From contig CAISHQ010000066.1 of the NCBI GenBank assembly GCA_903885195.1, forward strand, positions 1-64,000: 64,000 nt of DNA. The letters are read 5' to 3'. A program made the translations under genes and the position numbers. Each line of letters begins with the position of its first letter. Position 1 is the first letter of the stretch. This stretch comes from an uncultured Pseudomonadota bacterium. Lineage in GTDB: Bacteria; Pseudomonadota; Gammaproteobacteria; Steroidobacterales; Steroidobacteraceae. The notes beneath the pieces were generated by a model that had not been told where the DNA came from, searched no databases, and saw nothing but the letters and a program-made list of their open reading frames with translations. Shown here piece by piece: positions 1 through 64,000 of this stretch.

Positions 1-182
1 CGTTCTCTCGCTGTTGCGTTGAGGATGAGGAAGACAGGTTCCTATTGAGTTGATTGTTGATTGCTGAATGAGTGACTGCTGAGTAAGTCAGTGCCCCGGG
101 CGGGCGAGGGTGGTGGTGCATCCCGCCCCGCGCAAACACTAGCGAAGAGGGTTTCGTCACACCCCCGGTTGGGGGTGACTAC

Positions 183-198
183 CGGCATGAATCTTGCT
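183..198 (+). promoter_or_regulatory. sigma54-type promoter upstream of fliD
   Basis: CGGCATG-AATC-TTGCT; -24 GG / -12 GC spacing matches the sigma54 consensus; same architecture as 4055-4070 and 11356-11371. Confidence 0.8.
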
Positions 199-248
199 TT
201 TCTTGGTTCGGGTCAGACTGTTTTGACGAAATTCTGGCGGGGTGCGAA

Positions 249-1580
249 GTGGCTATGGGTGGTTTGAGCGGAACGGGACTGGATGTCAATTCGTTGGTAT
301 CCCAGCTGATGGCGGCCGAGCGGGCCCCCATCATGCAGCGCTTTTCGTCACAGGAGAGCGTGGTCACCACGCGTTTGTCCGCCTTTAGCACCCTGAAAAG
401 CGCCGTTTCCGCTATCAGTGGATCGTTGACCAACCTCAGTTCGTCGAGCGTTCTGGCCGGGCGCATCGCCACCAGCGCCGACCCGACGGTGTACCGGGCC
501 TCCGCAACGGGCGAGGCCTCCCTCGCATCCCACTCCGTGACGGTGAGCAATCTGGCCGTGGCGCAGAAATTGGCCTCTCCGGAGTATGCGCAGGGGTCCA
601 GTTACGTCCCGAGCAGCAGCCCGGGGTCGCTGACGTTCACGCAGAACGGCGTGTCCTTCAGCATCGCCGACACCCAGGGAAAGACCCTCGCCGAGTTGCG
701 GGACGCCATCAACGCGGCGCCGGACAATACCGGGGTCACGGCCTCGATCATGAATACAGGCGGCGGGGCCCGACTGATCCTCGCCGCGGATCAAACCGGT
801 CTGGCCAATGCGATCACGGTCACTGGCACCAGCAACATCAACCAGTTTGCCAACGACATCACTGAGTTGATCCCCGCTGAGGATGCCAGTGCGGTCATCG
901 ATGGGATACCCATCACAAGTTCGAGCAACACGCTGACCGGCATCATCGATGGGGTGACCATCACGCTGCTCAAGGAGTCGGCGACGCCGGTCGGAATGAC
1001 GGTGTCCTACGATGCGGTGGGCGCCAAGGACAAGATCACCAAGCTCGTCACTGACTACAACAACTTTGTCGATACGGCGAAGAAACTACGTTCGTACGAC
1101 ACAAGTAGCCGCGCTGCGGGCCCGCTCATCGGCGACTCGGGTCTGCGCAATCTTGAGGCGGCCCTGCGTCGCGAGATCACGGCAGTGACCCCGAGCGCAC
1201 CCGCCGGGATGGACTCGATCCTGGCGCTGGGCTTCAAATTTGGTAACGATGGCAAGTTGTCGGTCAACGAAACGGTGCTCGCCGACAAACTCGCCACCAA
1301 CCTCGACAAAGTCACGCAGATATTTTCGGCGACGGATGGCGTAGCGGCCCGGCTCAAGGCCATCGTTGACCCGCAGATTGCGAGCGATGGCCTGCTCGCG
1401 GTTAAAACCAACACCCTAAACGATCGCAAGCGAACCATTCAGGCCAGCAAGGAAGCGGCGGAGGCGCGCTTGGCGGTCATTGAAAAGCGTTACCGCGCCC
1501 AGTTCGTGGCTCTCGACCGTATGTTGGCGGAAATGCAGGGCACGAGTTCCTACGTCTCCAAGCTGTCGGCCCAACCGTAA
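249..1580 (+). CDS. fliD: Flagellar filament capping protein FliD (start GTG 249 or ATG 255)
   Basis: N-term MGGLSGTGLDVNSLVSQLMAAE and C-term typical of FliD; flagellar context. Confidence 0.95.
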   Translation: MAMGGLSGTGLDVNSLVSQLMAAERAPIMQRFSSQESVVTTRLSAFSTLKSAVSAISGSLTNLSSSSVLAGRIATSADPTVYRASATGEASLASHSVTVSNLAVAQKLASPEYAQGSSYVPSSSPGSLTFTQNGVSFSIADTQGKTLAELRDAINAAPDNTGVTASIMNTGGGARLILAADQTGLANAITVTGTSNINQFANDITELIPAEDASAVIDGIPITSSSNTLTGIIDGVTITLLKESATPVGMTVSYDAVGAKDKITKLVTDYNNFVDTAKKLRSYDTSSRAAGPLIGDSGLRNLEAALRREITAVTPSAPAGMDSILALGFKFGNDGKLSVNETVLADKLATNLDKVTQIFSATDGVAARLKAIVDPQIASDGLLAVKTNTLNDRKRTIQASKEAAEARLAVIEKRYRAQFVALDRMLAEMQGTSSYVSKLSAQP

Positions 1581-1666
1581 ATCTGCGTTTTCCGCTGATC
1601 GATTAAAGGGATCTGCTCCCGGGCCGTTAATACCGGTATCCTTGGTCGCAGGTTAGGGAGTCAGCG

Positions 1667-2095
1667 ATGTCCTTCGGACGCAACGGCAGCATGGCCTACA
1701 AGTCGGTCGCCGCCCACGGTGGCGTAGCGGCCGCAGACCCTCATGGCCTGGTCTTGATGCTGCTCGACGGCGCGATCTCCCGGATCGCCCAGGCACGTGG
1801 CTGCCACGAAAACGGCCAAAAACTTGATGCCACCCTGCATTTGCAGCGCGCACTGGCCATCGTCGGCGAGTTGAAAGCGGCGCTCGATTTGTCGCAGGGC
1901 GAGATCGCTCACAACCTCGATGCCCTGTACGACTACATTTGCCGGCAGCTGCTGCTCGCGCACGTTCCGAGCAAGCGCGACGGCTTGCCGGCTTTGAGTG
2001 CCTTGCTCGGTGAGATCCGCGGCGCCTGGGCGGCCATTCCGCCCACCGTCAACGGTCGGGGCGGGCAGGTGCCCGCTGGGCAGACTCGATCCTGA
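1667..2095 (+). CDS. fliS: Flagellar export chaperone FliS
   Basis: Length, ADPHGLVLMLLDGAI motif, directly after fliD. Confidence 0.92.
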   Translation: MSFGRNGSMAYKSVAAHGGVAAADPHGLVLMLLDGAISRIAQARGCHENGQKLDATLHLQRALAIVGELKAALDLSQGEIAHNLDALYDYICRQLLLAHVPSKRDGLPALSALLGEIRGAWAAIPPTVNGRGGQVPAGQTRS

Positions 2096-2101
2096 GGTCG
2101 C

Positions 2102-2677
2102 GTGTCTACGGCCAGCACTCACTCGACCGGTAGCACTCAGGAGCAGGGCCTTAAGCTGGAACTGACCGTGCCGGTCGCGTTTCGTCGACTCGCGACGGCA
2201 GCCGAGGAGGCGCGTCTTGCAGTCAGCCTCGGCAGCAATCTGCGTGTGTTCCAAGCCTGTGATTTGCTGAGCGAGCGACAGCCGGCCAGTCGCAACGATG
2301 TGGATCCGTCGGTCTTGATGGAGCTGCGCCGAATCGATTTGAAAATGACCTTGATACTCGATTTGCTCGCAGATCTCTTTGCCGAATCGCATCCGCCACC
2401 ACCGACAGCGCAGGTGGTGCTCGATTTCCACGGTTTCGAGTGGCTCGATGCGCCTGCGGATGTGACCGTGGGTGATCGCGGTGTCGTCGATATCTTCATT
2501 CAGGCCGGTGTCCCTCGGCCATTGCGTTTCGTCGCCCGGGTCGCGGCCTGTGATACGGCGTCACATCGACGTTTCGAGTTCGAGGGCTTGTCGGAAGCCG
2601 AGGCCGATCAACTCGAGCGGCTGATTTTTCGTCAACACCGGCAAAAAATTGCTGGGTCACGTGGATTGCAACCCTAG
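2102..2677 (+). CDS. PilZ-like protein (flagellum-associated)
   Basis: C-terminal [24 protein letters not shown] resembles PilZ domain ends; located between fliS and the fleQ-like gene. Confidence 0.5.
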
Positions 2678-2757
2678 TTTCGTTTCCAAAACGGGACTTT
2701 CTGCTGCCCCATCTGGCCCGCACGGTTTATAACAGGCGCAGTCGCTCGGGGAGTATT

Positions 2758-4011
2758 GTGACAGGCGCTGCAGACAGCCGGCCGGAAAGCGCGCGTTTCG
2801 TGGTGAACTCGGACAACGCCGGTTTTTCGGCGCGTGTGCCGAGCGGTAAGTCCGTTGCGATCCGCGAAATCGGCGCATTGATCCGCAAGGTGGCGGCGCA
2901 CGATTCGAGCGTGCTGGTGCTCGGCGAGTCGGGCACGGGCAAGGAGGTGGTCGCACGGGCCATCCACGACAGCAGTCCACGGCGAGGCAGTGCCTTCGTC
3001 GCCGTCAATTGCGGGGCGATACCGGCGGAGTTGCTCGAGAGCGAGCTGTTCGGGCACGAGAAGGGTGCGTTTACTGGCGCCTACACCTCACGTCGAGGTC
3101 GATTCGAAATTGCCGAGGGCGGCACGCTGTTCCTCGATGAAATCGGGGATATGAGCCTGCCGATGCAGGTGAAGTTGCTGCGCGTGTTGCAGGAACGCGT
3201 GTTCGAGCGGGTGGGCAACCACCAACCGATCCGCTGCAATGTGCGCATCATCGCTGCGACCCATCGCAACCTCGATGCTGCGATCAGCAACGGCAGTTTC
3301 CGCGAAGACCTATTTTACCGCTTGAACGTATTTCCGATCGAGATGCCTAGTCTGCGCGAGCGCATCGAGGATCTCGAGGTTCTCGTCAGTGAATTTTTGG
3401 CCGAGAACGAGAAGGCTGGGCGTCCGTCTCTGCAAATCCTGCCGCGGGCCATGGAGGCGTTGCGCGCCTACGGCTGGCCCGGCAACGTTCGCGAACTCGG
3501 CAATCTCATTGAGCGCTTGAGCGTGCTGCACGCTGACCAGTCGGTGGATATTCTGGACTTGCCGTCCAAGTACCGAGCCGGGTTCCTGAGTGACGAAGCC
3601 ATGGCGAGTCTGTTGGCGGACCTTGCCGCAGCCGAGCCGATTGACGAAGAAGAGTTAATTGAGGAGGAACCCGGGGTTCCCCTGCCTGATCTGCGGCTGG
3701 ATCAGGCGGTGGCGTCGGCCACCGCAAATTTGTCCATTGCGCCGGTCGATTTACCCACGCCGACCTTGGTCAATGGCAGTGGCGTGGGTGCGAGCCCATG
3801 GGGCCAGTCCGGCGTCGTAGTGCCTCATTTACCCGCCGAGGGGATGGACTTGCGCACCTACCTTAACGACATTGAGCATGGTCTGATCGTCGAGGCGCTC
3901 GCACGGTCCCGCGGCACGGTGTCCCATGCGGCCAGACTCCTCGGCCTGCGGCGGACCACCCTTGTTGAGAAGATGCGCCGATTCGGCCTGTCGGGCAACG
4001 ACTCCCTTTGA
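2758..4011 (+). CDS. Sigma54-dependent transcriptional activator, FleQ-like, with short N-terminus
   Basis: AAA+ domain with [22 protein letters not shown]; Fis-type HTH at C-term ([21 protein letters not shown]). Confidence 0.9.
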
Positions 4012-4054
4012 CGGTTTGTTGACGCCTTTTTGGCCGCTGGGCGGTACTTTCGAC

Positions 4055-4070
4055 CGGCACGCTTCTTGCT
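4055..4070 (+). promoter_or_regulatory. sigma54-type promoter upstream of small ORF/fliE
   Basis: CGGCACG-CTTC-TTGCT. Confidence 0.8.
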
Positions 4071-4119
4071 GATATTGCTCCCGAGGGCCCCTGTCGGCCC
4101 ATCAGGAGAGTCAAAGTCC

Positions 4120-4410
4120 GTGTCTAAGAAAGCAACTCGAGTGGTCGAGCCGATCGGCGAGCAGATTCTTGCGGCGCAATCGCGTGGACCGATCACCGCA
4201 ATGCTGTCGGCTAGTGCGGACCAAGCCTTGCAGCGCACAAGCTGGGCTCGCGACGAACGGCCGATTGCGGTGGGAGGCGATGTCGCCCACGACGACGTGT
4301 CGCACACCATCGACGGTCGCAGCGCCTTTGCGCGTCAGCGCGACCAGGCCGAGCGGGAAATTCTTCTGTCTGCATTACGTGACGGGCGCGGCTGCGTGCG
4401 GCCGGAGTAG
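4120..4410 (+). CDS. Small hypothetical protein, about 96 aa, GTG start
   Basis: AGGAGAG Shine-Dalgarno upstream; positioned between the sigma54 promoter and fliE. Confidence 0.5.
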   Translation: MSKKATRVVEPIGEQILAAQSRGPITAMLSASADQALQRTSWARDERPIAVGGDVAHDDVSHTIDGRSAFARQRDQAEREILLSALRDGRGCVRPE

Positions 4411-4423
4411 AGGTATCCAACTG

Positions 4424-4774
4424 ATGAGCCAGATCGAAATAGACCGCGTGCTGTCGACGATTCGCAGCATCAAGGCGCAAACGAATATCGCGGGCCCCGT
4501 CGGTGCCAACATCGGCTCTGTAGCGGGGACTGCGGCGGGAAAGCCCAACTCTGTCAGCTTCGCCTCGGTGTTGAAGGGAGGCATCGATGAGGTCAATCGG
4601 GTGCAGCAGACGGCTCGCTCAACGGTGGAAAAATTCGAGCGCGGAGTGCCGGGTGTCGATTTGCCGCAGGTGATGATCGACATGCAAAAGTCGAGCGTTG
4701 CGTTTCGGGGGGCCGTCGAGGTTCGCAACCGGGTCGTGTCCGCGTATCAAGACATCATGAATATGCCGGTTTGA
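4424..4774 (+). CDS. fliE: Flagellar hook-basal body protein FliE (start inside listed ORF 4169..4774)
   Basis: MSQIEIDRVLSTIRSI...MIDMQKSSVAFRGAVEVRNRVVSAYQDIMNMPV. Confidence 0.95.
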   Translation: MSQIEIDRVLSTIRSIKAQTNIAGPVGANIGSVAGTAAGKPNSVSFASVLKGGIDEVNRVQQTARSTVEKFERGVPGVDLPQVMIDMQKSSVAFRGAVEVRNRVVSAYQDIMNMPV

Positions 4775-4799
4775 TGTGCAGAGCACATTGGAGTAACTG

Positions 4800-6470
4800 A
4801 TGGCTACCGAAGCAACCACCGCGAACATCATGCCGAACCTTGCAGCAGGCCTGCGCCCGTTGTTGCTGCTCGTCGGTCTCGCTGCGGCCGTCGCCGCAGG
4901 CGTGGGTGTCACGCTGTGGACGAAGGGTCCGACCTTCAGCGTGCTCTACGCGACGCTTGCGGACGAGGAGGCCGCTGCGGTCACGCGTTCACTCAGTACA
5001 GCAGGAATCGAATACCGGATGGAGGCGGGCAGCGGCGGGATCTCGGTGCCGGCCGAACGTCTGAACGAAGCGCGGATGTTGCTCGCCGAGCAGGGCACCT
5101 TGCAGTCGGGCGGTTTCGCCAATCTGAGCAAGGAAGGCGGCTTCGGTGTCTCGGCGTTTATGGAGGGCGCGCGGTATCAGCATGCGCTCGAAACCGAACT
5201 CGCCAAGACAATTGCCAGTCTGCAGCAGGTGGCCGCAGCGCGCGTGCACATCGCCGCAGGGCGTAATTCCAGCTTCATCCGCGACCGTACTCCGGCGCGG
5301 GCGAGCGTGTTTCTGCAATTGAAGGCGGGTCGCAAGCTTTCGAGCGAGCAGGTCACGGCCATCGTCAATCTGGTGGGTTCCAGCGTCGCCGACATCGATC
5401 CTGAGCAGGTCACGGTGGTCGATCAGACCGGTCGTTTGCTGTCCTCGCCCCAGGGTCGCGGGGAGTTCGCGCTGCGCGATCAGCAGGTCGAATTTGCTCG
5501 GCAGATGGAAGAGATGTATTCACAGCGTGTCGAGGCGTTGATTGCGCCGCTCGTGGGTGCTGGGCGGGTGCGCGCCGAGGTGAGTGCGCAGTTCGACATG
5601 AGTGCTTCCGAAGAGGCGCGCGAGCAATTCAATCCGCAAGGCGTCGTTGTCCGAAGCGAGCAGCTCTCAGAGGATCGTTCAGGCACCGCGGTGGCCCGTG
5701 GCATTCCTGGGTCGGCGTCGAATCAGGCGACGGCAGCCGCCGCGACGCCGGCCGACCCTGCCGCGGCGGCCGCTAGCACTAACGCGACCCCGCCGCCGCC
5801 GGCGTCGGTGCAGAGCACGCGCAACTACGAGATCGACCGCACTGTCGCGTACACGCGGCAGCCTGCGGGTCGCCTCAAGCGCCTGTCGGTGGCCGTGCTC
5901 GTCGATCACGTTCAGGTGCCCGGCCGCGACGGCAAACCGACGGATGCTCCGCTGACACGTGAGCAGATCGATCGCATCACGGCGCTCGTCAAGGATGCGG
6001 TCGGATTCGATACGGCCCGCGGTGACAGCGTCAGCGTCATCAACAGCCCCTGGCGCGGCGATCCGCGACTGACGGCGACTGACCTTGAGACCGTGCCCTT
6101 CTACGAGCAGGCCTGGTTCCTCGATGTGGCCAAGATCGTGGCAGGGCTTATTGCACTGACCCTGCTCATGCTGATGGTGATCCGCCCGCTCACGCAGCGC
6201 ATTACGGCGATGCTGCCGCGGCCGCCGGAGCCTGCAGACGCTGACGATGATCGGTTCATCCCGTCGCGGAATCTGCCGGTGGTGGCAGGCGCGGGCGGCG
6301 AGGGGGGGCAACCCGGCACCGCTGTCGCTGGCGCGGGATCAACAGAAATGCAACGCAAGAAGGCGCCGACCAAGTATGACGAGCAGGTCGAATTCGCGCG
6401 GCAACTCGTCCAGGAAGACCCAGCGCGTGTCGCGCAGGTCGTACGCAAGTGGGCAATGAGCAATGGCTGA
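4800..6470 (+). CDS. fliF: Flagellar M-ring protein FliF
   Basis: Typical FliF sequence with YscJ/FliF domain; order fliE-fliF-fliG. Confidence 0.97.
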   Translation: MATEATTANIMPNLAAGLRPLLLLVGLAAAVAAGVGVTLWTKGPTFSVLYATLADEEAAAVTRSLSTAGIEYRMEAGSGGISVPAERLNEARMLLAEQGTLQSGGFANLSKEGGFGVSAFMEGARYQHALETELAKTIASLQQVAAARVHIAAGRNSSFIRDRTPARASVFLQLKAGRKLSSEQVTAIVNLVGSSVADIDPEQVTVVDQTGRLLSSPQGRGEFALRDQQVEFARQMEEMYSQRVEALIAPLVGAGRVRAEVSAQFDMSASEEAREQFNPQGVVVRSEQLSEDRSGTAVARGIPGSASNQATAAAATPADPAAAAASTNATPPPPASVQSTRNYEIDRTVAYTRQPAGRLKRLSVAVLVDHVQVPGRDGKPTDAPLTREQIDRITALVKDAVGFDTARGDSVSVINSPWRGDPRLTATDLETVPFYEQAWFLDVAKIVAGLIALTLLMLMVIRPLTQRITAMLPRPPEPADADDDRFIPSRNLPVVAGAGGEGGQPGTAVAGAGSTEMQRKKAPTKYDEQVEFARQLVQEDPARVAQVVRKWAMSNG

Positions 6471-7479
6471 TCTTTCACTAGGTGAATCGAGGCCGGGTAT
6501 CGACCGCGCCGCCATCCTGTTGTTGACGCTCGGCGAGCGGGAGGCCGCGTCGGTTCTCAAGAACCTACCTGCCAAGCTCGTGCAGAAGATCGGTTCGGCG
6601 ATGGCGCAGATCTCCGATGTCTCGCGGGACGAGGCTGCTGACGTCATCAACGCCTTCATCACCGATGCCGAGACGCAGACCTCTGTTGGCGTGGCCAACA
6701 CCGAATTCGTACGCAATGCGCTTGTGGAAGCGCTGGGTGAATCGGCTGCTGCGGCGCTGATCGATCAGATTCTTCTGGGACGCGCCAGCAAGGGACTCGA
6801 TTCGCTCAAATACATGGAGCCGAAAGCGGTGGCGGATCTGATCAAGGTCGAGCATCCACAAATCGCCGCCATCATTCTTGCTCAACTCGAGCCGGTGCAG
6901 GCGGCGCGGATTCTCGCCTTCCTGCCGGAAGAGATGCATACCGACATCATGATGCGCGTGGCTACCGTCGAAGGCATTCAGCCGGATGCACTGGAAGAGC
7001 TCGATGCCGTAATGGAGCGCCAGCTCGGCAACGCGAACCGTCTGCAAGCGCAGGGGTTCGGTGGGCCGAAGGTCGTTGCCGACATCGTCAACTTCCTCGA
7101 GCCCCGTATCGAAAGCGCCGTCATGGCGGAGATCAAGGCGGCGGACCCCGAACTCGGCTCTCGCATCCAGGATCTGGTGTTCGTGTTCGAGAATCTCATC
7201 GAAGTCGACGATCGCAGCATGCAGGAGCTGCTGCGCCAAGTGTCGAGCGACAAGTTACTGCTTGCCATCAAGGGTGCGGAGGAAAAGCTTAAGGAGAAGA
7301 TTTTCCGCAATATGTCCCAACGCGCGGCGGAGATGTTGCGCGACGATCTCGAGGCCTCGTTGCCGGTGAAACTGTCGGAAGTCGAGTCGGCACAGCGCGA
7401 AATTCTCGAGACCGCGCGACGTCTGTCGGACGAGGGCACCATAACGCTCGGCTCGCGTGGCGGCGAAACGTATGTCTGA
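6463..7479 (+). CDS. fliG: Flagellar motor switch protein FliG
   Basis: LAQLEPVQAARILAFLP, EHPQIAAIILAQLEP; overlaps fliF. Confidence 0.97.
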   Translation: MADLSLGESRPGIDRAAILLLTLGEREAASVLKNLPAKLVQKIGSAMAQISDVSRDEAADVINAFITDAETQTSVGVANTEFVRNALVEALGESAAAALIDQILLGRASKGLDSLKYMEPKAVADLIKVEHPQIAAIILAQLEPVQAARILAFLPEEMHTDIMMRVATVEGIQPDALEELDAVMERQLGNANRLQAQGFGGPKVVADIVNFLEPRIESAVMAEIKAADPELGSRIQDLVFVFENLIEVDDRSMQELLRQVSSDKLLLAIKGAEEKLKEKIFRNMSQRAAEMLRDDLEASLPVKLSEVESAQREILETARRLSDEGTITLGSRGGETYV

Positions 7480-8137
7480 TGCATTCGGCAGCGCCGCTTG
7501 GGCACCTCCGCGCAACAGCGGACCCGTCATCTCGTTCCGCGGTCGTGGTCCGGGTGCTGCGGAACTCGAGCATGAGGCGCGGGCGGCGGCCGAAGCCGGC
7601 TTTCAGAAAGGCCGTGCTGAGGGTCTGGCGTCAGCGCAGCGCGAAATAGATTCGCGCCTCCAGCAGCTTGACCAAACTATTGTCGTATTGCAGGAGATTC
7701 TGCACTCGATGGCACGCCCGCTCGATCGACTCGATCAGGTCGCTGCGGCGGAGCTGGCGACGCTTGCGGTGCGCGTGGGATCCGAGTTGGCGCGCCGAGA
7801 CCTTGAAGCGCATCCCGATCATCTGGTGAATGTCATTCATGATTGCGTGCAGTCGCTGCCCGCATCAAGCCGTTCCATTCGAGTCCATCTCGACCCGCGC
7901 GACGCGCGGGTCATCCGTGAGCGCCTGGGTGCAGTGGCCGCTGACGCGGGCTGGACACTCATCGACGATGCTTCCGTGGGGCGGGCGGGTTGTCGGGTCA
8001 ACGTCGACAGTTCGTATCTTGATGCCACGCTGGACAGTCGGGTCGATGTGGCGCTGAGCGCTGTGCTCGGTGACTCCCCGACCACCGCACACGGCGATGT
8101 CAGTGCGCAGTTGGCTGCTGAGGGTGGCGAAATATGA
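7472..8137 (+). CDS. fliH: Flagellar assembly protein FliH
   Basis: Position between fliG and fliI; FliH-like coiled region; ATG overlapping the fliG stop. Confidence 0.9.
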
Positions 8138-9465
8138 CGGCATCTCTCGCCGAGCGCGTGCAGCAGTTTTCTGCTCGCGGCGCGCGGCTACCGTTGCCGC
8201 CGGTGGAAGGGCGCCTCACGCGCATGGTGGGGCTGATGCTGGAGGCCCGGGGGTGTCAGGCATCCGTTGGTGATCGCTGCAGTCTCGTATCACCGTCCGG
8301 CGCGAGCACGGAGGCCGAAGTTGTCGGCTTCGCAGAGGACAAGTTATTGATGATGCCCACGGGGCCGCTGGAGGGTCTCGATCCCCGAACTCGTGTGGTG
8401 CCGTTTCGCCGCAGCGGGTCCGCCGCGATCGGTGACGCCCTGCTCGGGCGGATCGTCGACGGATCGGGCACACCGCTCGATGGCCGCGGTCCTCTGGTGG
8501 GCACGCGCCCGCGACCGATGGCCGGTGCGACGATCAACCCTCTTGATCGAGAGCCGATCCATGAGCCGCTCGATGTGGGCGTGCGGGCGATCAATGCGAC
8601 GCTGACGGTGGGTCGTGGCCAACGTATCGGTTTGTTCGCGGGCAGCGGCGTCGGCAAGAGCGTGCTGCTCGGCATGATGGCGCGGTTCACGTCGGCCGAA
8701 GTGATCGTCGTGGGGTTGATCGGCGAGCGTGGTCGCGAAGTCAAGGAATTCGTCGACCGAATTCTCGGGCCGGAAGATCGTAAACGTGCCGTGGTTGTCG
8801 CGGCTCCAGCTGATCTGTCGCCGCTGATGCGTCTGCAGGGCGCGATGTATGCCACGGCAGTGGCCGAATATTTTCGTGACCAAGGGAAGTCGGTCCTCTT
8901 GCTGATGGACTCTCTCACGCGATTCGCGCAAGCACAGCGCGAGATTGGGCTCGCCGTGGGTGAGGCCCCAGCGACCAAAGGCTATCCGCCCTCTGTCTTC
9001 GCCAAGTTGCCGCAGCTGGTTGAGCGAGCTGGCAACGGTTCGACCGGCGGAGGGTCCATCACAGCGTTCTATACCGTTCTGACCGAGGGTGACGACCAAC
9101 AAGATCCGATTGCCGATGCGGCAAGGGCCATTTTGGACGGTCACATCGTCCTCTCGCGCCGTATTGCCGAATCGGGGCATTACCCGGCCATCGATATCGA
9201 AGCGTCGATTAGTCGCGTCATGCAGGAGATCGTGCCGCTCGAGCATTCGGAGTCGGCGCGAAAGCTGCGCGAGCTTATTGCCACCTACAACCAGTCACGC
9301 GAACTCGTGAACTTGGGAGCCTGGAAGCAAGGAGCCAATCCCGTGCTCGATCGTGCCGTGGCGCTGTGGCCGCGGATCCAGGCCTTGCTGGCACAGCGGC
9401 CGCACGAGCGTGCCGACTTCGATGACAGCATCAATGAATTGTTCGAACTGCTCGCCCAGCCCTGA
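8134..9465 (+). CDS. fliI: Flagellum-specific ATPase FliI
   Basis: Walker [18 protein letters not shown]-type ATPase-like. Confidence 0.97.
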
Positions 9466-9485
9466 GCGCATGGAGTTAACCAGTC

Positions 9486-9935
9486 GTGAAGCGTGAAGAC
9501 CGAATCAAGTCTTATCGATCGACGATCGAAAAGAACGAAAACGACTGCAAGTCACGGTTCCGTGATGCGGAGGCGAGGCTGGCGGAGGCGACACAGCGGT
9601 TGAGCGAGCTTCAAAGCTATCGCAGCGAGTACGAGCGCGGGCTCGGCAATCGCGTCGCCAGCGGCATGAGCGGGCCGGCGCTTCTCGACTACCACGCGTT
9701 CATCGCCCGGCTTGGCGAGGCGATTCGCCAGCAACAGGAAGTCGTCACCGGATGCGAACTCGAGCGGGAACAGCAGCGAAGCCGACTGCGTGATGCCGCC
9801 GTGCAGGTGCGCACGGTATCGGCGGTCGTGGAACGGTGGCGCGCAGAGGATCGCAGCAGCGATAACCGTCGCGAGCAGCGCGAGATCGACGAACGGGCAC
9901 AAATCAGCTTTCAGCGAGCAGGGGCACGGGCATGA
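9486..9935 (+). CDS. fliJ: Flagellar export protein FliJ
   Basis: Coiled-coil, about 149 aa, between fliI and fliK. Confidence 0.88.
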   Translation: MKREDRIKSYRSTIEKNENDCKSRFRDAEARLAEATQRLSELQSYRSEYERGLGNRVASGMSGPALLDYHAFIARLGEAIRQQQEVVTGCELEREQQRSRLRDAAVQVRTVSAVVERWRAEDRSSDNRREQREIDERAQISFQRAGARA

Positions 9936-11305
9936 ACCAGTTGGCGACAATGTTGGATACGGACCTTACTGTTGATGCCCGCGCTCGCACTGCGCGAACC
10001 GGGACCGAAGCCGAGTGCGGGGCGGACTTTGGGCAGGTGCTACACGGCATATCTAAGCCCGATGAGGCCTCTGTTAGCACCGAGCATGCGGGGCGGAACT
10101 CGCGGCACAGCAAAAAAGGCAATATCGACGGTTTGTTGAACGTGTCTGCGGATCCCGTCGTCTCGACGGTGCCGATGACCCGGCCGGTCACGACTGAGGT
10201 TGTGGACGGTCAGAAAGAAGCGCCGGGTGACACGACCCTGGTGGAGCAGCGGGGCGACTCGTTGATCACGAGCACTGCCTCGGGAGACCCCGCTACTGCT
10301 CTAGAGGCGCCAACGACTGCTCTACACGCGCCAACGACTGCTTTCGAGGCGATCACCTCAGAGCCGGCTTCAAGCAACGCGACCGTCGTCAACGGCGCCC
10401 CAGCACCGGCGGCCCCGGGCGCGGCCGCGGCCGGGGCTTCTGTGACGGCGACGAGTTCCGCAGCCGTCTCCGGGCAGGCGCTGCGTCTTTCCTTGTCTCG
10501 CGGCGAAGAGATGACACGAACGTCGACCGCTACGGACGCGCTCAAGCCGGTTCACTCAGTACCCGTCGAGGCCCTCGACGGCAGTGGCCGCACGAATGGC
10601 AAAGCGGTGGGTAGCCTCGCTGGTCCCAACGGGTTTGGCCTGCCGGCAACCACAGCGGTAGCCGCGGCGGCATCCGGCATCAGCAAGCTATCGGGCGGCG
10701 ATGCAGGCCGGTTGGGTACCACACAGCACAAATTGCTGGCGTCGCTCGAGGCCAAGGGGCTGGATGCACGGCCGACCGCCGTGTCCATCGGGGACCCGAC
10801 CACTTGGTCTATTGGCGCCGCGACGCGCGAGGACCCGACCTCGGTACTGCGTCAGTCTGTTGCCCCCGAGGCGACGCTGGCCTCGCCGATGGGTTCCGAG
10901 GAGTGGCAGATGGACCTTGGGACGCAACTCGTCGCCATGATCGAAAAGGGCGAGCAGTCTGCCGTCATCAACTTGTCGCCCGCGGAACTTGGACCGGTGC
11001 AGATCGACGTAGCAGTGCGTGAAGGTGAGGTGAGCGTGGTGTTCGCCGCGCAGGTTGCTGATACCCGTTCGGCTATCGAGGCGTCGCTGCCGCAGCTTAG
11101 GGACATGTTAGCAGGCGAGGGCCTGTCACTTAGAAACTCTGATATCAACAACATGTTGTCGGGATTTTCCCAGCAAAAATCCTCTTCTCGTGGTGGTGAA
11201 GATAGGCCGTCCCAGCGTGGCCGCTTTGCCGAGCCAGAGATCGCCATCGTCGTCCAGGCCACACCGAATCGTATCCGGCGAAGCCTGGTTGACCTCTATG
11301 CCTGA
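9932..11305 (+). CDS. fliK: Flagellar hook-length control protein FliK
   Basis: C-term LGPVQIDVAVREGEVSVVFAAQ; low-complexity Ala/Thr N-terminus. Confidence 0.9.
   Translation: MNQLATMLDTDLTVDARARTARTGTEAECGADFGQVLHGISKPDEASVSTEHAGRNSRHSKKGNIDGLLNVSADPVVSTVPMTRPVTTEVVDGQKEAPGDTTLVEQRGDSLITSTASGDPATALEAPTTALHAPTTAFEAITSEPASSNATVVNGAPAPAAPGAAAAGASVTATSSAAVSGQALRLSLSRGEEMTRTSTATDALKPVHSVPVEALDGSGRTNGKAVGSLAGPNGFGLPATTAVAAAASGISKLSGGDAGRLGTTQHKLLASLEAKGLDARPTAVSIGDPTTWSIGAATREDPTSVLRQSVAPEATLASPMGSEEWQMDLGTQLVAMIEKGEQSAVINLSPAELGPVQIDVAVREGEVSVVFAAQVADTRSAIEASLPQLRDMLAGEGLSLRNSDINNMLSGFSQQKSSSRGGEDRPSQRGRFAEPEIAIVVQATPNRIRRSLVDLYA
10290..10351 (+). repeat. 21-nt in-frame tandem repeat in fliK (about 2.7 copies)
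   Basis: GCGCCAACGACTGCTCTACAC / GCGCCAACGACTGCTTTCGAG with a preceding partial copy; encodes ALEAPTTALHAPTTAFEA. Confidence 0.8.
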
Positions 11306-11355
11306 GTGATTTCTCGGCGCCCGGCGCGGCGATGCCCCTGTCGGATCATTGACGC

Positions 11356-11371
11356 TGGCACGAGTATTGCT
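11356..11371 (+). promoter_or_regulatory. sigma54-type promoter upstream of fliL
   Basis: TGGCACG-AGTA-TTGCT, near-perfect consensus. Confidence 0.88.
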
Positions 11372-11414
11372 TTCCTTCTGTCGAAGCCGATCGTGGCTTT
11401 AACGGAGAGAGCAA

Positions 11415-11930
11415 GTGGCGAAAGAACCTGACAAGGCCGGTGCGAAGGGCGCAAAGGCGGCTGAACCCGAGGCAGGCGACTCGGGTAAGAAGAAACTGAT
11501 TCTGATCCTCGCGGCCGTCCTGGTTCTGGGCGGTGGCGGTGTTGGTGGATATTTCTTCTGGAAAGGTAAGCAAGACGCCGCGAAAAAGCCGGTGGTAGCG
11601 GTCAAGGCGCCGCTCCAGTTCTATTCCCTGGATCCGCCGTTCGTGGCCAATTTCGAGGGTAATCAGGCCTTTCGTTTCCTGCAGGTGACCGTGCGCATCG
11701 CGACCCGCTCGCCTGAGACGATGCAGGCACTTAAAGAAAACGAGCCCATCTTCCGCAACGATCTGATGCTGCTGTTCAGTCAGCAGAGCGCTGAGACGCT
11801 CGCGACGAAAGAAGGCAAGGAAAAGCTGCGGGCGGACGCCCTCAAGCAGGCGAAGGCATCCATGCAGTATGCAGGCGGCAAGCCCGAGACCATCGAGACC
11901 GTCCTCTTCACCAGTCTGGTCATGCAGTAG
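11415..11930 (+). CDS. fliL: Flagellar basal body-associated protein FliL
   Basis: Single TM + FliL domain; gene order. Confidence 0.93.
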   Translation: MAKEPDKAGAKGAKAAEPEAGDSGKKKLILILAAVLVLGGGGVGGYFFWKGKQDAAKKPVVAVKAPLQFYSLDPPFVANFEGNQAFRFLQVTVRIATRSPETMQALKENEPIFRNDLMLLFSQQSAETLATKEGKEKLRADALKQAKASMQYAGGKPETIETVLFTSLVMQ

Positions 11931-11939
11931 GCGCGCGTC

Positions 11940-12944
11940 ATGGCGAATGATCCCATCCTGAACCAAGACGAGGTCGATGCCCTTCTGACGGGCATGAGCG
12001 AGGGGCGCGTCAGCACCGATGGCAGCCTGCCGTCGGGTGAGGCGCGCAACTACGATCTTGGCCGCGAGGTGCGCATCCTCCGCGGCCGCATGCCCACCTT
12101 CGACTTGATCAACGAGCGGTTCAGTCGCAGTTTCCGCACCAGCATCCTCACGGCGCTGCGCCGTGCCTCGGCAGTCTCTACCAATCCGTTCCGGACGCTG
12201 AAGTACTCGGAGTTCGTCCGCGAGATGACGGTGCCGACGGGTATCAATGTGTTGCGCATGCATCCGCTGCGCGGCGTGTTCCTGCTTGTGATGACTTCGG
12301 AGATGGTGGCTTCCATCGTCGACAACTTCTTCGGCGGCAAGGGCCACATCCGACGCATCGAGGGCCGTGACTTCACGCCTGCCGAGATGCGCATGGTGCA
12401 GCTGTTTCGCGACGCGGCGATCAAGGATCTGACGGATGCCTGGTCGACGGTGATGCCCGTCAAGCTCGAGTTCACGGCGGCGGAGACCAATCCGCAGTTC
12501 GCCAACATCATGAACCCGAACGAAGTCCTGCTTGTCACGGACTACGACATCGAGATCATGGGCGGCCGCAGCCGCCTGCAGACGGCGATCCCTTACAGCA
12601 TGATCGAGCCGATCCGCGGTCTGCTCGAGAAAACCTTCCGAGAAGAAAACGTCGATACCGACCGCGGCATGAGCCGCAGTCTCGGCGAAGAAATGAAGGA
12701 CGCAGAGGTTGCGATCAACGCGCTGGTCGGTCGATCGGTGATCCCGTTGTCGCGACTGATCGATATGAAGCCGGGCGACGTACTGCCCTGCGATTTCAAT
12801 GGCAGCGCACTCGTGTATGCCGAGGACGTGCCCGTGTTTCGGGGTCGCTTCGGCGCCTCGCGCGGGCAGTTGTCCGTAATGGTCGATGAATGCATGGCGC
12901 CGGGACAGACCGCGCAACGAACCAACAAGGGAAGGATGCAGTGA
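11940..12944 (+). CDS. fliM: Flagellar motor switch protein FliM
   Basis: NDPILNQDEVDALLTG N-terminus. Confidence 0.97.
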   Translation: MANDPILNQDEVDALLTGMSEGRVSTDGSLPSGEARNYDLGREVRILRGRMPTFDLINERFSRSFRTSILTALRRASAVSTNPFRTLKYSEFVREMTVPTGINVLRMHPLRGVFLLVMTSEMVASIVDNFFGGKGHIRRIEGRDFTPAEMRMVQLFRDAAIKDLTDAWSTVMPVKLEFTAAETNPQFANIMNPNEVLLVTDYDIEIMGGRSRLQTAIPYSMIEPIRGLLEKTFREENVDTDRGMSRSLGEEMKDAEVAINALVGRSVIPLSRLIDMKPGDVLPCDFNGSALVYAEDVPVFRGRFGASRGQLSVMVDECMAPGQTAQRTNKGRMQ

Positions 12945-13300
12945 TGAACGAGATTCCCGAAAACGGTATGGGTTTCGATCCGCTCGATCCGCCGCAGGGC
13001 CAACCGGCCAGCTCGGCCGATGCCGTGATTGCCGAAGGCGACGTCAATCTCGAGGTCATTCTCGAGGTCCCAGTCACGCTATCGCTGGAGGTGGGTCGCA
13101 CCCGTATCCCGATACGCAACCTGCTGCAGTTGAACCAAGGCTCGGTGGTCGAGCTTGATCGCGCGGCGGGCGATCCGCTGGACGTGTTCGTCAACGGCAC
13201 GCTGGTGGCGCATGGCGAGGTGGTGATAGTGAACGACAAGTTCGGCATTCGACTGACGGACGTCGTCAGCCCCGCCGAGCGCATCCGCAAGCTCAAGTAA
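12944..13300 (+). CDS. fliN: Flagellar motor switch protein FliN (start inside listed ORF 12890..13300)
   Basis: LEVILEVPVTLSLEVGRTRIPIRNLLQLNQGSVVELDR. Confidence 0.95.
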   Translation: MNEIPENGMGFDPLDPPQGQPASSADAVIAEGDVNLEVILEVPVTLSLEVGRTRIPIRNLLQLNQGSVVELDRAAGDPLDVFVNGTLVAHGEVVIVNDKFGIRLTDVVSPAERIRKLK

Positions 13301-13313
13301 CGCGCCGCCAACC

Positions 13314-13778
13314 GTGTCAATGAATCCTCTCACATCCAGCGACTTCTCGAACCTCGGCCGTTGGGTCGCCGAAACCGCCCCGGGTGGCCGTTTCGCAGCG
13401 CCGACGGAAATCACTGCGAGTCCCGGCCTCTCGGGTGGCGGCAGCTTCCTGCAGATCCTTCTGTCCTTGCTACTCGTCATCGGGACCATCTTCCTCGTGG
13501 GCTGGGCCGTGCGACGCATCAAGACCATGCCCAAAGGCCGACGCGGGCTCGTTCGCGTTGTCGACGAGGTGGGTCTCGGTGCGAAGGAGCGGGCTGTGGT
13601 GATCGAGGTCGACGGCGTGCGGCTCGTAGTCGGAGTGGGTGATGGTCGGGTGACGTTGCTGCACCGCTACGCAGCCTCGTCCGATAAACAACAGGGCCAG
13701 GACACCGAGACTGAAGCGGCGGGCGATGTGGCCAGCCTGCCGTTCATCGACGTGTTGAAGAAGAGTTTGGGGCGTTGA
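13314..13778 (+). CDS. fliO: Flagellar biosynthetic protein FliO
   Basis: Single TM small protein between fliN and fliP. Confidence 0.85.
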   Translation: MSMNPLTSSDFSNLGRWVAETAPGGRFAAPTEITASPGLSGGGSFLQILLSLLLVIGTIFLVGWAVRRIKTMPKGRRGLVRVVDEVGLGAKERAVVIEVDGVRLVVGVGDGRVTLLHRYAASSDKQQGQDTETEAAGDVASLPFIDVLKKSLGR

Positions 13779-14542
13779 AGATGAAGTCGGCACTTTCCGC
13801 ACTCGCCCTGCTCGGTTTCGCCTTCGGCGGGTTGGTGTTCGCGCAGGACGCGGGCGGCTTGAACGTGACGTTACCGGCGCTGACCGTGAAGGAGGCCGCC
13901 GGCGGTGGTCAGACCTACAGCTTGACGCTGCAGGCGCTGATTTTCATGACGGTGCTGACTTTGTTACCCGCCATCCTGCTGATGATGACGGCGTTTACGC
14001 GGATCATCATTGTTCTCGGCATTCTGCGTCAGGCGATTGGCGCGGGGCAGACGCCGCCTAACCAGGTGCTTGTGGGGCTTGCTCTGTTCATGACCCTTTT
14101 CGTGATGGCGCCGGTAGTGGATCGCATCAACACCGAGGCCTTTGAGCCGTATTCCAAGGGAACGATTGAAACTACGGTCGCGATCGAGCGCGCGCTGGTC
14201 CCACTGAAGGGTTTCATGCTCGAGCAGACTCGTGAAAGCGACATTGCGACGTTCGTGCGCATCTCGGGTGGAACCGGGTTTGACAAGCCAGAGGACGTGC
14301 CGCTCGCCATCCTCGTGCCGGCATTCGTAACGAGCGAATTGAAGACCGCCTTCACGATCGGCTTTCTGCTGTTTATTCCCTTCGTGATCATTGACCTTGT
14401 GGTCGCGAGCGTACTGATGTCGATGGGCATGATGATGATTTCGCCTGTGCTTATCTCGCTGCCCTTCAAATTGATGTTGTTTGTCCTCGTCGATGGCTGG
14501 TCGCTCGTCATGAGTTCCCTGGCCGGGAGCTTCTACCGATGA
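13775..14542 (+). CDS. fliP: Flagellar biosynthetic protein FliP
   Basis: MTAFTRIIIVLGILRQAIGAGQTPPNQVLVGLALF. Confidence 0.97.
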   Translation: MKMKSALSALALLGFAFGGLVFAQDAGGLNVTLPALTVKEAAGGGQTYSLTLQALIFMTVLTLLPAILLMMTAFTRIIIVLGILRQAIGAGQTPPNQVLVGLALFMTLFVMAPVVDRINTEAFEPYSKGTIETTVAIERALVPLKGFMLEQTRESDIATFVRISGGTGFDKPEDVPLAILVPAFVTSELKTAFTIGFLLFIPFVIIDLVVASVLMSMGMMMISPVLISLPFKLMLFVLVDGWSLVMSSLAGSFYR

Positions 14543-14808
14543 CGCCTGAACTCGTGATGACTATCGGTCAGGATGCACTGACCACCATGTTGGTTCTGGC
14601 CATGCCGATGCTACTGGTCGCGCTCGCCATCGGTCTGCTGGTTGGCGTCTTTCAGGCGGCCACACAGATCAACGAAACGACGCTGTCGTTCATTCCGAAG
14701 CTCATCGGTATGGCCGTTGCCATCGCCGTGGCGGGGCCCTGGATGCTCAAGGTCATCGTGACGTACACGCAGAACCTGATCATCAATATTCCTTCGATGA
14801 TTCGCTGA
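14539..14808 (+). CDS. fliQ: Flagellar biosynthetic protein FliQ
   Basis: 89 aa, two TM, FQAATQINETTLSFIPK. Confidence 0.96.
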   Translation: MTPELVMTIGQDALTTMLVLAMPMLLVALAIGLLVGVFQAATQINETTLSFIPKLIGMAVAIAVAGPWMLKVIVTYTQNLIINIPSMIR

Positions 14809-14813
14809 GCTCG

Positions 14814-15599
14814 ATGATCAACATCACCCAAGCGCAGTTGATGGGATGGCTGACGGAGTGGTTCTGGCCCTTCGTTCGCATCGGCGCTTGCTTGACGGTA
14901 GCGCCCCTGTTCGGAGCGCGGTTCGTTCCGGCGCGAATCCGTATCGCGCTCGCCGCTGCGATTGGCTTTCTGGTGGCGCCCTTGCTGCCGTCGCCGCCCG
15001 CCGTGAGTCTGTTCTCGGGCGAGGGTATCGTCATTCTCCTACAGCAGATCCTGATCGGTGTGGCTGTCGGGTTCGTGTTGCAGGTGGTGTTTGACGCGAT
15101 CGGGCTCGCGGGCCAATTGCTTGCCAATTCCATGGGCCTGTCGTTTGCCTTCAACATCGATCCATTGCGCGGCACATCGACGGTGGCCGTTGGTCAGTTC
15201 TATCTCATCCTGATGACGCTGACCTTCATCACGCTCGACGGTCATCTCGCCATCATCGAGCTCATCGTGCAGGGCTTCCAGACGCTGCCGGTCGGTGCGG
15301 TCGGGCTCGGCGCCGACGGTTTGTGGCGCGTCGCGAGTTCGGGTGCCGTACTGTTTTCAGGTGCGCTGCAGGTGGCGCTCCCCGGCATCACGGCGCTGAT
15401 GGTTGCCAACATCGCCTTCGGCCTGATCAGTCGCGCGGCGCCGACCCTCAATATTTTCTCGGTCGGTTTCGCGCTCAGCATCGTCTTCGGCTTGATCGTC
15501 CTTCAGGTCGGGCTGCCCGGTATTCAGCAGGGCTTCATCGAATTGACCCGCAGTGCGTTCGACGACGTGGCGGAACTTCAGCAACCTTCGGCGCGTTGA
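14814..15599 (+). CDS. fliR: Flagellar biosynthetic protein FliR
   Basis: Multi-TM; order fliPQR-flhB. Confidence 0.95.
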   Translation: MINITQAQLMGWLTEWFWPFVRIGACLTVAPLFGARFVPARIRIALAAAIGFLVAPLLPSPPAVSLFSGEGIVILLQQILIGVAVGFVLQVVFDAIGLAGQLLANSMGLSFAFNIDPLRGTSTVAVGQFYLILMTLTFITLDGHLAIIELIVQGFQTLPVGAVGLGADGLWRVASSGAVLFSGALQVALPGITALMVANIAFGLISRAAPTLNIFSVGFALSIVFGLIVLQVGLPGIQQGFIELTRSAFDDVAELQQPSAR

Positions 15600-15617
15600 G
15601 CAGGGCGGGACGCGATC

Positions 15618-16760
15618 ATGGCAGAGAACGAGGGCAGCGAAAAAACAGAACGCGCGACACCCAAGCGCCTCGAAGAGGCGCGCAAGAAGGGTCAAGTTCC
15701 GCGCTCGGCCGATCTTAGCGCGGCCATCGTGTCGCTGATCGGTGCCGGGTTCCTTTACCTGTTCGGTGCGGGCGCCGCGAACGAAATGCTCTCGGTCATG
15801 CGCGATGGGCTGAGCGTAACCAGCGTCGATCTGATGCAGTCTGACGTCTTGCTGCGCCACACGGCCGATCAGTTCGTGCACGGTTTTCTGGCGGTGGTGC
15901 CGTTGATGGGCGTGCTGGTGCTGGCAGCGGTCGCGGCACCCGCCCTGATCGGTGGCTGGAACTTCAGCAGCGAGGCGCTCGCGTTCAAGGGCGAGCGCAT
16001 CAACCCGTTGGCGGGTATCGGTCGAATGTTCTCGGTCAGGAGCTTGGTCGAACTCATCAAGGCCATTGGCAAATTCGTTTTTGTCGGCGGCATCGGTTGC
16101 ATCGTCGTGTGGTCGCAGTCCGAGGCGCTGATGGGCCTCGCGCGTCAGCCCATCGAGGTGGCCATTCTCGAGGCCACCAAGATCACGGCCTACGCGTCGC
16201 TGCTCATGGCGGCCTCGCTCGGCCTGATCGCCCTCATCGATGCGCCGTTTCAGCTGTGGCGCTTTGGCGAGGACATGAAGATGTCGCGCGATGACGTGCG
16301 GCAGGAGATGAAGGAGTCGGACGGTTCGCCCGAGAACAAGTCGCGTATCCGCAGTGTGCAGTCGGCATTGTCTCGTGGCCGCATGATGCAGGACGTACCT
16401 AAGGCCAACGTCGTCATCACCAATCCGACCCACTATGCCGTGGCCTTGCGCTACGACGAAAAGAAGAATGGCGCTCCCGTGGTCATCGCCAAGGGGGCCG
16501 ATGAGGTGGCAGCGAAGATTCGCGAGCTGGCCGCAGCCAACGGCGTGCCGCTGGTGTCTGCTCCGCCGCTGGCGCGCGCGCTGTTCCGTTACGTCGACCT
16601 GGGTCGTGAGATTCCCGCTGCGTTGTACGTGGCGGTTGCACAGATCCTGACTTACGTCTGGCAGTTGCGCCAGGCCACTCGTTACGGCACCACGGTGCCC
16701 ACCTTGCCCGTCATTGATCCGGCAGTCGAGAACATCGGCCGTCGTGCAGGAGTCCACTAA
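15618..16760 (+). CDS. flhB: Flagellar biosynthetic protein FlhB
   Basis: NPTHYAV autocleavage motif; SEKTERATPKRLEEARKKGQVPRS. Confidence 0.97.
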   Translation: MAENEGSEKTERATPKRLEEARKKGQVPRSADLSAAIVSLIGAGFLYLFGAGAANEMLSVMRDGLSVTSVDLMQSDVLLRHTADQFVHGFLAVVPLMGVLVLAAVAAPALIGGWNFSSEALAFKGERINPLAGIGRMFSVRSLVELIKAIGKFVFVGGIGCIVVWSQSEALMGLARQPIEVAILEATKITAYASLLMAASLGLIALIDAPFQLWRFGEDMKMSRDDVRQEMKESDGSPENKSRIRSVQSALSRGRMMQDVPKANVVITNPTHYAVALRYDEKKNGAPVVIAKGADEVAAKIRELAAANGVPLVSAPPLARALFRYVDLGREIPAALYVAVAQILTYVWQLRQATRYGTTVPTLPVIDPAVENIGRRAGVH

Positions 16761-18857
16761 ATGGCCACCGCTTCCACCAGCCTTCCGCAGCCGAGTCCGC
16801 TTCGCGCCGTCCTCGCGCAGGGCGTCGCGATCCCGGCGGCGATCCTCGCGATGCTCTCGATGGTGGTGCTGCCGCTGCCGCCGCTGGTGCTCGATGTGCT
16901 GTTCACCTTCAACATCGCTTTGTCGGTGATGGTGCTGATCGCCGTATTCTCGGTCCGCAAGCCACTCGATTTTGCGATCTTCCCGACCGTGCTGTTGATG
17001 ACGACGATTTTCCGGTTGGCGCTCAACGTCGCATCCACCCGCGTCGTACTGCTCGATGGTCACACGGGCACTGCGGCGGCGGGACATGTGATTGAGTCGT
17101 TCGGCAAGTTCGTCATCGGTGGCAATTACGCCGTGGGTATCGTGGTGTTCATCATCCTCACCATTATCAACTTCGTGGTGATCACGAAGGGATCGGGTCG
17201 CGTGTCGGAAGTCACCGCTCGGTTTACGCTCGATGCCATGCCCGGCAAGCAGATGGCCATCGATGCCGACCTCAATGCCGGGCTGCTGACCCAGGACGAG
17301 GCGCGAGCGCGTCGCGCCGAGGTACGAGCGGAAGCGGACTTCTACGGCTCGATGGATGGTGCCAGCAAGTTCGTTCGCGGTGATGCCATCGCGGGCATCT
17401 TGATCCTGATCATCAATCTTTTGGGCGGCGTTGTGATCGGCCCGCTGATGCACGATATGGCACTCGGCGATGCTGCGGAGCGATATACCTTGCTCGCCAT
17501 CGGCGATGGTCTTGTGGCGCAGATCCCGGCACTGCTGCTGTCGACGGCGGTGGCGGTCATCGTCACGCGCATGTCGCGCGATCAGGACATGGGCGGGGAG
17601 GTGACCCGCCAATTGGTGGGTGATCCGAAACTGCTCGGCATCGCAGCCGGTGTGATCGGCATCCTCGGTCTGATCCCAGGGATGCCGAATCTGATGTTTT
17701 TGTCGATGGCGGGATTGTGCGCCTACGGCGCGTTCTGGATGAACCGGCGCCTGGCTGCCCAGGCGGCCGCCGAGGCGGCTCGCGGCGCGCTCGAGCCGGT
17801 ACCGGCATCGACCGAGAAGAAGGAGTTGAGCTGGGACGACGTTCGTCCGGTGGATCTGATCGGTCTCGAGGTCGGTTACCGCCTGGTGTCCCTCGTTGAC
17901 AAGGAGCAGGGCGGCCAATTGTTGCCGCGAATCCGCGGCGTACGGCTGAAGTTGTCACAGGAACTCGGCTATCTCGTTCCCGCCGTGCACATCCGCGACA
18001 ACCTGGAACTGGCCCCGAACGCATACCGAATCCAGCTCGCTGGAGTGCCGGTCGCCGAGGGGATCTTGATGCCGGACCGCGAGCTCGCCATCAACCCGGG
18101 TCGGGTATTCGGCTTGATTGACGGCATCGAGACGCGCGATCCGGCGTTCGGGATGGAGGCCTTCTGGATCACCGAGGCGACGCGCGAGCAAGCGCAGTCG
18201 ATGGGCTACACCGTCGTGGACGCCACGACCGTGGTGGCGACTCATCTGAGCCAGGTCATCGGGGCGCATGCACACGAAATCCTGGGTCACGAGGAAGTGC
18301 AGCAATTGCTGACGAATCTCGGCAAGAGCAGCCCGAAGTTGGTGGAGGACCTCATACCCAAGACCTTGCCACTCAGCGTGGTCGTCAAGGTGATGCAAGG
18401 TCTGCTGTCCGAGCGGGTGTCGATCCGCAACTTGCGAACTGTTATCGAGACCCTCGCCGAGCATGCATGCCGCACGCAGGATCCGCAGACGCTTGTGGCC
18501 CAGGTCCGGGTCGCCTTGTCGCGACAGATTATTCAGGACATCGCGGGCAATGCAACAGAATTGCCTGTCGTGACCTTCGACGGGCCGCTGGAACAAATGC
18601 TTACCAATTCGGTGGCATCTGGTGCGGCAACACCGGGTTTGGAGCCCGGGTTGGCAGAAAGATTGCAAGCAAGATTGCAGGATGTCGCCCAGCGTCAAGA
18701 AATGGCCGGTCAGCCGGCGGTGCTTCTGGTCTCGCCGACCCTCAGACCCGTGCTTGCACGGTTCCTGCGCTCGTCGGTCCCCCAGATGCAAGTGATTGCT
18801 TGGAACGAGATCCCGGAGAACCGGAAGGTACGTTTAGTCAGCACGATCGGTACTTAA
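16761..18857 (+). CDS. flhA: Flagellar biosynthesis protein FlhA
   Basis: 698 aa FHIPEP family: KQMAIDADLNAGLL. Confidence 0.97.
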   Translation: MATASTSLPQPSPLRAVLAQGVAIPAAILAMLSMVVLPLPPLVLDVLFTFNIALSVMVLIAVFSVRKPLDFAIFPTVLLMTTIFRLALNVASTRVVLLDGHTGTAAAGHVIESFGKFVIGGNYAVGIVVFIILTIINFVVITKGSGRVSEVTARFTLDAMPGKQMAIDADLNAGLLTQDEARARRAEVRAEADFYGSMDGASKFVRGDAIAGILILIINLLGGVVIGPLMHDMALGDAAERYTLLAIGDGLVAQIPALLLSTAVAVIVTRMSRDQDMGGEVTRQLVGDPKLLGIAAGVIGILGLIPGMPNLMFLSMAGLCAYGAFWMNRRLAAQAAAEAARGALEPVPASTEKKELSWDDVRPVDLIGLEVGYRLVSLVDKEQGGQLLPRIRGVRLKLSQELGYLVPAVHIRDNLELAPNAYRIQLAGVPVAEGILMPDRELAINPGRVFGLIDGIETRDPAFGMEAFWITEATREQAQSMGYTVVDATTVVATHLSQVIGAHAHEILGHEEVQQLLTNLGKSSPKLVEDLIPKTLPLSVVVKVMQGLLSERVSIRNLRTVIETLAEHACRTQDPQTLVAQVRVALSRQIIQDIAGNATELPVVTFDGPLEQMLTNSVASGAATPGLEPGLAERLQARLQDVAQRQEMAGQPAVLLVSPTLRPVLARFLRSSVPQMQVIAWNEIPENRKVRLVSTIGT

Positions 18858-18869
18858 GGCAGAACCTAC

Positions 18870-20270
18870 ATGAACATTCGTCGCTACATCGCCCCCGACA
18901 TGCGAACCGCTTTTGCCAAGGTTCGCGATGAACTCGGTCCAGATGTCGTCATTTTGTCGACGCGTCGCGTCAAAGGGCAGATCGAGCTGACCGTGGCTGC
19001 GGACCAGTCTGCGCCCGCCGATAGTGCCGCATCGGCCCTCCCGCCTGCCCAAGGCAGCGCGGCTGGCACGGTCCGCCGCCCGGTGTTTCCGACGGTCAAC
19101 GCGGACGGGATGCCCGTCGCCGCCCGAGCGACTCCTGAGCGGGCGCCCAATCCGAAGAGTTTCGAGGCGCGGGCAGCGGCAGAGCCTGTAGCCCGTGCGA
19201 AGCCCGCGGCGGTCGCGCGCCTCTCTGCACAACCGATCGTAAACATAGAGGCCCTCATTGCCGCCGATCAGTCGGTGGATGTCGACAACGCGCCCGTCAT
19301 TGCCTTCTCGGGCCTGCACTCGCTCCCGGCCGACACCCGCGGGAGCGTCGCGGCGCTGGACGGGGAGATTAAGGCGTTGCGGCGGCTGCTTGAGATGCAG
19401 CTGGCATCGCTCGCCTGGAACGATTTGTCGCGTCGCTCGCCGGCCATGGCCGAGTTGTCGCGTGAGTTGACCGAGCTCGGGTTCACTCGCGAGCTCGTTA
19501 AGGAAATTCTCAGCCAATTGCCCGCCGTTGAAGATCTGCATGGTGTGCGTCAAGGCGCCATGGCGGCACTGGCTGCCCGGATCCCCGTGCGTGGCGACGA
19601 ATGGGTGGAGAAGGGCGGCGTGGTTGCGCTCGTGGGGCCTGCCGGCAGCGGCAAGACCACGGCTCTCGCGGCGCTGGCCGCCCGTTGGGTCATGCGCAAC
19701 GGTACGGGAAGTGCCGCGCTCATCAGTGCAGGCGACACTCGGTTTGGGGGTCGCGAAGCGCTTTCGCGTCTCGGCCGACTCGTCGGTTTGCCCGCGTTTT
19801 CCGTCGGCGAGATGCGGGAGTTGCCCGCGCTGCTCGCCAGGTTGGGCGAACGCCGGTTGATCTTGGTCGATACGCCGGCACGCGGCATCCGCAGCGCTGA
19901 TTTCGAGCAGCACCTCGCGGGGCTGCGTGAGGGGGGCGAGCGAGTGCAGTTCGCCCTCGCATTGTCGGCGGCCTCCCAAGCTGCAGCCGTTCGTGAGATC
20001 GCCGTTGCCCACCAACCTCTCGGACCGTTGTCCTGCATAATCACTCATGTCGATGAGTGCACAAGTCTCGGCGGTTTGCTGTCCACGGTGATCGAGCGCG
20101 GCATTCCAGTGGCCTACACCATGGAAGGTTCGCGACTGCTCGATGATCTGCGACCCGCTCGCGCCGAAACGCTGCTCGAGTCGGCGATCGGTCTCGCCCG
20201 GCGTCACGGTGCGACGGCCGACGAGGAGATGCTGTCGCGCAGGATGGAGGAGCGAATCAATGTCGCATGA
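18870..20270 (+). CDS. flhF: Flagellar biosynthesis GTPase FlhF
   Basis: SRP-GTPase-like VALVGPAGSGKTTALAALAARW; N-term MNIRRYIAPDMRTAFAKVRDELGPDVVILS. Confidence 0.95.
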   Translation: MNIRRYIAPDMRTAFAKVRDELGPDVVILSTRRVKGQIELTVAADQSAPADSAASALPPAQGSAAGTVRRPVFPTVNADGMPVAARATPERAPNPKSFEARAAAEPVARAKPAAVARLSAQPIVNIEALIAADQSVDVDNAPVIAFSGLHSLPADTRGSVAALDGEIKALRRLLEMQLASLAWNDLSRRSPAMAELSRELTELGFTRELVKEILSQLPAVEDLHGVRQGAMAALAARIPVRGDEWVEKGGVVALVGPAGSGKTTALAALAARWVMRNGTGSAALISAGDTRFGGREALSRLGRLVGLPAFSVGEMRELPALLARLGERRLILVDTPARGIRSADFEQHLAGLREGGERVQFALALSAASQAAAVREIAVAHQPLGPLSCIITHVDECTSLGGLLSTVIERGIPVAYTMEGSRLLDDLRPARAETLLESAIGLARRHGATADEEMLSRRMEERINVA

Positions 20271-21117
20271 CGGGCCGATGGATCGTCGTCGAAGTGTGCA
20301 GGTCATTGCCGTCACGGGCGGCAAAGGCGGCGTGGGCAAGTCCACGCTCAGCATCAATCTGGCCACGGGGTTCGCCCTAGGGGGTCGAAAGACATTGCTG
20401 CTTGATGGCGATCTTGGCCTCGCCAATGCGGACGTCATGCTGGGCGTGACGCCGAAGTACACCCTCGGTGACGTCATTTCCGGCGATCGCAGCCTCGAGG
20501 AAGTGCTCACGCCGGTGCGTCCGAACTTATCGATCGTTGCCGGTGCGTCCGGTATTTCGGCTTTGGCGGGCCTCGGTGAGGCCGAGCATATCGGCATCGT
20601 GCGTGCGTTCAGCAGTCTCGTTGATGATATCGACGTCCTCGTGGTCGACACGCCCGCGGGTATTTCGGCGGGGGTCTTGCAACTCACTCAGGCTGCGCAA
20701 CACATCATCGTGGTGGTCTGCGACGAACCCGCATCGGTGACGGACGCGTATGCCGTCATTAAGGTGTTGAGCGCTGAGCACAGCATCCGTCATTTCAAGG
20801 TGGTGACGAACATGACCCGCTCAGGGGGCTCGGGTACGCAGCTTTTTGCGACCTTGTTGAAGGTCACCAACCGATTCCTCGACGTCGTGCTTGAACACGC
20901 CGCCGACATTCCCGATGACGACTTCCTGCGCCGTGCCATCCGCGAGCAGCGTTCAGTCATCGATGCCTATCCCGGGAGTGCGGCGGGCGCTGCGCTCAAG
21001 CGGCTCGTCAGCAAAGCCAGCCAATGGGAAGCGCCGCACGGATCTCGCGGCAACATAGAGTTTTTTGCCGAACGACTGGTTGCACCCTCAGGCCGACGAC
21101 TTCAGGTGATCAAATGA
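20260..21117 (+). CDS. flhG: Flagellar number regulator FlhG/FleN (MinD-like); start inside listed ORF 20143..21117
   Basis: VIAVTGGKGGVGKSTLSINLA; follows flhF. Confidence 0.95.
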   Translation: MSHDGPMDRRRSVQVIAVTGGKGGVGKSTLSINLATGFALGGRKTLLLDGDLGLANADVMLGVTPKYTLGDVISGDRSLEEVLTPVRPNLSIVAGASGISALAGLGEAEHIGIVRAFSSLVDDIDVLVVDTPAGISAGVLQLTQAAQHIIVVVCDEPASVTDAYAVIKVLSAEHSIRHFKVVTNMTRSGGSGTQLFATLLKVTNRFLDVVLEHAADIPDDDFLRRAIREQRSVIDAYPGSAAGAALKRLVSKASQWEAPHGSRGNIEFFAERLVAPSGRRLQVIK

Positions 21118-21863
21118 ACGCCATCAACACATACGCGGATTTGCGGGCGAATCGATCGGAGGCGGATGATCTCGTCCGCAAGCATGCCGAGTTGGTCAGG
21201 CGAATTGCCTATCATCTCTGCGCGCGCCTGCCACCTTCCGTGGAAGTCGACGACCTTATCCAGGCCGGAATGATTGGTCTGCTGGAGGCGGCTGGCCAGT
21301 TCACCGCCGGACGTGGAGCCAGCTTTGAGACCTACGCAGGGATTCGCATCCGTGGCGCGATGCTCGATTCGCTGCGCCGGCTCGATTGGGCGCCGCGCTC
21401 GGTGCACCGCCGCTCGCGCGAGGTGGCTCAGGCGATTCTGGCGATCGAACAGGCGACAGGTTCCGAAGCTTCCGCTGCCGATGTGGCGGGTCGGATGGGC
21501 GTGACGCTCGATGAGTATCACAAGATCGTGCAGGACGCGGCGACCTGCCAGCTGTCGAGTATCGAGGACGTCGAAGTCGATCATCCGGCAGACGAGTTCG
21601 TCGATCCGATGAATTCGATCGCGGACAGTGGCTTTCGTGCGGCACTTGCCGAGGCGATTGATGGGCTGCCCGAGCGCGAGAAACTCGTCATGTCGCTCTA
21701 TTACCAAGACGAATTGAACCTCAAGGAAATCGGCCTGGTGCTCGGTGTGACGGAGTCGCGGGTATCGCAACTCCACGGTCAGGCGGTCTCCAGGCTCAAG
21801 GCGAGGCTGGCCGGTTGGCGGGAAACCGACGAGCCGGGGCCGAGAAAAGGTAAACTCCGCTGA
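21114..21863 (+). CDS. fliA: RNA polymerase sigma factor FliA (sigma28)
   Basis: VDDLIQAGMIGLLEA, GIRIRGAMLDSLRRLDWAPRSVHR; ATGA overlap with flhG. Confidence 0.96.
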   Translation: MNAINTYADLRANRSEADDLVRKHAELVRRIAYHLCARLPPSVEVDDLIQAGMIGLLEAAGQFTAGRGASFETYAGIRIRGAMLDSLRRLDWAPRSVHRRSREVAQAILAIEQATGSEASAADVAGRMGVTLDEYHKIVQDAATCQLSSIEDVEVDHPADEFVDPMNSIADSGFRAALAEAIDGLPEREKLVMSLYYQDELNLKEIGLVLGVTESRVSQLHGQAVSRLKARLAGWRETDEPGPRKGKLR

Positions 21864-21900
21864 GCTCAATTAACGCAGGCGCGAAAGCCCAGAGTCATTC

Positions 21901-22647
21901 ATGGATATTCTGACGATCACCGGCCTGTTTCTGGCGATCTTCTCGCTGATCGTCGGTGCGATCCTCAAGGGCGCCGGCGTCAAGGGCTTGGTCGGCGGCG
22001 CCGCGTTCGTGATCGTGGTATTGGGCACAATCGCCGCAATCTGCATCCATGCGCCGATGTCCTCGGTGAAGCGCGCGCTGGCAATGTTGAAGTGGCTGTT
22101 CAAGCCTCCCAAAGCAGATGAGGAAGGCCTCGTCAAACGACTGATCGAGTGGAGCTCGGCGGCTCGTCGACGCGGCGTGCTCGCGCTTGAGCCTGAGATC
22201 GCCAAAGAGCAGGATCCCTTTATCAAGCGCGGCCTCGAACTCGTCTACGACGGCGCCGCGCCGGACACCGTCCGCAAGGTGCTCGAAGTAGAAAGCGACG
22301 CGCGGTACGACATGGACTACGCCGGCGCCAAGATCTTTGAGGGCATGGGCATCTACGCGCCGACCCTCGGCATCATCGGTGCCGTGCTCGGATTGATGGC
22401 TGTCATGCAGAATCTCGAGGACCCCTCCAAGCTTGGTACAGGCATCGCAGCCGCGTTCACCGCGACGGTGTATGGAATTGGTATCGCCAACCTGTTCTTC
22501 CTGCCGGCGGCCGCCAAATTGAAGGAACTCGCCGGCGCGCAGGCTCGCACTCGCGGCATGATCATCGATGGTCTTGCTGCCATCGCCGAGGGAGAGAACC
22601 CGCGCATCATCGAGGCCAAGTTGCAGGGATACCTGACTAAACCATGA
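21901..22647 (+). CDS. Flagellar motor stator protein, MotA/MotC-like
   Basis: MotA family TM pattern; position after fliA. Confidence 0.9.
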   Translation: MDILTITGLFLAIFSLIVGAILKGAGVKGLVGGAAFVIVVLGTIAAICIHAPMSSVKRALAMLKWLFKPPKADEEGLVKRLIEWSSAARRRGVLALEPEIAKEQDPFIKRGLELVYDGAAPDTVRKVLEVESDARYDMDYAGAKIFEGMGIYAPTLGIIGAVLGLMAVMQNLEDPSKLGTGIAAAFTATVYGIGIANLFFLPAAAKLKELAGAQARTRGMIIDGLAAIAEGENPRIIEAKLQGYLTKP

Positions 22648-23543
22648 GCGGTGGCGGTCGTAAGGGCAGGAAAGAGGAGCACGCGAACCACGAGGCGTGG
22701 GCTATCCCTTACGGCGATCTGATCACCTTGCTGCTGGCCTTCTTCGTGGTGATGTACTCGGTGTCTTCACTGAACTCAGGCAAGTACCGCGTCATGTCCG
22801 AAGCGCTGATGGCCGCGTTTCGTGGTGAGCCGCAGCGCGACATGCCGATCACGCTGTCGATCCGCGAAGGTATGCCTACCTCTGACCTCGTGACCATGCC
22901 GGAAACCGAGAAGGCCATGGGTCCAAGACCCATTCGCAAGACGGATGCCCAGGGCATGGATACGGGCATGAGCCTCTCCGGCATTGCGGGCAATGTCGCC
23001 AAGGCGCTCGAGCGCCAAGTGATGACGGATCAGGTCACCATTCGCCAGCACGCCGACTGGGTTGAGGTCGAGATTCGCAACGACCTGCTGTTCCCGAGCG
23101 GCTCAGCGGGCATGGCCGGCGAGGCGGCTGACATCGTCCGCAAGCTCGGCGCCTCGCTCGCAAACCTCAAGAACCCCATTTTCGTGCAAGGGCATACGGA
23201 TAACGTACCCATCAGCACGGCACAGTTTCCGAGCAATTGGGAGTTGTCTGCAGCGCGTGCGGGTGCGGTGGTCAGGCTCCTCGGTGAGGGTGGGGCGAAT
23301 ACTGCGCTCATGACCGTCATAGGCTACGGCGAGCAACGGCCGCTGCAGCCCAATGAGACGGCCGATGGGCGCGCCACCAACCGTCGCGTAATGCTGGCGA
23401 TCCTCGAGCCCGAAGGTACTCAGAGTGGCGTTTCCTTTGGACCGCCCTCTAGTGGTACGCCTCGCGGCGGAGTGGATCCGCCGCGGCCGCAACCGAACGG
23501 CGGTGAATTGCTGCAGCCTTCGACTCCGCGTCCTTCGCCCTGA
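22644..23543 (+). CDS. Flagellar motor stator protein, MotB/MotD-like
   Basis: OmpA-like C-term VQGHTDNVPIS..FPSNWELSAARA; N-term PYGDLITLLLAFFVVMYSVSS. Confidence 0.92.
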   Translation: MSGGGRKGRKEEHANHEAWAIPYGDLITLLLAFFVVMYSVSSLNSGKYRVMSEALMAAFRGEPQRDMPITLSIREGMPTSDLVTMPETEKAMGPRPIRKTDAQGMDTGMSLSGIAGNVAKALERQVMTDQVTIRQHADWVEVEIRNDLLFPSGSAGMAGEAADIVRKLGASLANLKNPIFVQGHTDNVPISTAQFPSNWELSAARAGAVVRLLGEGGANTALMTVIGYGEQRPLQPNETADGRATNRRVMLAILEPEGTQSGVSFGPPSSGTPRGGVDPPRPQPNGGELLQPSTPRPSP

Positions 23544-23613
23544 ACGTCTCCCATGGTCGACCGTTGGTGAGTTCGCGTAGCATTTGCGTGCATCACGCGT
23601 GTGGTCTTGAGAC

Positions 23614-24447
23614 ATGACAGAGAACAGAGGCATCGGATTCGTCAATCGATTCGTCCGCGATATGGGGCAGGGCGGGCTTGAGATTGCCTGTTTTCCGGAC
23701 GTTGCCACCAAGCTCGTCCGCTCGCTCGATAGCGATTTCGTGACCATGCCGGCGATTGCGCGGATGATCGAGTCGGAGCCTGGGCTGTGCGTGCGGGTCA
23801 TCGGCATGGCTAACTCTGCAGCCTTCCAGGGTGGCGGGCGCGCGATCACCGACGCGCGCAGTGCGGTGGTACGCATCGGTCTGCGTTCGCTACGGGCCGT
23901 GATCCTCGCGTTCGCCGTAGCGAGCCTGCGTGATCGACGGGAGTTAAAACTCGTCCAGTCGCGCATCGGTGAGGTCTGGCAGGGCAGCGTGTCGCTCGCC
24001 ACCCTCAGTCACGTGTTGGCGATGCGCGTAAGAGGCGTGGATTCCGAGGGAGCATTGCTCGGCGGACTCATGCAGGGCGTGGGGCGAATTTATCTGCTCA
24101 CTGAAGCCGCATTCGACGCCGATTTTCGTGAGGACGTAGAGGGCCTCGACGATATCGTGGCTCAGTGGCATGTCGGGGCACTCGGCAAGATCCTCGAGCA
24201 ATGGGGTTTCGGCACGAACATCATCGAAGCCGTCGTGGAGTTCCATGGTGCGGGTAGTCGATCGGGATTGGCCGACATCCTGAAGACGGCCCGATTGTTC
24301 CTCGATCACCAAGCGACGCCTGATGAACTAAAGACTTTGCTACAGGACTTCGAGCCCGCTGTGCGTCTCGGGCTTACGCACCTCGATCCGAAGGAGGTGC
24401 TTGAAACGGTTCAGAAGGACGCCTCGGTGGGATCGGCGCTCGGCTGA
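23614..24447 (+). CDS. HDOD domain protein
   Basis: HDOD-like MPAIARMIESEPGLCVRVIGMANSAAF. Confidence 0.82.
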   Translation: MTENRGIGFVNRFVRDMGQGGLEIACFPDVATKLVRSLDSDFVTMPAIARMIESEPGLCVRVIGMANSAAFQGGGRAITDARSAVVRIGLRSLRAVILAFAVASLRDRRELKLVQSRIGEVWQGSVSLATLSHVLAMRVRGVDSEGALLGGLMQGVGRIYLLTEAAFDADFREDVEGLDDIVAQWHVGALGKILEQWGFGTNIIEAVVEFHGAGSRSGLADILKTARLFLDHQATPDELKTLLQDFEPAVRLGLTHLDPKEVLETVQKDASVGSALG

Positions 24448-25466
24448 TGAGTGGCGCAGCCCAAAGAAACAGATGCCTAGCGCTGCTGGCGCTGTGCCTC
24501 GTTGGGTTCAACCGGCTCGGGCATGCGATCGAGTACCCCTTGCGTGAGGACGGCGGCGAAGTATTCGGCACCGTCGAGCGCATCCAGACGCGTTACGAGG
24601 ACACGCTGATCGAAATAGCGCGTCGCTACAGCCTCGGCTACGAGGAGTTGCTGCGGGTCAATCCGGGTGTGGATCCGTGGTTGCCGGGCGAGGGTACCGC
24701 CGTGATCATCCCTGGCAAACGCTTGCTGCCCCCTGCGGAGCGTGAGGGCATCGTGGTGAATCTGCCCGAGCACAGGATGTATTTTTTTCCTCGGGCCGCT
24801 AAGGGTGACCCTGCCAAGGTTATGACCTTTCCAGTCAGCGTCGGCAAGATGGACTGGCGTACGCCTTTGGGTGTGACGAAGGTGGTCTCGAAGCAGAAAG
24901 ATCCGCCGTGGTATCCGCCCGCCTCAGTGCGAAAGGAGCACGAGGAGCGGGGTGACCCACTGCCTCTGATGGTGGGACCTGGCCCCGATAATCCGCTCGG
25001 CGCCCATGCGTTGCGGCTGAATATCCCGGGAGGGTCATACCTAATACACGGCACGAATAACCCCGATGCCGTCGGCATGGCAGTGACCCATGGTTGTCTG
25101 CGCATGTACCCGGAAGATGTCGCCGTGTTGTTCGATGCCGTCAAGGTGGGCACGCGGGTCGCGCTGATCAACGAGCCTGTGAAGATCACCAAGTCGGACG
25201 GCGAAGTGTGGCTCGAGGTACATCCGCCGATCGATTCACAAGGTCAGAGCACGGCAGTGCCTTTGGAGGATTTCGAGAAGCGGCTCGACGCACTTCTCGG
25301 CGACACCGAGGTGGCGATCAACTGGGATTTGGCAGTGCAGGCCTTGAGCGAGGCTCGAGGCATTCCCGTGATGATCGGTCTCGAGTTGTCAGTTGACCCG
25401 GCGGACGCGGTACCACCGCCGCCCTCTGCACCCGAGACGAGTCGTCAGACCAGCGCTACGTGGTGA
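24447..25466 (+). CDS. LysM/L,D-transpeptidase (YkuD) family protein
   Basis: LysM-like region plus HGTNNPDAVGMAVTHGCLRMYPED. Confidence 0.92.
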   Translation: MSGAAQRNRCLALLALCLVGFNRLGHAIEYPLREDGGEVFGTVERIQTRYEDTLIEIARRYSLGYEELLRVNPGVDPWLPGEGTAVIIPGKRLLPPAEREGIVVNLPEHRMYFFPRAAKGDPAKVMTFPVSVGKMDWRTPLGVTKVVSKQKDPPWYPPASVRKEHEERGDPLPLMVGPGPDNPLGAHALRLNIPGGSYLIHGTNNPDAVGMAVTHGCLRMYPEDVAVLFDAVKVGTRVALINEPVKITKSDGEVWLEVHPPIDSQGQSTAVPLEDFEKRLDALLGDTEVAINWDLAVQALSEARGIPVMIGLELSVDPADAVPPPPSAPETSRQTSATW

Positions 25467-26224
25467 GCGCCGTCCACCGGCAGGATCACGCCATTAACGT
25501 ATGAACCCGCGTCGCTCGCCAGCAGCAGAGCGGGTCCGAGCAGTTCGTCCAGTTGACCCGCGCGTCCCGGAGGAATCTTTTTCAGGTAGTCCTGCCCTGC
25601 GGAGGTGCCGAAGTATTCCTCGTTCATTTCGGTGACGAACCAGCCAGGCGCCAATGCGTTGACGCGGATCCTGTGGCGGACGAATTCGATCGCCATACTG
25701 CGGGTCAGCTGCGCGAGGGCTGCCTTCGAGGAGGCGTAGGCGGAGTACCCGACGCCCACGCCTATGCCGAGCACTGAGGTGATATTGATAATGCTGCCGG
25801 GCCTTCCAGCCGCTATGAGTCGCCGCGCAGCCTCGGCACTGACATCCCAGGCTGCGGTGAAATTGGTTGCCATTGTCGCATCACGGCTGCGTGCGCTGGT
25901 CTTGAGGAACAGCGCGGGCTCAGCAATGCCGGCATTATTCACGAGCACGTCTACGACGCCCTCGCTGGTCGAGATCCGCTCGAATGCCGTCGCGATGGCC
26001 GCCGGGTCGGTCACATCGAGGGCGACGGTGGCGGCGCGGCTACCGCGGGCGCGGATGCGTTCGGCGAGCTCCTGCAGACGATCCTCACGGCGCGCCGCGA
26101 GCACCACGGTGGCCCCGGCTGCGGCAAACCCTTCGGCGAGTCGCGATCCGATGCCACTCGATGCGCCCGTGACCAAAGCGACCTTGCCATCAAGGCGGAA
26201 GTCTGGAAGCAAAGACGTCGTCAT
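25445..26224 (-). CDS. SDR family oxidoreductase
   Basis: ALVTGASSGIGSRLAEG, NNAG, YSAYASSKAAL. Confidence 0.9.
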   Translation of the reverse strand: MTTSLLPDFRLDGKVALVTGASSGIGSRLAEGFAAAGATVVLAARREDRLQELAERIRARGSRAATVALDVTDPAAIATAFERISTSEGVVDVLVNNAGIAEPALFLKTSARSRDATMATNFTAAWDVSAEAARRLIAAGRPGSIINITSVLGIGVGVGYSAYASSKAALAQLTRSMAIEFVRHRIRVNALAPGWFVTEMNEEYFGTSAGQDYLKKIPPGRAGQLDELLGPALLLASDAGSYVNGVILPVDGAHHVALV

Positions 26225-26286
26225 TCGGGCGATGATAACGTACCAATGCATCGTCATCCCGAGTCGTCGCAAGGAGCGCGCCGCGC

Positions 26287-27105
26287 ATGTCCAACTCGTT
26301 CACCCCGTCCGGAATCATCACGCTGACCTCTGATTTCGGTCTTCGCGATCCGTTCGTCGGCGTGATGAAGGGACGCATTCTCGACCGTTATCGCGAGGCC
26401 AAGATCGTCGATCTGACGCACGACATCCTCGCGCACTGGCCGGCGGAAGCAGGATTCTGGCTGGCGCGCTCGTTCGAATACTTTCCCGCGGGCTCCGTGC
26501 ACGTCGCGGTGGTCGACCCTGGTGTGGGTACGGCGCGTGACATCGCGATTGTGCAGGTGGGTGCGCACGTATTCCTCGCCCCTGATAATGGGCTGCTCGA
26601 GCCCGTCGCCGCGAGCGACGCCGGCGCGCGACTGTGGCATCTCGACGTCGGTGTCCTTGCACGCTTTAAACTCGGGCGTCCCAGCGCGACCTTTCATGGT
26701 CGCGACGTGTTTGCGCCACTGGCCGCGGAGTTGGCCGCCGGGCGAGTCGCCCCGGAACAGTTGGGCCGTCCGATCGAACAACTCGTTCCAGCGTGGGTGG
26801 ATGCCGCGGAGGCCTCGGCCGACCGGGTGGCGGGAGTCGTCATCACGATCGATCACTTCGGGAATCTCATCACCAACATCGACAGCCGCTTGCTCGAGGG
26901 CTGGGTCGAACCGATCGTGCACGCGGGTCGCGAGGTGCTTTCGCTGCGGCGTACCTACGGCGATATGCGACCGGGGGAGAGCATGGCGCTCGTCAATTCC
27001 TTCGGCGTGCTGGAAATCGCGGTCGCCGAGGGGAGGGCCTGTGATGCGCTCGGCCTGTCCCGCGGGGCACCGGTGATCGTCCGTAATGCTGTTCGACGGA
27101 GTTGA
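26287..27105 (+). CDS. SAM hydrolase / SAM hydroxide adenosyltransferase family (DUF62)
   Basis: ITLTSDFGLRDPFVGVMKG, HVAVVDPGVGT, PDNGLLEP. Confidence 0.9.
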   Translation: MSNSFTPSGIITLTSDFGLRDPFVGVMKGRILDRYREAKIVDLTHDILAHWPAEAGFWLARSFEYFPAGSVHVAVVDPGVGTARDIAIVQVGAHVFLAPDNGLLEPVAASDAGARLWHLDVGVLARFKLGRPSATFHGRDVFAPLAAELAAGRVAPEQLGRPIEQLVPAWVDAAEASADRVAGVVITIDHFGNLITNIDSRLLEGWVEPIVHAGREVLSLRRTYGDMRPGESMALVNSFGVLEIAVAEGRACDALGLSRGAPVIVRNAVRRS

Positions 27106-27129
27106 CTGGCGGGTAATTTTCGTTATAGT
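27102..27129 (+). promoter_or_regulatory. sigma70-type promoter overlapping the stop codon of the SAM hydrolase gene
   Basis: TTGACT-N16-TATAGT. Confidence 0.7.
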
Positions 27130-27191
27130 CCCCCGCGTCTACGGCACCTCATAACGCCTAACCTGTTGATTTAAAAGGCTTCGACACCGCA

Positions 27192-27422
27192 ATGACATCC
27201 GAACGGGACTCCGATAGCTTCGAGCTTGACGACGACATGCTGGGCGAAGTCGCCCATCAAGAGGAGAACAACGACTACGACCGCTTCCTCGACCGGGTGG
27301 AGCGGCGTGCGCGGCCCGTGCCGGGCAAGCGTGGCAAGGCGGCTTGGAGCAAAGTCGAGGAAGTGCTGGCGGACAAGAAGCTCGCCAAGGACCTGCGCGA
27401 AATCTACGACGACGAACTCTAG
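27192..27422 (+). CDS. Small charged hypothetical protein (possibly PA3496-like)
   Basis: 76 aa; WSKVEEVLADKKLAKDLREIYDDEL; immediately before lysC-lysA. Confidence 0.65.
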   Translation: MTSERDSDSFELDDDMLGEVAHQEENNDYDRFLDRVERRARPVPGKRGKAAWSKVEEVLADKKLAKDLREIYDDEL

Positions 27423-27440
27423 GCTTACGGGAAGGCGCGC

Positions 27441-30032
27441 ATGTCCCAGGTCGGAGCCTCTGGCTGGGTCGTCCTGAAGTTCGGCGGCACCAGCGTATCC
27501 TCCCCATCTAACTGGGCGAGCATTGCCGCCACAGCGCGGCAGCGTCTCGACAACGGCGATCGAGTGCTGATCGTGCACTCGGCCCTGAGTGGCGTCACCG
27601 ATCGCCTCGAGACCCTACTCAACGACGCCGTTGCGGGCGATTTCACCGCCGCGCTCGATGCGCTGCGAACCCGGCACGAGACCCTGATCCGGCAGTTGGG
27701 CATCGAGTCACCCGGTGCGCTGGAGCGCTGGTGGCGTGAGCTTGCCGAACTGCTGCAGCAGATCGTCGTGGCGCGTGGTGTCGATGATCGACTACGCGCT
27801 CGAATCATGGCGATGGGTGAACTGCTCGCGACGACAATTGGCGAGGCCTATCTGCAGGCGCATGGCTTGCCGGCCCTGTGGCTCGATGCGAGGGATTGGC
27901 TGCGTGCCGAGGCGCGCGAGGCGGCAACGCAGCGGGCAAACTACTTGTCGGCGACCTGCGACTTTCGGCCGAATACCGCGTTGCAGGAGCGAATGGGGTC
28001 GCTCGGTACGCTGTTGATCACGCAAGGTTTCATTGCCAGCGATGCGGCAGGCGATACAGTGCTGCTCGGACGCGGTGGGTCCGACACCTCGGGCGCTTAT
28101 TTCGCGGCGCTGCTCAACGCTCGGCAGCTCGAGATCTGGACCGATGTGCCCGGCATGTTCAGCGCCAACCCGCGCGCAACGCCGGCCGCGCGGCAACTTC
28201 TGGAATTGACCTACGACGAAGCGCAGGAGATCGCGACGGCGGGTGCCAAGGTGCTGCATCCGCGATGCCTGTTGCCCGTTCGACAGTACGACATCCCACT
28301 CTACGTGTTCGCGACGCAAGTGCCATCGATGCGTGGCACACGCATCAGCGCGGCACCGGTCTCCGAACTCGCTCAAGTCAAAGCCGTGTGCGTCAAAAAG
28401 GGCGTGACACTGGTGTCGATGGACAGTCCAGGGATGTGGCATCAGGTCGGCTTTCTGGCCGATGCATTCCAGGTGTTCAAACAACACGGGATGTCGGTCG
28501 ACCAGGTGTCGACCTCCGAGACCAACGTCACCGTGTCGCTCGATCCGCAAGCCAACGCACTCGACGCCTCGGCGCTCGCTGCGCTGCAGCGTGATCTCGC
28601 GCCACTCTGTCGTGCCGAGATCATCGGGCCTTGTGCCTCGGTGAGTCTGGTTGGCCAAAATATCCGCGGCATCCTGCACCGACTCGGCAGCGCCCTCGAG
28701 TTGCTGGCGGATCGCCGGATTTACCTTGTCAGTCAGGCAGCCAACGACCTGAACCTCACCTTCGTCGTTGATCAGGACCAAGGCGACCGACTGGTCGAGA
28801 GCCTTCACGAATTACTGGTGGAGCCAGTGCGCGATGATCTCGTGCTCGGGCCTACATGGTCGCAGTTGTTCCAGCCCGCCGAGGTCGCGGTCACGACATC
28901 ACGACCGTGGTGGGAGGTGCGACGTGCGCAATTGCTCGAGCTGATGCAGGGTCGTCATTGCGCCTACGTGTACGATGGCGAGACTCTGCGTGAGCGATGC
29001 CGAGAGCTACGGTCTATGCGCTCGATCGCGCGTGTCTCGTATGCGATGAAGGCGAATCCGCATCCGCAGGTGCTTCGTAAGGTGAGCGAGGAGGGGCTGG
29101 CGCTCGAGTGCGTGTCCCGAGGCGAGCTTGAGCGCGTCTTCGAGACCCTACCGGGCATCGATCCGCAGCGCGTGCTCTACACGCCGAACTTCGCGCCGCG
29201 CGAGGAGTACGCCTGGGCGTTGGCGCGTGGGGTTCAGGTCACGCTCGACAGCCTGCACCCGATCGAGCAGTGGCCCGAACTATTCGCGGGGCGCGATATC
29301 TTTGTGCGCCTCGACCCGGGCGGCGGTCGCGGCCATCACCAGCACGTGCGCACGGCGGGCAGTCAGTCGAAGTTCGGTGTGGCTCAAAACGAGATCGATC
29401 GCTTCGTGACCGCGGCCGATCGGGCTGGGGCGCGTATCGTTGGCCTGCATGCCCACGCGGGCAGCGGCATCCTCACGATTGATAGCTGGATCGACACCGC
29501 CCGCTTCATGATCGCCGTGCGTGCGCAGTTTCCGCATGCGCGAGTGTTCGACCTCGGTGGCGGGCTAGGCATCCCGACGCGGCAGGGTGGCCGACGGCTC
29601 GACCTGTCAGCGCTCGATGCGGCGCTTGCCGAGTTCGCGCCGTCACTGCCGGACGTCGCGCTGTGGCTGGAGCCGGGCCGCTACGTGATCGCTGAGGCCG
29701 GCGTTCTTCTCGCTCGCGTGACGCAACTCAAAACCAAGGGTGAGGTCAGCTACGTCGGTGTGGCCACCGGCATGAACTCGCTGATCCGTCCTGCGCTCTA
29801 CGGCGCGCACCACGACATCGTCAATCTCTCGCGTCCGGCGGACGGCGCAGTGCGGCGCTTCGAGGTCGTCGGCCCGATCTGCGAGACGGGCGATGTGCTC
29901 GGCCACGATCGTTACCTGCCGGCCGAGACCTGCGAGGGCGATATATTGCTGATTGCCACCGCGGGCGCCTACGGCGCCTCTATGGCCTCGCACTACAACT
30001 TGCGCGACCCCGCCGAAGAGTTGCTGATCTAG
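27441..30032 (+). CDS. lysAC: Bifunctional aspartate kinase / diaminopimelate decarboxylase (LysC-LysA fusion)
   Basis: N-half aspartokinase (VLKFGGTSV...GRGGSDTSGAYFAALL); C-half PLP decarboxylase (YAMKANPHPQVLR, LHAHAGSGI, GGGLGIP). Confidence 0.96.
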   Translation: MSQVGASGWVVLKFGGTSVSSPSNWASIAATARQRLDNGDRVLIVHSALSGVTDRLETLLNDAVAGDFTAALDALRTRHETLIRQLGIESPGALERWWRELAELLQQIVVARGVDDRLRARIMAMGELLATTIGEAYLQAHGLPALWLDARDWLRAEAREAATQRANYLSATCDFRPNTALQERMGSLGTLLITQGFIASDAAGDTVLLGRGGSDTSGAYFAALLNARQLEIWTDVPGMFSANPRATPAARQLLELTYDEAQEIATAGAKVLHPRCLLPVRQYDIPLYVFATQVPSMRGTRISAAPVSELAQVKAVCVKKGVTLVSMDSPGMWHQVGFLADAFQVFKQHGMSVDQVSTSETNVTVSLDPQANALDASALAALQRDLAPLCRAEIIGPCASVSLVGQNIRGILHRLGSALELLADRRIYLVSQAANDLNLTFVVDQDQGDRLVESLHELLVEPVRDDLVLGPTWSQLFQPAEVAVTTSRPWWEVRRAQLLELMQGRHCAYVYDGETLRERCRELRSMRSIARVSYAMKANPHPQVLRKVSEEGLALECVSRGELERVFETLPGIDPQRVLYTPNFAPREEYAWALARGVQVTLDSLHPIEQWPELFAGRDIFVRLDPGGGRGHHQHVRTAGSQSKFGVAQNEIDRFVTAADRAGARIVGLHAHAGSGILTIDSWIDTARFMIAVRAQFPHARVFDLGGGLGIPTRQGGRRLDLSALDAALAEFAPSLPDVALWLEPGRYVIAEAGVLLARVTQLKTKGEVSYVGVATGMNSLIRPALYGAHHDIVNLSRPADGAVRRFEVVGPICETGDVLGHDRYLPAETCEGDILLIATAGAYGASMASHYNLRDPAEELLI

Positions 30033-30071
30033 CGATCGAAGACGATTTGGCGAGACGATTGCCTGTGCAGC

Positions 30072-30101
30072 GTCAACTTTTGTGGCGTTAACTTTTGTGG
30101 C
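30072..30101 (-). repeat. 15-nt tandem duplication spanning the hisIE stop codon
   Basis: GTCAACTTTTGTGGC|GTTAACTTTTGTGGC. Confidence 0.85.
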
Positions 30102-30717
30102 GGCGCTCGAGTTCGCGGGCCACGTCTTCAAGTCCAAGCCCCTTTGAGCGAAGCAAAACGATGAGGTGGTAGAGCAAATCCGCCGACTCGCCCACAAGTT
30201 TGTCGGCATCAGCGGTGACGGCAGCCAGAGCGACCTCGACGCCTTCCTCGCCGACCTTCTGTGCAACCCGAGCTGGACCCGCTTCGACGAGCCGACGAGT
30301 GTAGCTGCTGCTGTCACTCCCGCTCAGGCGGTGGCTCACTACCTGCTCGAGTTGCGCGAGAAAGTGCAGGGGGCTTGCCTCGAGCAGTGCGTCGTCGCCA
30401 AAACAATGTCGCGTGCCCTCGTGACACACGGGGCCTGCGGGCTTCGCCAACACCAGCAGCGTGTCGCGATCGCAATCGGCGTGTACCTCGACGACCTGCA
30501 GTAAGTGGCCCGAGGTTTCGCCTTTTTCCCACAGACATCGCCGGCTTCGGCTCCAGAATACGGCGCGGCCACGCTGCAGCGTCTCCTCGAGTGCCTCACG
30601 GTTCATCCAGCCGACCATCAGCACTTCACCGGAGCTCGCGTGCTGCACCACGGCGGTGAGCAGACCTTCGCCTTTGGCGAAATCGAGTTGATCCAAATTT
30701 TGTGAGCTGACTTTCAT
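30088..30717 (-). CDS. hisI: Bifunctional phosphoribosyl-AMP cyclohydrolase / phosphoribosyl-ATP pyrophosphatase
   Basis: [23 protein letters not shown]-type; C-terminal His[13 protein letters not shown]. Confidence 0.96.
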
Positions 30718-31481
30718 GGTCGAATCTCCACACCCGCTGCGATCAAGGTCTGCTTGAGCTCACGTACGACGATCTCCCCGGAGTGGAATACGCTCGCTGC
30801 GAGGGCGGCATCTACGCGCGCCTGCACGAACACATCGACGAAATGTTGCACGCTGCCGGCGCCGCCCGAAGCCACGAGCGGCACCCGGCAACAGTCACGC
30901 ACTGCGGCAAGCTGCGCGAGGTCATATCCGCGCCGCACACCGTCACTGCTCATGCAGTTGAGGACGATTTCTCCGGCACCACGATCGATGGCTTCACGAA
31001 CCCACGCAAGCGTGTCGCGACCGCTGTCGCCCGAGCGGCTCGGATCGCCGGTGTAGCGATGTACTCGGTATCCAGTTGGGGTGGTCTGGCTGTCGATGCC
31101 CACCACGATGCACTGCGAGCCAAAGCGGCGCGCGAGGGCATCGATGAGGGATGGGTTTTCGAGTGCCGGCGAGTTGACGGAGATTTTCTCTGCGCCGGCA
31201 TTGAGCACCGACTCGCCCTCGGCAACCGAGCGGATGCCGCCGGCGACACAAAACGGAATGTCGAGCAGTTGGGCGACGCGACGCACCCACTCCCGATCGA
31301 CGCTACGCCCGTCGGGGCTCGCGGTGATGTCGTAGAAGACGAGCTCGTCCGCGCCCTCGTCGCGATAGCGTTGCGCGAGCTCCAGAATATCGCCGACGAT
31401 GCGATGGTCGCGGAATCGAACGCCTTTGACGACTTGGCCGTCGCGCACGTCGAGACAGGGAATGATGCGCTTGGCGAGCAT
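30714..31481 (-). CDS. hisF: Imidazole glycerol phosphate synthase subunit HisF
   Basis: [23 protein letters not shown]. Confidence 0.98.
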
Positions 31482-32219
31482 TCAGCCTGCCCACCAGGCA
31501 CGGGCCTGGGACTCCGCGATCCGCCCTTCGAGCAAGGCCTTGCCGCTGACCGCGGCGGGCATTCCAAGCGTGCGCAGCTGCTGCAAGTCGGCGAGGTCAC
31601 GAACGCCACCCGACGCTTGCCAGCCAATGTGAGGGTATCGGCGTAAACACTCGGCATAGAGTTCGACGCTGGGGCCGGCCAGCGCCCCATCGCGGGCGAT
31701 GTCGGTGCACAGCAGATGTTGCAGGCCCTGGGGAGCAAATCGATCGATGGCCTCCCATAAGCTTACGGCGGTGGCTTCAGTCCAGCCGCGGGTGTGGACC
31801 CGAGGCACGCCGAGCGCATCGAGGCGCACATCGAGCGCGAGGCAGATGCGGTCTGAGTCGAACTGAGAAAACCATCGCTGCACCATAGCCGTGTTCTCGA
31901 GTGCCGCACTGCCGACGACGATACGCGCGACACCACCCTCGAGCAGAGCGCGTGCTGCATCCTCGGTACGCACGCCTCCGCCGACCTGAAGCCGCAGGCC
32001 CGACCGGCTCGCCAGTTCCAGGATTTTCATGCGATTGCCGAGTTCGCCGTCACGCGCACCATCGAGGTCGACGACATGCAGCCAGGTCGCTCCAAGATCG
32101 CGATAACGCGTGGCGAGCTCTGCCGGATCATGGTCGTAGACCGTCTCAGCAGCAAAGTCACCCTGTAGCAACCGGACGCACCGGCCGCCGCGCAAGTCGA
32201 TGGAGGGAATCAGGATCAC
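31482..32219 (-). CDS. hisA: HisA isomerase (GTG start inside listed ORF)
   Basis: ILIPSIDLRGGRCVRLLQGDF. Confidence 0.97.
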   Translation of the reverse strand: MILIPSIDLRGGRCVRLLQGDFAAETVYDHDPAELATRYRDLGATWLHVVDLDGARDGELGNRMKILELASRSGLRLQVGGGVRTEDAARALLEGGVARIVVGSAALENTAMVQRWFSQFDSDRICLALDVRLDALGVPRVHTRGWTEATAVSLWEAIDRFAPQGLQHLLCTDIARDGALAGPSVELYAECLRRYPHIGWQASGGVRDLADLQQLRTLGMPAAVSGKALLEGRIAESQARAWWAG

Positions 32220-32824
32220 GTCAGCTCCAAAAAGTTGGCGAGCAGTCGTGCTCCGGCGGTCGATGACCGCTCCGGATGAAACTGCACACCGCAGAAATTT
32301 CGCTGTCGGACGACGGCGGGAAACGACACGCTGTAGTCGGTTTCGGCCAGCGTTGCGGCAAGTCCCGACTGCAAGTGGTAGCTGTGCACGAAATAAAACC
32401 AGTCGCTCGAGCCGATGCCGCGAAGAAGTGGATCTTCGCGGGTGATGCGCAGCCGGTTCCACCCCATGTGAGGAACGGGCGCGCCCGGCTTATCGGCAAA
32501 TCGCTTGACGTCGCCCGGAATAATGCCAAGACAGCGTGTCTCGTCCTCTGCCGAATGCGCGCACAGAATCTGCATCCCCAAGCAAATGCCGAGCACGGGA
32601 CACTGCAGGTTGCGCAAGGTGTCTATGAGTCCCTGCGCCTCGAGACGGTGCATGATGGAACCGGCGGCCCCGACGCCAGGAAGCAGGACTCGCGGCGCAC
32701 TCGCGATATGCGCCGGATCGGAACTGACTTCGCTGCGTGCTCCGAGTCGATCCAGGGCAAAGCCCAGCGAGGCGAGATTCGCTCCACCCGAATCGACCAC
32801 GACGACGTCCACGGCCTTGCTCAC
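32216..32824 (-). CDS. hisH: Imidazole glycerol phosphate synthase subunit HisH (GTG start)
   Basis: VLLPGVGAAGSIMHRL, PVLGICLGMQIL. Confidence 0.96.
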   Translation of the reverse strand: MSKAVDVVVVDSGGANLASLGFALDRLGARSEVSSDPAHIASAPRVLLPGVGAAGSIMHRLEAQGLIDTLRNLQCPVLGICLGMQILCAHSAEDETRCLGIIPGDVKRFADKPGAPVPHMGWNRLRITREDPLLRGIGSSDWFYFVHSYHLQSGLAATLAETDYSVSFPAVVRQRNFCGVQFHPERSSTAGARLLANFLELT

Positions 32825-33882
32825 AGGATGCCTTTGGTGCTCGGCAGATCGTCGCCTTCGCGACGCAGTGCCATTCGCAGCGCACGTCCGACGCCCTTGA
32901 AGCAGGCCTCGACCATGTGATGCGCATTGTCGCCGGTCACACTGACGTGTACGGCCGCACCCAGCGCGTCGGCCAGCGAACGGAAGAAATGCGGTACGAG
33001 TTCCGTAGGTAACTGTCCGACGGTTTCGCGGGTGAACTTGCCTTCGAACACGAAGTGGCTGCGTCCCGAGAGGTCGATGGCCACTTGCACGCGTGCTTCG
33101 TCCATCGGTAGCAGGAACCCGTAACGAGCAATCCCTCTCTTGTCGCCGAGGGCCTCGCGCAGCGCCTGTCCGAGCGCGAGCGCGCAGTCCTCGACGGTGT
33201 GATGCTCGTCGACCTGCAGATCGCCCACGCAACGCAGCTCCAGCGAAAACCCACCGTGCTTTCCGAGCTGTTCGAGCATGTGATCGAAGAAACCGATCCC
33301 CGTGCTCAGGGTCAGTGGCTCGACGTGATCGAGATCGACGGCAACGTCGATGGAGGTTTCTCGGGTACGACGGGAGACCCGGGCGCGTCTTGAAGTCAGT
33401 TCGCGAACTGCCGTGGCCCAGTCCCCCGCGGCTTCGTTTGGCGATCGAATGCGATGGGCTGCGCAGCCGAGGCGTCGCGCGAACTCGAGGTCCGTCTCGC
33501 GATCACCGATCACCGCGGAGCGTTGCAGGTCGACTGCGTTGGCGACGATCCAGTCGGCTACGAGCGCCGTGCTCGGCTTGCGGCAGGCACAGCCATCCGA
33601 GGGTTTATGCGGACAGATAAAAACCTCGCGAAAGTGCACGCCTTGACTCGCATACGCGTCGAGGATGAACTGCTGCGGGCCGGTAAAGTCCTCAGTCGGA
33701 AACGAACTCGTGCCGAGTCCGTCCTGGTTCGTCACCATGACGAGCGTATAGCCTGCGTCTTGCAACTGCCTGAGCGCCGCAAACGCGCCAGGCACGAAGC
33801 GGATTTTATCGAGGCGATCGACTTGGTTGTCGGCCGGTTCCTCGACCAAGGTACCGTCCCGATCGACAAAGAGCACTCTCAT
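32821..33882 (-). CDS. hisB: Bifunctional histidinol-phosphatase / imidazoleglycerol-phosphate dehydratase
   Basis: MRVLFVDRDGTLVEEP; HHTVEDCALALGQA. Confidence 0.96.
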   Translation of the reverse strand: MRVLFVDRDGTLVEEPADNQVDRLDKIRFVPGAFAALRQLQDAGYTLVMVTNQDGLGTSSFPTEDFTGPQQFILDAYASQGVHFREVFICPHKPSDGCACRKPSTALVADWIVANAVDLQRSAVIGDRETDLEFARRLGCAAHRIRSPNEAAGDWATAVRELTSRRARVSRRTRETSIDVAVDLDHVEPLTLSTGIGFFDHMLEQLGKHGGFSLELRCVGDLQVDEHHTVEDCALALGQALREALGDKRGIARYGFLLPMDEARVQVAIDLSGRSHFVFEGKFTRETVGQLPTELVPHFFRSLADALGAAVHVSVTGDNAHHMVEACFKGVGRALRMALRREGDDLPSTKGIL

Positions 33883-34958
33883 GTGCCGCACTCCAGCGCC
33901 GTCATGACGCGATTGTTCTGCTCGGGTGTGCCCACCGTGAGGCGAATCGCTTCACCCAACGCGGGCTTACCGCTGAAGTCGCGAGCGAGAAGGGCGACCG
34001 CCTGCAAGCGGTCGAGTACGCTGCGGGCATTCGTTGTCTCGAGCAACAAAAAATTCGCTTCGCTCGGATACACCCGCGTCACCCACGGGGAGCGGGTCAG
34101 GGCCCCACGCAGGCGCTCCCGCTCTGAACAGATTCGTGCGATGCGCGCCAGTGCGATCGGCCGACTGTTGTCCTGCAGTGCGTGCTCGGCCGCGGTCGAG
34201 GCCGGGCGTGCGATGGCGTAGGGTGGAATGATCTTGCGCAGCAAGCGGATCACAGTGGGTGCGGCGATCACCGTGCCGATACGGGCGCCAGCCAGACCTT
34301 GAGCCTTCGAGAGCGTGCGCAGGATCACGAGGTGCGGATACTCGGCGAGTGAGCCGACCCAAGAGGCCTGCGCCGAAAACTCGCTATAGGCCTCATCGAC
34401 CACCACGAGGGCCCGGCCGCGTGCCGCCTCGAGCACACGGCGGATCGCCGCCGAATCAAGGCTGTTACCGGTCGGGTTGTTCGGTGAGCACAACCAGACG
34501 AGCTTCACGCGTGGATCGAGCGCCGCGATGACGCCCGCGTCATCGAGCGCGTAGTCCTTACCGAGTGGCACGTTGACGACCGCGGCGCCCTGAATCCGCG
34601 CTGCCACCGCGTACATGCCGAACGTCGGAGGGCAGATGATGACTGCGTCCTCGCCTGCGCGACAAAACGCACGGGTCAATAGATCGATTCCCTCGTCGCT
34701 GCCACGACCCACGAGTAGCTGCTCGGTAGATACGCCATAGTGTGAGGCCAGCGCTGCGAGCAAGGCTGCAGGCTGCGGCTCCGGGTAGCGGTGCAGCGCA
34801 GTGTCCGGCGTTTCCGAGTGCGGTGGCCACGGCAACTCGTTGGCGTGCAGCCGCTCCAACGTCGGCGCGAACACGGCGTGCTCGTACGGCGCGAGTGCGA
34901 CGATGTCCGGGCGTGCGAGCGCGAGGATCTCGGCATCATCCGCAGGGGTTGCGCTCAT
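33879..34958 (-). CDS. hisC: Histidinol-phosphate aminotransferase
   Basis: PLP aminotransferase I/II; RTLSKAQGLAGARIG. Confidence 0.96.
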   Translation of the reverse strand: MSATPADDAEILALARPDIVALAPYEHAVFAPTLERLHANELPWPPHSETPDTALHRYPEPQPAALLAALASHYGVSTEQLLVGRGSDEGIDLLTRAFCRAGEDAVIICPPTFGMYAVAARIQGAAVVNVPLGKDYALDDAGVIAALDPRVKLVWLCSPNNPTGNSLDSAAIRRVLEAARGRALVVVDEAYSEFSAQASWVGSLAEYPHLVILRTLSKAQGLAGARIGTVIAAPTVIRLLRKIIPPYAIARPASTAAEHALQDNSRPIALARIARICSERERLRGALTRSPWVTRVYPSEANFLLLETTNARSVLDRLQAVALLARDFSGKPALGEAIRLTVGTPEQNNRVMTALECGT

Positions 34959-36271
34959 GTACCCGCCGGCTTGAGCACTTCGATTCGGGTTTTGACCGCC
35001 AGTGCATGGGCATCAAGGCCTTCGATACGGGCCATGGTGACGGCAGTCGGACCTAGCCCCAATAGTCCTGCGGGAGTGGCTTCCTGCACCGTGATTCGCT
35101 TGAGGAAGTCGAGCACTGAGAGTCCGCTGTAGGCGCGGGCGTATCCGTATGTGGGCAGCACGTGGTTGGTGCCTGAGCAGTAATCGCCGAGTGGTTCCGG
35201 CGTCCATTGCCCGAGGAACACCGAGCCTGCCGAGGTCACACGGTCCAGCCATTCGCGTGCTTCGACGATATGGATGATGAGGTGCTCGGGCGCATAGCGG
35301 TTGGAGATGTCGAAGGCCTCTTGCAGATTCGGCACGACGACGATGCGGCTGCGCTGCAGCGACTGATCGAGGATTTCCCTGCGCGACAAGCCGATGATCA
35401 GCTCCTCGGCGGCTTCGCGAACGGCCTCAGCGAGACTCTTGGAGGGCGTCAGCAATATCGCCTGCGACAGCGGATCGTGCTCGGCTTGGGCGAGTAGGTC
35501 CGCGGCAATAAATCGCGGGCGCGCCGTGGCATCAGCGATGACCAACACCTCCGAAGGACCTGCGGGTAAATCAAGCGCCGCACCTTCCGGATCTTCGGCA
35601 ACGATCTGCTTGGCCGCCGTGACCCAAGCGGAACCGGGGCCTACGATCTTGTCGACCTTCGGAATAGTTTCGGTGCCATAGGCAAGCGCGGCGATCGCTT
35701 GCGCACCACCGATGGCATACACCTCGTCAATCCCGCACAGCTTGGCTGCCGCGAGGATATGAGGGTGAATGCGGCCACCACGCACGGCGGGCGTGCAGAG
35801 CACGCGACGCTTGCAGCCGGCAATCTCAGCGGGGATCGCCGCCATCAACAGAGCGGAGACGAGCGGTGCCGAGCCGCCTGGAACGTAGATGCCTATCGAA
35901 TCGATGGGACGGGTGACCCGTTCACACACGACACCGGGGGAAGTTTCCAGCGAAATCGGCTGGGGCAATTGCGCCTGATGGAACTTCTTGATGTTCGTGA
36001 TGGCGCGGATCAGTGCATCGCGACCGTCCTTGCTGAGCGTCGAGAAGGCTTGCAGGAACTCTGTGGCCGGAACTTTCAGGTGGACCGGTACGCCGCCGTC
36101 GAAACGAGCGGCGTACTCGAGTACCGCCGCATCACCGCGATTGCGTACCTCTCGTACAGTCTCTCGAACGAGGGCGAGCAGCTCCTCCCGACCCGCAGCG
36201 GAAGGACGGGCAAGTACCTGCTTGCGTGCCGATTCGTCGAGCCTCGAGTAATCGAATATGGGCAGCATCAT
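34955..36271 (-). CDS. hisD: Histidinol dehydrogenase
   Basis: [27 protein letters not shown]. Confidence 0.97.
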
Positions 36272-37182
36272 GCGAGCATCTTCTCCACGGGCAACACCAG
36301 CAAGGCGCTAGCGCCTGCCGCCTTGAGACTTTCGAGCGTTTCCCAGAACACGTTTTCACGGCACACCGCGTGCACCGCTACCTTATCCGGGTTTCCTTCG
36401 AGCGGGATAATGGTTGGCGACTCGCTACCCGGCAACAACTTACGGATGGCGGGCAGGGCCGAGCGGGGCGCGTGCAGCATGATGTACTTGCTCTCGCGGA
36501 CCTGCTGCACGCCATCAATGCGCATGAGCAGCCTTTCGACCCAGGCCATCTTGTCTGCTGGCAGCTCAAGCGGCGTGCGCACCAGGACGGCATTGCTCTG
36601 CAGCACCGTCTCGACTTCGCGCAACCGGTTGGCAATCAGCGTGGAGCCCGTCGAGACGAGATCGCAGATGGCATCAGCCCGACCGAGCCGCGGCGCAATC
36701 TCCACAGCACCTGACAAGGTGACGACCTCGGCGTCAATGCCGTGGGTGCGCAGGTAATTGCCGAGCAGGAAAGGATAGGTGGTGGCCACCCGTTTGCCGC
36801 GGAGGGATTCCGGTCCCGTCCAAGCCGCATCGTCGGGCACGGCGATCGACAGTCGGCAACGACCGAAATCGAGGGAGCGCAGCACTTCGAAGCGCGTTGC
36901 GTGACCACGCGCAGCCATCTCGAGGCGCTTTTCTTCGATGACGTTGAGGCCGACAAGGCCAAGATCACAGACGTCTTCTTCGACGAGATCGGGGATATCG
37001 TCGTCGCGTACGAACAGCAGATCGAGAGGCATGTTCTCGCCAAACCCCACCAACTGGTCCTTACCGCGGGAAAACTTGAGCCCACAGCGCATCAATAAAT
37101 CGGTGGAGTGATCGGTAAGACGACCGGACTTCTGGATCGCAAGCTTCAGGCGGGTGGCCTTGTCGATGACCGAGGCGCTCAT
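36268..37182 (-). CDS. hisG: ATP phosphoribosyltransferase HisG (internal start MSASVIDKATRLKLAIQKSGRL)
   Basis: AIQKSGRL, DLGLVGLNV, DLVSTGSTL. Confidence 0.96.
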   Translation of the reverse strand: MSASVIDKATRLKLAIQKSGRLTDHSTDLLMRCGLKFSRGKDQLVGFGENMPLDLLFVRDDDIPDLVEEDVCDLGLVGLNVIEEKRLEMAARGHATRFEVLRSLDFGRCRLSIAVPDDAAWTGPESLRGKRVATTYPFLLGNYLRTHGIDAEVVTLSGAVEIAPRLGRADAICDLVSTGSTLIANRLREVETVLQSNAVLVRTPLELPADKMAWVERLLMRIDGVQQVRESKYIMLHAPRSALPAIRKLLPGSESPTIIPLEGNPDKVAVHAVCRENVFWETLESLKAAGASALLVLPVEKMLA

Positions 37183-37571
37183 CGGGTTGACCCGCCTGCC
37201 GCGCGCTGCGCTTCGAGGCGCCGCGCCGCCAAATCGTAGCCACCGTTGCCCGTCGACACGTACCGAGCCACGCGCGCGATGGTGGTCACGCTGACGCCCG
37301 TGTGCTTGTGGATCTCGCGATACGGCAGCCCGCGCTCGAGCCACTCGACGACGGCCCAGCGATCAGACATCGCCTCGAGTTCAGCTGGGGTGCACAGGTC
37401 GCGAAAGAACGCGCGGCATTCGTCGATGTTGCGCAGGGTCAGAACGGCTTGATAGAGGGCTCGCTCTGCGCGCGCTTCCTGCCGGGGTGTGAGGCGGGCG
37501 TGGGGTTTCACTGCTGCTGTTCCATTGTGATAATGTGTTAGCACGTTAATACAAAGCCTGCTGCTTAGCAA
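37179..37571 (-). CDS. TrpR/YerC-like HTH repressor, first gene of the his operon (true start may be GTG near 37510)
   Basis: FFRDLCTPAELEAMSDRWAVVEWLERGLPYREIHKHTGVSVTTIARVARYVSTGNGGY matches the YerC/YecD (TrpR-like) family pattern. Confidence 0.88.
   Translation of the reverse strand: MLSSRLCINVLTHYHNGTAAVKPHARLTPRQEARAERALYQAVLTLRNIDECRAFFRDLCTPAELEAMSDRWAVVEWLERGLPYREIHKHTGVSVTTIARVARYVSTGNGGYDLAARRLEAQRAAGGSTR
37534..37553. promoter_or_regulatory. Palindromic operator candidate upstream of the TrpR-like/his operon
   Basis: TGTGTTAGCACGTTAATACA, 7 of 10 symmetric pairs complementary. Confidence 0.55.
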
Positions 37572-37619
37572 GCTGAAGCCGATTGACGTCCGTCGCCCGC
37601 CACGGATACCATTACGGCT

Positions 37620-37735
37620 CTCATCGAGACCGGCTGAGGGAAAAGGCCCTTTGACGCCGGGGCAACCGCCAGGCTTAACCCGCCCGGAAAGGTGCCAACT
37701 CCTGCGCGATGGCCTCTTGGCCGGCGACAGATGAG
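37620..37735 (+). promoter_or_regulatory. SAM-I (S-box) riboswitch upstream of metX
   Basis: Conserved core CTCATCGAGA..CTGAGGGA..GGCCCTTTGACGCC-GGGGCAACC...AAGGTGCCAACTCCTGC..GACAGATGAG; P1 CTCATC/GATGAG. Confidence 0.95.
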
Positions 37736-37851
37736 CGGTCGACGCAACCTGCCAGCGGCAGGAGAGGGCTGTCGCTTCCCGCGGGTGCGGGCGCTCATTC
37801 CGGGAGTCTCGACGATTGGCATGCGGCGAAACCGCGTGGGTCTAGAGATTC

Positions 37852-38859
37852 GTGAACAGGGACAGTACAGAGAATCCAGCGCGCGCGGGCACCGAAGGCG
37901 AGTTCGTGTTGCCCGGCGAGTTTGCGCTCCATCACGGCGGTAGCCTAAAAGACCTTCGGATCGCCTGGCGCCTCGTCGGACCTGCGGCGGCGCCGCTGAT
38001 CGTCGTGCTCGGGGGCATTTCGGGGCACCGCCGCGTGTTTGCCGATCAAGATGACGGTTCAGCGTGGTGGCAGGAGATTGCGGGGCCGGGCAGGGCCTTG
38101 CCAACTCAGGCCTTGCGTGTGCTGGCATTCGACTATCTCGGCGGTAGCGGTCGCACCACCGCGCCGAAGCCGGGTGAGAATTTTCCACCCGTCTCGACCT
38201 ACGATCAGGCCGAAGTTCTGAAACATCTGCTCGATCACTTACAGATCGATCATCTGCGCTGCATTATCGGTGCATCCTACGGTGGTATGGTCGGATTGGC
38301 CTTCGCCGAGCGTTACCCCGAGCGGGTACGACAGTTGCTGGTGATGAGTGCGGCGGAGCGCACGCATCCGATGGCGACTGCCTGGCGCTGCGTGCAGCGT
38401 CGCACGGTGCGTTTCGCCATCGAAACGGGACAGCCGGCGGGCGGGCTTGCGCTTGCCCGGGCGCTGGCCATGGCCACCTATCGCAGTCAGGCGGAGTTCG
38501 CGGTGCGTTTCGACGGTGAGCCGCGACTCGAGAATGGTCGATTCGTGTTCCCTGTCGAGGAGTATCTGCTTGCCCGCGGACGTGACTACGCGGCGCGGTA
38601 TCAACCCGACTCGTTCCTGCTGCTCTCCGAGTCGATCGATCTGCACCGGGTCGATGTCACGCACATCGATGTGCCGGTGCTCGCGATAGGCGTGCGCGAG
38701 GATCAGCTCGTGCCGATCGACGACATGCGGGACATGGTTCGTCGTCTGCCACAAGGCCGACTCATCGAGATGTCGTCGCTGTATGGCCACGACGCGTTTT
38801 TGAAAGAGGCGGAGCAACTTGCGCCGCTACTGGCCAGCTTGACCGAGGACAACGCATGA
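37852..38859 (+). CDS. metX: Homoserine O-acyltransferase MetX (alpha/beta hydrolase fold)
   Basis: GASYGGMVGLAFAERYP; behind a SAM-I riboswitch; followed by a CGS-type enzyme. Confidence 0.92.
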   Translation: MNRDSTENPARAGTEGEFVLPGEFALHHGGSLKDLRIAWRLVGPAAAPLIVVLGGISGHRRVFADQDDGSAWWQEIAGPGRALPTQALRVLAFDYLGGSGRTTAPKPGENFPPVSTYDQAEVLKHLLDHLQIDHLRCIIGASYGGMVGLAFAERYPERVRQLLVMSAAERTHPMATAWRCVQRRTVRFAIETGQPAGGLALARALAMATYRSQAEFAVRFDGEPRLENGRFVFPVEEYLLARGRDYAARYQPDSFLLLSESIDLHRVDVTHIDVPVLAIGVREDQLVPIDDMRDMVRRLPQGRLIEMSSLYGHDAFLKEAEQLAPLLASLTEDNA

Positions 38860-40013
38860 ACCGTCTTGATCCGCGCACTGTCGCCGTGCGCGCCGGCTTG
38901 GAATCCGATGCCACGACCGGTGCGGTGGTTCCACCGATTCACCTGAGTTCAACCTACGCGTTCCCCTCGTTCGGTGTGAAGGGCAAGTACGATTACTCTC
39001 GATCCGGCAATCCGACGCGCGACCTGCTCGGGGAGGCGGTGCGGGAACTCGAGGGCGGAGCAGGTGCGGTTATTACTGCTTCAGGCATGGCTGCGATCGC
39101 CTTGATTGGTCAGGTGCTACCACGCGGGTCTCGAGTGGTCGCGCCGCACGACTGCTATGGCGGCACGTTTCGGCTGTTCACCGCGTGGCACAAGCGCGGC
39201 GATTTCGCGGTGGAGTTCGTCGACTACGGTAATGCCGACGCGCTGCGCACGAGTCTGAGTACGCCGGCTGCGCTGGTGTGGGTCGAAACGCCAAGCAACC
39301 CGTTGCTGCGCATCACGGACATTCGCGCAGTGGCGGCGGCAGCCAAGGCGGTCGGCGCACTAATCGTCGTCGACAACACCTTCATGTCGCCGGTGTTGCA
39401 GCAGCCGCTGCAACTCGGTGCCGATGTCGTCGTGCATTCGACCACCAAGTACCTCAATGGACACAGTGACGTTGTGGGTGGGGCAGTCGTTGCAGCGCGG
39501 GAGGATCTGCATCAACAGTTCGCGTGGTGGGCTAATGCCCTCGGCATGACGGGCGCTGCCTTCGACAGTTTTCTTACCCTGCGTGGCATTCGCACGCTGC
39601 ATGCGCGCATGGCGTTGCACGAAAGCAATGCCGTTGCGCTGGCGAGTCACCTTGCCACGGCGCCTGGCGTGCGCAAGGTGTACTACCCCGGCCTTTCGAC
39701 CCATCCCGGGCATGTGCTTGCGAAGACCCAGCAGAGCGGCTTCGGGGCGATGTTATCGATCGAGCTCGACGGGGGGGTGCCTGCCGTCGAGCGTTTCGTC
39801 GCTGCGCTCGAGTTGTTCTCGCTGGCCGAGTCGCTCGGCGGCGTGGAGAGTCTGATTGCACATCCGGCGACGATGACCCATGCGGCAATGGAGCCGGCTG
39901 CGCGGGCGGCGGCTGGACTCGTGGACGGCTTGCTGCGTCTGTCGATCGGCATTGAGGCGATCGAGGACTTGCGAGCCGATCTCGACTCCGGCCTCGCGGC
40001 GCTGCGACGCTAA
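38856..40013 (+). CDS. metB: Cystathionine gamma-synthase-type PLP enzyme
   Basis: HSTTKYLNGHSDVVGG, SSTYAFPSFGVKGKYDYSRSGNPTR. Confidence 0.9.
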   Translation: MNRLDPRTVAVRAGLESDATTGAVVPPIHLSSTYAFPSFGVKGKYDYSRSGNPTRDLLGEAVRELEGGAGAVITASGMAAIALIGQVLPRGSRVVAPHDCYGGTFRLFTAWHKRGDFAVEFVDYGNADALRTSLSTPAALVWVETPSNPLLRITDIRAVAAAAKAVGALIVVDNTFMSPVLQQPLQLGADVVVHSTTKYLNGHSDVVGGAVVAAREDLHQQFAWWANALGMTGAAFDSFLTLRGIRTLHARMALHESNAVALASHLATAPGVRKVYYPGLSTHPGHVLAKTQQSGFGAMLSIELDGGVPAVERFVAALELFSLAESLGGVESLIAHPATMTHAAMEPAARAAAGLVDGLLRLSIGIEAIEDLRADLDSGLAALRR

Positions 40014-41068
40014 CCCAGCTTCGCGATCACCGCATCGCCCATGCCGCGCGTGTTCAGCACTGCGGCAGAGTCCGTCGTCAGATCGGCGGTGCGAGCGCCG
40101 GCCTCGAGCGCCGCGTTGACGGCCGCTTCGATCTGCAGCGCCTCACGCTCGAGACCGAGCGAGTGTCGCAGCAGCAGTGCGGCACTCAAGATGGTGCCGC
40201 AGGGGTTGGCAATCCCGCGACCGGCGATGTCGGGCGCGGATCCGTGGATCGGTTCGTACAAGCCGCGACGCCCATCGCCAAGCGCTGCCGAGGGCAGCAC
40301 GCCAAGGGAGCCTGCGAGCATGGCCGCTTCGTCCGTCAGCACATCGCCAAAGAGATTCTCGGTGAGGATGACGTCGAAGTCGCGAGGCCGTCGGATCAAG
40401 TGCATGGCTGCGGAATCGACGAACATGTGTTCGATCGACACACCGGGAAACTCCGCATCGATTACGCGCTGACTGACTTCGCGCCACAGACGGGAGGTCT
40501 CGAGCACGTTGGACTTGTCGACTTGGGTGATGCGCCCGCGGCGTTGGCGAGCGAGGTGCCCAGCGACCCGCGTGATGCGCTCGATTTCAGGGACTGTGTA
40601 GGCGCACTCGTCGACGGCGCGGTCACCCTCCCGCCACTTGCGACCGAAATAAATGCCACCCGTCAGTTCGCGAACGAACAGCATGTCGACGCCATCGATG
40701 ATCTCCGCCTTGATGGTGGAGGAGTCACGCAGCGCCGGAATGACCTTGACCGGCCGAAGGTTCGCGTAGACGCCAAGGGCCGAGCGCAGGCGCAGCAGTG
40801 CCGCTTCCGGGCGCACGGGAGCCTTGGGGCCCCACTTCGGTCCGCCGATGGCACCGAGCAACACGCCATCGGCTGCCAAGCAGCCCTCTAGTGTTGCGGG
40901 CGGCAAGCCGTCGCCGAACTCGTCGATGGCCACACCGCCGAAGGGAAGGTGCTCGAGAACGAACTCGTGATCGTGCAGGGTGGCCATGCGTTCGAGCACG
41001 CGCACCGCCTCAGCAATCACCTCGGGGCCGATGCCGTCGCCCCCGAGTACGGCAATACGCGCTTTCAT
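40010..41068 (-). CDS. leuB: 3-isopropylmalate dehydrogenase
   Basis: [34 protein letters not shown]. Confidence 0.98.
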
Positions 41069-41643
41069 GCGCCTCGGCGCGCTTCGTACGCTTCGATGGC
41101 GGCGTTCTTCGAGAGCAGAAAGCCGAGTTCATCGACGCCGTTAATGAGGCAATACCGCGCGAACGGATCGATGGGGAAGCCGACGGGCGCTTGACCCGGC
41201 AGCGTCAACGTCGCGGTCTGCAGGTCGATGCTTATTTCGGCACCCGGATTGGCGATCAGCCAGGCATGCGTCGCGGCATCGACGACGATGGGCAGCAAGC
41301 CGTTCTTCAAAGAATTGTTGCGGAAGATGTCGGCGATCTCGGTGCTAATGACCGCTTGGATGCCATAGTCGAGCAAGGCCCATGGGGCGTGCTCGCGCGA
41401 GGAGCCACAGCCGACGTTTCGACCGGCCACCAGGATGCGGCATCCCTGAGCCGCGGGCGTATTGAGGATGAAGTCGGCGCGAGGCGCGCCATTGGCGTCA
41501 TAGCGCCAGTCGGCGAACAGCTGCTGGCCGAGACCTTCTTTGGTGGTCGTGGTGAGGAACCGGCCAGGGATGATCTGGTCGGTGTCGATGTTGGTCGAGG
41601 GCATCACGACCGTGCGGGAGCGAATGGATGTGATCGGGTTCAT
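41065..41643 (-). CDS. leuD: 3-isopropylmalate dehydratase small subunit
   Basis: [26 protein letters not shown]. Confidence 0.98.
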
Positions 41644-41656
41644 GAGGATCTCCGTA

Positions 41657-43066
41657 TCAGCCGTTGAGCAGTTCGCGCGGGTCGGTCACCCGTCCGCGAA
41701 TCGCCGACGCTGCGGCGGTCTCGGGACTCGCGAGCAGGGTGCGCGCCCCGACGCCTTGCCGTCCCTCGAAATTGCGATTGCTGGTGCTGACGGAGTACTC
41801 GCCCTTGGCCACGGTATCGCCGTTCATGCCGAGGCACATGGAGCAGCCCGACTCGCGCCACTCCGCGCCGGCCTCCTGGAACACATGGTGCAAGCCCTCA
41901 GCTTCGGCGAGGCGCTTGACCTCCTGCGACCCGGGGACGACCAGCATATGCACGCCTTGTGCGACCTTGTGGCCACGGAGCACGCGCGCCGCTGCGCGCA
42001 GATCGGACAGTCGGCCGTTGGTGCAACTGCCGACGAACACCACGTTGACGGGCGCATTGCGGATCGGCTCGCCGGCATTGAGCCCCATGTAGCGCATGGC
42101 GGCATCGAACACCGGGTCGCCGCGTCGGTCCGGGATGTTGCCGGTTACCGGGACGACCATCCCGGGGTTGGTGCCGTAGGTCACCATCGGTTCGAGGGCT
42201 GCGCCGTCAATGTCGATGCGCTTGTCGAACCGAGCACCTTCGTCGGTTGGGAGCGTGCGCCAGTGGGACACCGCGGCGTCCCATGCTGCTCCCTTCGGCG
42301 AGCGCGGCCGATCCGCGAGATACGCGAAGGTGGTCTCGTCCGGCGCGATCATGCCGGCGCGGGCGCCGGCCTCGATCGACATGTTGCACACCGTCATGCG
42401 CTCTTCCATGGACATCGCGCGAACGGCTGCGCCGCGATATTCGATGACGTGTCCCGTGCCGCCGGAAACGCCGAGCTGCCCAATGATCGCCAAGATCAGA
42501 TCTTTGGGCGTCACGCCGGTGGCCAACTGTCCGGCCACTTCGACAGCCAGCGTCTTCGCCTTCTTCTGCAACAGACACTGAGTCGCCAGCACGTGACCGA
42601 CTTCCGTCGTGCCGATGCCGAAGGCGAGGGCACCGAACGCGCCATGGGTGGACGTGTGGCTGTCGCCGCAGACGATGGTCTTGCCCGGCTGGGTGACGCC
42701 GAGTTCGGGGCCAATGATATGGACGATGCCGCGGCGTTCATCCTGCAGGCCGAGCAGTTCGACGCCAAACTCGGCACAATTCTTCTCGAGCTGGCGAATC
42801 TGCTTGGCCGCCGACTCGATCGTGATCGGCGCACCGCCGAACACCTGCTCGGTGCGCGTCGGCGTGGCGTGATCCATGGTGGCGAGAGTGAGATCGGGAC
42901 GCCTGACTTTCAGTCCCCGCTCGCGAAGCACCGAAAACGCCTGCGGCGAGGTGACCTCGTGGGTCAGGTGCAGGTCGATGAAGATCACGGCCGGCGTATC
43001 GGCGGTCTCCGGCACGACCTCGTGGGCTTGCCACACTTTTTCGAACATCGTCTTCGGCTGGGACAT
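41657..43066 (-). CDS. leuC: 3-isopropylmalate dehydratase large subunit (start [12 protein letters not shown])
   Basis: [31 protein letters not shown]. Confidence 0.98.
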
Positions 43067-43101
43067 GGACCTTCCTTGCGAATGGCTGGGCAGGGTGGGG
43101 C

Positions 43102-44643
43102 TCAGGCGGCCTTGCGCGACAACTCGATGCGGTTGATCACCTCGAGAAAGGCGCGCGTGGCGGACTCGACGATGTCGGTGGTCACGCTCGAGCCGCGGTA
43201 ACTGCGTTGGTTGAAATCGACATAGACAATGGCTTCGCCCTGCGCATCTTCGCCCTCCGAGAGACTGCGCAACTCGAACTTCCGCAATACGGGCCGCAGT
43301 CCGGTCGCTGCCTCGATGGACTTGAACGCCGCATCCACAGGGCCGTCCCCGGACGCGCTGCGCTCGATGACCGAGCCATCGGCATGACGCAGTGTGACGG
43401 TGGCCTGACCTCCTGCCGGCGATGAACTCGTCGTCAACTCGGCAAGACTCCAAGGACCGGAGTCGGCGCCCTCCGAGCGCAGCACCAGCGCTTCGATGTC
43501 GCCATCGAAGAGTTCCTTTTTCTTGTCGGCGAGGGCCTTGAACTCCTCGAAGACGCGGGCGAATTCGGCATCGCCAAGCTCGAAGCCGAGTTCCTTGATC
43601 CGTTCGCGAAGTGCATGCCGCCCGCTGTGCTTGCCGAGCACGAGCGACGAGCGGGTCAGGCCGACGTCCTGCGGCCGCATGATTTCGTAGGTGCTGGCGT
43701 TCTTCAGCATGCCGTGCTGATGAATGCCCGACTCGTGGGCGAATGCGTTCTCGCCGACGATCGCCTTGTTGCGCGGTATCGGCATCCCCGTGATGCTCGA
43801 CACCAATCGTGAGACCGGATAGAGCTTCTGTGAATTGATTCCCGTCTGAGCGTTGAAAAACGTCTCGCGGGTGCGCAGCGCCATCACCACCTCTTCGAGC
43901 GAGCAGTTGCCTGCGCGCTCGCCGATGCCGTTGATCGTGCACTCGATCTGCCGTGCGCCGGCGACCACGGCCATCAGGCTATTGGCGACCGCCATGCCGA
44001 GATCGTCGTGGCAATGCACCGACAGTCGTGCACGGTCGATGTTGCGAACGTTCTTGCGCAGGTAGCGAAAGAGCTCGGCAAACTCGTGCGGCACGGTGTA
44101 GCCGACCGTATCCGGGATGTTGACGGTGGTGGCACCGGCGTCGATCACGGCTTCGACCACCTGCGCGAGGAACTCGAGCTCGGTGCGCGAAGCGTCCTCC
44201 GGCGAGAACTCGACGTCCTCGCAAAGGTCACGCGCCATCTTCACGCCCTCGACGGCGCTGCGGATGATCTCGTCCTTGGCCATGTTCAGCTTGTACTGAC
44301 GGTGGATGGCGCTGGTGGCGAGAAAGACATGGATTCGCCGCCGGGCGGCAGGGGCGACGGCGCGGGCCACTTTCTCGATGTCATCGCGCGTAGCTCGGGC
44401 AAGCCCACAGATGATCGGTCCCTGGACCTCGCGGGCGACGGCATTCACCGACTCCCAGTCGCCCGGCGAGGCCGCTGGAAATCCGGCCTCGATGACATCC
44501 ACGCCGAGTTCCGCTAGCGCCTTCGCCACGCGCAGCTTTTCCGCCTGCGTCATGCTGCAGCCCGGCGCCTGTTCGCCATCGCGCAGGGTGGTGTCGAAGA
44601 TCATTACTCGGTCGGCTGAGGAGGTCATTGAAGCCGTCTCCAT
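43102..44643 (-). CDS. leuA: 2-isopropylmalate synthase
   Basis: [18 protein letters not shown]. Confidence 0.97.
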
Positions 44644-44669
44644 GTGGTTCCGTGGTTGGGGGCGCGGTA

Positions 44670-45659
44670 TCAGCGTCCCTGGTCGAGCCAGGGCATGCGA
44701 CCGCGCAGCGCGAAACCGACTTTCTCGATCGGTCGGTCGAGGTCGGCCTTGAGCAGCTTGTCGTACTTCTTGCGGCCGCTGGCGTTCTCTCGGATCCACT
44801 GGCGGGCGAATTTGCCCTGCTGGATTTCCTTGAGGATCTTGCGCATCTCGGCCTTGGTCTGCCGAGTGACCACGCGCGGACCGCGGGTGAGATCGCCGTA
44901 CTTGGCCGTCTCGCTGATGAATTTGTGCATCTTCCAAATGCCGCCTTCATGCAGCAGGTCGACGATGAGCTTCAGCTCGTGCATGCACTCGAAGTAGGCC
45001 ACCTCGGGCTGGTAGCCGGCCTCGACCAGTGTCTCGAAACCCTTGACCACGAGCTCGGTGGCGCCACCGCAAAGCACCGCCTGTTCGCCGAACAGATCCG
45101 TCTCGGTCTCCTCTGCGAAAGTCGTCTTCAAGACGCCGCCGCGGGTGCCGCCAATACCATGGGCGTAGGAGAGGGCCTTGCCGAAGCCTTTACCGGACGC
45201 ATCCTGATACACGGCGATGAGACAGGGGACTCCGCGGCCCTGCTGGTACTGACGACGGACGAGATCGCCCGGGCCCTTCGGTGCGATGAGCACGACGTCG
45301 AGATCCTTGCGCGGCCGAATCTGCTTGAAGTGAATGTTGAAGCCGTGGGCGAAGAGCAAGGTGGCGCCCTTCTTCAGGTTGCCGACGACGGCGTTATACA
45401 GCGACTTTTGCGCGAGATCCGGGGCGAGCATCGCAATGAGATCAGCACCCTTGACCGCGTCGGCCGGTTCAGCAACGGGCAGACCGTCCTTCTTGGCCTT
45501 CTTCCAGCTGTCACCCTTGCGTACGCCGATGACGACGTCAAAGCCGCTGTCCTTGAGATTGAGCGCATGTGCGCGGCCCTGGCTGCCATAGCCGAGCACG
45601 CAGATCCGTGCACCTTTCAGCGCCTTCTTGTCGACGTCCTTCTGAGAAAACAGCTTCAT
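44670..45659 (-). CDS. ilvC: Ketol-acid reductoisomerase
   Basis: [44 protein letters not shown]. Confidence 0.98.
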
Positions 45660-45692
45660 CTCGCACTCCCGTGTTTGCTTGCTGCGAAAACC

Positions 45693-45732
45693 AAAAAAAA
45701 ACCCCGCATCGGCTTGCGGCCGGTGCGGGGTT
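45693..45732 (-). terminator. Intrinsic terminator/attenuator in the ilvC-leuACDB leader
   Basis: On minus strand AACCCCGCACCGGCCGCAAGCCGATGCGGGGTTTTTTTTT: 14-bp stem (9 outer + 5 inner with one GU), 5-nt loop, T9 tract, about 35 nt before ilvC. Confidence 0.93.
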
Positions 45733-45772
45733 CGTGTGATCTCTGCTCGCCGTCGGATCAGGACCTTTCAGG

Positions 45773-45898
45773 TCACGCCCCGACTGGCAACCCGCGCCGG
45801 CCAGCCTCGAGGGCTAGCTCTAGCAGTAGCGAACGCCCGACGACGACCTGCGGAAGGTCGGCGTTGTTGCGAACAGCTTGGACTGCGACGCGAATCAT
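45773..45898 (-). CDS. Val/Leu-rich attenuator leader peptide (41 aa), not in supplied ORF list
   Basis: MIRVAVQAVRNNADLPQVVVGRSLLLELALEAGRRGLPVGA*; VVV and LLLELAL with three CTA codons; followed by terminator. Confidence 0.88.
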   Translation of the reverse strand: MIRVAVQAVRNNADLPQVVVGRSLLLELALEAGRRGLPVGA

Positions 45899-45906
45899 GC
45901 GGCGAA

Positions 45907-45916
45907 TGTGATCACA
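45907..45916. promoter_or_regulatory. Perfect palindrome TGTGATCACA just upstream of the leader peptide
   Basis: Lies between TTGACA (minus, 45930-45935) and the leader ATG. Confidence 0.4.
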
Positions 45917-46026
45917 CCGCGCGCAGCCTTGTCAATCTGCGGTGAGCTCGTCGCAGGCGACGCAAGTCTTCGACTAGACCGCCGTACCCAGCACGTTTCG
46001 CGCGCGTTTTTCGCTACCATGCCGTC

Positions 46027-47442
46027 ATGTTCGCGCACGCTCCGCCCGCCGATTCAATCGTCGATCCCGGTCCCACGCCCGCCGTGCCACTGTGGCTGCT
46101 GCCGGATCACGCCGTCGAGGCGTGGTTGGCGGAGTTGCCTGCCGGCGCAGCCGCCTGGGCGCGCAGTCACGAATTTCGCGGTGAGCGCGGTAAGGTGCTG
46201 GTTTTGCCAAGTAGCGATGGCGGTGTGCTCGGTGCAGCGCTCGGGCTCGGCGCGTTGCCCTCACTCGCGGCACTGTCGTCCTGGCACGTGGCGGGGTTGC
46301 CTGAACGGCTGCCAGCCGGGCGATACCGCCTTGCCAACGCGCTCTCAGCGGACGTCGAACGCCTTGTGGTGACCGGCTGGTTGCATGGGGCCTATCGGTT
46401 CGCGCGTTATCGAGCGCCCGCCAACGCGGCGGGTCGACCGCAGTTGCAAATCGCCGACAGCCCGCATCGCGCGCTCGCCCTCGCGCACGCGGCGGGCTGC
46501 AGTCTGGCGCGTGATCTGATCAATACGCCGGCCTCGGACATGGGACCGCAGGAGCTTGCGGCTGCGGCGGTGGAGATCGCGCGGGAAGGGGGCGGGGAGT
46601 GCAACGTGCTCGAAGGCGATGCGCTGCTCGCACGCAACTTCCCCTTGATCCATGCCGTCGGGCGCACGAGCTCTCGGGCACCGCGGCTAATCGACTTGCG
46701 CTGGGGTGACCCGGCGGCACCGAAGGTCACGCTGGTCGGCAAGGGCGTGTGTTTCGATACGGGCGGACTCGATCTGAAGCCCTCGGCTGCGATGTTGTTG
46801 ATGAAAAAGGACATGGGCGGGGCCGCGGTAGCGCTCGGTGTCGCGCGGGTGTTGATGGCGCGTCGCGCCCCCATTCGGTTGCGGGTGTTGATTCCGGCAG
46901 TCGAAAACAGCGTCGGCGGCGATGCGTTTCGGCCGGGTGACGTGCTGCGCTCGCGACGCGGGCTGACGGTGGAGATCGGCAACACCGATGCCGAGGGCCG
47001 GCTGGTGCTGGCCGATGCGCTTAGCGAAGCGGACGCGGAACAGCCCGAGTTGTTGCTCGATTTCGCAACGCTCACGGGTGCGGCGCGTGTGGCGTTAGGC
47101 CCCGAGTTGCCTGCCGTGTTCAGTTCGAACGCAGCCCTCGCCACTCAAATGCGCGAACTCGGCGAGAGGGAGTGCGATCCCGTCTGGCCAATGCCGCTCT
47201 GGGATAACTACGACGAAGAGCTCGGCAGCCGCGTGGCCGACCTTAATAACGTGTCGAGCAACGCGTTTGCCGGTGCGATCTACGGTGCGTTGTTTCTGCG
47301 TCGGTTCGTCTCGCCGGGACGCAACTGGGCGCACGTCGATTTGTTCGCGTGGAATCCACGCGAGCGTCCAGGGCGTCCGGTGGGTGCCGAGGCGCAGTGC
47401 CTGCGCCTGGCCGACCGACTCATCGCGACGCGTTTCGGCTGA
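46027..47442 (+). CDS. M17 leucyl aminopeptidase family protein
   Basis: NTDAEGRLVLADAL; VGKGVCFDTGGLDLKPSAAML. Confidence 0.95.
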   Translation: MFAHAPPADSIVDPGPTPAVPLWLLPDHAVEAWLAELPAGAAAWARSHEFRGERGKVLVLPSSDGGVLGAALGLGALPSLAALSSWHVAGLPERLPAGRYRLANALSADVERLVVTGWLHGAYRFARYRAPANAAGRPQLQIADSPHRALALAHAAGCSLARDLINTPASDMGPQELAAAAVEIAREGGGECNVLEGDALLARNFPLIHAVGRTSSRAPRLIDLRWGDPAAPKVTLVGKGVCFDTGGLDLKPSAAMLLMKKDMGGAAVALGVARVLMARRAPIRLRVLIPAVENSVGGDAFRPGDVLRSRRGLTVEIGNTDAEGRLVLADALSEADAEQPELLLDFATLTGAARVALGPELPAVFSSNAALATQMRELGERECDPVWPMPLWDNYDEELGSRVADLNNVSSNAFAGAIYGALFLRRFVSPGRNWAHVDLFAWNPRERPGRPVGAEAQCLRLADRLIATRFG

Positions 47443-47481
47443 CTATTTTTTTTTGCAACCATCATCGAGGTTGAGCGATTC

Positions 47482-49161
47482 ATGAAGACGACAAAGACGA
47501 GGGATCCGCGGCGCTGGTCGCGACTGGTGGTCGATGGCGCAAAGCAAACGCCGTCTAGGGCAATGCTGCGCGCAGTCGGCTTCACGGACGCCGACTTCGC
47601 GCGTCCGCAGGTGGGCATCGCCTCGACTTGGGCCAATCTCACCCCGTGCAACATGCACATCAACGAGCTCGCACGGGAAACCGAGGCGGGGATCAATAAA
47701 GCGGGCGGCAAGGGCGTGCTGTTCAACACCATCACCGTGTCGGATGGCATTTCGATGGGATCCCCCGGCATGCGCTATTCGCTCGTGTCTCGCGAGGTCA
47801 TCGCCGATTCGATCGAAACCGTCGTGGGGGCCGAGGGCTTCGATGGCCTCGTGGCCATCGGCGGCTGCGACAAGAATATGCCGGCCTGTGCGATCGCCAT
47901 CGCCCGGTTGAACCGCCCAGCGGTGTTCGTCTACGGCGGGACGATCCGCCCCGGGGCCGAGCGGCGCGATATCGTCTCGGTGTTCGAGGCGGTCGGTGGT
48001 CACGCGGCAGGAAAGGTCTCTGACGCCCAATTGCTGGAGGTGGAGCGCACCGCCATTCCGGGGCCGGGCAGCTGCGGTGGCATGTATACCGCCAACACCA
48101 TGGCCTCTGCGATCGAGGCGCTGGGGCTGTCGTTGCCCGACAGCTCCGCACAGGATGCGGTGAGCCGCAACAAGCGCGACGACTGTCGTCGGGCGGGTGA
48201 AGCGGTGGTCAAACTGATTCAGGCGGGCATCCTTCCGTCCGACATTCTCACCCGCAAGGCGTTCGAAAACGCGATCACCGTGACGATTGCGCTCGGCGGC
48301 TCCACCAATGCGGTGCTGCACATGTTGGCCATGGCCCGCGCCGCCGGCGTGCGCCTCGAGCTCGACGATTTCACGCGAATCGGCAAGCGGGTCCCGGTGT
48401 TAGCCGATCTGCGGCCGAGCGGCCGCTATGCGATGTCGGAGTTGATTGCGATCGGCGGTATTCAGCCGCTCATGCGTGATTTGCTGGATCGTGGTTTGCT
48501 GCACGGGAATTGCCTGACGGTGACGGGCAAGACGCTCGCCGAAAACCTGGCGGGAGTTCGTCCGTACCCGAAGGGTCAAACCATCGTTCGTTCCTTCGAG
48601 GATCCGATCAAGCCCGACAGCCATCTCGTGGTGCTCTACGGCAACGTTGCACCCGAAGGAGCCGTGGCAAAGATTACCGGTAAAGAAGGTCTGGCCTTCA
48701 CCGGCAAAGCAAAAGTGTTCGATGGCGAAGAGCGCGCGACGAAAGCGATCCTCGCCGGCAAGGTCAAAGCCGGCGACGTGGTCGTGATTCGGTACGAAGG
48801 TCCGCGCGGCGGTCCCGGTATGCGCGAGATGCTGAGTCCAACGGGCGCGATCATGGGCCTTGGTCTCGGCGATAAAGTCGCGTTGATCACGGACGGACGT
48901 TTTTCGGGCGGCAGTCACGGTTTCGTTGCGGGGCACATCTCGCCTGAAGCTGCGGTGGGTGGGCCGCTGGCGCTCGTTCGCTCTGGAGATCGCATCACCA
49001 TCGATGCGGTGCAACGTCGTATCGACGTAGACGTGTCGCAAGCGGAGCTGCGCGCGCGGCGCAAACGCTGGAAAGCGCCTCGCGCCTACGCCACTCGCGG
49101 CGTGCTGGCCAAGTACGCTCGCGTCGTCGGCAGCGCCTCGGAAGGAGCGGTCACCGATTGA
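47482..49161 (+). CDS. ilvD: Dihydroxy-acid dehydratase
   Basis: [35 protein letters not shown]. Confidence 0.98.
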
Positions 49162-49468
49162 TGCACATCGCGGGTTGTCAGTCCGCGCGGCTGCGGTTAC
49201 AGTTGGGCTCGTCGGGTGGGGGCGTAGACGGAAAGGTTGCCGTCAGGATCTGGACAGCACGGATGCGACTCGTCCACCGACACACTCCATCGAGTGGCAG
49301 CAGCGCCGGGTGATGAACCTGTCGGTGAACAGCGCGCGATAGGGTGATACGGGTCTCGGTACGGCACGCGAGCGTGCGGTGCGGAGTGAAGGTTGCGGAT
49401 GTCATGAAAGCCGGTTAGGTTGGCGGCCTCTGATGTCCTCAACCACAGACTAGCGACCACGAGAGAAC

Positions 49469-50089
49469 ATGGCCGTCTACGTACAACAGAATCAATCCCG
49501 GCGCATGGCTGTTTTCGGAGCCATTGTCGGTTTCCACTTGCTGCTCGTGTACGGCCTCGTGTCGGGCCTTGCACGAAAGGTCGTCGAGGTGGTGGCTCCG
49601 CCCCTCGTCACCGACATCATCGAAGAGATCAAGCCCGAAGATAAGCCGCCGCCGCCGCCGCCGCCGCAGATGGAGCGTCCTCCAGTGCAGGTGCCGCCGC
49701 CGGACGTCGTCATCGACATTCCGATGGAGAGCAGCACCTCGGCGATCAGCAATGTCACCGACAAAGCCGTAGCGCCTCCTGCGCCGCCGGCCCCGGTTGT
49801 CGTCGCGAGCTCGCCCGCGAAGATTGGCCGCATGCCCTCGAGCGAAGATTATTACCCGGCCGCTTCGAAGCGCGCCGAGGAGCAGGGTTCCACGACCGTG
49901 AAGGTTTGCGTGGATTCGAAGGGCAAGATTATCGGCAACCCAGCAGTCGTCACTTCGTCGGGCTTTGAGCGGCTCGACGAGGGCGCGGTCAAGCTGGCCC
50001 GAGCGGGCCGTTACCAGCCGGGTACCTCCGGCGGGCAACCGCAAGCCGAGTCCTGCGTATCGTTCCGTGTGAAGTTTGAGATCAAGTAA
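49469..50089 (+). CDS. tonB: TonB energy transducer
   Basis: N-terminal TM, proline-rich spacer, C-terminal TonB domain YPAASKRAEEQGSTTVKVCVDSKG; precedes exbB. Confidence 0.93.
   Translation: MAVYVQQNQSRRMAVFGAIVGFHLLLVYGLVSGLARKVVEVVAPPLVTDIIEEIKPEDKPPPPPPPQMERPPVQVPPPDVVIDIPMESSTSAISNVTDKAVAPPAPPAPVVVASSPAKIGRMPSSEDYYPAASKRAEEQGSTTVKVCVDSKGKIIGNPAVVTSSGFERLDEGAVKLARAGRYQPGTSGGQPQAESCVSFRVKFEIK
49645..49667 (+). repeat. (GCC)n microsatellite in tonB coding the Pro7 tract
   Basis: About 7.7 uninterrupted GCC units. Confidence 0.85.
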
Positions 50090-50112
50090 GCGTTTCATTC
50101 CCTGAGGAAAAA

Positions 50113-50856
50113 ATGGAAAACACAGAAGCCGCCACCACCGTCGTCGATAACCCGTATGGCCTCGGGGCCCTGTGGGAGCAAGGCGATTTCGTCGCCAAGG
50201 GCACGCTGATCATCATGGTGATCATGTCGTTGACCTCTTGGTACGTCATCATCATGAAGTTCCTGGACCAGCGTAAGCTCATGGCTTCCGCCAAGGTTGC
50301 GGAGCAGAAGTTCTGGACGGCCTCTTCGATTCGCGAAGCGGTCGACCGGCTGCCGAAGGGCGACACCTACCGCGTGATCGCGGAAGATGGTCTGCGTGCC
50401 TCGCAGCACCACGAAGGTCGTCTCACGGATCGCATCGACCTGCACGAGTGGGTGACCATGTCGTTGCAGCGTTCGGTCGAAGGCGTCAACTCGGTGCTGA
50501 CGGGCGGCCTGCCTTGGCTTGCGACCGTGGGTTCCACCGCTCCGTTCGTCGGCCTGTTCGGCACGGTGTGGGGCATCTATCACGCCCTCGTCGCGATCGG
50601 CGTATCCGGTCAGGCCAGCATCGACAAGGTCGCTGGCCCCGTGGGTGAAGCTCTCATCATGACGGCAATCGGCCTCGCGGTCGCAGTGCCGGCGGTGATG
50701 GGTTACAACTGGCTGATCCGTCGCAACAAGAACGTGCAGGAAGAGTTGAGCAACTTCACCTCCGACCTGCATGCGTTCCTGGTGAGCGGTGCTCGCGTGG
50801 CTGTCCCGGCTCCGGCGGCTGCGGCTGCCCCGGCGGCCGCCCCGGCCAAGAAGTAA
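50113..50856 (+). CDS. exbB: ExbB/MotA-TolQ-ExbB proton channel family protein
   Basis: WLATVGSTAPFVGLFGTVWGI. Confidence 0.96.
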   Translation: MENTEAATTVVDNPYGLGALWEQGDFVAKGTLIIMVIMSLTSWYVIIMKFLDQRKLMASAKVAEQKFWTASSIREAVDRLPKGDTYRVIAEDGLRASQHHEGRLTDRIDLHEWVTMSLQRSVEGVNSVLTGGLPWLATVGSTAPFVGLFGTVWGIYHALVAIGVSGQASIDKVAGPVGEALIMTAIGLAVAVPAVMGYNWLIRRNKNVQEELSNFTSDLHAFLVSGARVAVPAPAAAAAPAAAPAKK

Positions 50857-50895
50857 GCATTCGCTCCGGCATCAACCGGCCCTAAGTATCGTTAC

Positions 50896-50927
50896 GGAGC
50901 GCGGCGTCTTTTGACGTCGCGCTCCGG
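50896..50927 (+). other. Strong intercistronic hairpin between exbB and exbD1 without U-tract
   Basis: CGGAGCGCGGCGTC-TTTT-GACGTCGCGCTCCG, 14-bp stem with one G-U. Confidence 0.85.
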
Positions 50928-50957
50928 GCGAACCGGGTCAGACGAGGAATCGAACCC

Positions 50958-51389
50958 ATGGCGATGAGCGTTGGCTCCAGCGACGAAGAATTCAACTCAA
51001 CGATCAACACGACCCCGCTCGTCGACGTCATGTTGGTGTTGTTGATCATCTTCCTGATCACCATCCCGGTGATCACGAAGACGGTGAAGGTGTCCTTGCC
51101 CAAGGCCGCCAACATCGCGACCCAGACCAAGCCCGAGAACATCACCGTTGCGATTGATCCGCAGGGGAACATCTACTGGAACAACGAGCAGATCGGCTCC
51201 AAGGACCAGTTGATCGAGATGATCAAGCTCGAGGCGGTCAAGGATCCGCAGCCGGAGATCCACATCCGCGGCGACTCCAATGCCCGTTTCGAAGACGTCG
51301 GTCGCGTGCTCTATGCCATCCAGCGTGGCGGCATCGTCAAGGTGGGCTTCATCACCGAGCCGGACCGCGGCATCCGCGGCTCGCGCTAA
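50958..51389 (+). CDS. exbD: Biopolymer transport protein ExbD (copy 1)
   Basis: INTTPLVDVMLVLLIIFLITIPVI. Confidence 0.96.
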   Translation: MAMSVGSSDEEFNSTINTTPLVDVMLVLLIIFLITIPVITKTVKVSLPKAANIATQTKPENITVAIDPQGNIYWNNEQIGSKDQLIEMIKLEAVKDPQPEIHIRGDSNARFEDVGRVLYAIQRGGIVKVGFITEPDRGIRGSR

Positions 51390-51407
51390 GTTCAGGGGGA
51401 ACCAACC

Positions 51408-51830
51408 ATGGCAATGAGTGTAGGCAGCAGCAACGATGGCGCGATGTGTGACATCAACACGACGCCGCTCATCGACGTCATGCTCGTGTTGCTCATCATG
51501 TTCATCATCACCATTCCGGTGATGACGCACGCGGTGAAGCTCGACATGCCGCGTCCGACGAACGCACCTCCGCCACCCGTCCAGCCTGAGGTGATCGACA
51601 TCGAGATCGATTTCGACGGCACGATCGTTTGGAACGGCACGCCGATCTCGGACGTCGCGGTACTCGAAAAGTACTTCCGGGTGGAGTCGCAGAAAGACCC
51701 GCAGCCGGAATTGCATATGCGTCCCGACAAGCGCGCCAAGTACGACACCGTCGCCCGGGTGCTCGCTTCCGCGCAGCGCAACCGTATGAAGAAGATCGGT
51801 TTCGTGAACGTGTCGGAGTTCCAGGACTGA
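51408..51830 (+). CDS. exbD: Biopolymer transport protein ExbD (copy 2)
   Basis: INTTPLIDVMLVLLIMFIITIPVM; same MAMSVGSS start as copy 1. Confidence 0.96.
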   Translation: MAMSVGSSNDGAMCDINTTPLIDVMLVLLIMFIITIPVMTHAVKLDMPRPTNAPPPPVQPEVIDIEIDFDGTIVWNGTPISDVAVLEKYFRVESQKDPQPELHMRPDKRAKYDTVARVLASAQRNRMKKIGFVNVSEFQD

Positions 51831-51868
51831 GGCGCGTGAACGCGTGTTGATCCTGTAAGGCCAAATCC

Positions 51869-51904
51869 CTCGCCGCATTCAACCGGATGCGGCGAGTTTT
51901 TTTT
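51869..51904 (+). terminator. Rho-independent terminator after exbD copy 2
   Basis: CTCGCCGCAT-TCAACCGG-ATGCGGCGAG-TTTTTTTT. Confidence 0.95.
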
Positions 51905-51950
51905 AGGTGTTCCACTCGGGACATCCCGCCCACGCTCGAAGAGGATAGTC

Positions 51951-53153
51951 ATGAGGAAGTCAGTCGGATACGTCGCGTTCGTCGCTGCAGCGCTTGCCAT
52001 GTCGGTCGGTACGCCGGCTCGGGCGGAGAAGGTCAGCCCGGCGATCGCCAAGACACTGCAGGCCGCCCAGAACGCCAGCAAAGCCCGCAAGTGGGGCGAG
52101 TGTCTCTCCAACCTGCGCACCGCCGACGCCGCGGGTGGCAAGACGGCCTACGACAGTTTCATCATCAACGAGCTGACGGCCTTTTGCGCCTTGAGTTCAA
52201 ACGACATCGCGACGGCGACGCGCGCCTACGAAACCAATCTCAACTCACCGTTCGCCGCCGACAAGATCGCGCAGCGCACGCGTGATCTGACCAAGATCTA
52301 CTTCAATGCTCGCAACTACGCCAAGACGGTCGAGCTGGGCAAAAGCGCGATCAAGTCGGGCTACGCTGACGCGGACACCTACCTCGTGGTGTCGCAGTCG
52401 TACTACCAGCAAAATGACTTCAAGAATGCCCGCGATTTCGTCGGCAGCTGGATTCGTGACCAGGAGAAGCGCGGTCAGCGGCCGAAGGAAAACGCGATCC
52501 AGATCTATGTGACCTCGTGCATGCGGCTGAAGGACGAGGCCTGCACGGCTGCAGGCTTCGAGAAGCTCGTGACCTACTACCCGAATCCGGCGGGCTGGGC
52601 GAATCTCATGCAGTCGCTGTTCGAGGCGCGCAGCGAGGCGGCCGCCTTCAACGCTTACCGTCTGGCCACCGACGTCGGTGCCATGCGCCGTGCGGACGAT
52701 TACACCGAGATGGCGCAGCGCGCCATCGAGAAGGGACTGCCCGGCGAGGCGCAGAAGACGCTTGAAGCAGCGTTCGCCGCCAAAGTGTTTACCGAAAAGC
52801 GCGACATTGATCGCAACCAGCGCTTGCTCAATTCTGCCAAGGAGCGTGCGGCGGCAGATCGGGCCAGCCTAGCCAAGCAGGATCGCGACGCAGCGGCCAA
52901 CAAAAGCGCCGACGCAGACATCCGTGTCGGACAGGCCTACATGAGCTATGGCCAGTATCCACAGGCGGTTGCGGCACTGCAGCGCGGCATCGGTAAGGGC
53001 ACAGCCACCGATCCGGCTGAAGCACAGCTCGTACTCGGTATTGCTCACTTGCGCGGCGGCAACAAGGCCGAAGCGGGCAAGGCGTTCCGCGCGGTCAAGG
53101 GCGATCAGGACATGCAACGCATCGCCAAGTTGTGGAGCCTGCGGGCGCAGTAA
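51951..53153 (+). CDS. Secreted TPR-repeat protein, TonB-locus-associated (copy 1)
   Basis: Signal peptide; TPR-like helices; C-term paralogous to next gene. Confidence 0.75.
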   Translation: MRKSVGYVAFVAAALAMSVGTPARAEKVSPAIAKTLQAAQNASKARKWGECLSNLRTADAAGGKTAYDSFIINELTAFCALSSNDIATATRAYETNLNSPFAADKIAQRTRDLTKIYFNARNYAKTVELGKSAIKSGYADADTYLVVSQSYYQQNDFKNARDFVGSWIRDQEKRGQRPKENAIQIYVTSCMRLKDEACTAAGFEKLVTYYPNPAGWANLMQSLFEARSEAAAFNAYRLATDVGAMRRADDYTEMAQRAIEKGLPGEAQKTLEAAFAAKVFTEKRDIDRNQRLLNSAKERAAADRASLAKQDRDAAANKSADADIRVGQAYMSYGQYPQAVAALQRGIGKGTATDPAEAQLVLGIAHLRGGNKAEAGKAFRAVKGDQDMQRIAKLWSLRAQ

Positions 53154-53197
53154 GGCGCTCTGCAGACAGAAGAGTCGGTATCCGGGGGTAGTTCATC

Positions 53198-54421
53198 ATG
53201 CGCAACACATTGATTTCCGCCGCCGTGGTCGCGGTTCTGCTTAACGCCCCTGCGGCCTTGGCCCAGAAGGCTAAAGAGGCTGCGCCCAAGCCCCCCTCAA
53301 TTACCAAGGTGGTGGTCAAGCAGGTCAAGGCGGCGCAGGATGCGATCAAGGGCGAGAAGTGGGCGGACTGCGTGGCCAGTCTCAAGTCCACTGAAAGCCT
53401 GCCCGGCCAATCGCCCTACGACGTCTTCGCCGTCAATGAATTGCTTGGGTTTTGCTCTGCGCGTGTCGGCGATACCGCCGGGGCGGCGAAATCGTTCGAA
53501 ATTGGCCTCGAGGCCGGGTTCATTGACCCCTCGCAAATCGTCATGCGCTACAAGCAGCTGCTGCAGCTGCACTACAACCTGAAGAATTATCCCAAGGCCG
53601 TGGACTACGGCCGGCGCGCCATCGCTGCGGGCAACACCGAGGAGCCGGTGGCGTTGCTGGTCGCGCAGTCGCTGTATTTGCTCAACGACTTCAAGGGCAC
53701 CGTGGAGTTCGTGCAGGGATGGATCGCCGGCGCCGAGCAGCGCGGGGAAACCCCACCGGACCTCGGCCTGCAGCTCTACGTCAGCGCATGCTCGCGACTC
53801 GAGGACAGTGCCTGCCAATTGCGTGCACTCGAGAAGCAGGCGGCCTATCACCCGAAGGCCGAGACCTGGTCCAACATCGCATTGCTGTTGCTGCGCTCGG
53901 GGACCGAGGTCAACACACTGAACGTATTCCGCCTGTCCAAGGAAGCCGGTGGTCTGCGCCGCGCCGACGATTACACGGAGATGGCGCAGCTAGCGATCGA
54001 AAAGGGTCTGCCGGGCGAGGCTCAGAGTGTGCTCGAGGCCGGACTCGCGAATGGCACCATCACGACGGGTCCGGCGGCAGAGCTCGCGAAGCGGCTGCTC
54101 GGTACGGCCAAGGCTCAAGCCGCAGCCGACAAGCCGACCCTGCTCAAGCAGGATGCGGAGGCTGCGGCCAAGAAAAATGGCGAAATCGACTCGCGAATCG
54201 GGCTCGCGCACCTGAGCTACGGCGACAACGAGCGTGCCATCGCGGCGCTGCAGCGGGCCCTCGACAAGGGTAATGCGCGAAACCCCGACGAAACCCGCCT
54301 CAATCTCGGTATCGCTCAGCTTCGGGCAGGGCAGAAGGATGCCGCGCTGGGTTCGTTCGCGGCCGTGAAGGGCGACGAGTTGCAGCGCCTCGCCAGGCTC
54401 TGGAGTCTGCGCGCGCGCTGA
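53198..54421 (+). CDS. Secreted TPR-repeat protein, TonB-locus-associated (copy 2)
   Basis: Shares RADDYTEMAQ.AIEKGLPGEAQ and LARLWSLRA with copy 1. Confidence 0.75.
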   Translation: MRNTLISAAVVAVLLNAPAALAQKAKEAAPKPPSITKVVVKQVKAAQDAIKGEKWADCVASLKSTESLPGQSPYDVFAVNELLGFCSARVGDTAGAAKSFEIGLEAGFIDPSQIVMRYKQLLQLHYNLKNYPKAVDYGRRAIAAGNTEEPVALLVAQSLYLLNDFKGTVEFVQGWIAGAEQRGETPPDLGLQLYVSACSRLEDSACQLRALEKQAAYHPKAETWSNIALLLLRSGTEVNTLNVFRLSKEAGGLRRADDYTEMAQLAIEKGLPGEAQSVLEAGLANGTITTGPAAELAKRLLGTAKAQAAADKPTLLKQDAEAAAKKNGEIDSRIGLAHLSYGDNERAIAALQRALDKGNARNPDETRLNLGIAQLRAGQKDAALGSFAAVKGDELQRLARLWSLRAR

Positions 54422-54426
54422 CGCCG

Positions 54427-55311
54427 TCAGCTTGTGCTGGCCTCGTCTCGCGCGACGATGCGTCGCGCTGGGCTGACTATGGCCATCACCACGACGACCA
54501 CGAGCGCGGCCGTCACGAGCGACAACTCGAGCGCGTATTCGGCTGGCTTGACCCAGATCTCATCGAGATGTCCCCACTTCTCGAGGATCTCGTTCACGTT
54601 CCACGCGACGATAGCGGTCGGAATGGCGTACCGCAGGGCGGGGGCCATGCGCTGGAACCACCACAGACGCTGGATCAGATACAGCGCCCAGACCCCAAAA
54701 AGAATGCACGATGCGAAGGTCACCCAGTGATCCGTGCCAAAAATATTTGGGTTGTAGATCGTCAACAAGTAAATGTAGAAAAACCATGTCACGTAAATCG
54801 TCTCCATCGCGACGATTGATGCGACGTTGCGGCTGATTGCGGAGGTTTTCTCACCAAGATTCAGTCGCAGATGGCGATGCAGCCACATGAAGGCATTGCA
54901 ACGGGTGTCGCGATTGAAGAAAAAGAACACGAGCGTTGCGAACATGACCCCGACCGACGACAGCATCACTCGATATTCCGGAAGCGTCGGTTTGGCACCC
55001 CAGTTCGCCGCTGCCACCTCAAGATCGCGGGCGACCCAGACAAAACTGAACTCGATCCAGGATAACCAGATCAGACTGCCGCCTCCAAAGCCCAGCAAGG
55101 TCGCAGCGTTCTCACTCTTGTTCCGGCCAACGTAGACCATCACGACACCGACGACGCCGATCCAGAACGCTGCCACAAGGTCGTGCCCTGGGAACCACGC
55201 ATGCTGCATCTGATGCATCACGAAATGCCCCATGCCTTGCCAGAAGTACACGATGATCACGGCGATGATCGCCGGCAAAGGTGCCTGATAGTATTTTTTA
55301 AAATTACTCAC
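54427..55311 (-). CDS. Conserved polytopic membrane protein of unknown function (GTG start)
   Basis: Multiple hydrophobic segments; MSNFKKYYQAPLPAIIAVIIVYFWQGMGHFVMHQ. Confidence 0.75.
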   Translation of the reverse strand: MSNFKKYYQAPLPAIIAVIIVYFWQGMGHFVMHQMQHAWFPGHDLVAAFWIGVVGVVMVYVGRNKSENAATLLGFGGGSLIWLSWIEFSFVWVARDLEVAAANWGAKPTLPEYRVMLSSVGVMFATLVFFFFNRDTRCNAFMWLHRHLRLNLGEKTSAISRNVASIVAMETIYVTWFFYIYLLTIYNPNIFGTDHWVTFASCILFGVWALYLIQRLWWFQRMAPALRYAIPTAIVAWNVNEILEKWGHLDEIWVKPAEYALELSLVTAALVVVVVMAIVSPARRIVARDEASTS

Positions 55312-55351
55312 GACCCACCCCTTGAGGCTCTGCGGCCTCGTTCTTTGAGTT

Positions 55352-55807
55352 TTATTCCTCGACGGCGGCGACCACCTCGCGCTCGGACATGGGCATCCCA
55401 CGTCCGGTGGCTTCGGCCAATTCGGCCTCGGCTGCGCGCATCATTCGCTCCACGAACGCGGCGCGTCGCGTCGATCGCGCTGCAGCCGCCTTGGCATCTC
55501 CGACCCAGCCGTCGATCTCCGTCTGACTGACCAGGCGCTTTCGGGCCAGTAGACGCTCGACCACATCGAGCCGATCGCGGGTGACCGACAGCTCCTCCAT
55601 CAGGGTCAAGCTCATCCAGAGCAGCTTGTCCGTGGCCGGATCGGCGAAGTAGCGCGGCTTGCGGCCCTTGGCTACTCGCGCGAGACGAGGTGATCCGGCA
55701 GCCGCGGGCGCTTGTTGTGCCTTTGCGGAGCGCTTGCGGGCTGCGGTTCGCTTGGCCGCCTTGGGTCTCTTCGCCGCTGTGGCGCGGGTGCGGGTAGGTT
55801 TAGCCAT
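55352..55807 (-). CDS. Small hypothetical protein with basic Ala/Lys/Arg N-terminus (paralog A)
   Basis: Shares motif with 57021..57359. Confidence 0.75.
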   Translation of the reverse strand: MAKPTRTRATAAKRPKAAKRTAARKRSAKAQQAPAAAGSPRLARVAKGRKPRYFADPATDKLLWMSLTLMEELSVTRDRLDVVERLLARKRLVSQTEIDGWVGDAKAAAARSTRRAAFVERMMRAAEAELAEATGRGMPMSEREVVAAVEE

Positions 55808-55821
55808 ACTTCGTCGATGCC

Positions 55822-56964
55822 TCAGCGCTTGAATGCGGCGAGAATCTTCCAGAGGAAGTGCTCGGTGTAGTTCATCTGCGCCACGTCGAGTTTCGGTGCG
55901 AACTCGTCGACCAGCACGGCATCGGCTGCGAACCCGGCCTTGATCGTTTCAGCCTTGAGGTCGAGATCGGTCATGTAGCGACTGAAGGTTTCGTTGTTGT
56001 TGTAGCTTTCCCAGTTGTGCATGAACTTTTCGATGTCCGTGCGTCCGCGGGGAATCTCGAGGTGCAGCATGAGCCCACCCGGCTTGAGCAACCGGCGGCA
56101 TTCGGCGAGCACCCGGGTGAGGGCAGATTTCGAGGTCTCATGCAGCACGATATGCGAGAGGACCAGATCGAAGCTCCCGTCGGCGAAGTCGGTGCGCTCA
56201 GCGTTCTGCTGACTGAAGTCGACGGCGACGCCCATGGCTTGAGCGCGCGCGTGCGCGTAGCGCAACACCGGGGCTCCGACATCGATACCGTGCACCCGCG
56301 CCTTGGGGAAGGCCCGGGCCCAAACCACCGTGCTGTTGCCGATGGCGCAGCCGAGGTCGAGGATGCTGCGTGGCTTGAGCGAGGGATGCTTTTCGCGCAC
56401 GTAGGCGAGCAGCGTGTCGCCCGTGAGGTTGTTTTCCTCGCCGAGCGCCCCGCCCATATAGAGGTTGATGCCCTTGTCGTAGACCGCTCCCGCAGCGACA
56501 TCGTCCGCGGTGAAATCAGTGTGGTAGCCGCCCGGTTGCAGATGGATGTCCGCAGCCGTGTGGTACTTGGGCACCACCAGCTTTGGATCGAGGCGCAACG
56601 TCCCGCGACGCTTACCTCGGCCACGTTTGCCGAGTGTGCGAGCGCGGTCGATCAGTTCCGGCAACTGGCGCTCGGTGGGATCGATGACCGATTCCCACAG
56701 CAGTTCCTGGCTGCGCCGCTGCATGGCGCTCCAGAATTGGTAGTACGGATCCTCGGTCATGGCATGGCGCACTTCGTGCTCGTCCTTCGGACCGCGGCCG
56801 TGCTTTGAGCGGAATGCCGGCTCGACCCGCGCCGCATAGACCTGATAGGCGCCGGGCATCAGCCGGCCAGACAAGTGACCGCGCAGGGCGGAGACGAAGT
56901 CCTGTCGCGCCTGCTCGTCGTGGGTGGTCTGAGGGACCATCGGATGCTGTTTGAACGCCGGCAT
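55822..56964 (-). CDS. Class I SAM-dependent methyltransferase with N-terminal extension
   Basis: ILDLGCAIGNSTVVWARAFPKARVHGIDVGAPVL. Confidence 0.88.
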   Translation of the reverse strand: MPAFKQHPMVPQTTHDEQARQDFVSALRGHLSGRLMPGAYQVYAARVEPAFRSKHGRGPKDEHEVRHAMTEDPYYQFWSAMQRRSQELLWESVIDPTERQLPELIDRARTLGKRGRGKRRGTLRLDPKLVVPKYHTAADIHLQPGGYHTDFTADDVAAGAVYDKGINLYMGGALGEENNLTGDTLLAYVREKHPSLKPRSILDLGCAIGNSTVVWARAFPKARVHGIDVGAPVLRYAHARAQAMGVAVDFSQQNAERTDFADGSFDLVLSHIVLHETSKSALTRVLAECRRLLKPGGLMLHLEIPRGRTDIEKFMHNWESYNNNETFSRYMTDLDLKAETIKAGFAADAVLVDEFAPKLDVAQMNYTEHFLWKILAAFKR

Positions 56965-57020
56965 GAACACCTCTGGAGTGGCTCGATGCAGGCATCGTAA
57001 CGAGTGGCCGTACGCTCCCG

Positions 57021-57359
57021 TCAGTCGCCCGGCCCAGTGTCCGAAAGGCGGTTGGCGCGTGCGATGCGCTGCTCGCGAAAGTCCCGGAACGGACGCAGCA
57101 GGCGCTCGGCAAGCTCGGCCCGGTGCTGCTGGCGCTCCGCACTCACCGACTCGTTCGGCTGATAATCGCGGATCGCCTCACGGCTGAGCCCGGACTGTGT
57201 CTCGAGCAAGCGCTCGAGGGTATCGATGCGCTCGAACGCCACAGATAGCTCGGTCGCAATCGCAACGTAGGCCGCATACAGCTGATCGACCGCAGGGTCG
57301 TCAAACACCTGAGGGCGGTGACCTTTGGCTCCGCGCGGTGGCTCGTGCGCCGCGGACAA
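57021..57359 (-). CDS. Small hypothetical protein (paralog B), TTG start overlapping upstream stop (TGATTG)
   Basis: KGHRPQVFDDPAVDQLYAAYVAIATELSVAFERIDTLERLLE aligns with paralog A. Confidence 0.7.
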   Translation of the reverse strand: MSAAHEPPRGAKGHRPQVFDDPAVDQLYAAYVAIATELSVAFERIDTLERLLETQSGLSREAIRDYQPNESVSAERQQHRAELAERLLRPFRDFREQRIARANRLSDTGPGD

Positions 57360-58253
57360 TCAGGCGCCCCCTTCGATCAATTCGATCCACTCGCCGCCCG
57401 GGCCGACGCAGACGCCCGCTTTACGGCCGTGGTACGGCGCCACGGGGAGCGCGCGCGGTGGCGCCAACCACTCGACTGTGGAGGGCAGTTCCTTCACTGC
57501 AAAGCTCACCATCGAGATCGCCGGCGGCAGTTCACCCTCGCGCGCGATGCGCGGCCGCGTGTTCGGCGGCATGTGATCGGCTTCGATGAAGGACTGACCT
57601 TGCAGCGCGATGGCGGCTAGATCGTGCTTGCTGTCGGACGGCAGCCCCTGGGCATTGGAGAGCACGGTGATCACCGCCGGCACCACGGGTGCTTTCGCGG
57701 TATTGAAGTGCTGATGGTAGAAGTCGTTGAGTGCCGCACAGGACGGTCCGCCCAGGATCACGATGAACACGCGATCGACATAGTGCTTAGGGTCGGGCGT
57801 GTCGAAATCGGGCAACTTTTCTTTGAACGAGGTCAGATAGATCGATTCGCCTGCTGGGCCCAGGGCCTGCATGGCGCGGATCTTGTCCGAGAAGGACAAA
57901 TCCGCCGGCGGGCCGATGATCTTGAAGGGCGAGTCGACGAGGCGCGCGGCAATGCCGTCGGTGTCCTGCACCATCAACTCCGCCGCGTTCCAACCCATGT
58001 GCTGAAAGGGCACGTAGTCGACGGCGGGTTTGCTCTCGATGAAGCGGAAGAAGGTATGCCCTTCACCCCCCGGCAACATCAATGCGTAGCGACGCCCGAC
58101 GAGGCCGGGCAAATTCCAGATCGCGGCTTGTGCCGAGGACACCCGCCCGTGGTCGACCAGCTCGTACCCGAGATACAGGTGATAGCTGTCGATCATGTGC
58201 TGCAGATCCGGTGCAGCGACCGTGACACAGGAAATCGGACCGATGCTCGGCAT
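57360..58253 (-). CDS. VOC/glyoxalase superfamily protein
   Basis: MPSIGPISCVTVAAPDLQHMIDSYHLYLGYELVDHG; ISMVSFAVKELPSTVEWL. Confidence 0.78.
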   Translation of the reverse strand: MPSIGPISCVTVAAPDLQHMIDSYHLYLGYELVDHGRVSSAQAAIWNLPGLVGRRYALMLPGGEGHTFFRFIESKPAVDYVPFQHMGWNAAELMVQDTDGIAARLVDSPFKIIGPPADLSFSDKIRAMQALGPAGESIYLTSFKEKLPDFDTPDPKHYVDRVFIVILGGPSCAALNDFYHQHFNTAKAPVVPAVITVLSNAQGLPSDSKHDLAAIALQGQSFIEADHMPPNTRPRIAREGELPPAISMVSFAVKELPSTVEWLAPPRALPVAPYHGRKAGVCVGPGGEWIELIEGGA

Positions 58254-58263
58254 GCTCAGAACC

Positions 58264-58908
58264 TCAGCTGCGCGCAGGCAGCGATTGCAGATAGCGCAGG
58301 GCGTCGGCGAGGTGGATGACCTCGGCGTATTTCGCCTGCAGATCGAAGAGATTGGCCTCGTGCGGTCCCGGCGCGCGATCCCCAACTGCTTCGCGCACCA
58401 CGAGTGGAACGAAGCCGTGCTGTACGCAGTCGACCGCGCTGGCGCGGACGCAGCCGCTCGTGGAGAGCCCTGCGATCAGCACGCTGTCCACCCCGAGCGA
58501 GGTCAGGGTCGAGGCCAGCGACGTAGCGAAAAACGCGCTCGCGTATTGCTTGGAGATGACGGTCTCGCCCGGCAACGGCTCGAGACCCTCTGCAAAGGCG
58601 GCGAGGTCGGGGTGGGCCCCGATTTCGAAGCACTTCAGCGCAGGCACCTTGCGGAAAAACACGCCGCCATCGCGCCCGCCCGGCTGATAGACGACGTTGG
58701 TGTGCACGATGGGGATAGCCGCCGCGCGGGCCGCTCGAAGCAGCGTCTCGCAATCGGCTCTTGCCTGCTCGACGCCGGCGTAGAGCGGGGAGGTGCGTTC
58801 CAGGTAGGCGCGGACGAAGTCGATGACCAGTAAGGCAGGTCGCTGCCCCGGCTGCAGCGACTTGCCGAACCCACCGCGGGCGTAATTCTCGGAGAGGGAC
58901 TCAGACAC
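58264..58908 (-). CDS. Isochorismatase-family cysteine hydrolase (N-carbamoylsarcosine amidase-like)
   Basis: ALLVIDFVRAYLE, VLIAGLSTSGCVRASAVDCVQHGF. Confidence 0.87.
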   Translation of the reverse strand: MSESLSENYARGGFGKSLQPGQRPALLVIDFVRAYLERTSPLYAGVEQARADCETLLRAARAAAIPIVHTNVVYQPGGRDGGVFFRKVPALKCFEIGAHPDLAAFAEGLEPLPGETVISKQYASAFFATSLASTLTSLGVDSVLIAGLSTSGCVRASAVDCVQHGFVPLVVREAVGDRAPGPHEANLFDLQAKYAEVIHLADALRYLQSLPARS

Positions 58909-58919
58909 GGCGGCGACGC

Positions 58920-60134
58920 TCAGATGACCTTGGCCGAGCGCAGTGCCGCGAGCCGCGCCGCATCGTAGCCGAGCAAGCGCGAGTAGACCTCGTCATTGTG
59001 CTCACCGAGTTCAGTGGGTGCGGAACTGCGGATCCCGCCCGGCGACTCGGAGAGCTTCGGGGCTACGTTCTGCATGCGCAGTTCGCCGAAGTACGGGTGT
59101 TGAGTTTTGACGATGGCATCGCGGGCCTTGAAGTGCGGATCCTCCAGCATCTCGGGCGCGCGATAGATCTGCCCGGCGGGTACGCCGAACTTGTCCATGA
59201 GCCCCAGCACCTCGCGCGTGGTCAGCGTTTGCGTCCACGCCTCGATGAGCCCATCGAGTAGCTTCTGATTGGCGCCGCGCGCCTGGTGATTCACAAATCG
59301 TTCATCCTTCGGCCACTCGCGCTGCCCCATCGCTTCGCACAGCCGACCGAAGACGGTGTCCTGATTGGCCGCGATGAGCACTAGACCGTCGGAGGTTTTA
59401 TAGACGTTGGACGGGGCGACGTTGGGCAGGATGGCGCCTGTGCGCTCGCGGATGTAGCCGGTCTTGTCGAACTCTGTGACCAGCGATTCCATCATCGCGA
59501 GCACGGCCTCGTAGATTGCCGAATCCACGATCTGTCCGCGACCCGTCTTCTCGCGGTAATGCAGCGCGGAGAGAGCGCCGAGGCAGGCGAAGGTGGCGGC
59601 CAACTCGTCACCGATGCTGATGCCCATGCGCGACGGCGGCGTCGAGGGGTCGCCCACGACGTAGCGAAGGCCACCCATCGCTTCACCGATGGCGCCGAAG
59701 CCGGCCTGGTGGGAGTAGGGGCCGGTCTGGCCATAGCCCGAGACGCGGATCATGATGAGCTTCGGGTTGATCTTCGAAAGCTCCTCGAAGCCGCAGCCCC
59801 ATTTCTCCATGGTGCCCGGGCGGAAATTCTCAAGTACAAAGTCAGCATCTTTGACTAACTCTTTGAAAACACTCTGACCTTCCGCCTGGCGCATATCCAG
59901 GGTAATGGCCTTCTTATTGCGCGCGACCACCGGCCACCACAGCGACGGCTCGCCCGCCTTCTGTCGGCCCCAGGCGCGCATCGGGTCGCCCTGCCCGGGA
60001 GGCTCGATCTTGATGACCTCGGCACCCATGTCACCCAGCAGTTGTCCGCAAAAGGGCCCCGCGAGCAACGTGCCAAGCTCGAGCACGCGCAAGTCAGACA
60101 GGGGGCCACGCTTGAATTGGGGGTCGGCGGTCAT
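58920..60134 (-). CDS. CaiB/BaiF (class III) CoA-transferase
   Basis: LSDLRVLELGTLLAGPFCGQLLGDMGAEVIKIEPPGQGDPMR. Confidence 0.95.
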   Translation of the reverse strand: MTADPQFKRGPLSDLRVLELGTLLAGPFCGQLLGDMGAEVIKIEPPGQGDPMRAWGRQKAGEPSLWWPVVARNKKAITLDMRQAEGQSVFKELVKDADFVLENFRPGTMEKWGCGFEELSKINPKLIMIRVSGYGQTGPYSHQAGFGAIGEAMGGLRYVVGDPSTPPSRMGISIGDELAATFACLGALSALHYREKTGRGQIVDSAIYEAVLAMMESLVTEFDKTGYIRERTGAILPNVAPSNVYKTSDGLVLIAANQDTVFGRLCEAMGQREWPKDERFVNHQARGANQKLLDGLIEAWTQTLTTREVLGLMDKFGVPAGQIYRAPEMLEDPHFKARDAIVKTQHPYFGELRMQNVAPKLSESPGGIRSSAPTELGEHNDEVYSRLLGYDAARLAALRSAKVI

Positions 60135-60259
60135 CGCAAAACCTCACGAATAAAAATGCCAGTGCGGCAAGACGGAGCGCATTGTACGGCCGACCGACCT
60201 CTGTGGGCACGGGGTCTGTTGCTAGAATCCACCCTGCGTTTTTTTCGTCAGGGGGAACC

Positions 60260-61174
60260 ATGTCACGTCACATCGAAATCGTCGAAGTCGGGCCGCGCGA
60301 TGGGCTGCAGAGCGAGCCGGGGGTCATGCCCACTTCCGCCAAGGTTGAGTTCATCGAGCGATTGATCGATGCCGGGCTGCGCCGGCTCGAGGTGACGAGC
60401 TTCGTCAACCCGAAGAAAGTGCCGCAGATGGCGGATGCGGAACAGGTGCTGGCGGGCCTCAACAAGCGGCCGGACGTGCGATACGTCGGCCTGGTCCTCA
60501 ATCAAAAGGGGTTCGAGCGAGCGGTGGCGGCCGGCTGCAACGAGGTGGGGATGGCGGTTGTCGCCAGCGACACCTTCAACCGTCGCAACCAAGGTGTGGG
60601 CACGGACGAGTCCATCGCTGCGTGGCTTGATATCGCCAAACAGGCGCATGCCGCCGGCGTGCGACCGCAAGTGACGGTGTCAGCCGCGTTCGGCTGCCCA
60701 TTCGAAGGGGAGGTATCGGTGGATCGGGTGATCGAGGTCGCCTGCCGGGTCGCCGAGGGAAATCCCCATGAGATCGCCTTCGCCGACACCATCGGCGTGG
60801 GTGTCCCCTCCCAAGTGAGCGAGATTTTGGGCCGAGCGACCGCAGCCTTGCCGGGCATGCGACTGCGCGCGCATTTTCACAATACCCGCAATACCGGGCT
60901 TGCCAACGCCTACGCGGCGGTCGTGGCGGGTGTCAGCGCCCTCGATTCGAGCGCGGGCGGCATCGGCGGGTGCCCGTTCGCCCCATCGGCCACCGGCAAC
61001 ATACCGACCGAGGATCTCGTCTACATGCTGGAACGTTCGGGGTACAGCACGGGCATCGATCTCGACAAGTTGATTGCGACCGGTGAGTGGCTGCAGGGCG
61101 TGCTCGGACGCAGCATCCCGAGCATGTTGCTCAAGGCCGGGACGTTTCCGAAGCCCGCGGCGCGGGCGGCCTGA
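60260..61174 (+). CDS. Hydroxymethylglutaryl-CoA lyase family protein
   Basis: MSRHIEIVEVGPRDGLQSEPGVMPT; GGIGGCPFAPSATGN. Confidence 0.93.
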   Translation: MSRHIEIVEVGPRDGLQSEPGVMPTSAKVEFIERLIDAGLRRLEVTSFVNPKKVPQMADAEQVLAGLNKRPDVRYVGLVLNQKGFERAVAAGCNEVGMAVVASDTFNRRNQGVGTDESIAAWLDIAKQAHAAGVRPQVTVSAAFGCPFEGEVSVDRVIEVACRVAEGNPHEIAFADTIGVGVPSQVSEILGRATAALPGMRLRAHFHNTRNTGLANAYAAVVAGVSALDSSAGGIGGCPFAPSATGNIPTEDLVYMLERSGYSTGIDLDKLIATGEWLQGVLGRSIPSMLLKAGTFPKPAARAA

Positions 61175-61281
61175 CGCGGAGGCAACGGACGCGCGCGCAC
61201 ATGCGGATTGCGTCATGCGCGGCGAGGTCGGATACTCCACACGGGTTTCCTTTTTCCCGATAGCGAGCCCAAGGGGGGCGC

Positions 61282-63372
61282 ATGTCATATCGATTGGGTG
61301 TAGACGTTGGCGGCACGTTCACGGACCTGCTGCTTGTGCAAGAAAAAACCGGCCAGACCTGGTCGGCCAAGGTTCCTTCGACACCGGCCGATCAGTCGAT
61401 CGGCGTGCTGAACGGCATCAAGCGCGTGTGCGAGCGGGCGGGCATCGACCCGAGCCAGATCGACCACGTGATGCACGGCACGACGGTGGCGACGAACACG
61501 GTGCTCACCGGAACCGGTGCGCGCTGTGGTCTCGTCACGACCAAGGGGTATCGTCAGGTGCTGCAGATCGCACGCTCCTACGTGCCGGGCGGTCTCGGTG
61601 GCTGGATCATCTACAACAAGTCGCTGCCGATGGCGCCGCTCGCGTGCACCATCGAAGCTGACGAGCGCGTCAGCGCCAAGGGTGAAGTCGTCAAGACGCT
61701 CGACGAGAAGGCCTTGCGCCAGAGCCTGCGCTCGCTGAAGGCACAGAACATCGAAGCGCTCACCGTGTCGCTCATCAACTCGTTCGCCAATCCGGCGCAC
61801 GAGCGTCGCGTCCGCGAGATCGCGCTCGAAGAACTGCCGGGCATGCCGGTATCGATTTCTTCGGACGTCGTGCCGGAGATGCAGGAGTACGAGCGCACCG
61901 TCACGACGGTCGCAAACTCCTACGTTCGCCCGCGCGTCGATCGCTACGTCAAGAACCTCAAGGCCAAGCTTGCTGAAGTGGCCAAGGACGTCAAGCTGCA
62001 CATCCTGCGCTCGGACGGCGGTCTGGCGTCGGCGTCTTCGGCGGCCGAGTATCCGGTGAATCTGCTGATGTCCGGCCCTGCGGGCGGCGTCACCGGTGCG
62101 CTGTGGGTCGCGGTGCAGGCGGGCTTCCCGAACCTGCTCACCGTGGACGTCGGCGGCACCTCGACCGACGTCGCTTTGATCCAGGGCGGTCAGCCGCGCC
62201 TGCGGCGTGAGACGACGGTCGGCGACGTAACGGTGCGCGCATCGTCGGTCGACATTCGCACGGTCGGCGCAGGTGGTGGTTCCATCGCCCACGTGCCGGA
62301 ACTGACCAAAGCTCTGCGCGTCGGCCCGCAGTCGGCGGGCGCGGATCCGGGTCCGGCCGCCTACAACCGTGGCGGCACTGAGCCCACGGTGGCTGATGCG
62401 AACATCGTGCTCGGATATCTCCCTGCGATGCAAAAGCTCGGCGGCGACATGGTGCTCAACCGCGAGCTCGCGCAGACGGCGGTCAAGAAAGTCGGCGATG
62501 CGCTCGGTTTGAGCGTCAAGCAGGCCGCGCAGGGTATCTACAACATCGTCAACGAGAACATGGTGGGTGCGCTGCGCCTCGTGTCGGTCGAGCAGGGCTA
62601 CGACCCGCGTGACTACGCGCTGATCGCCTTCGGTGGCGCAGGCCCCTTGCACGCCAATGCTCTGTCGCGACTGCTCGGTTCCTGGCCGTCGATCATTCCG
62701 CCGGGTCCGGGCGTGCTCTGCGCTCTCGGCGATGCGACCACGGCCGTCCGTGACGAACGCGCCCGCACCTACGTGCGTCGGTTCAGCGAGACGAACGCCA
62801 AAGAAATCGAGAAGATCCTGAAGACGCTCGCTGCCGACGCGTCCAAGGGCCTCGAGGAAGAGGGCGTCTCGAAGAACGAGATCACCACGAGCTACCAGGT
62901 GGACCTGCGCTATCACGGCCAGGGACTGCGACTTGCGGTAGAAGTGAACCTGAAGGATCTACAAAAGAAGGGTCTGAAGGCGATCTCTGATCAGTTCGAC
63001 GAGGAGCATAAGCGCCTGTTCACCTTCGCGCTGCCGCTCGAGCACGAGCTCGTCACGCTGCGCGCTGCCGTGCAGGGTCAGGGCATCAAGATCAAGCGTC
63101 AGCCGCTCGCCAAGGGCGGCACCGACCCGAAGGCGGCAGCTGTCGGCAAACAGAAGTCGTTCATGGAAGGCAAGGACGTGACGGCCATCGTTTACGACCG
63201 CGCCAAGCTCAAGGCCGGCAACAAGGTGCGCGGTCCGGCGATCGTCATGGAGATGGACTCGACTTCGGTGATCCTGCCGAAGCACACCGGCCATGTCGAC
63301 AAGTCCGGCTGCATCCTGATCTACCCCGACAATTACAAGGCGCCGAAGAAGGCCGCTGGTAAGAGGAAGTAA
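61282..63372 (+). CDS. Hydantoinase/oxoprolinase family protein, HyuA-type
   Basis: LGVDVGGTFTDLLL; HGTTVATN; FGGAGPLHA. Confidence 0.95.
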   Translation: MSYRLGVDVGGTFTDLLLVQEKTGQTWSAKVPSTPADQSIGVLNGIKRVCERAGIDPSQIDHVMHGTTVATNTVLTGTGARCGLVTTKGYRQVLQIARSYVPGGLGGWIIYNKSLPMAPLACTIEADERVSAKGEVVKTLDEKALRQSLRSLKAQNIEALTVSLINSFANPAHERRVREIALEELPGMPVSISSDVVPEMQEYERTVTTVANSYVRPRVDRYVKNLKAKLAEVAKDVKLHILRSDGGLASASSAAEYPVNLLMSGPAGGVTGALWVAVQAGFPNLLTVDVGGTSTDVALIQGGQPRLRRETTVGDVTVRASSVDIRTVGAGGGSIAHVPELTKALRVGPQSAGADPGPAAYNRGGTEPTVADANIVLGYLPAMQKLGGDMVLNRELAQTAVKKVGDALGLSVKQAAQGIYNIVNENMVGALRLVSVEQGYDPRDYALIAFGGAGPLHANALSRLLGSWPSIIPPGPGVLCALGDATTAVRDERARTYVRRFSETNAKEIEKILKTLAADASKGLEEEGVSKNEITTSYQVDLRYHGQGLRLAVEVNLKDLQKKGLKAISDQFDEEHKRLFTFALPLEHELVTLRAAVQGQGIKIKRQPLAKGGTDPKAAAVGKQKSFMEGKDVTAIVYDRAKLKAGNKVRGPAIVMEMDSTSVILPKHTGHVDKSGCILIYPDNYKAPKKAAGKRK

Positions 63373-63376
63373 TCCC

Positions 63377-64000
63377 ATGCCCGCAACAATCATTCAACGC
63401 AACAAGAAGCCCTTCAAGAAGACGAAGGTCGACACCGTTACCATCGATATCATCGAGAGCGCGCTGCGCAACGCGCGCTACGAGATGGACACGGTGCTGT
63501 TCCGCACGGCGATGTCGCCGGGCATCCGCGAACAGCACGACGAGTTCCCGATGATCGCCAACACCGAAGGCAAGATGGTCGTCGGTCAGTTCGGCTCGTT
63601 CATCTGGGGCTTCATGCAGGGTTACGACGGTACGGTGGAAGAGGGTGACATCTTCCTGACCTCCGATCCGTACTCGGTGAACGGCGCGATCAGCCACGCC
63701 AACGACTGGCTGATGCTGATGCCCGTGTACCGTGGTGGTCGCATCGTCGCCTGGACGGCGATGTTTGGTCACATGACCGACGTCGGCGGCAAGGTGCCGG
63801 GGTCGCTGCCGACCGACGGCACGACGATTTACGAAGATGGCATCGTGGTGCCGCCCACCAAGATCTACAACAAGGGCAAGCTCAACGAAGACGTGCTGCG
63901 TGTCGTGCTGCACAACTGCCGCCTGCCCGAGTGGAATCTGTCGGACTTCAACGCGATCACGGCCGCGCTGCGCACTGCGGCGACCCGCTGCGTGGAAATC
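63377..64000 (+). CDS. Hydantoinase B/oxoprolinase family protein, HyuB-type (truncated by window end)
   Basis: MPATIIQRNKKPFKKTKVDTVTIDIIESALRNARYEMDTVLFRTAMSPGIREQHDEF; open at window edge. Confidence 0.92.
   Translation, partial: MPATIIQRNKKPFKKTKVDTVTIDIIESALRNARYEMDTVLFRTAMSPGIREQHDEFPMIANTEGKMVVGQFGSFIWGFMQGYDGTVEEGDIFLTSDPYSVNGAISHANDWLMLMPVYRGGRIVAWTAMFGHMTDVGGKVPGSLPTDGTTIYEDGIVVPPTKIYNKGKLNEDVLRVVLHNCRLPEWNLSDFNAITAALRTAATRCVEI

Follow-up and report, generated by a model that had tools for sequence, protein, structure and literature searches.

Leader, promoter and genes of the ilvC-leuACDB locus

The window, the whole 64,000-nucleotide stretch of DNA analysed here, carries ilvC, leuA, leuC, leuD and leuB in this order on the minus strand. 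The genes are separated by short gaps and presumably share one operon transcript; a convergent gene follows leuB. The ilvD gene is also within the window, on the opposite strand, and the acetohydroxyacid synthase (AHAS) gene is on another contig. The genes were assigned as follows.

44670–45659, minus strand: ilvC, ketol-acid reductoisomerase (NCBIfam NF004017/TIGR00465), with a GGGAG ribosome-binding site before its ATG at 45659
43102–44643, minus strand: leuA, 2-isopropylmalate synthase (TIGR00973, above cut-off)
41657–43057, minus strand: leuC, isopropylmalate dehydratase large subunit (TIGR00170, above cut-off)
41065–41643, minus strand: leuD, isopropylmalate dehydratase small subunit (TIGR00171, above cut-off)
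40010–41068, minus strand: leuB, 3-isopropylmalate dehydrogenase, last of the run (TIGR00169, above cut-off, and gene order)

Upstream of ilvC, the minus strand reads in order first a 41-codon ORF that contains an antiterminator arm, next a terminator with a run of nine U's, and then ilvC itself. When the sequence was re-read, the 41-aa leader peptide, its stop codon, the hairpin, the T9 run and the ilvC start were all found where a preliminary description of this DNA had placed them. That description did not include the promoter upstream of the leader. The features of this part of the locus are listed below, together with their state in an alignment (A1) of 18 ilvC leaders from the window's genus.

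45930–45935, minus strand: -35 hexamer TTGACA, intact in nearly all 18 aligned leaders
45906–45911, minus strand: -10 hexamer TCACAT, after an 18-bp spacer and preceded by TGn, ending 7 nt ahead of the leader ATG
45773–45898, minus strand: leader peptide ORF of 41 codons (MIRVAVQAVRNNADLPQVVVGRSLLLELALEAGRRGLPVGA), opening with ATG at 45898 and closing at 45773; orthologous leaders occur in the genus and the order
45815–45829, minus strand: control region CTA-CTG-CTA-GAG-CTA, with CTA at 45829-45827, 45823-45821 and 45817-45815; in the genus, CTA is enriched and concentrated at codons -7 to +2 relative to the last permissive stall site

Throughout the genus the -10 box is conserved, with a TNNNAT-type sequence at 17-18 bp spacing. 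It lies 5-8 nt from the leader start codon, and the gap holds no Shine-Dalgarno-like sequence. Because of this short distance, the A of the leader ATG would stand at about +1, and the leader mRNA is probably leaderless, the start site being placed by promoter spacing. The distance between the -10 box and the start codon is 7-8 nt in several other families of the order and 22-55 nt in most other genera of the window's family. If the mRNA is leaderless, a probably leaderless branched-chain leader peptide is placed in the gammaproteobacteria.

An antisense open frame of 427 aa (window 44628-45911, plus strand) spans ilvC and the entire leader. This frame is probably spurious; if called by an annotator, it could hide the attenuator.

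Alternative RNA structures in the leader

The leader RNA can be divided into four segments and an intermediate hairpin.

45812–45818, minus strand: segment 1, protector 5' arm (GCTAGCC), with compensatory changes across the 18 sequences
45800–45806, minus strand: protector 3' arm (GGCTGGC), overlapping segment 2, with compensatory changes across the 18 sequences
45789–45801, minus strand: segment 2, antiterminator 5' arm GCCGGCGCGGGTT, within the leader ORF, supported by pairing counts and by GCGGGT invariant in the 18 sequences
45752–45784, minus strand: intermediate hairpin, GTCGG (45784-45780) with CCGAC (45756-45752), spanning the stop codon, from the minimum free energy (MFE) fold
45719–45732, minus strand: segment 3, antiterminator 3' arm and terminator 5' arm AACCCCGCACCGGC, near invariant
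45700–45713, minus strand: segment 4, terminator 3' arm GCCGATGCGGGGTT, from the alignment and covariation
45693–45701, minus strand: intrinsic terminator U9 run, of which the first two U's are paired in the stem; a U-run is present in 18/18 leaders

The terminator (45732-45719 with 45713-45700) has 13 pairs round one C-A mismatch, so that the 14-bp hairpin plus T9 proposed earlier is present but its length was slightly generous. The proposed antiterminator was confirmed as described: 45801-45789 pairs with 45732-45719, leaving one C-A mismatch and one bulged C. A protector inside the leader was also recovered, with seven pairs between 45818-45812 and 45806-45800. The protector and the terminator coexist in the MFE fold (-97.9 kcal/mol), which is better than shuffled sequences (z = -2.89, 1/200 shuffles equally good). 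In the fold calculation, the full-length RNA without a ribosome is all terminator. Before segment 4 exists, the calculated ribosome-free pairing of the antiterminator ranges from 0.01 to 0.78. Termination without translation therefore depends either on the kinetics of folding or on the completed terminator; these thermodynamics do not show the protector beating the antiterminator before segment 4 is made, and we assume folding kinetics here, as in the classical model.

Conservation and covariation of both pairings

Almost every species of the genus, and much of the order, has the leader and terminator layout ahead of ilvC. Comparison of the orthologous ilvC upstream regions in the genus revealed leader peptides of 30-46 codons, mostly with a tail of the form ...G/S-R-C/R-G..., followed by the same terminator. 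The leader frame and its leucine codons are kept and the VVV run is not. An ORF upstream of a biosynthetic operon, with a conserved frame and enriched in Leu and CTA codons, is what would be expected of the leader ORF of a leu/ilv attenuator.

Across A1, no sequence departs from the antiterminator core GCGGGT, and the arm shared by the two structures hardly varies. Sequence differences do occur in the protector and the intermediate hairpin, with base changes that compensate each other (AU to GC, CG to GC, CG to UA and UA to GC). Cells in which both sides of a pair had changed numbered 22 for the protector, intermediate hairpin and terminator together (7.6 expected in shuffles) and 17 for the antiterminator and intermediate hairpin (6.9 in shuffles); neither count was attained in any of 500 column shuffles. 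Sliding the partner by one to three columns lowered the pairing from ~90% to 32-49%. Next to the intermediate hairpin, columns 54-57/97-100 change compensatorily in the genus; in the window's own sequence this outer stem is weak.

Segment 3 is able to pair with either segment 2 or segment 4 in the 18 sequences, which makes the antiterminator and the terminator mutually exclusive. The terminator mismatch is kept in 18/18 sequences, the same position being paired in the antiterminator in 17, and the bulged C of the antiterminator is likewise kept in 18/18, suggesting selection on both alternative pairings. It is this comparative evidence, and not the z-score, that is decisive for structure beyond chance in the aligned leaders.

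Two of the loci differ in detail: in L006 and L010, GTCTG/CAGAC appears to lengthen the antiterminator helix (A1 columns 52-58 with 110-117), replacing the separate intermediate hairpin of the others. L003, from the species nearest to the window (97% identical IlvC), lacks ~80 nt between the CTA codons and the terminator. The deletion removes segment 2 and the leader stop; it may be a genuine loss of antitermination, or else the assembly is wrong at this point. We counted this close relative against the attenuator reading.

Leucine codons and the position of a stalled ribosome

To describe codon usage, the leaders were compared with the window's neighbouring genes and, for the genus, with the longest ORFs around ilvC; about 2-3% of the leucine codons in genes overall are CTA. 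In the window leader, 3/7 Leu codons are CTA compared to 1.9% in the neighbouring genes (binomial P = 2e-4). The 18 genus leaders together have CTA at 50/129 Leu codons (39%), against 3.4% of the Leu codons in genus genes. In other genera and families, CTA makes up 2.4% of the leucine codons of 39 leaders, which have long CTG, CTC and CTT runs instead.

The effect of ribosome position was modelled by setting a ribosome on each codon in turn and masking the RNA up to 12 nt past the A-site codon. When this footprint was combined with folding, the antiterminator was permitted for stalls at the leucine control codons and abolished a few codons later in 18/18 leaders. The 13-codon permissive zone holds 44/50 CTA codons, where 17 were expected and the maximum in 10,000 permutations was 31. 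For all leucine codons, 86 fell in the 13-codon boundary zone compared to 44 expected. The leader stop lies 13 codons beyond the boundary in 15/18 leaders. In the model and the permutation, the control codons thus occupy positions at which a stalled ribosome would free the antiterminator arm. The footprint result, the clustering of Leu and CTA codons and the spacing of the stop together make up the geometry of ribosome-mediated transcription attenuation. A simpler form of the comparison, in which CTA was asked to lie solely before the boundary, was not significant (45 before and 5 after versus 62/17, P = 0.10); the position-window permutation was the stronger.

We considered whether the locus is a plain intrinsic terminator and leader without translational regulation, with the ORF accidental. 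A terminator alone would account for the hairpin and the U-run. The leader frame, the leucine codons, the antiterminator arm and the protector are, however, all conserved and covarying, and the placement of the Leu and CTA codons is far beyond permutation, which makes this explanation highly improbable.

The earlier reading of the leader as a Val/Leu peptide holds for leucine, a signal conserved in the genus via CUA, and does not hold for the VVV run, which is essentially private to the window. We nevertheless weighed a joint, multivalent attenuator with a second control site at the VVV run. The three GTC codons lie 9-11 codons before the boundary, within the permissive region, ilvC also serves valine and isoleucine synthesis, and some other members of the family have Val-rich leaders (L050, L051, L027). 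Against this, the genus does not conserve VVV, which is written in the common codon GTC, and we consider joint control unlikely. Valine as a conserved control was rejected for the genus. On the evidence of the alignment, the conserved signal is leucine read through the rare CUA codon, and not valine.

Proposed model of leucine-dependent attenuation

Very likely the element controls ilvC-leuACDB by ribosome-mediated transcription attenuation and senses the charging of leucyl-tRNA, chiefly of the CUA-reading isoacceptor. Conservation, covariation and codon placement argue for the leader-peptide attenuation of this operon that had been proposed before, although at the level of transcription and not, as then termed, translation. 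In the proposed mechanism, transcription would start at or a few bases from the leader AUG, and ribosomes would initiate on an essentially leaderless mRNA. With plentiful leucine, the ribosome would pass the CUA codons to the stop and mask segment 2 in its 3' half, whereupon segment 3 would pair with segment 4 and RNA polymerase would terminate at the U-run. With scarce leucine, a ribosome stalled on CUA would cover segment 1 and leave segment 2 free to pair with segment 3, allowing read-through into ilvC-leuACDB. If the leader is not translated, the protector (1:2) and the terminator (3:4) are expected to form by default.

This mechanism is already known; what is new is the unlisted attenuator and its lineage-specific CUA codon and leader variant. 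Closest in logic is the enterobacterial leuABCD attenuator (leuL, RF00512), with which the element shares a Leu-rich peptide, CUA control codons, protector/antiterminator/terminator logic and leu biosynthetic genes. It differs in having ilvC as the first gene, CUA codons that are spaced where those of leuL are adjacent, and an AUG probably at +1, and there is no usable sequence match between the two. In S. typhimurium leu, which has CUA codons, replacement by CUG makes the control less sensitive (Carter et al. 1986, as cited in PMC1183508), and for E. coli the optimal leu control codon predicted by theory is CUA (PMC1183508). A switch to spaced CUA in the window's genus would be consistent with this selective-charging theory of codon choice. 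The genus-wide CUA, against common codons in the sister genera, amounts to a natural experiment on synonymous codon choice in attenuators, and the lineage-specific codon and leader variant renders codon-choice theory testable.

The putative leaderless start has counterparts elsewhere. In the C. glutamicum ilvBNC operon (ilvL), transcription begins one nucleotide from the start codon, there is no ribosome-binding site and hairpins compete (PMC11857589). That system resembles the present one in its branched-chain leader peptide, its leaderless start (probable here) and its competing hairpins; it belongs to a different phylum, has a Val-dominated 15-aa peptide and ilvB first, and no sequence relation was seen. 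In the S. meliloti trpLE(G) attenuator (rnTrpL / peTrpL), the leader ORF's AUG forms the 5' end of the RNA (PMC7298713), as promoter spacing suggests here; that system controls a Trp operon, and its terminated RNA and peptide act in trans as well. Proteobacterial ilv/leu attenuators of the same mechanism class were surveyed by comparative genomics by Vitreschak et al. 2004 (FEMS Microbiol Lett 234:357, as cited in PMC1262725), a survey that predates the metagenome-assembled genomes used here.

It is conceivable, although we hold it only tentatively, that within one family leucine sensing by the same ilvC attenuator was switched. Most genera would combine a 22-55 nt 5' leader with dense common leucine codons, and the window's genus a leaderless start with a few spaced rare CUA codons that read one tRNA isoacceptor. 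The terminated leader of ~200 nt would perhaps also have a role in trans, either as a small RNA or as a peptide.

Distribution and relation to known RNA families

A covariance model of A1 gave matches in 183/248 genomes of the order, which is an upper bound because the matches at E about 1e-6 and weaker, not individually counted as attenuators, include lone GC-rich terminators and antisense matches. Many strong matches lie directly before ilvC where both were located. In the window's own genome the model found solely the ilvC site and its antisense terminator match; the region before ilvB (AHAS) was read for a second attenuator and no Leu-rich leader with a terminator was evident. There were no plasmid relatives of the element, and a description of it in Steroidobacteraceae was not found in the open-licence literature.

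The window was compared with Rfam at permissive and gathering thresholds and yielded no member family (RF00512, Leu_leader, 16.3 bits, E = 1.5, against a cut-off of 50). At the gathering threshold, no match was obtained for 15 related loci. In its mode of action the element resembles the leu attenuators, yet it falls outside the RF00512 family. The attenuator is conserved across a gammaproteobacterial order, yet it is unlisted in Rfam and standard gene calling would miss it. These comparisons also bear on a metabolite riboswitch, a T-box or a protein-binding leader in which the Leu-rich ORF arose by chance, for which the structured 5' leader with its terminator might speak. The 15 loci without an Rfam family weigh against it, as does the absence of riboswitches and T-boxes from the window's permissive matches. 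Conservation here tracks codons and pairing, with no aptamer-like core, and we regard such a leader as scarcely credible.

In the Steroidobacter leaders L050 and L051, Ile/Val runs (TIVVVERVVVSGLL) replace the Leu runs, and the signal amino acid may therefore differ within the family. Two genera of the family seem to have no Leu-rich leader ORF and instead have a conserved palindromic box, TTGCATCATAAGAGATTCTGTGGTGCTATT, upstream of ilvC (loci L023, L026, L041, L043, L045 and L052; genomes G249, G029, G258, G251, G303, G324, G210, G338, G330, G274 and G025). The box resembles an operator for a transcription factor, which would have taken the place of attenuation. A GC hairpin is still present before ilvC in 5/6 aligned loci with the box.
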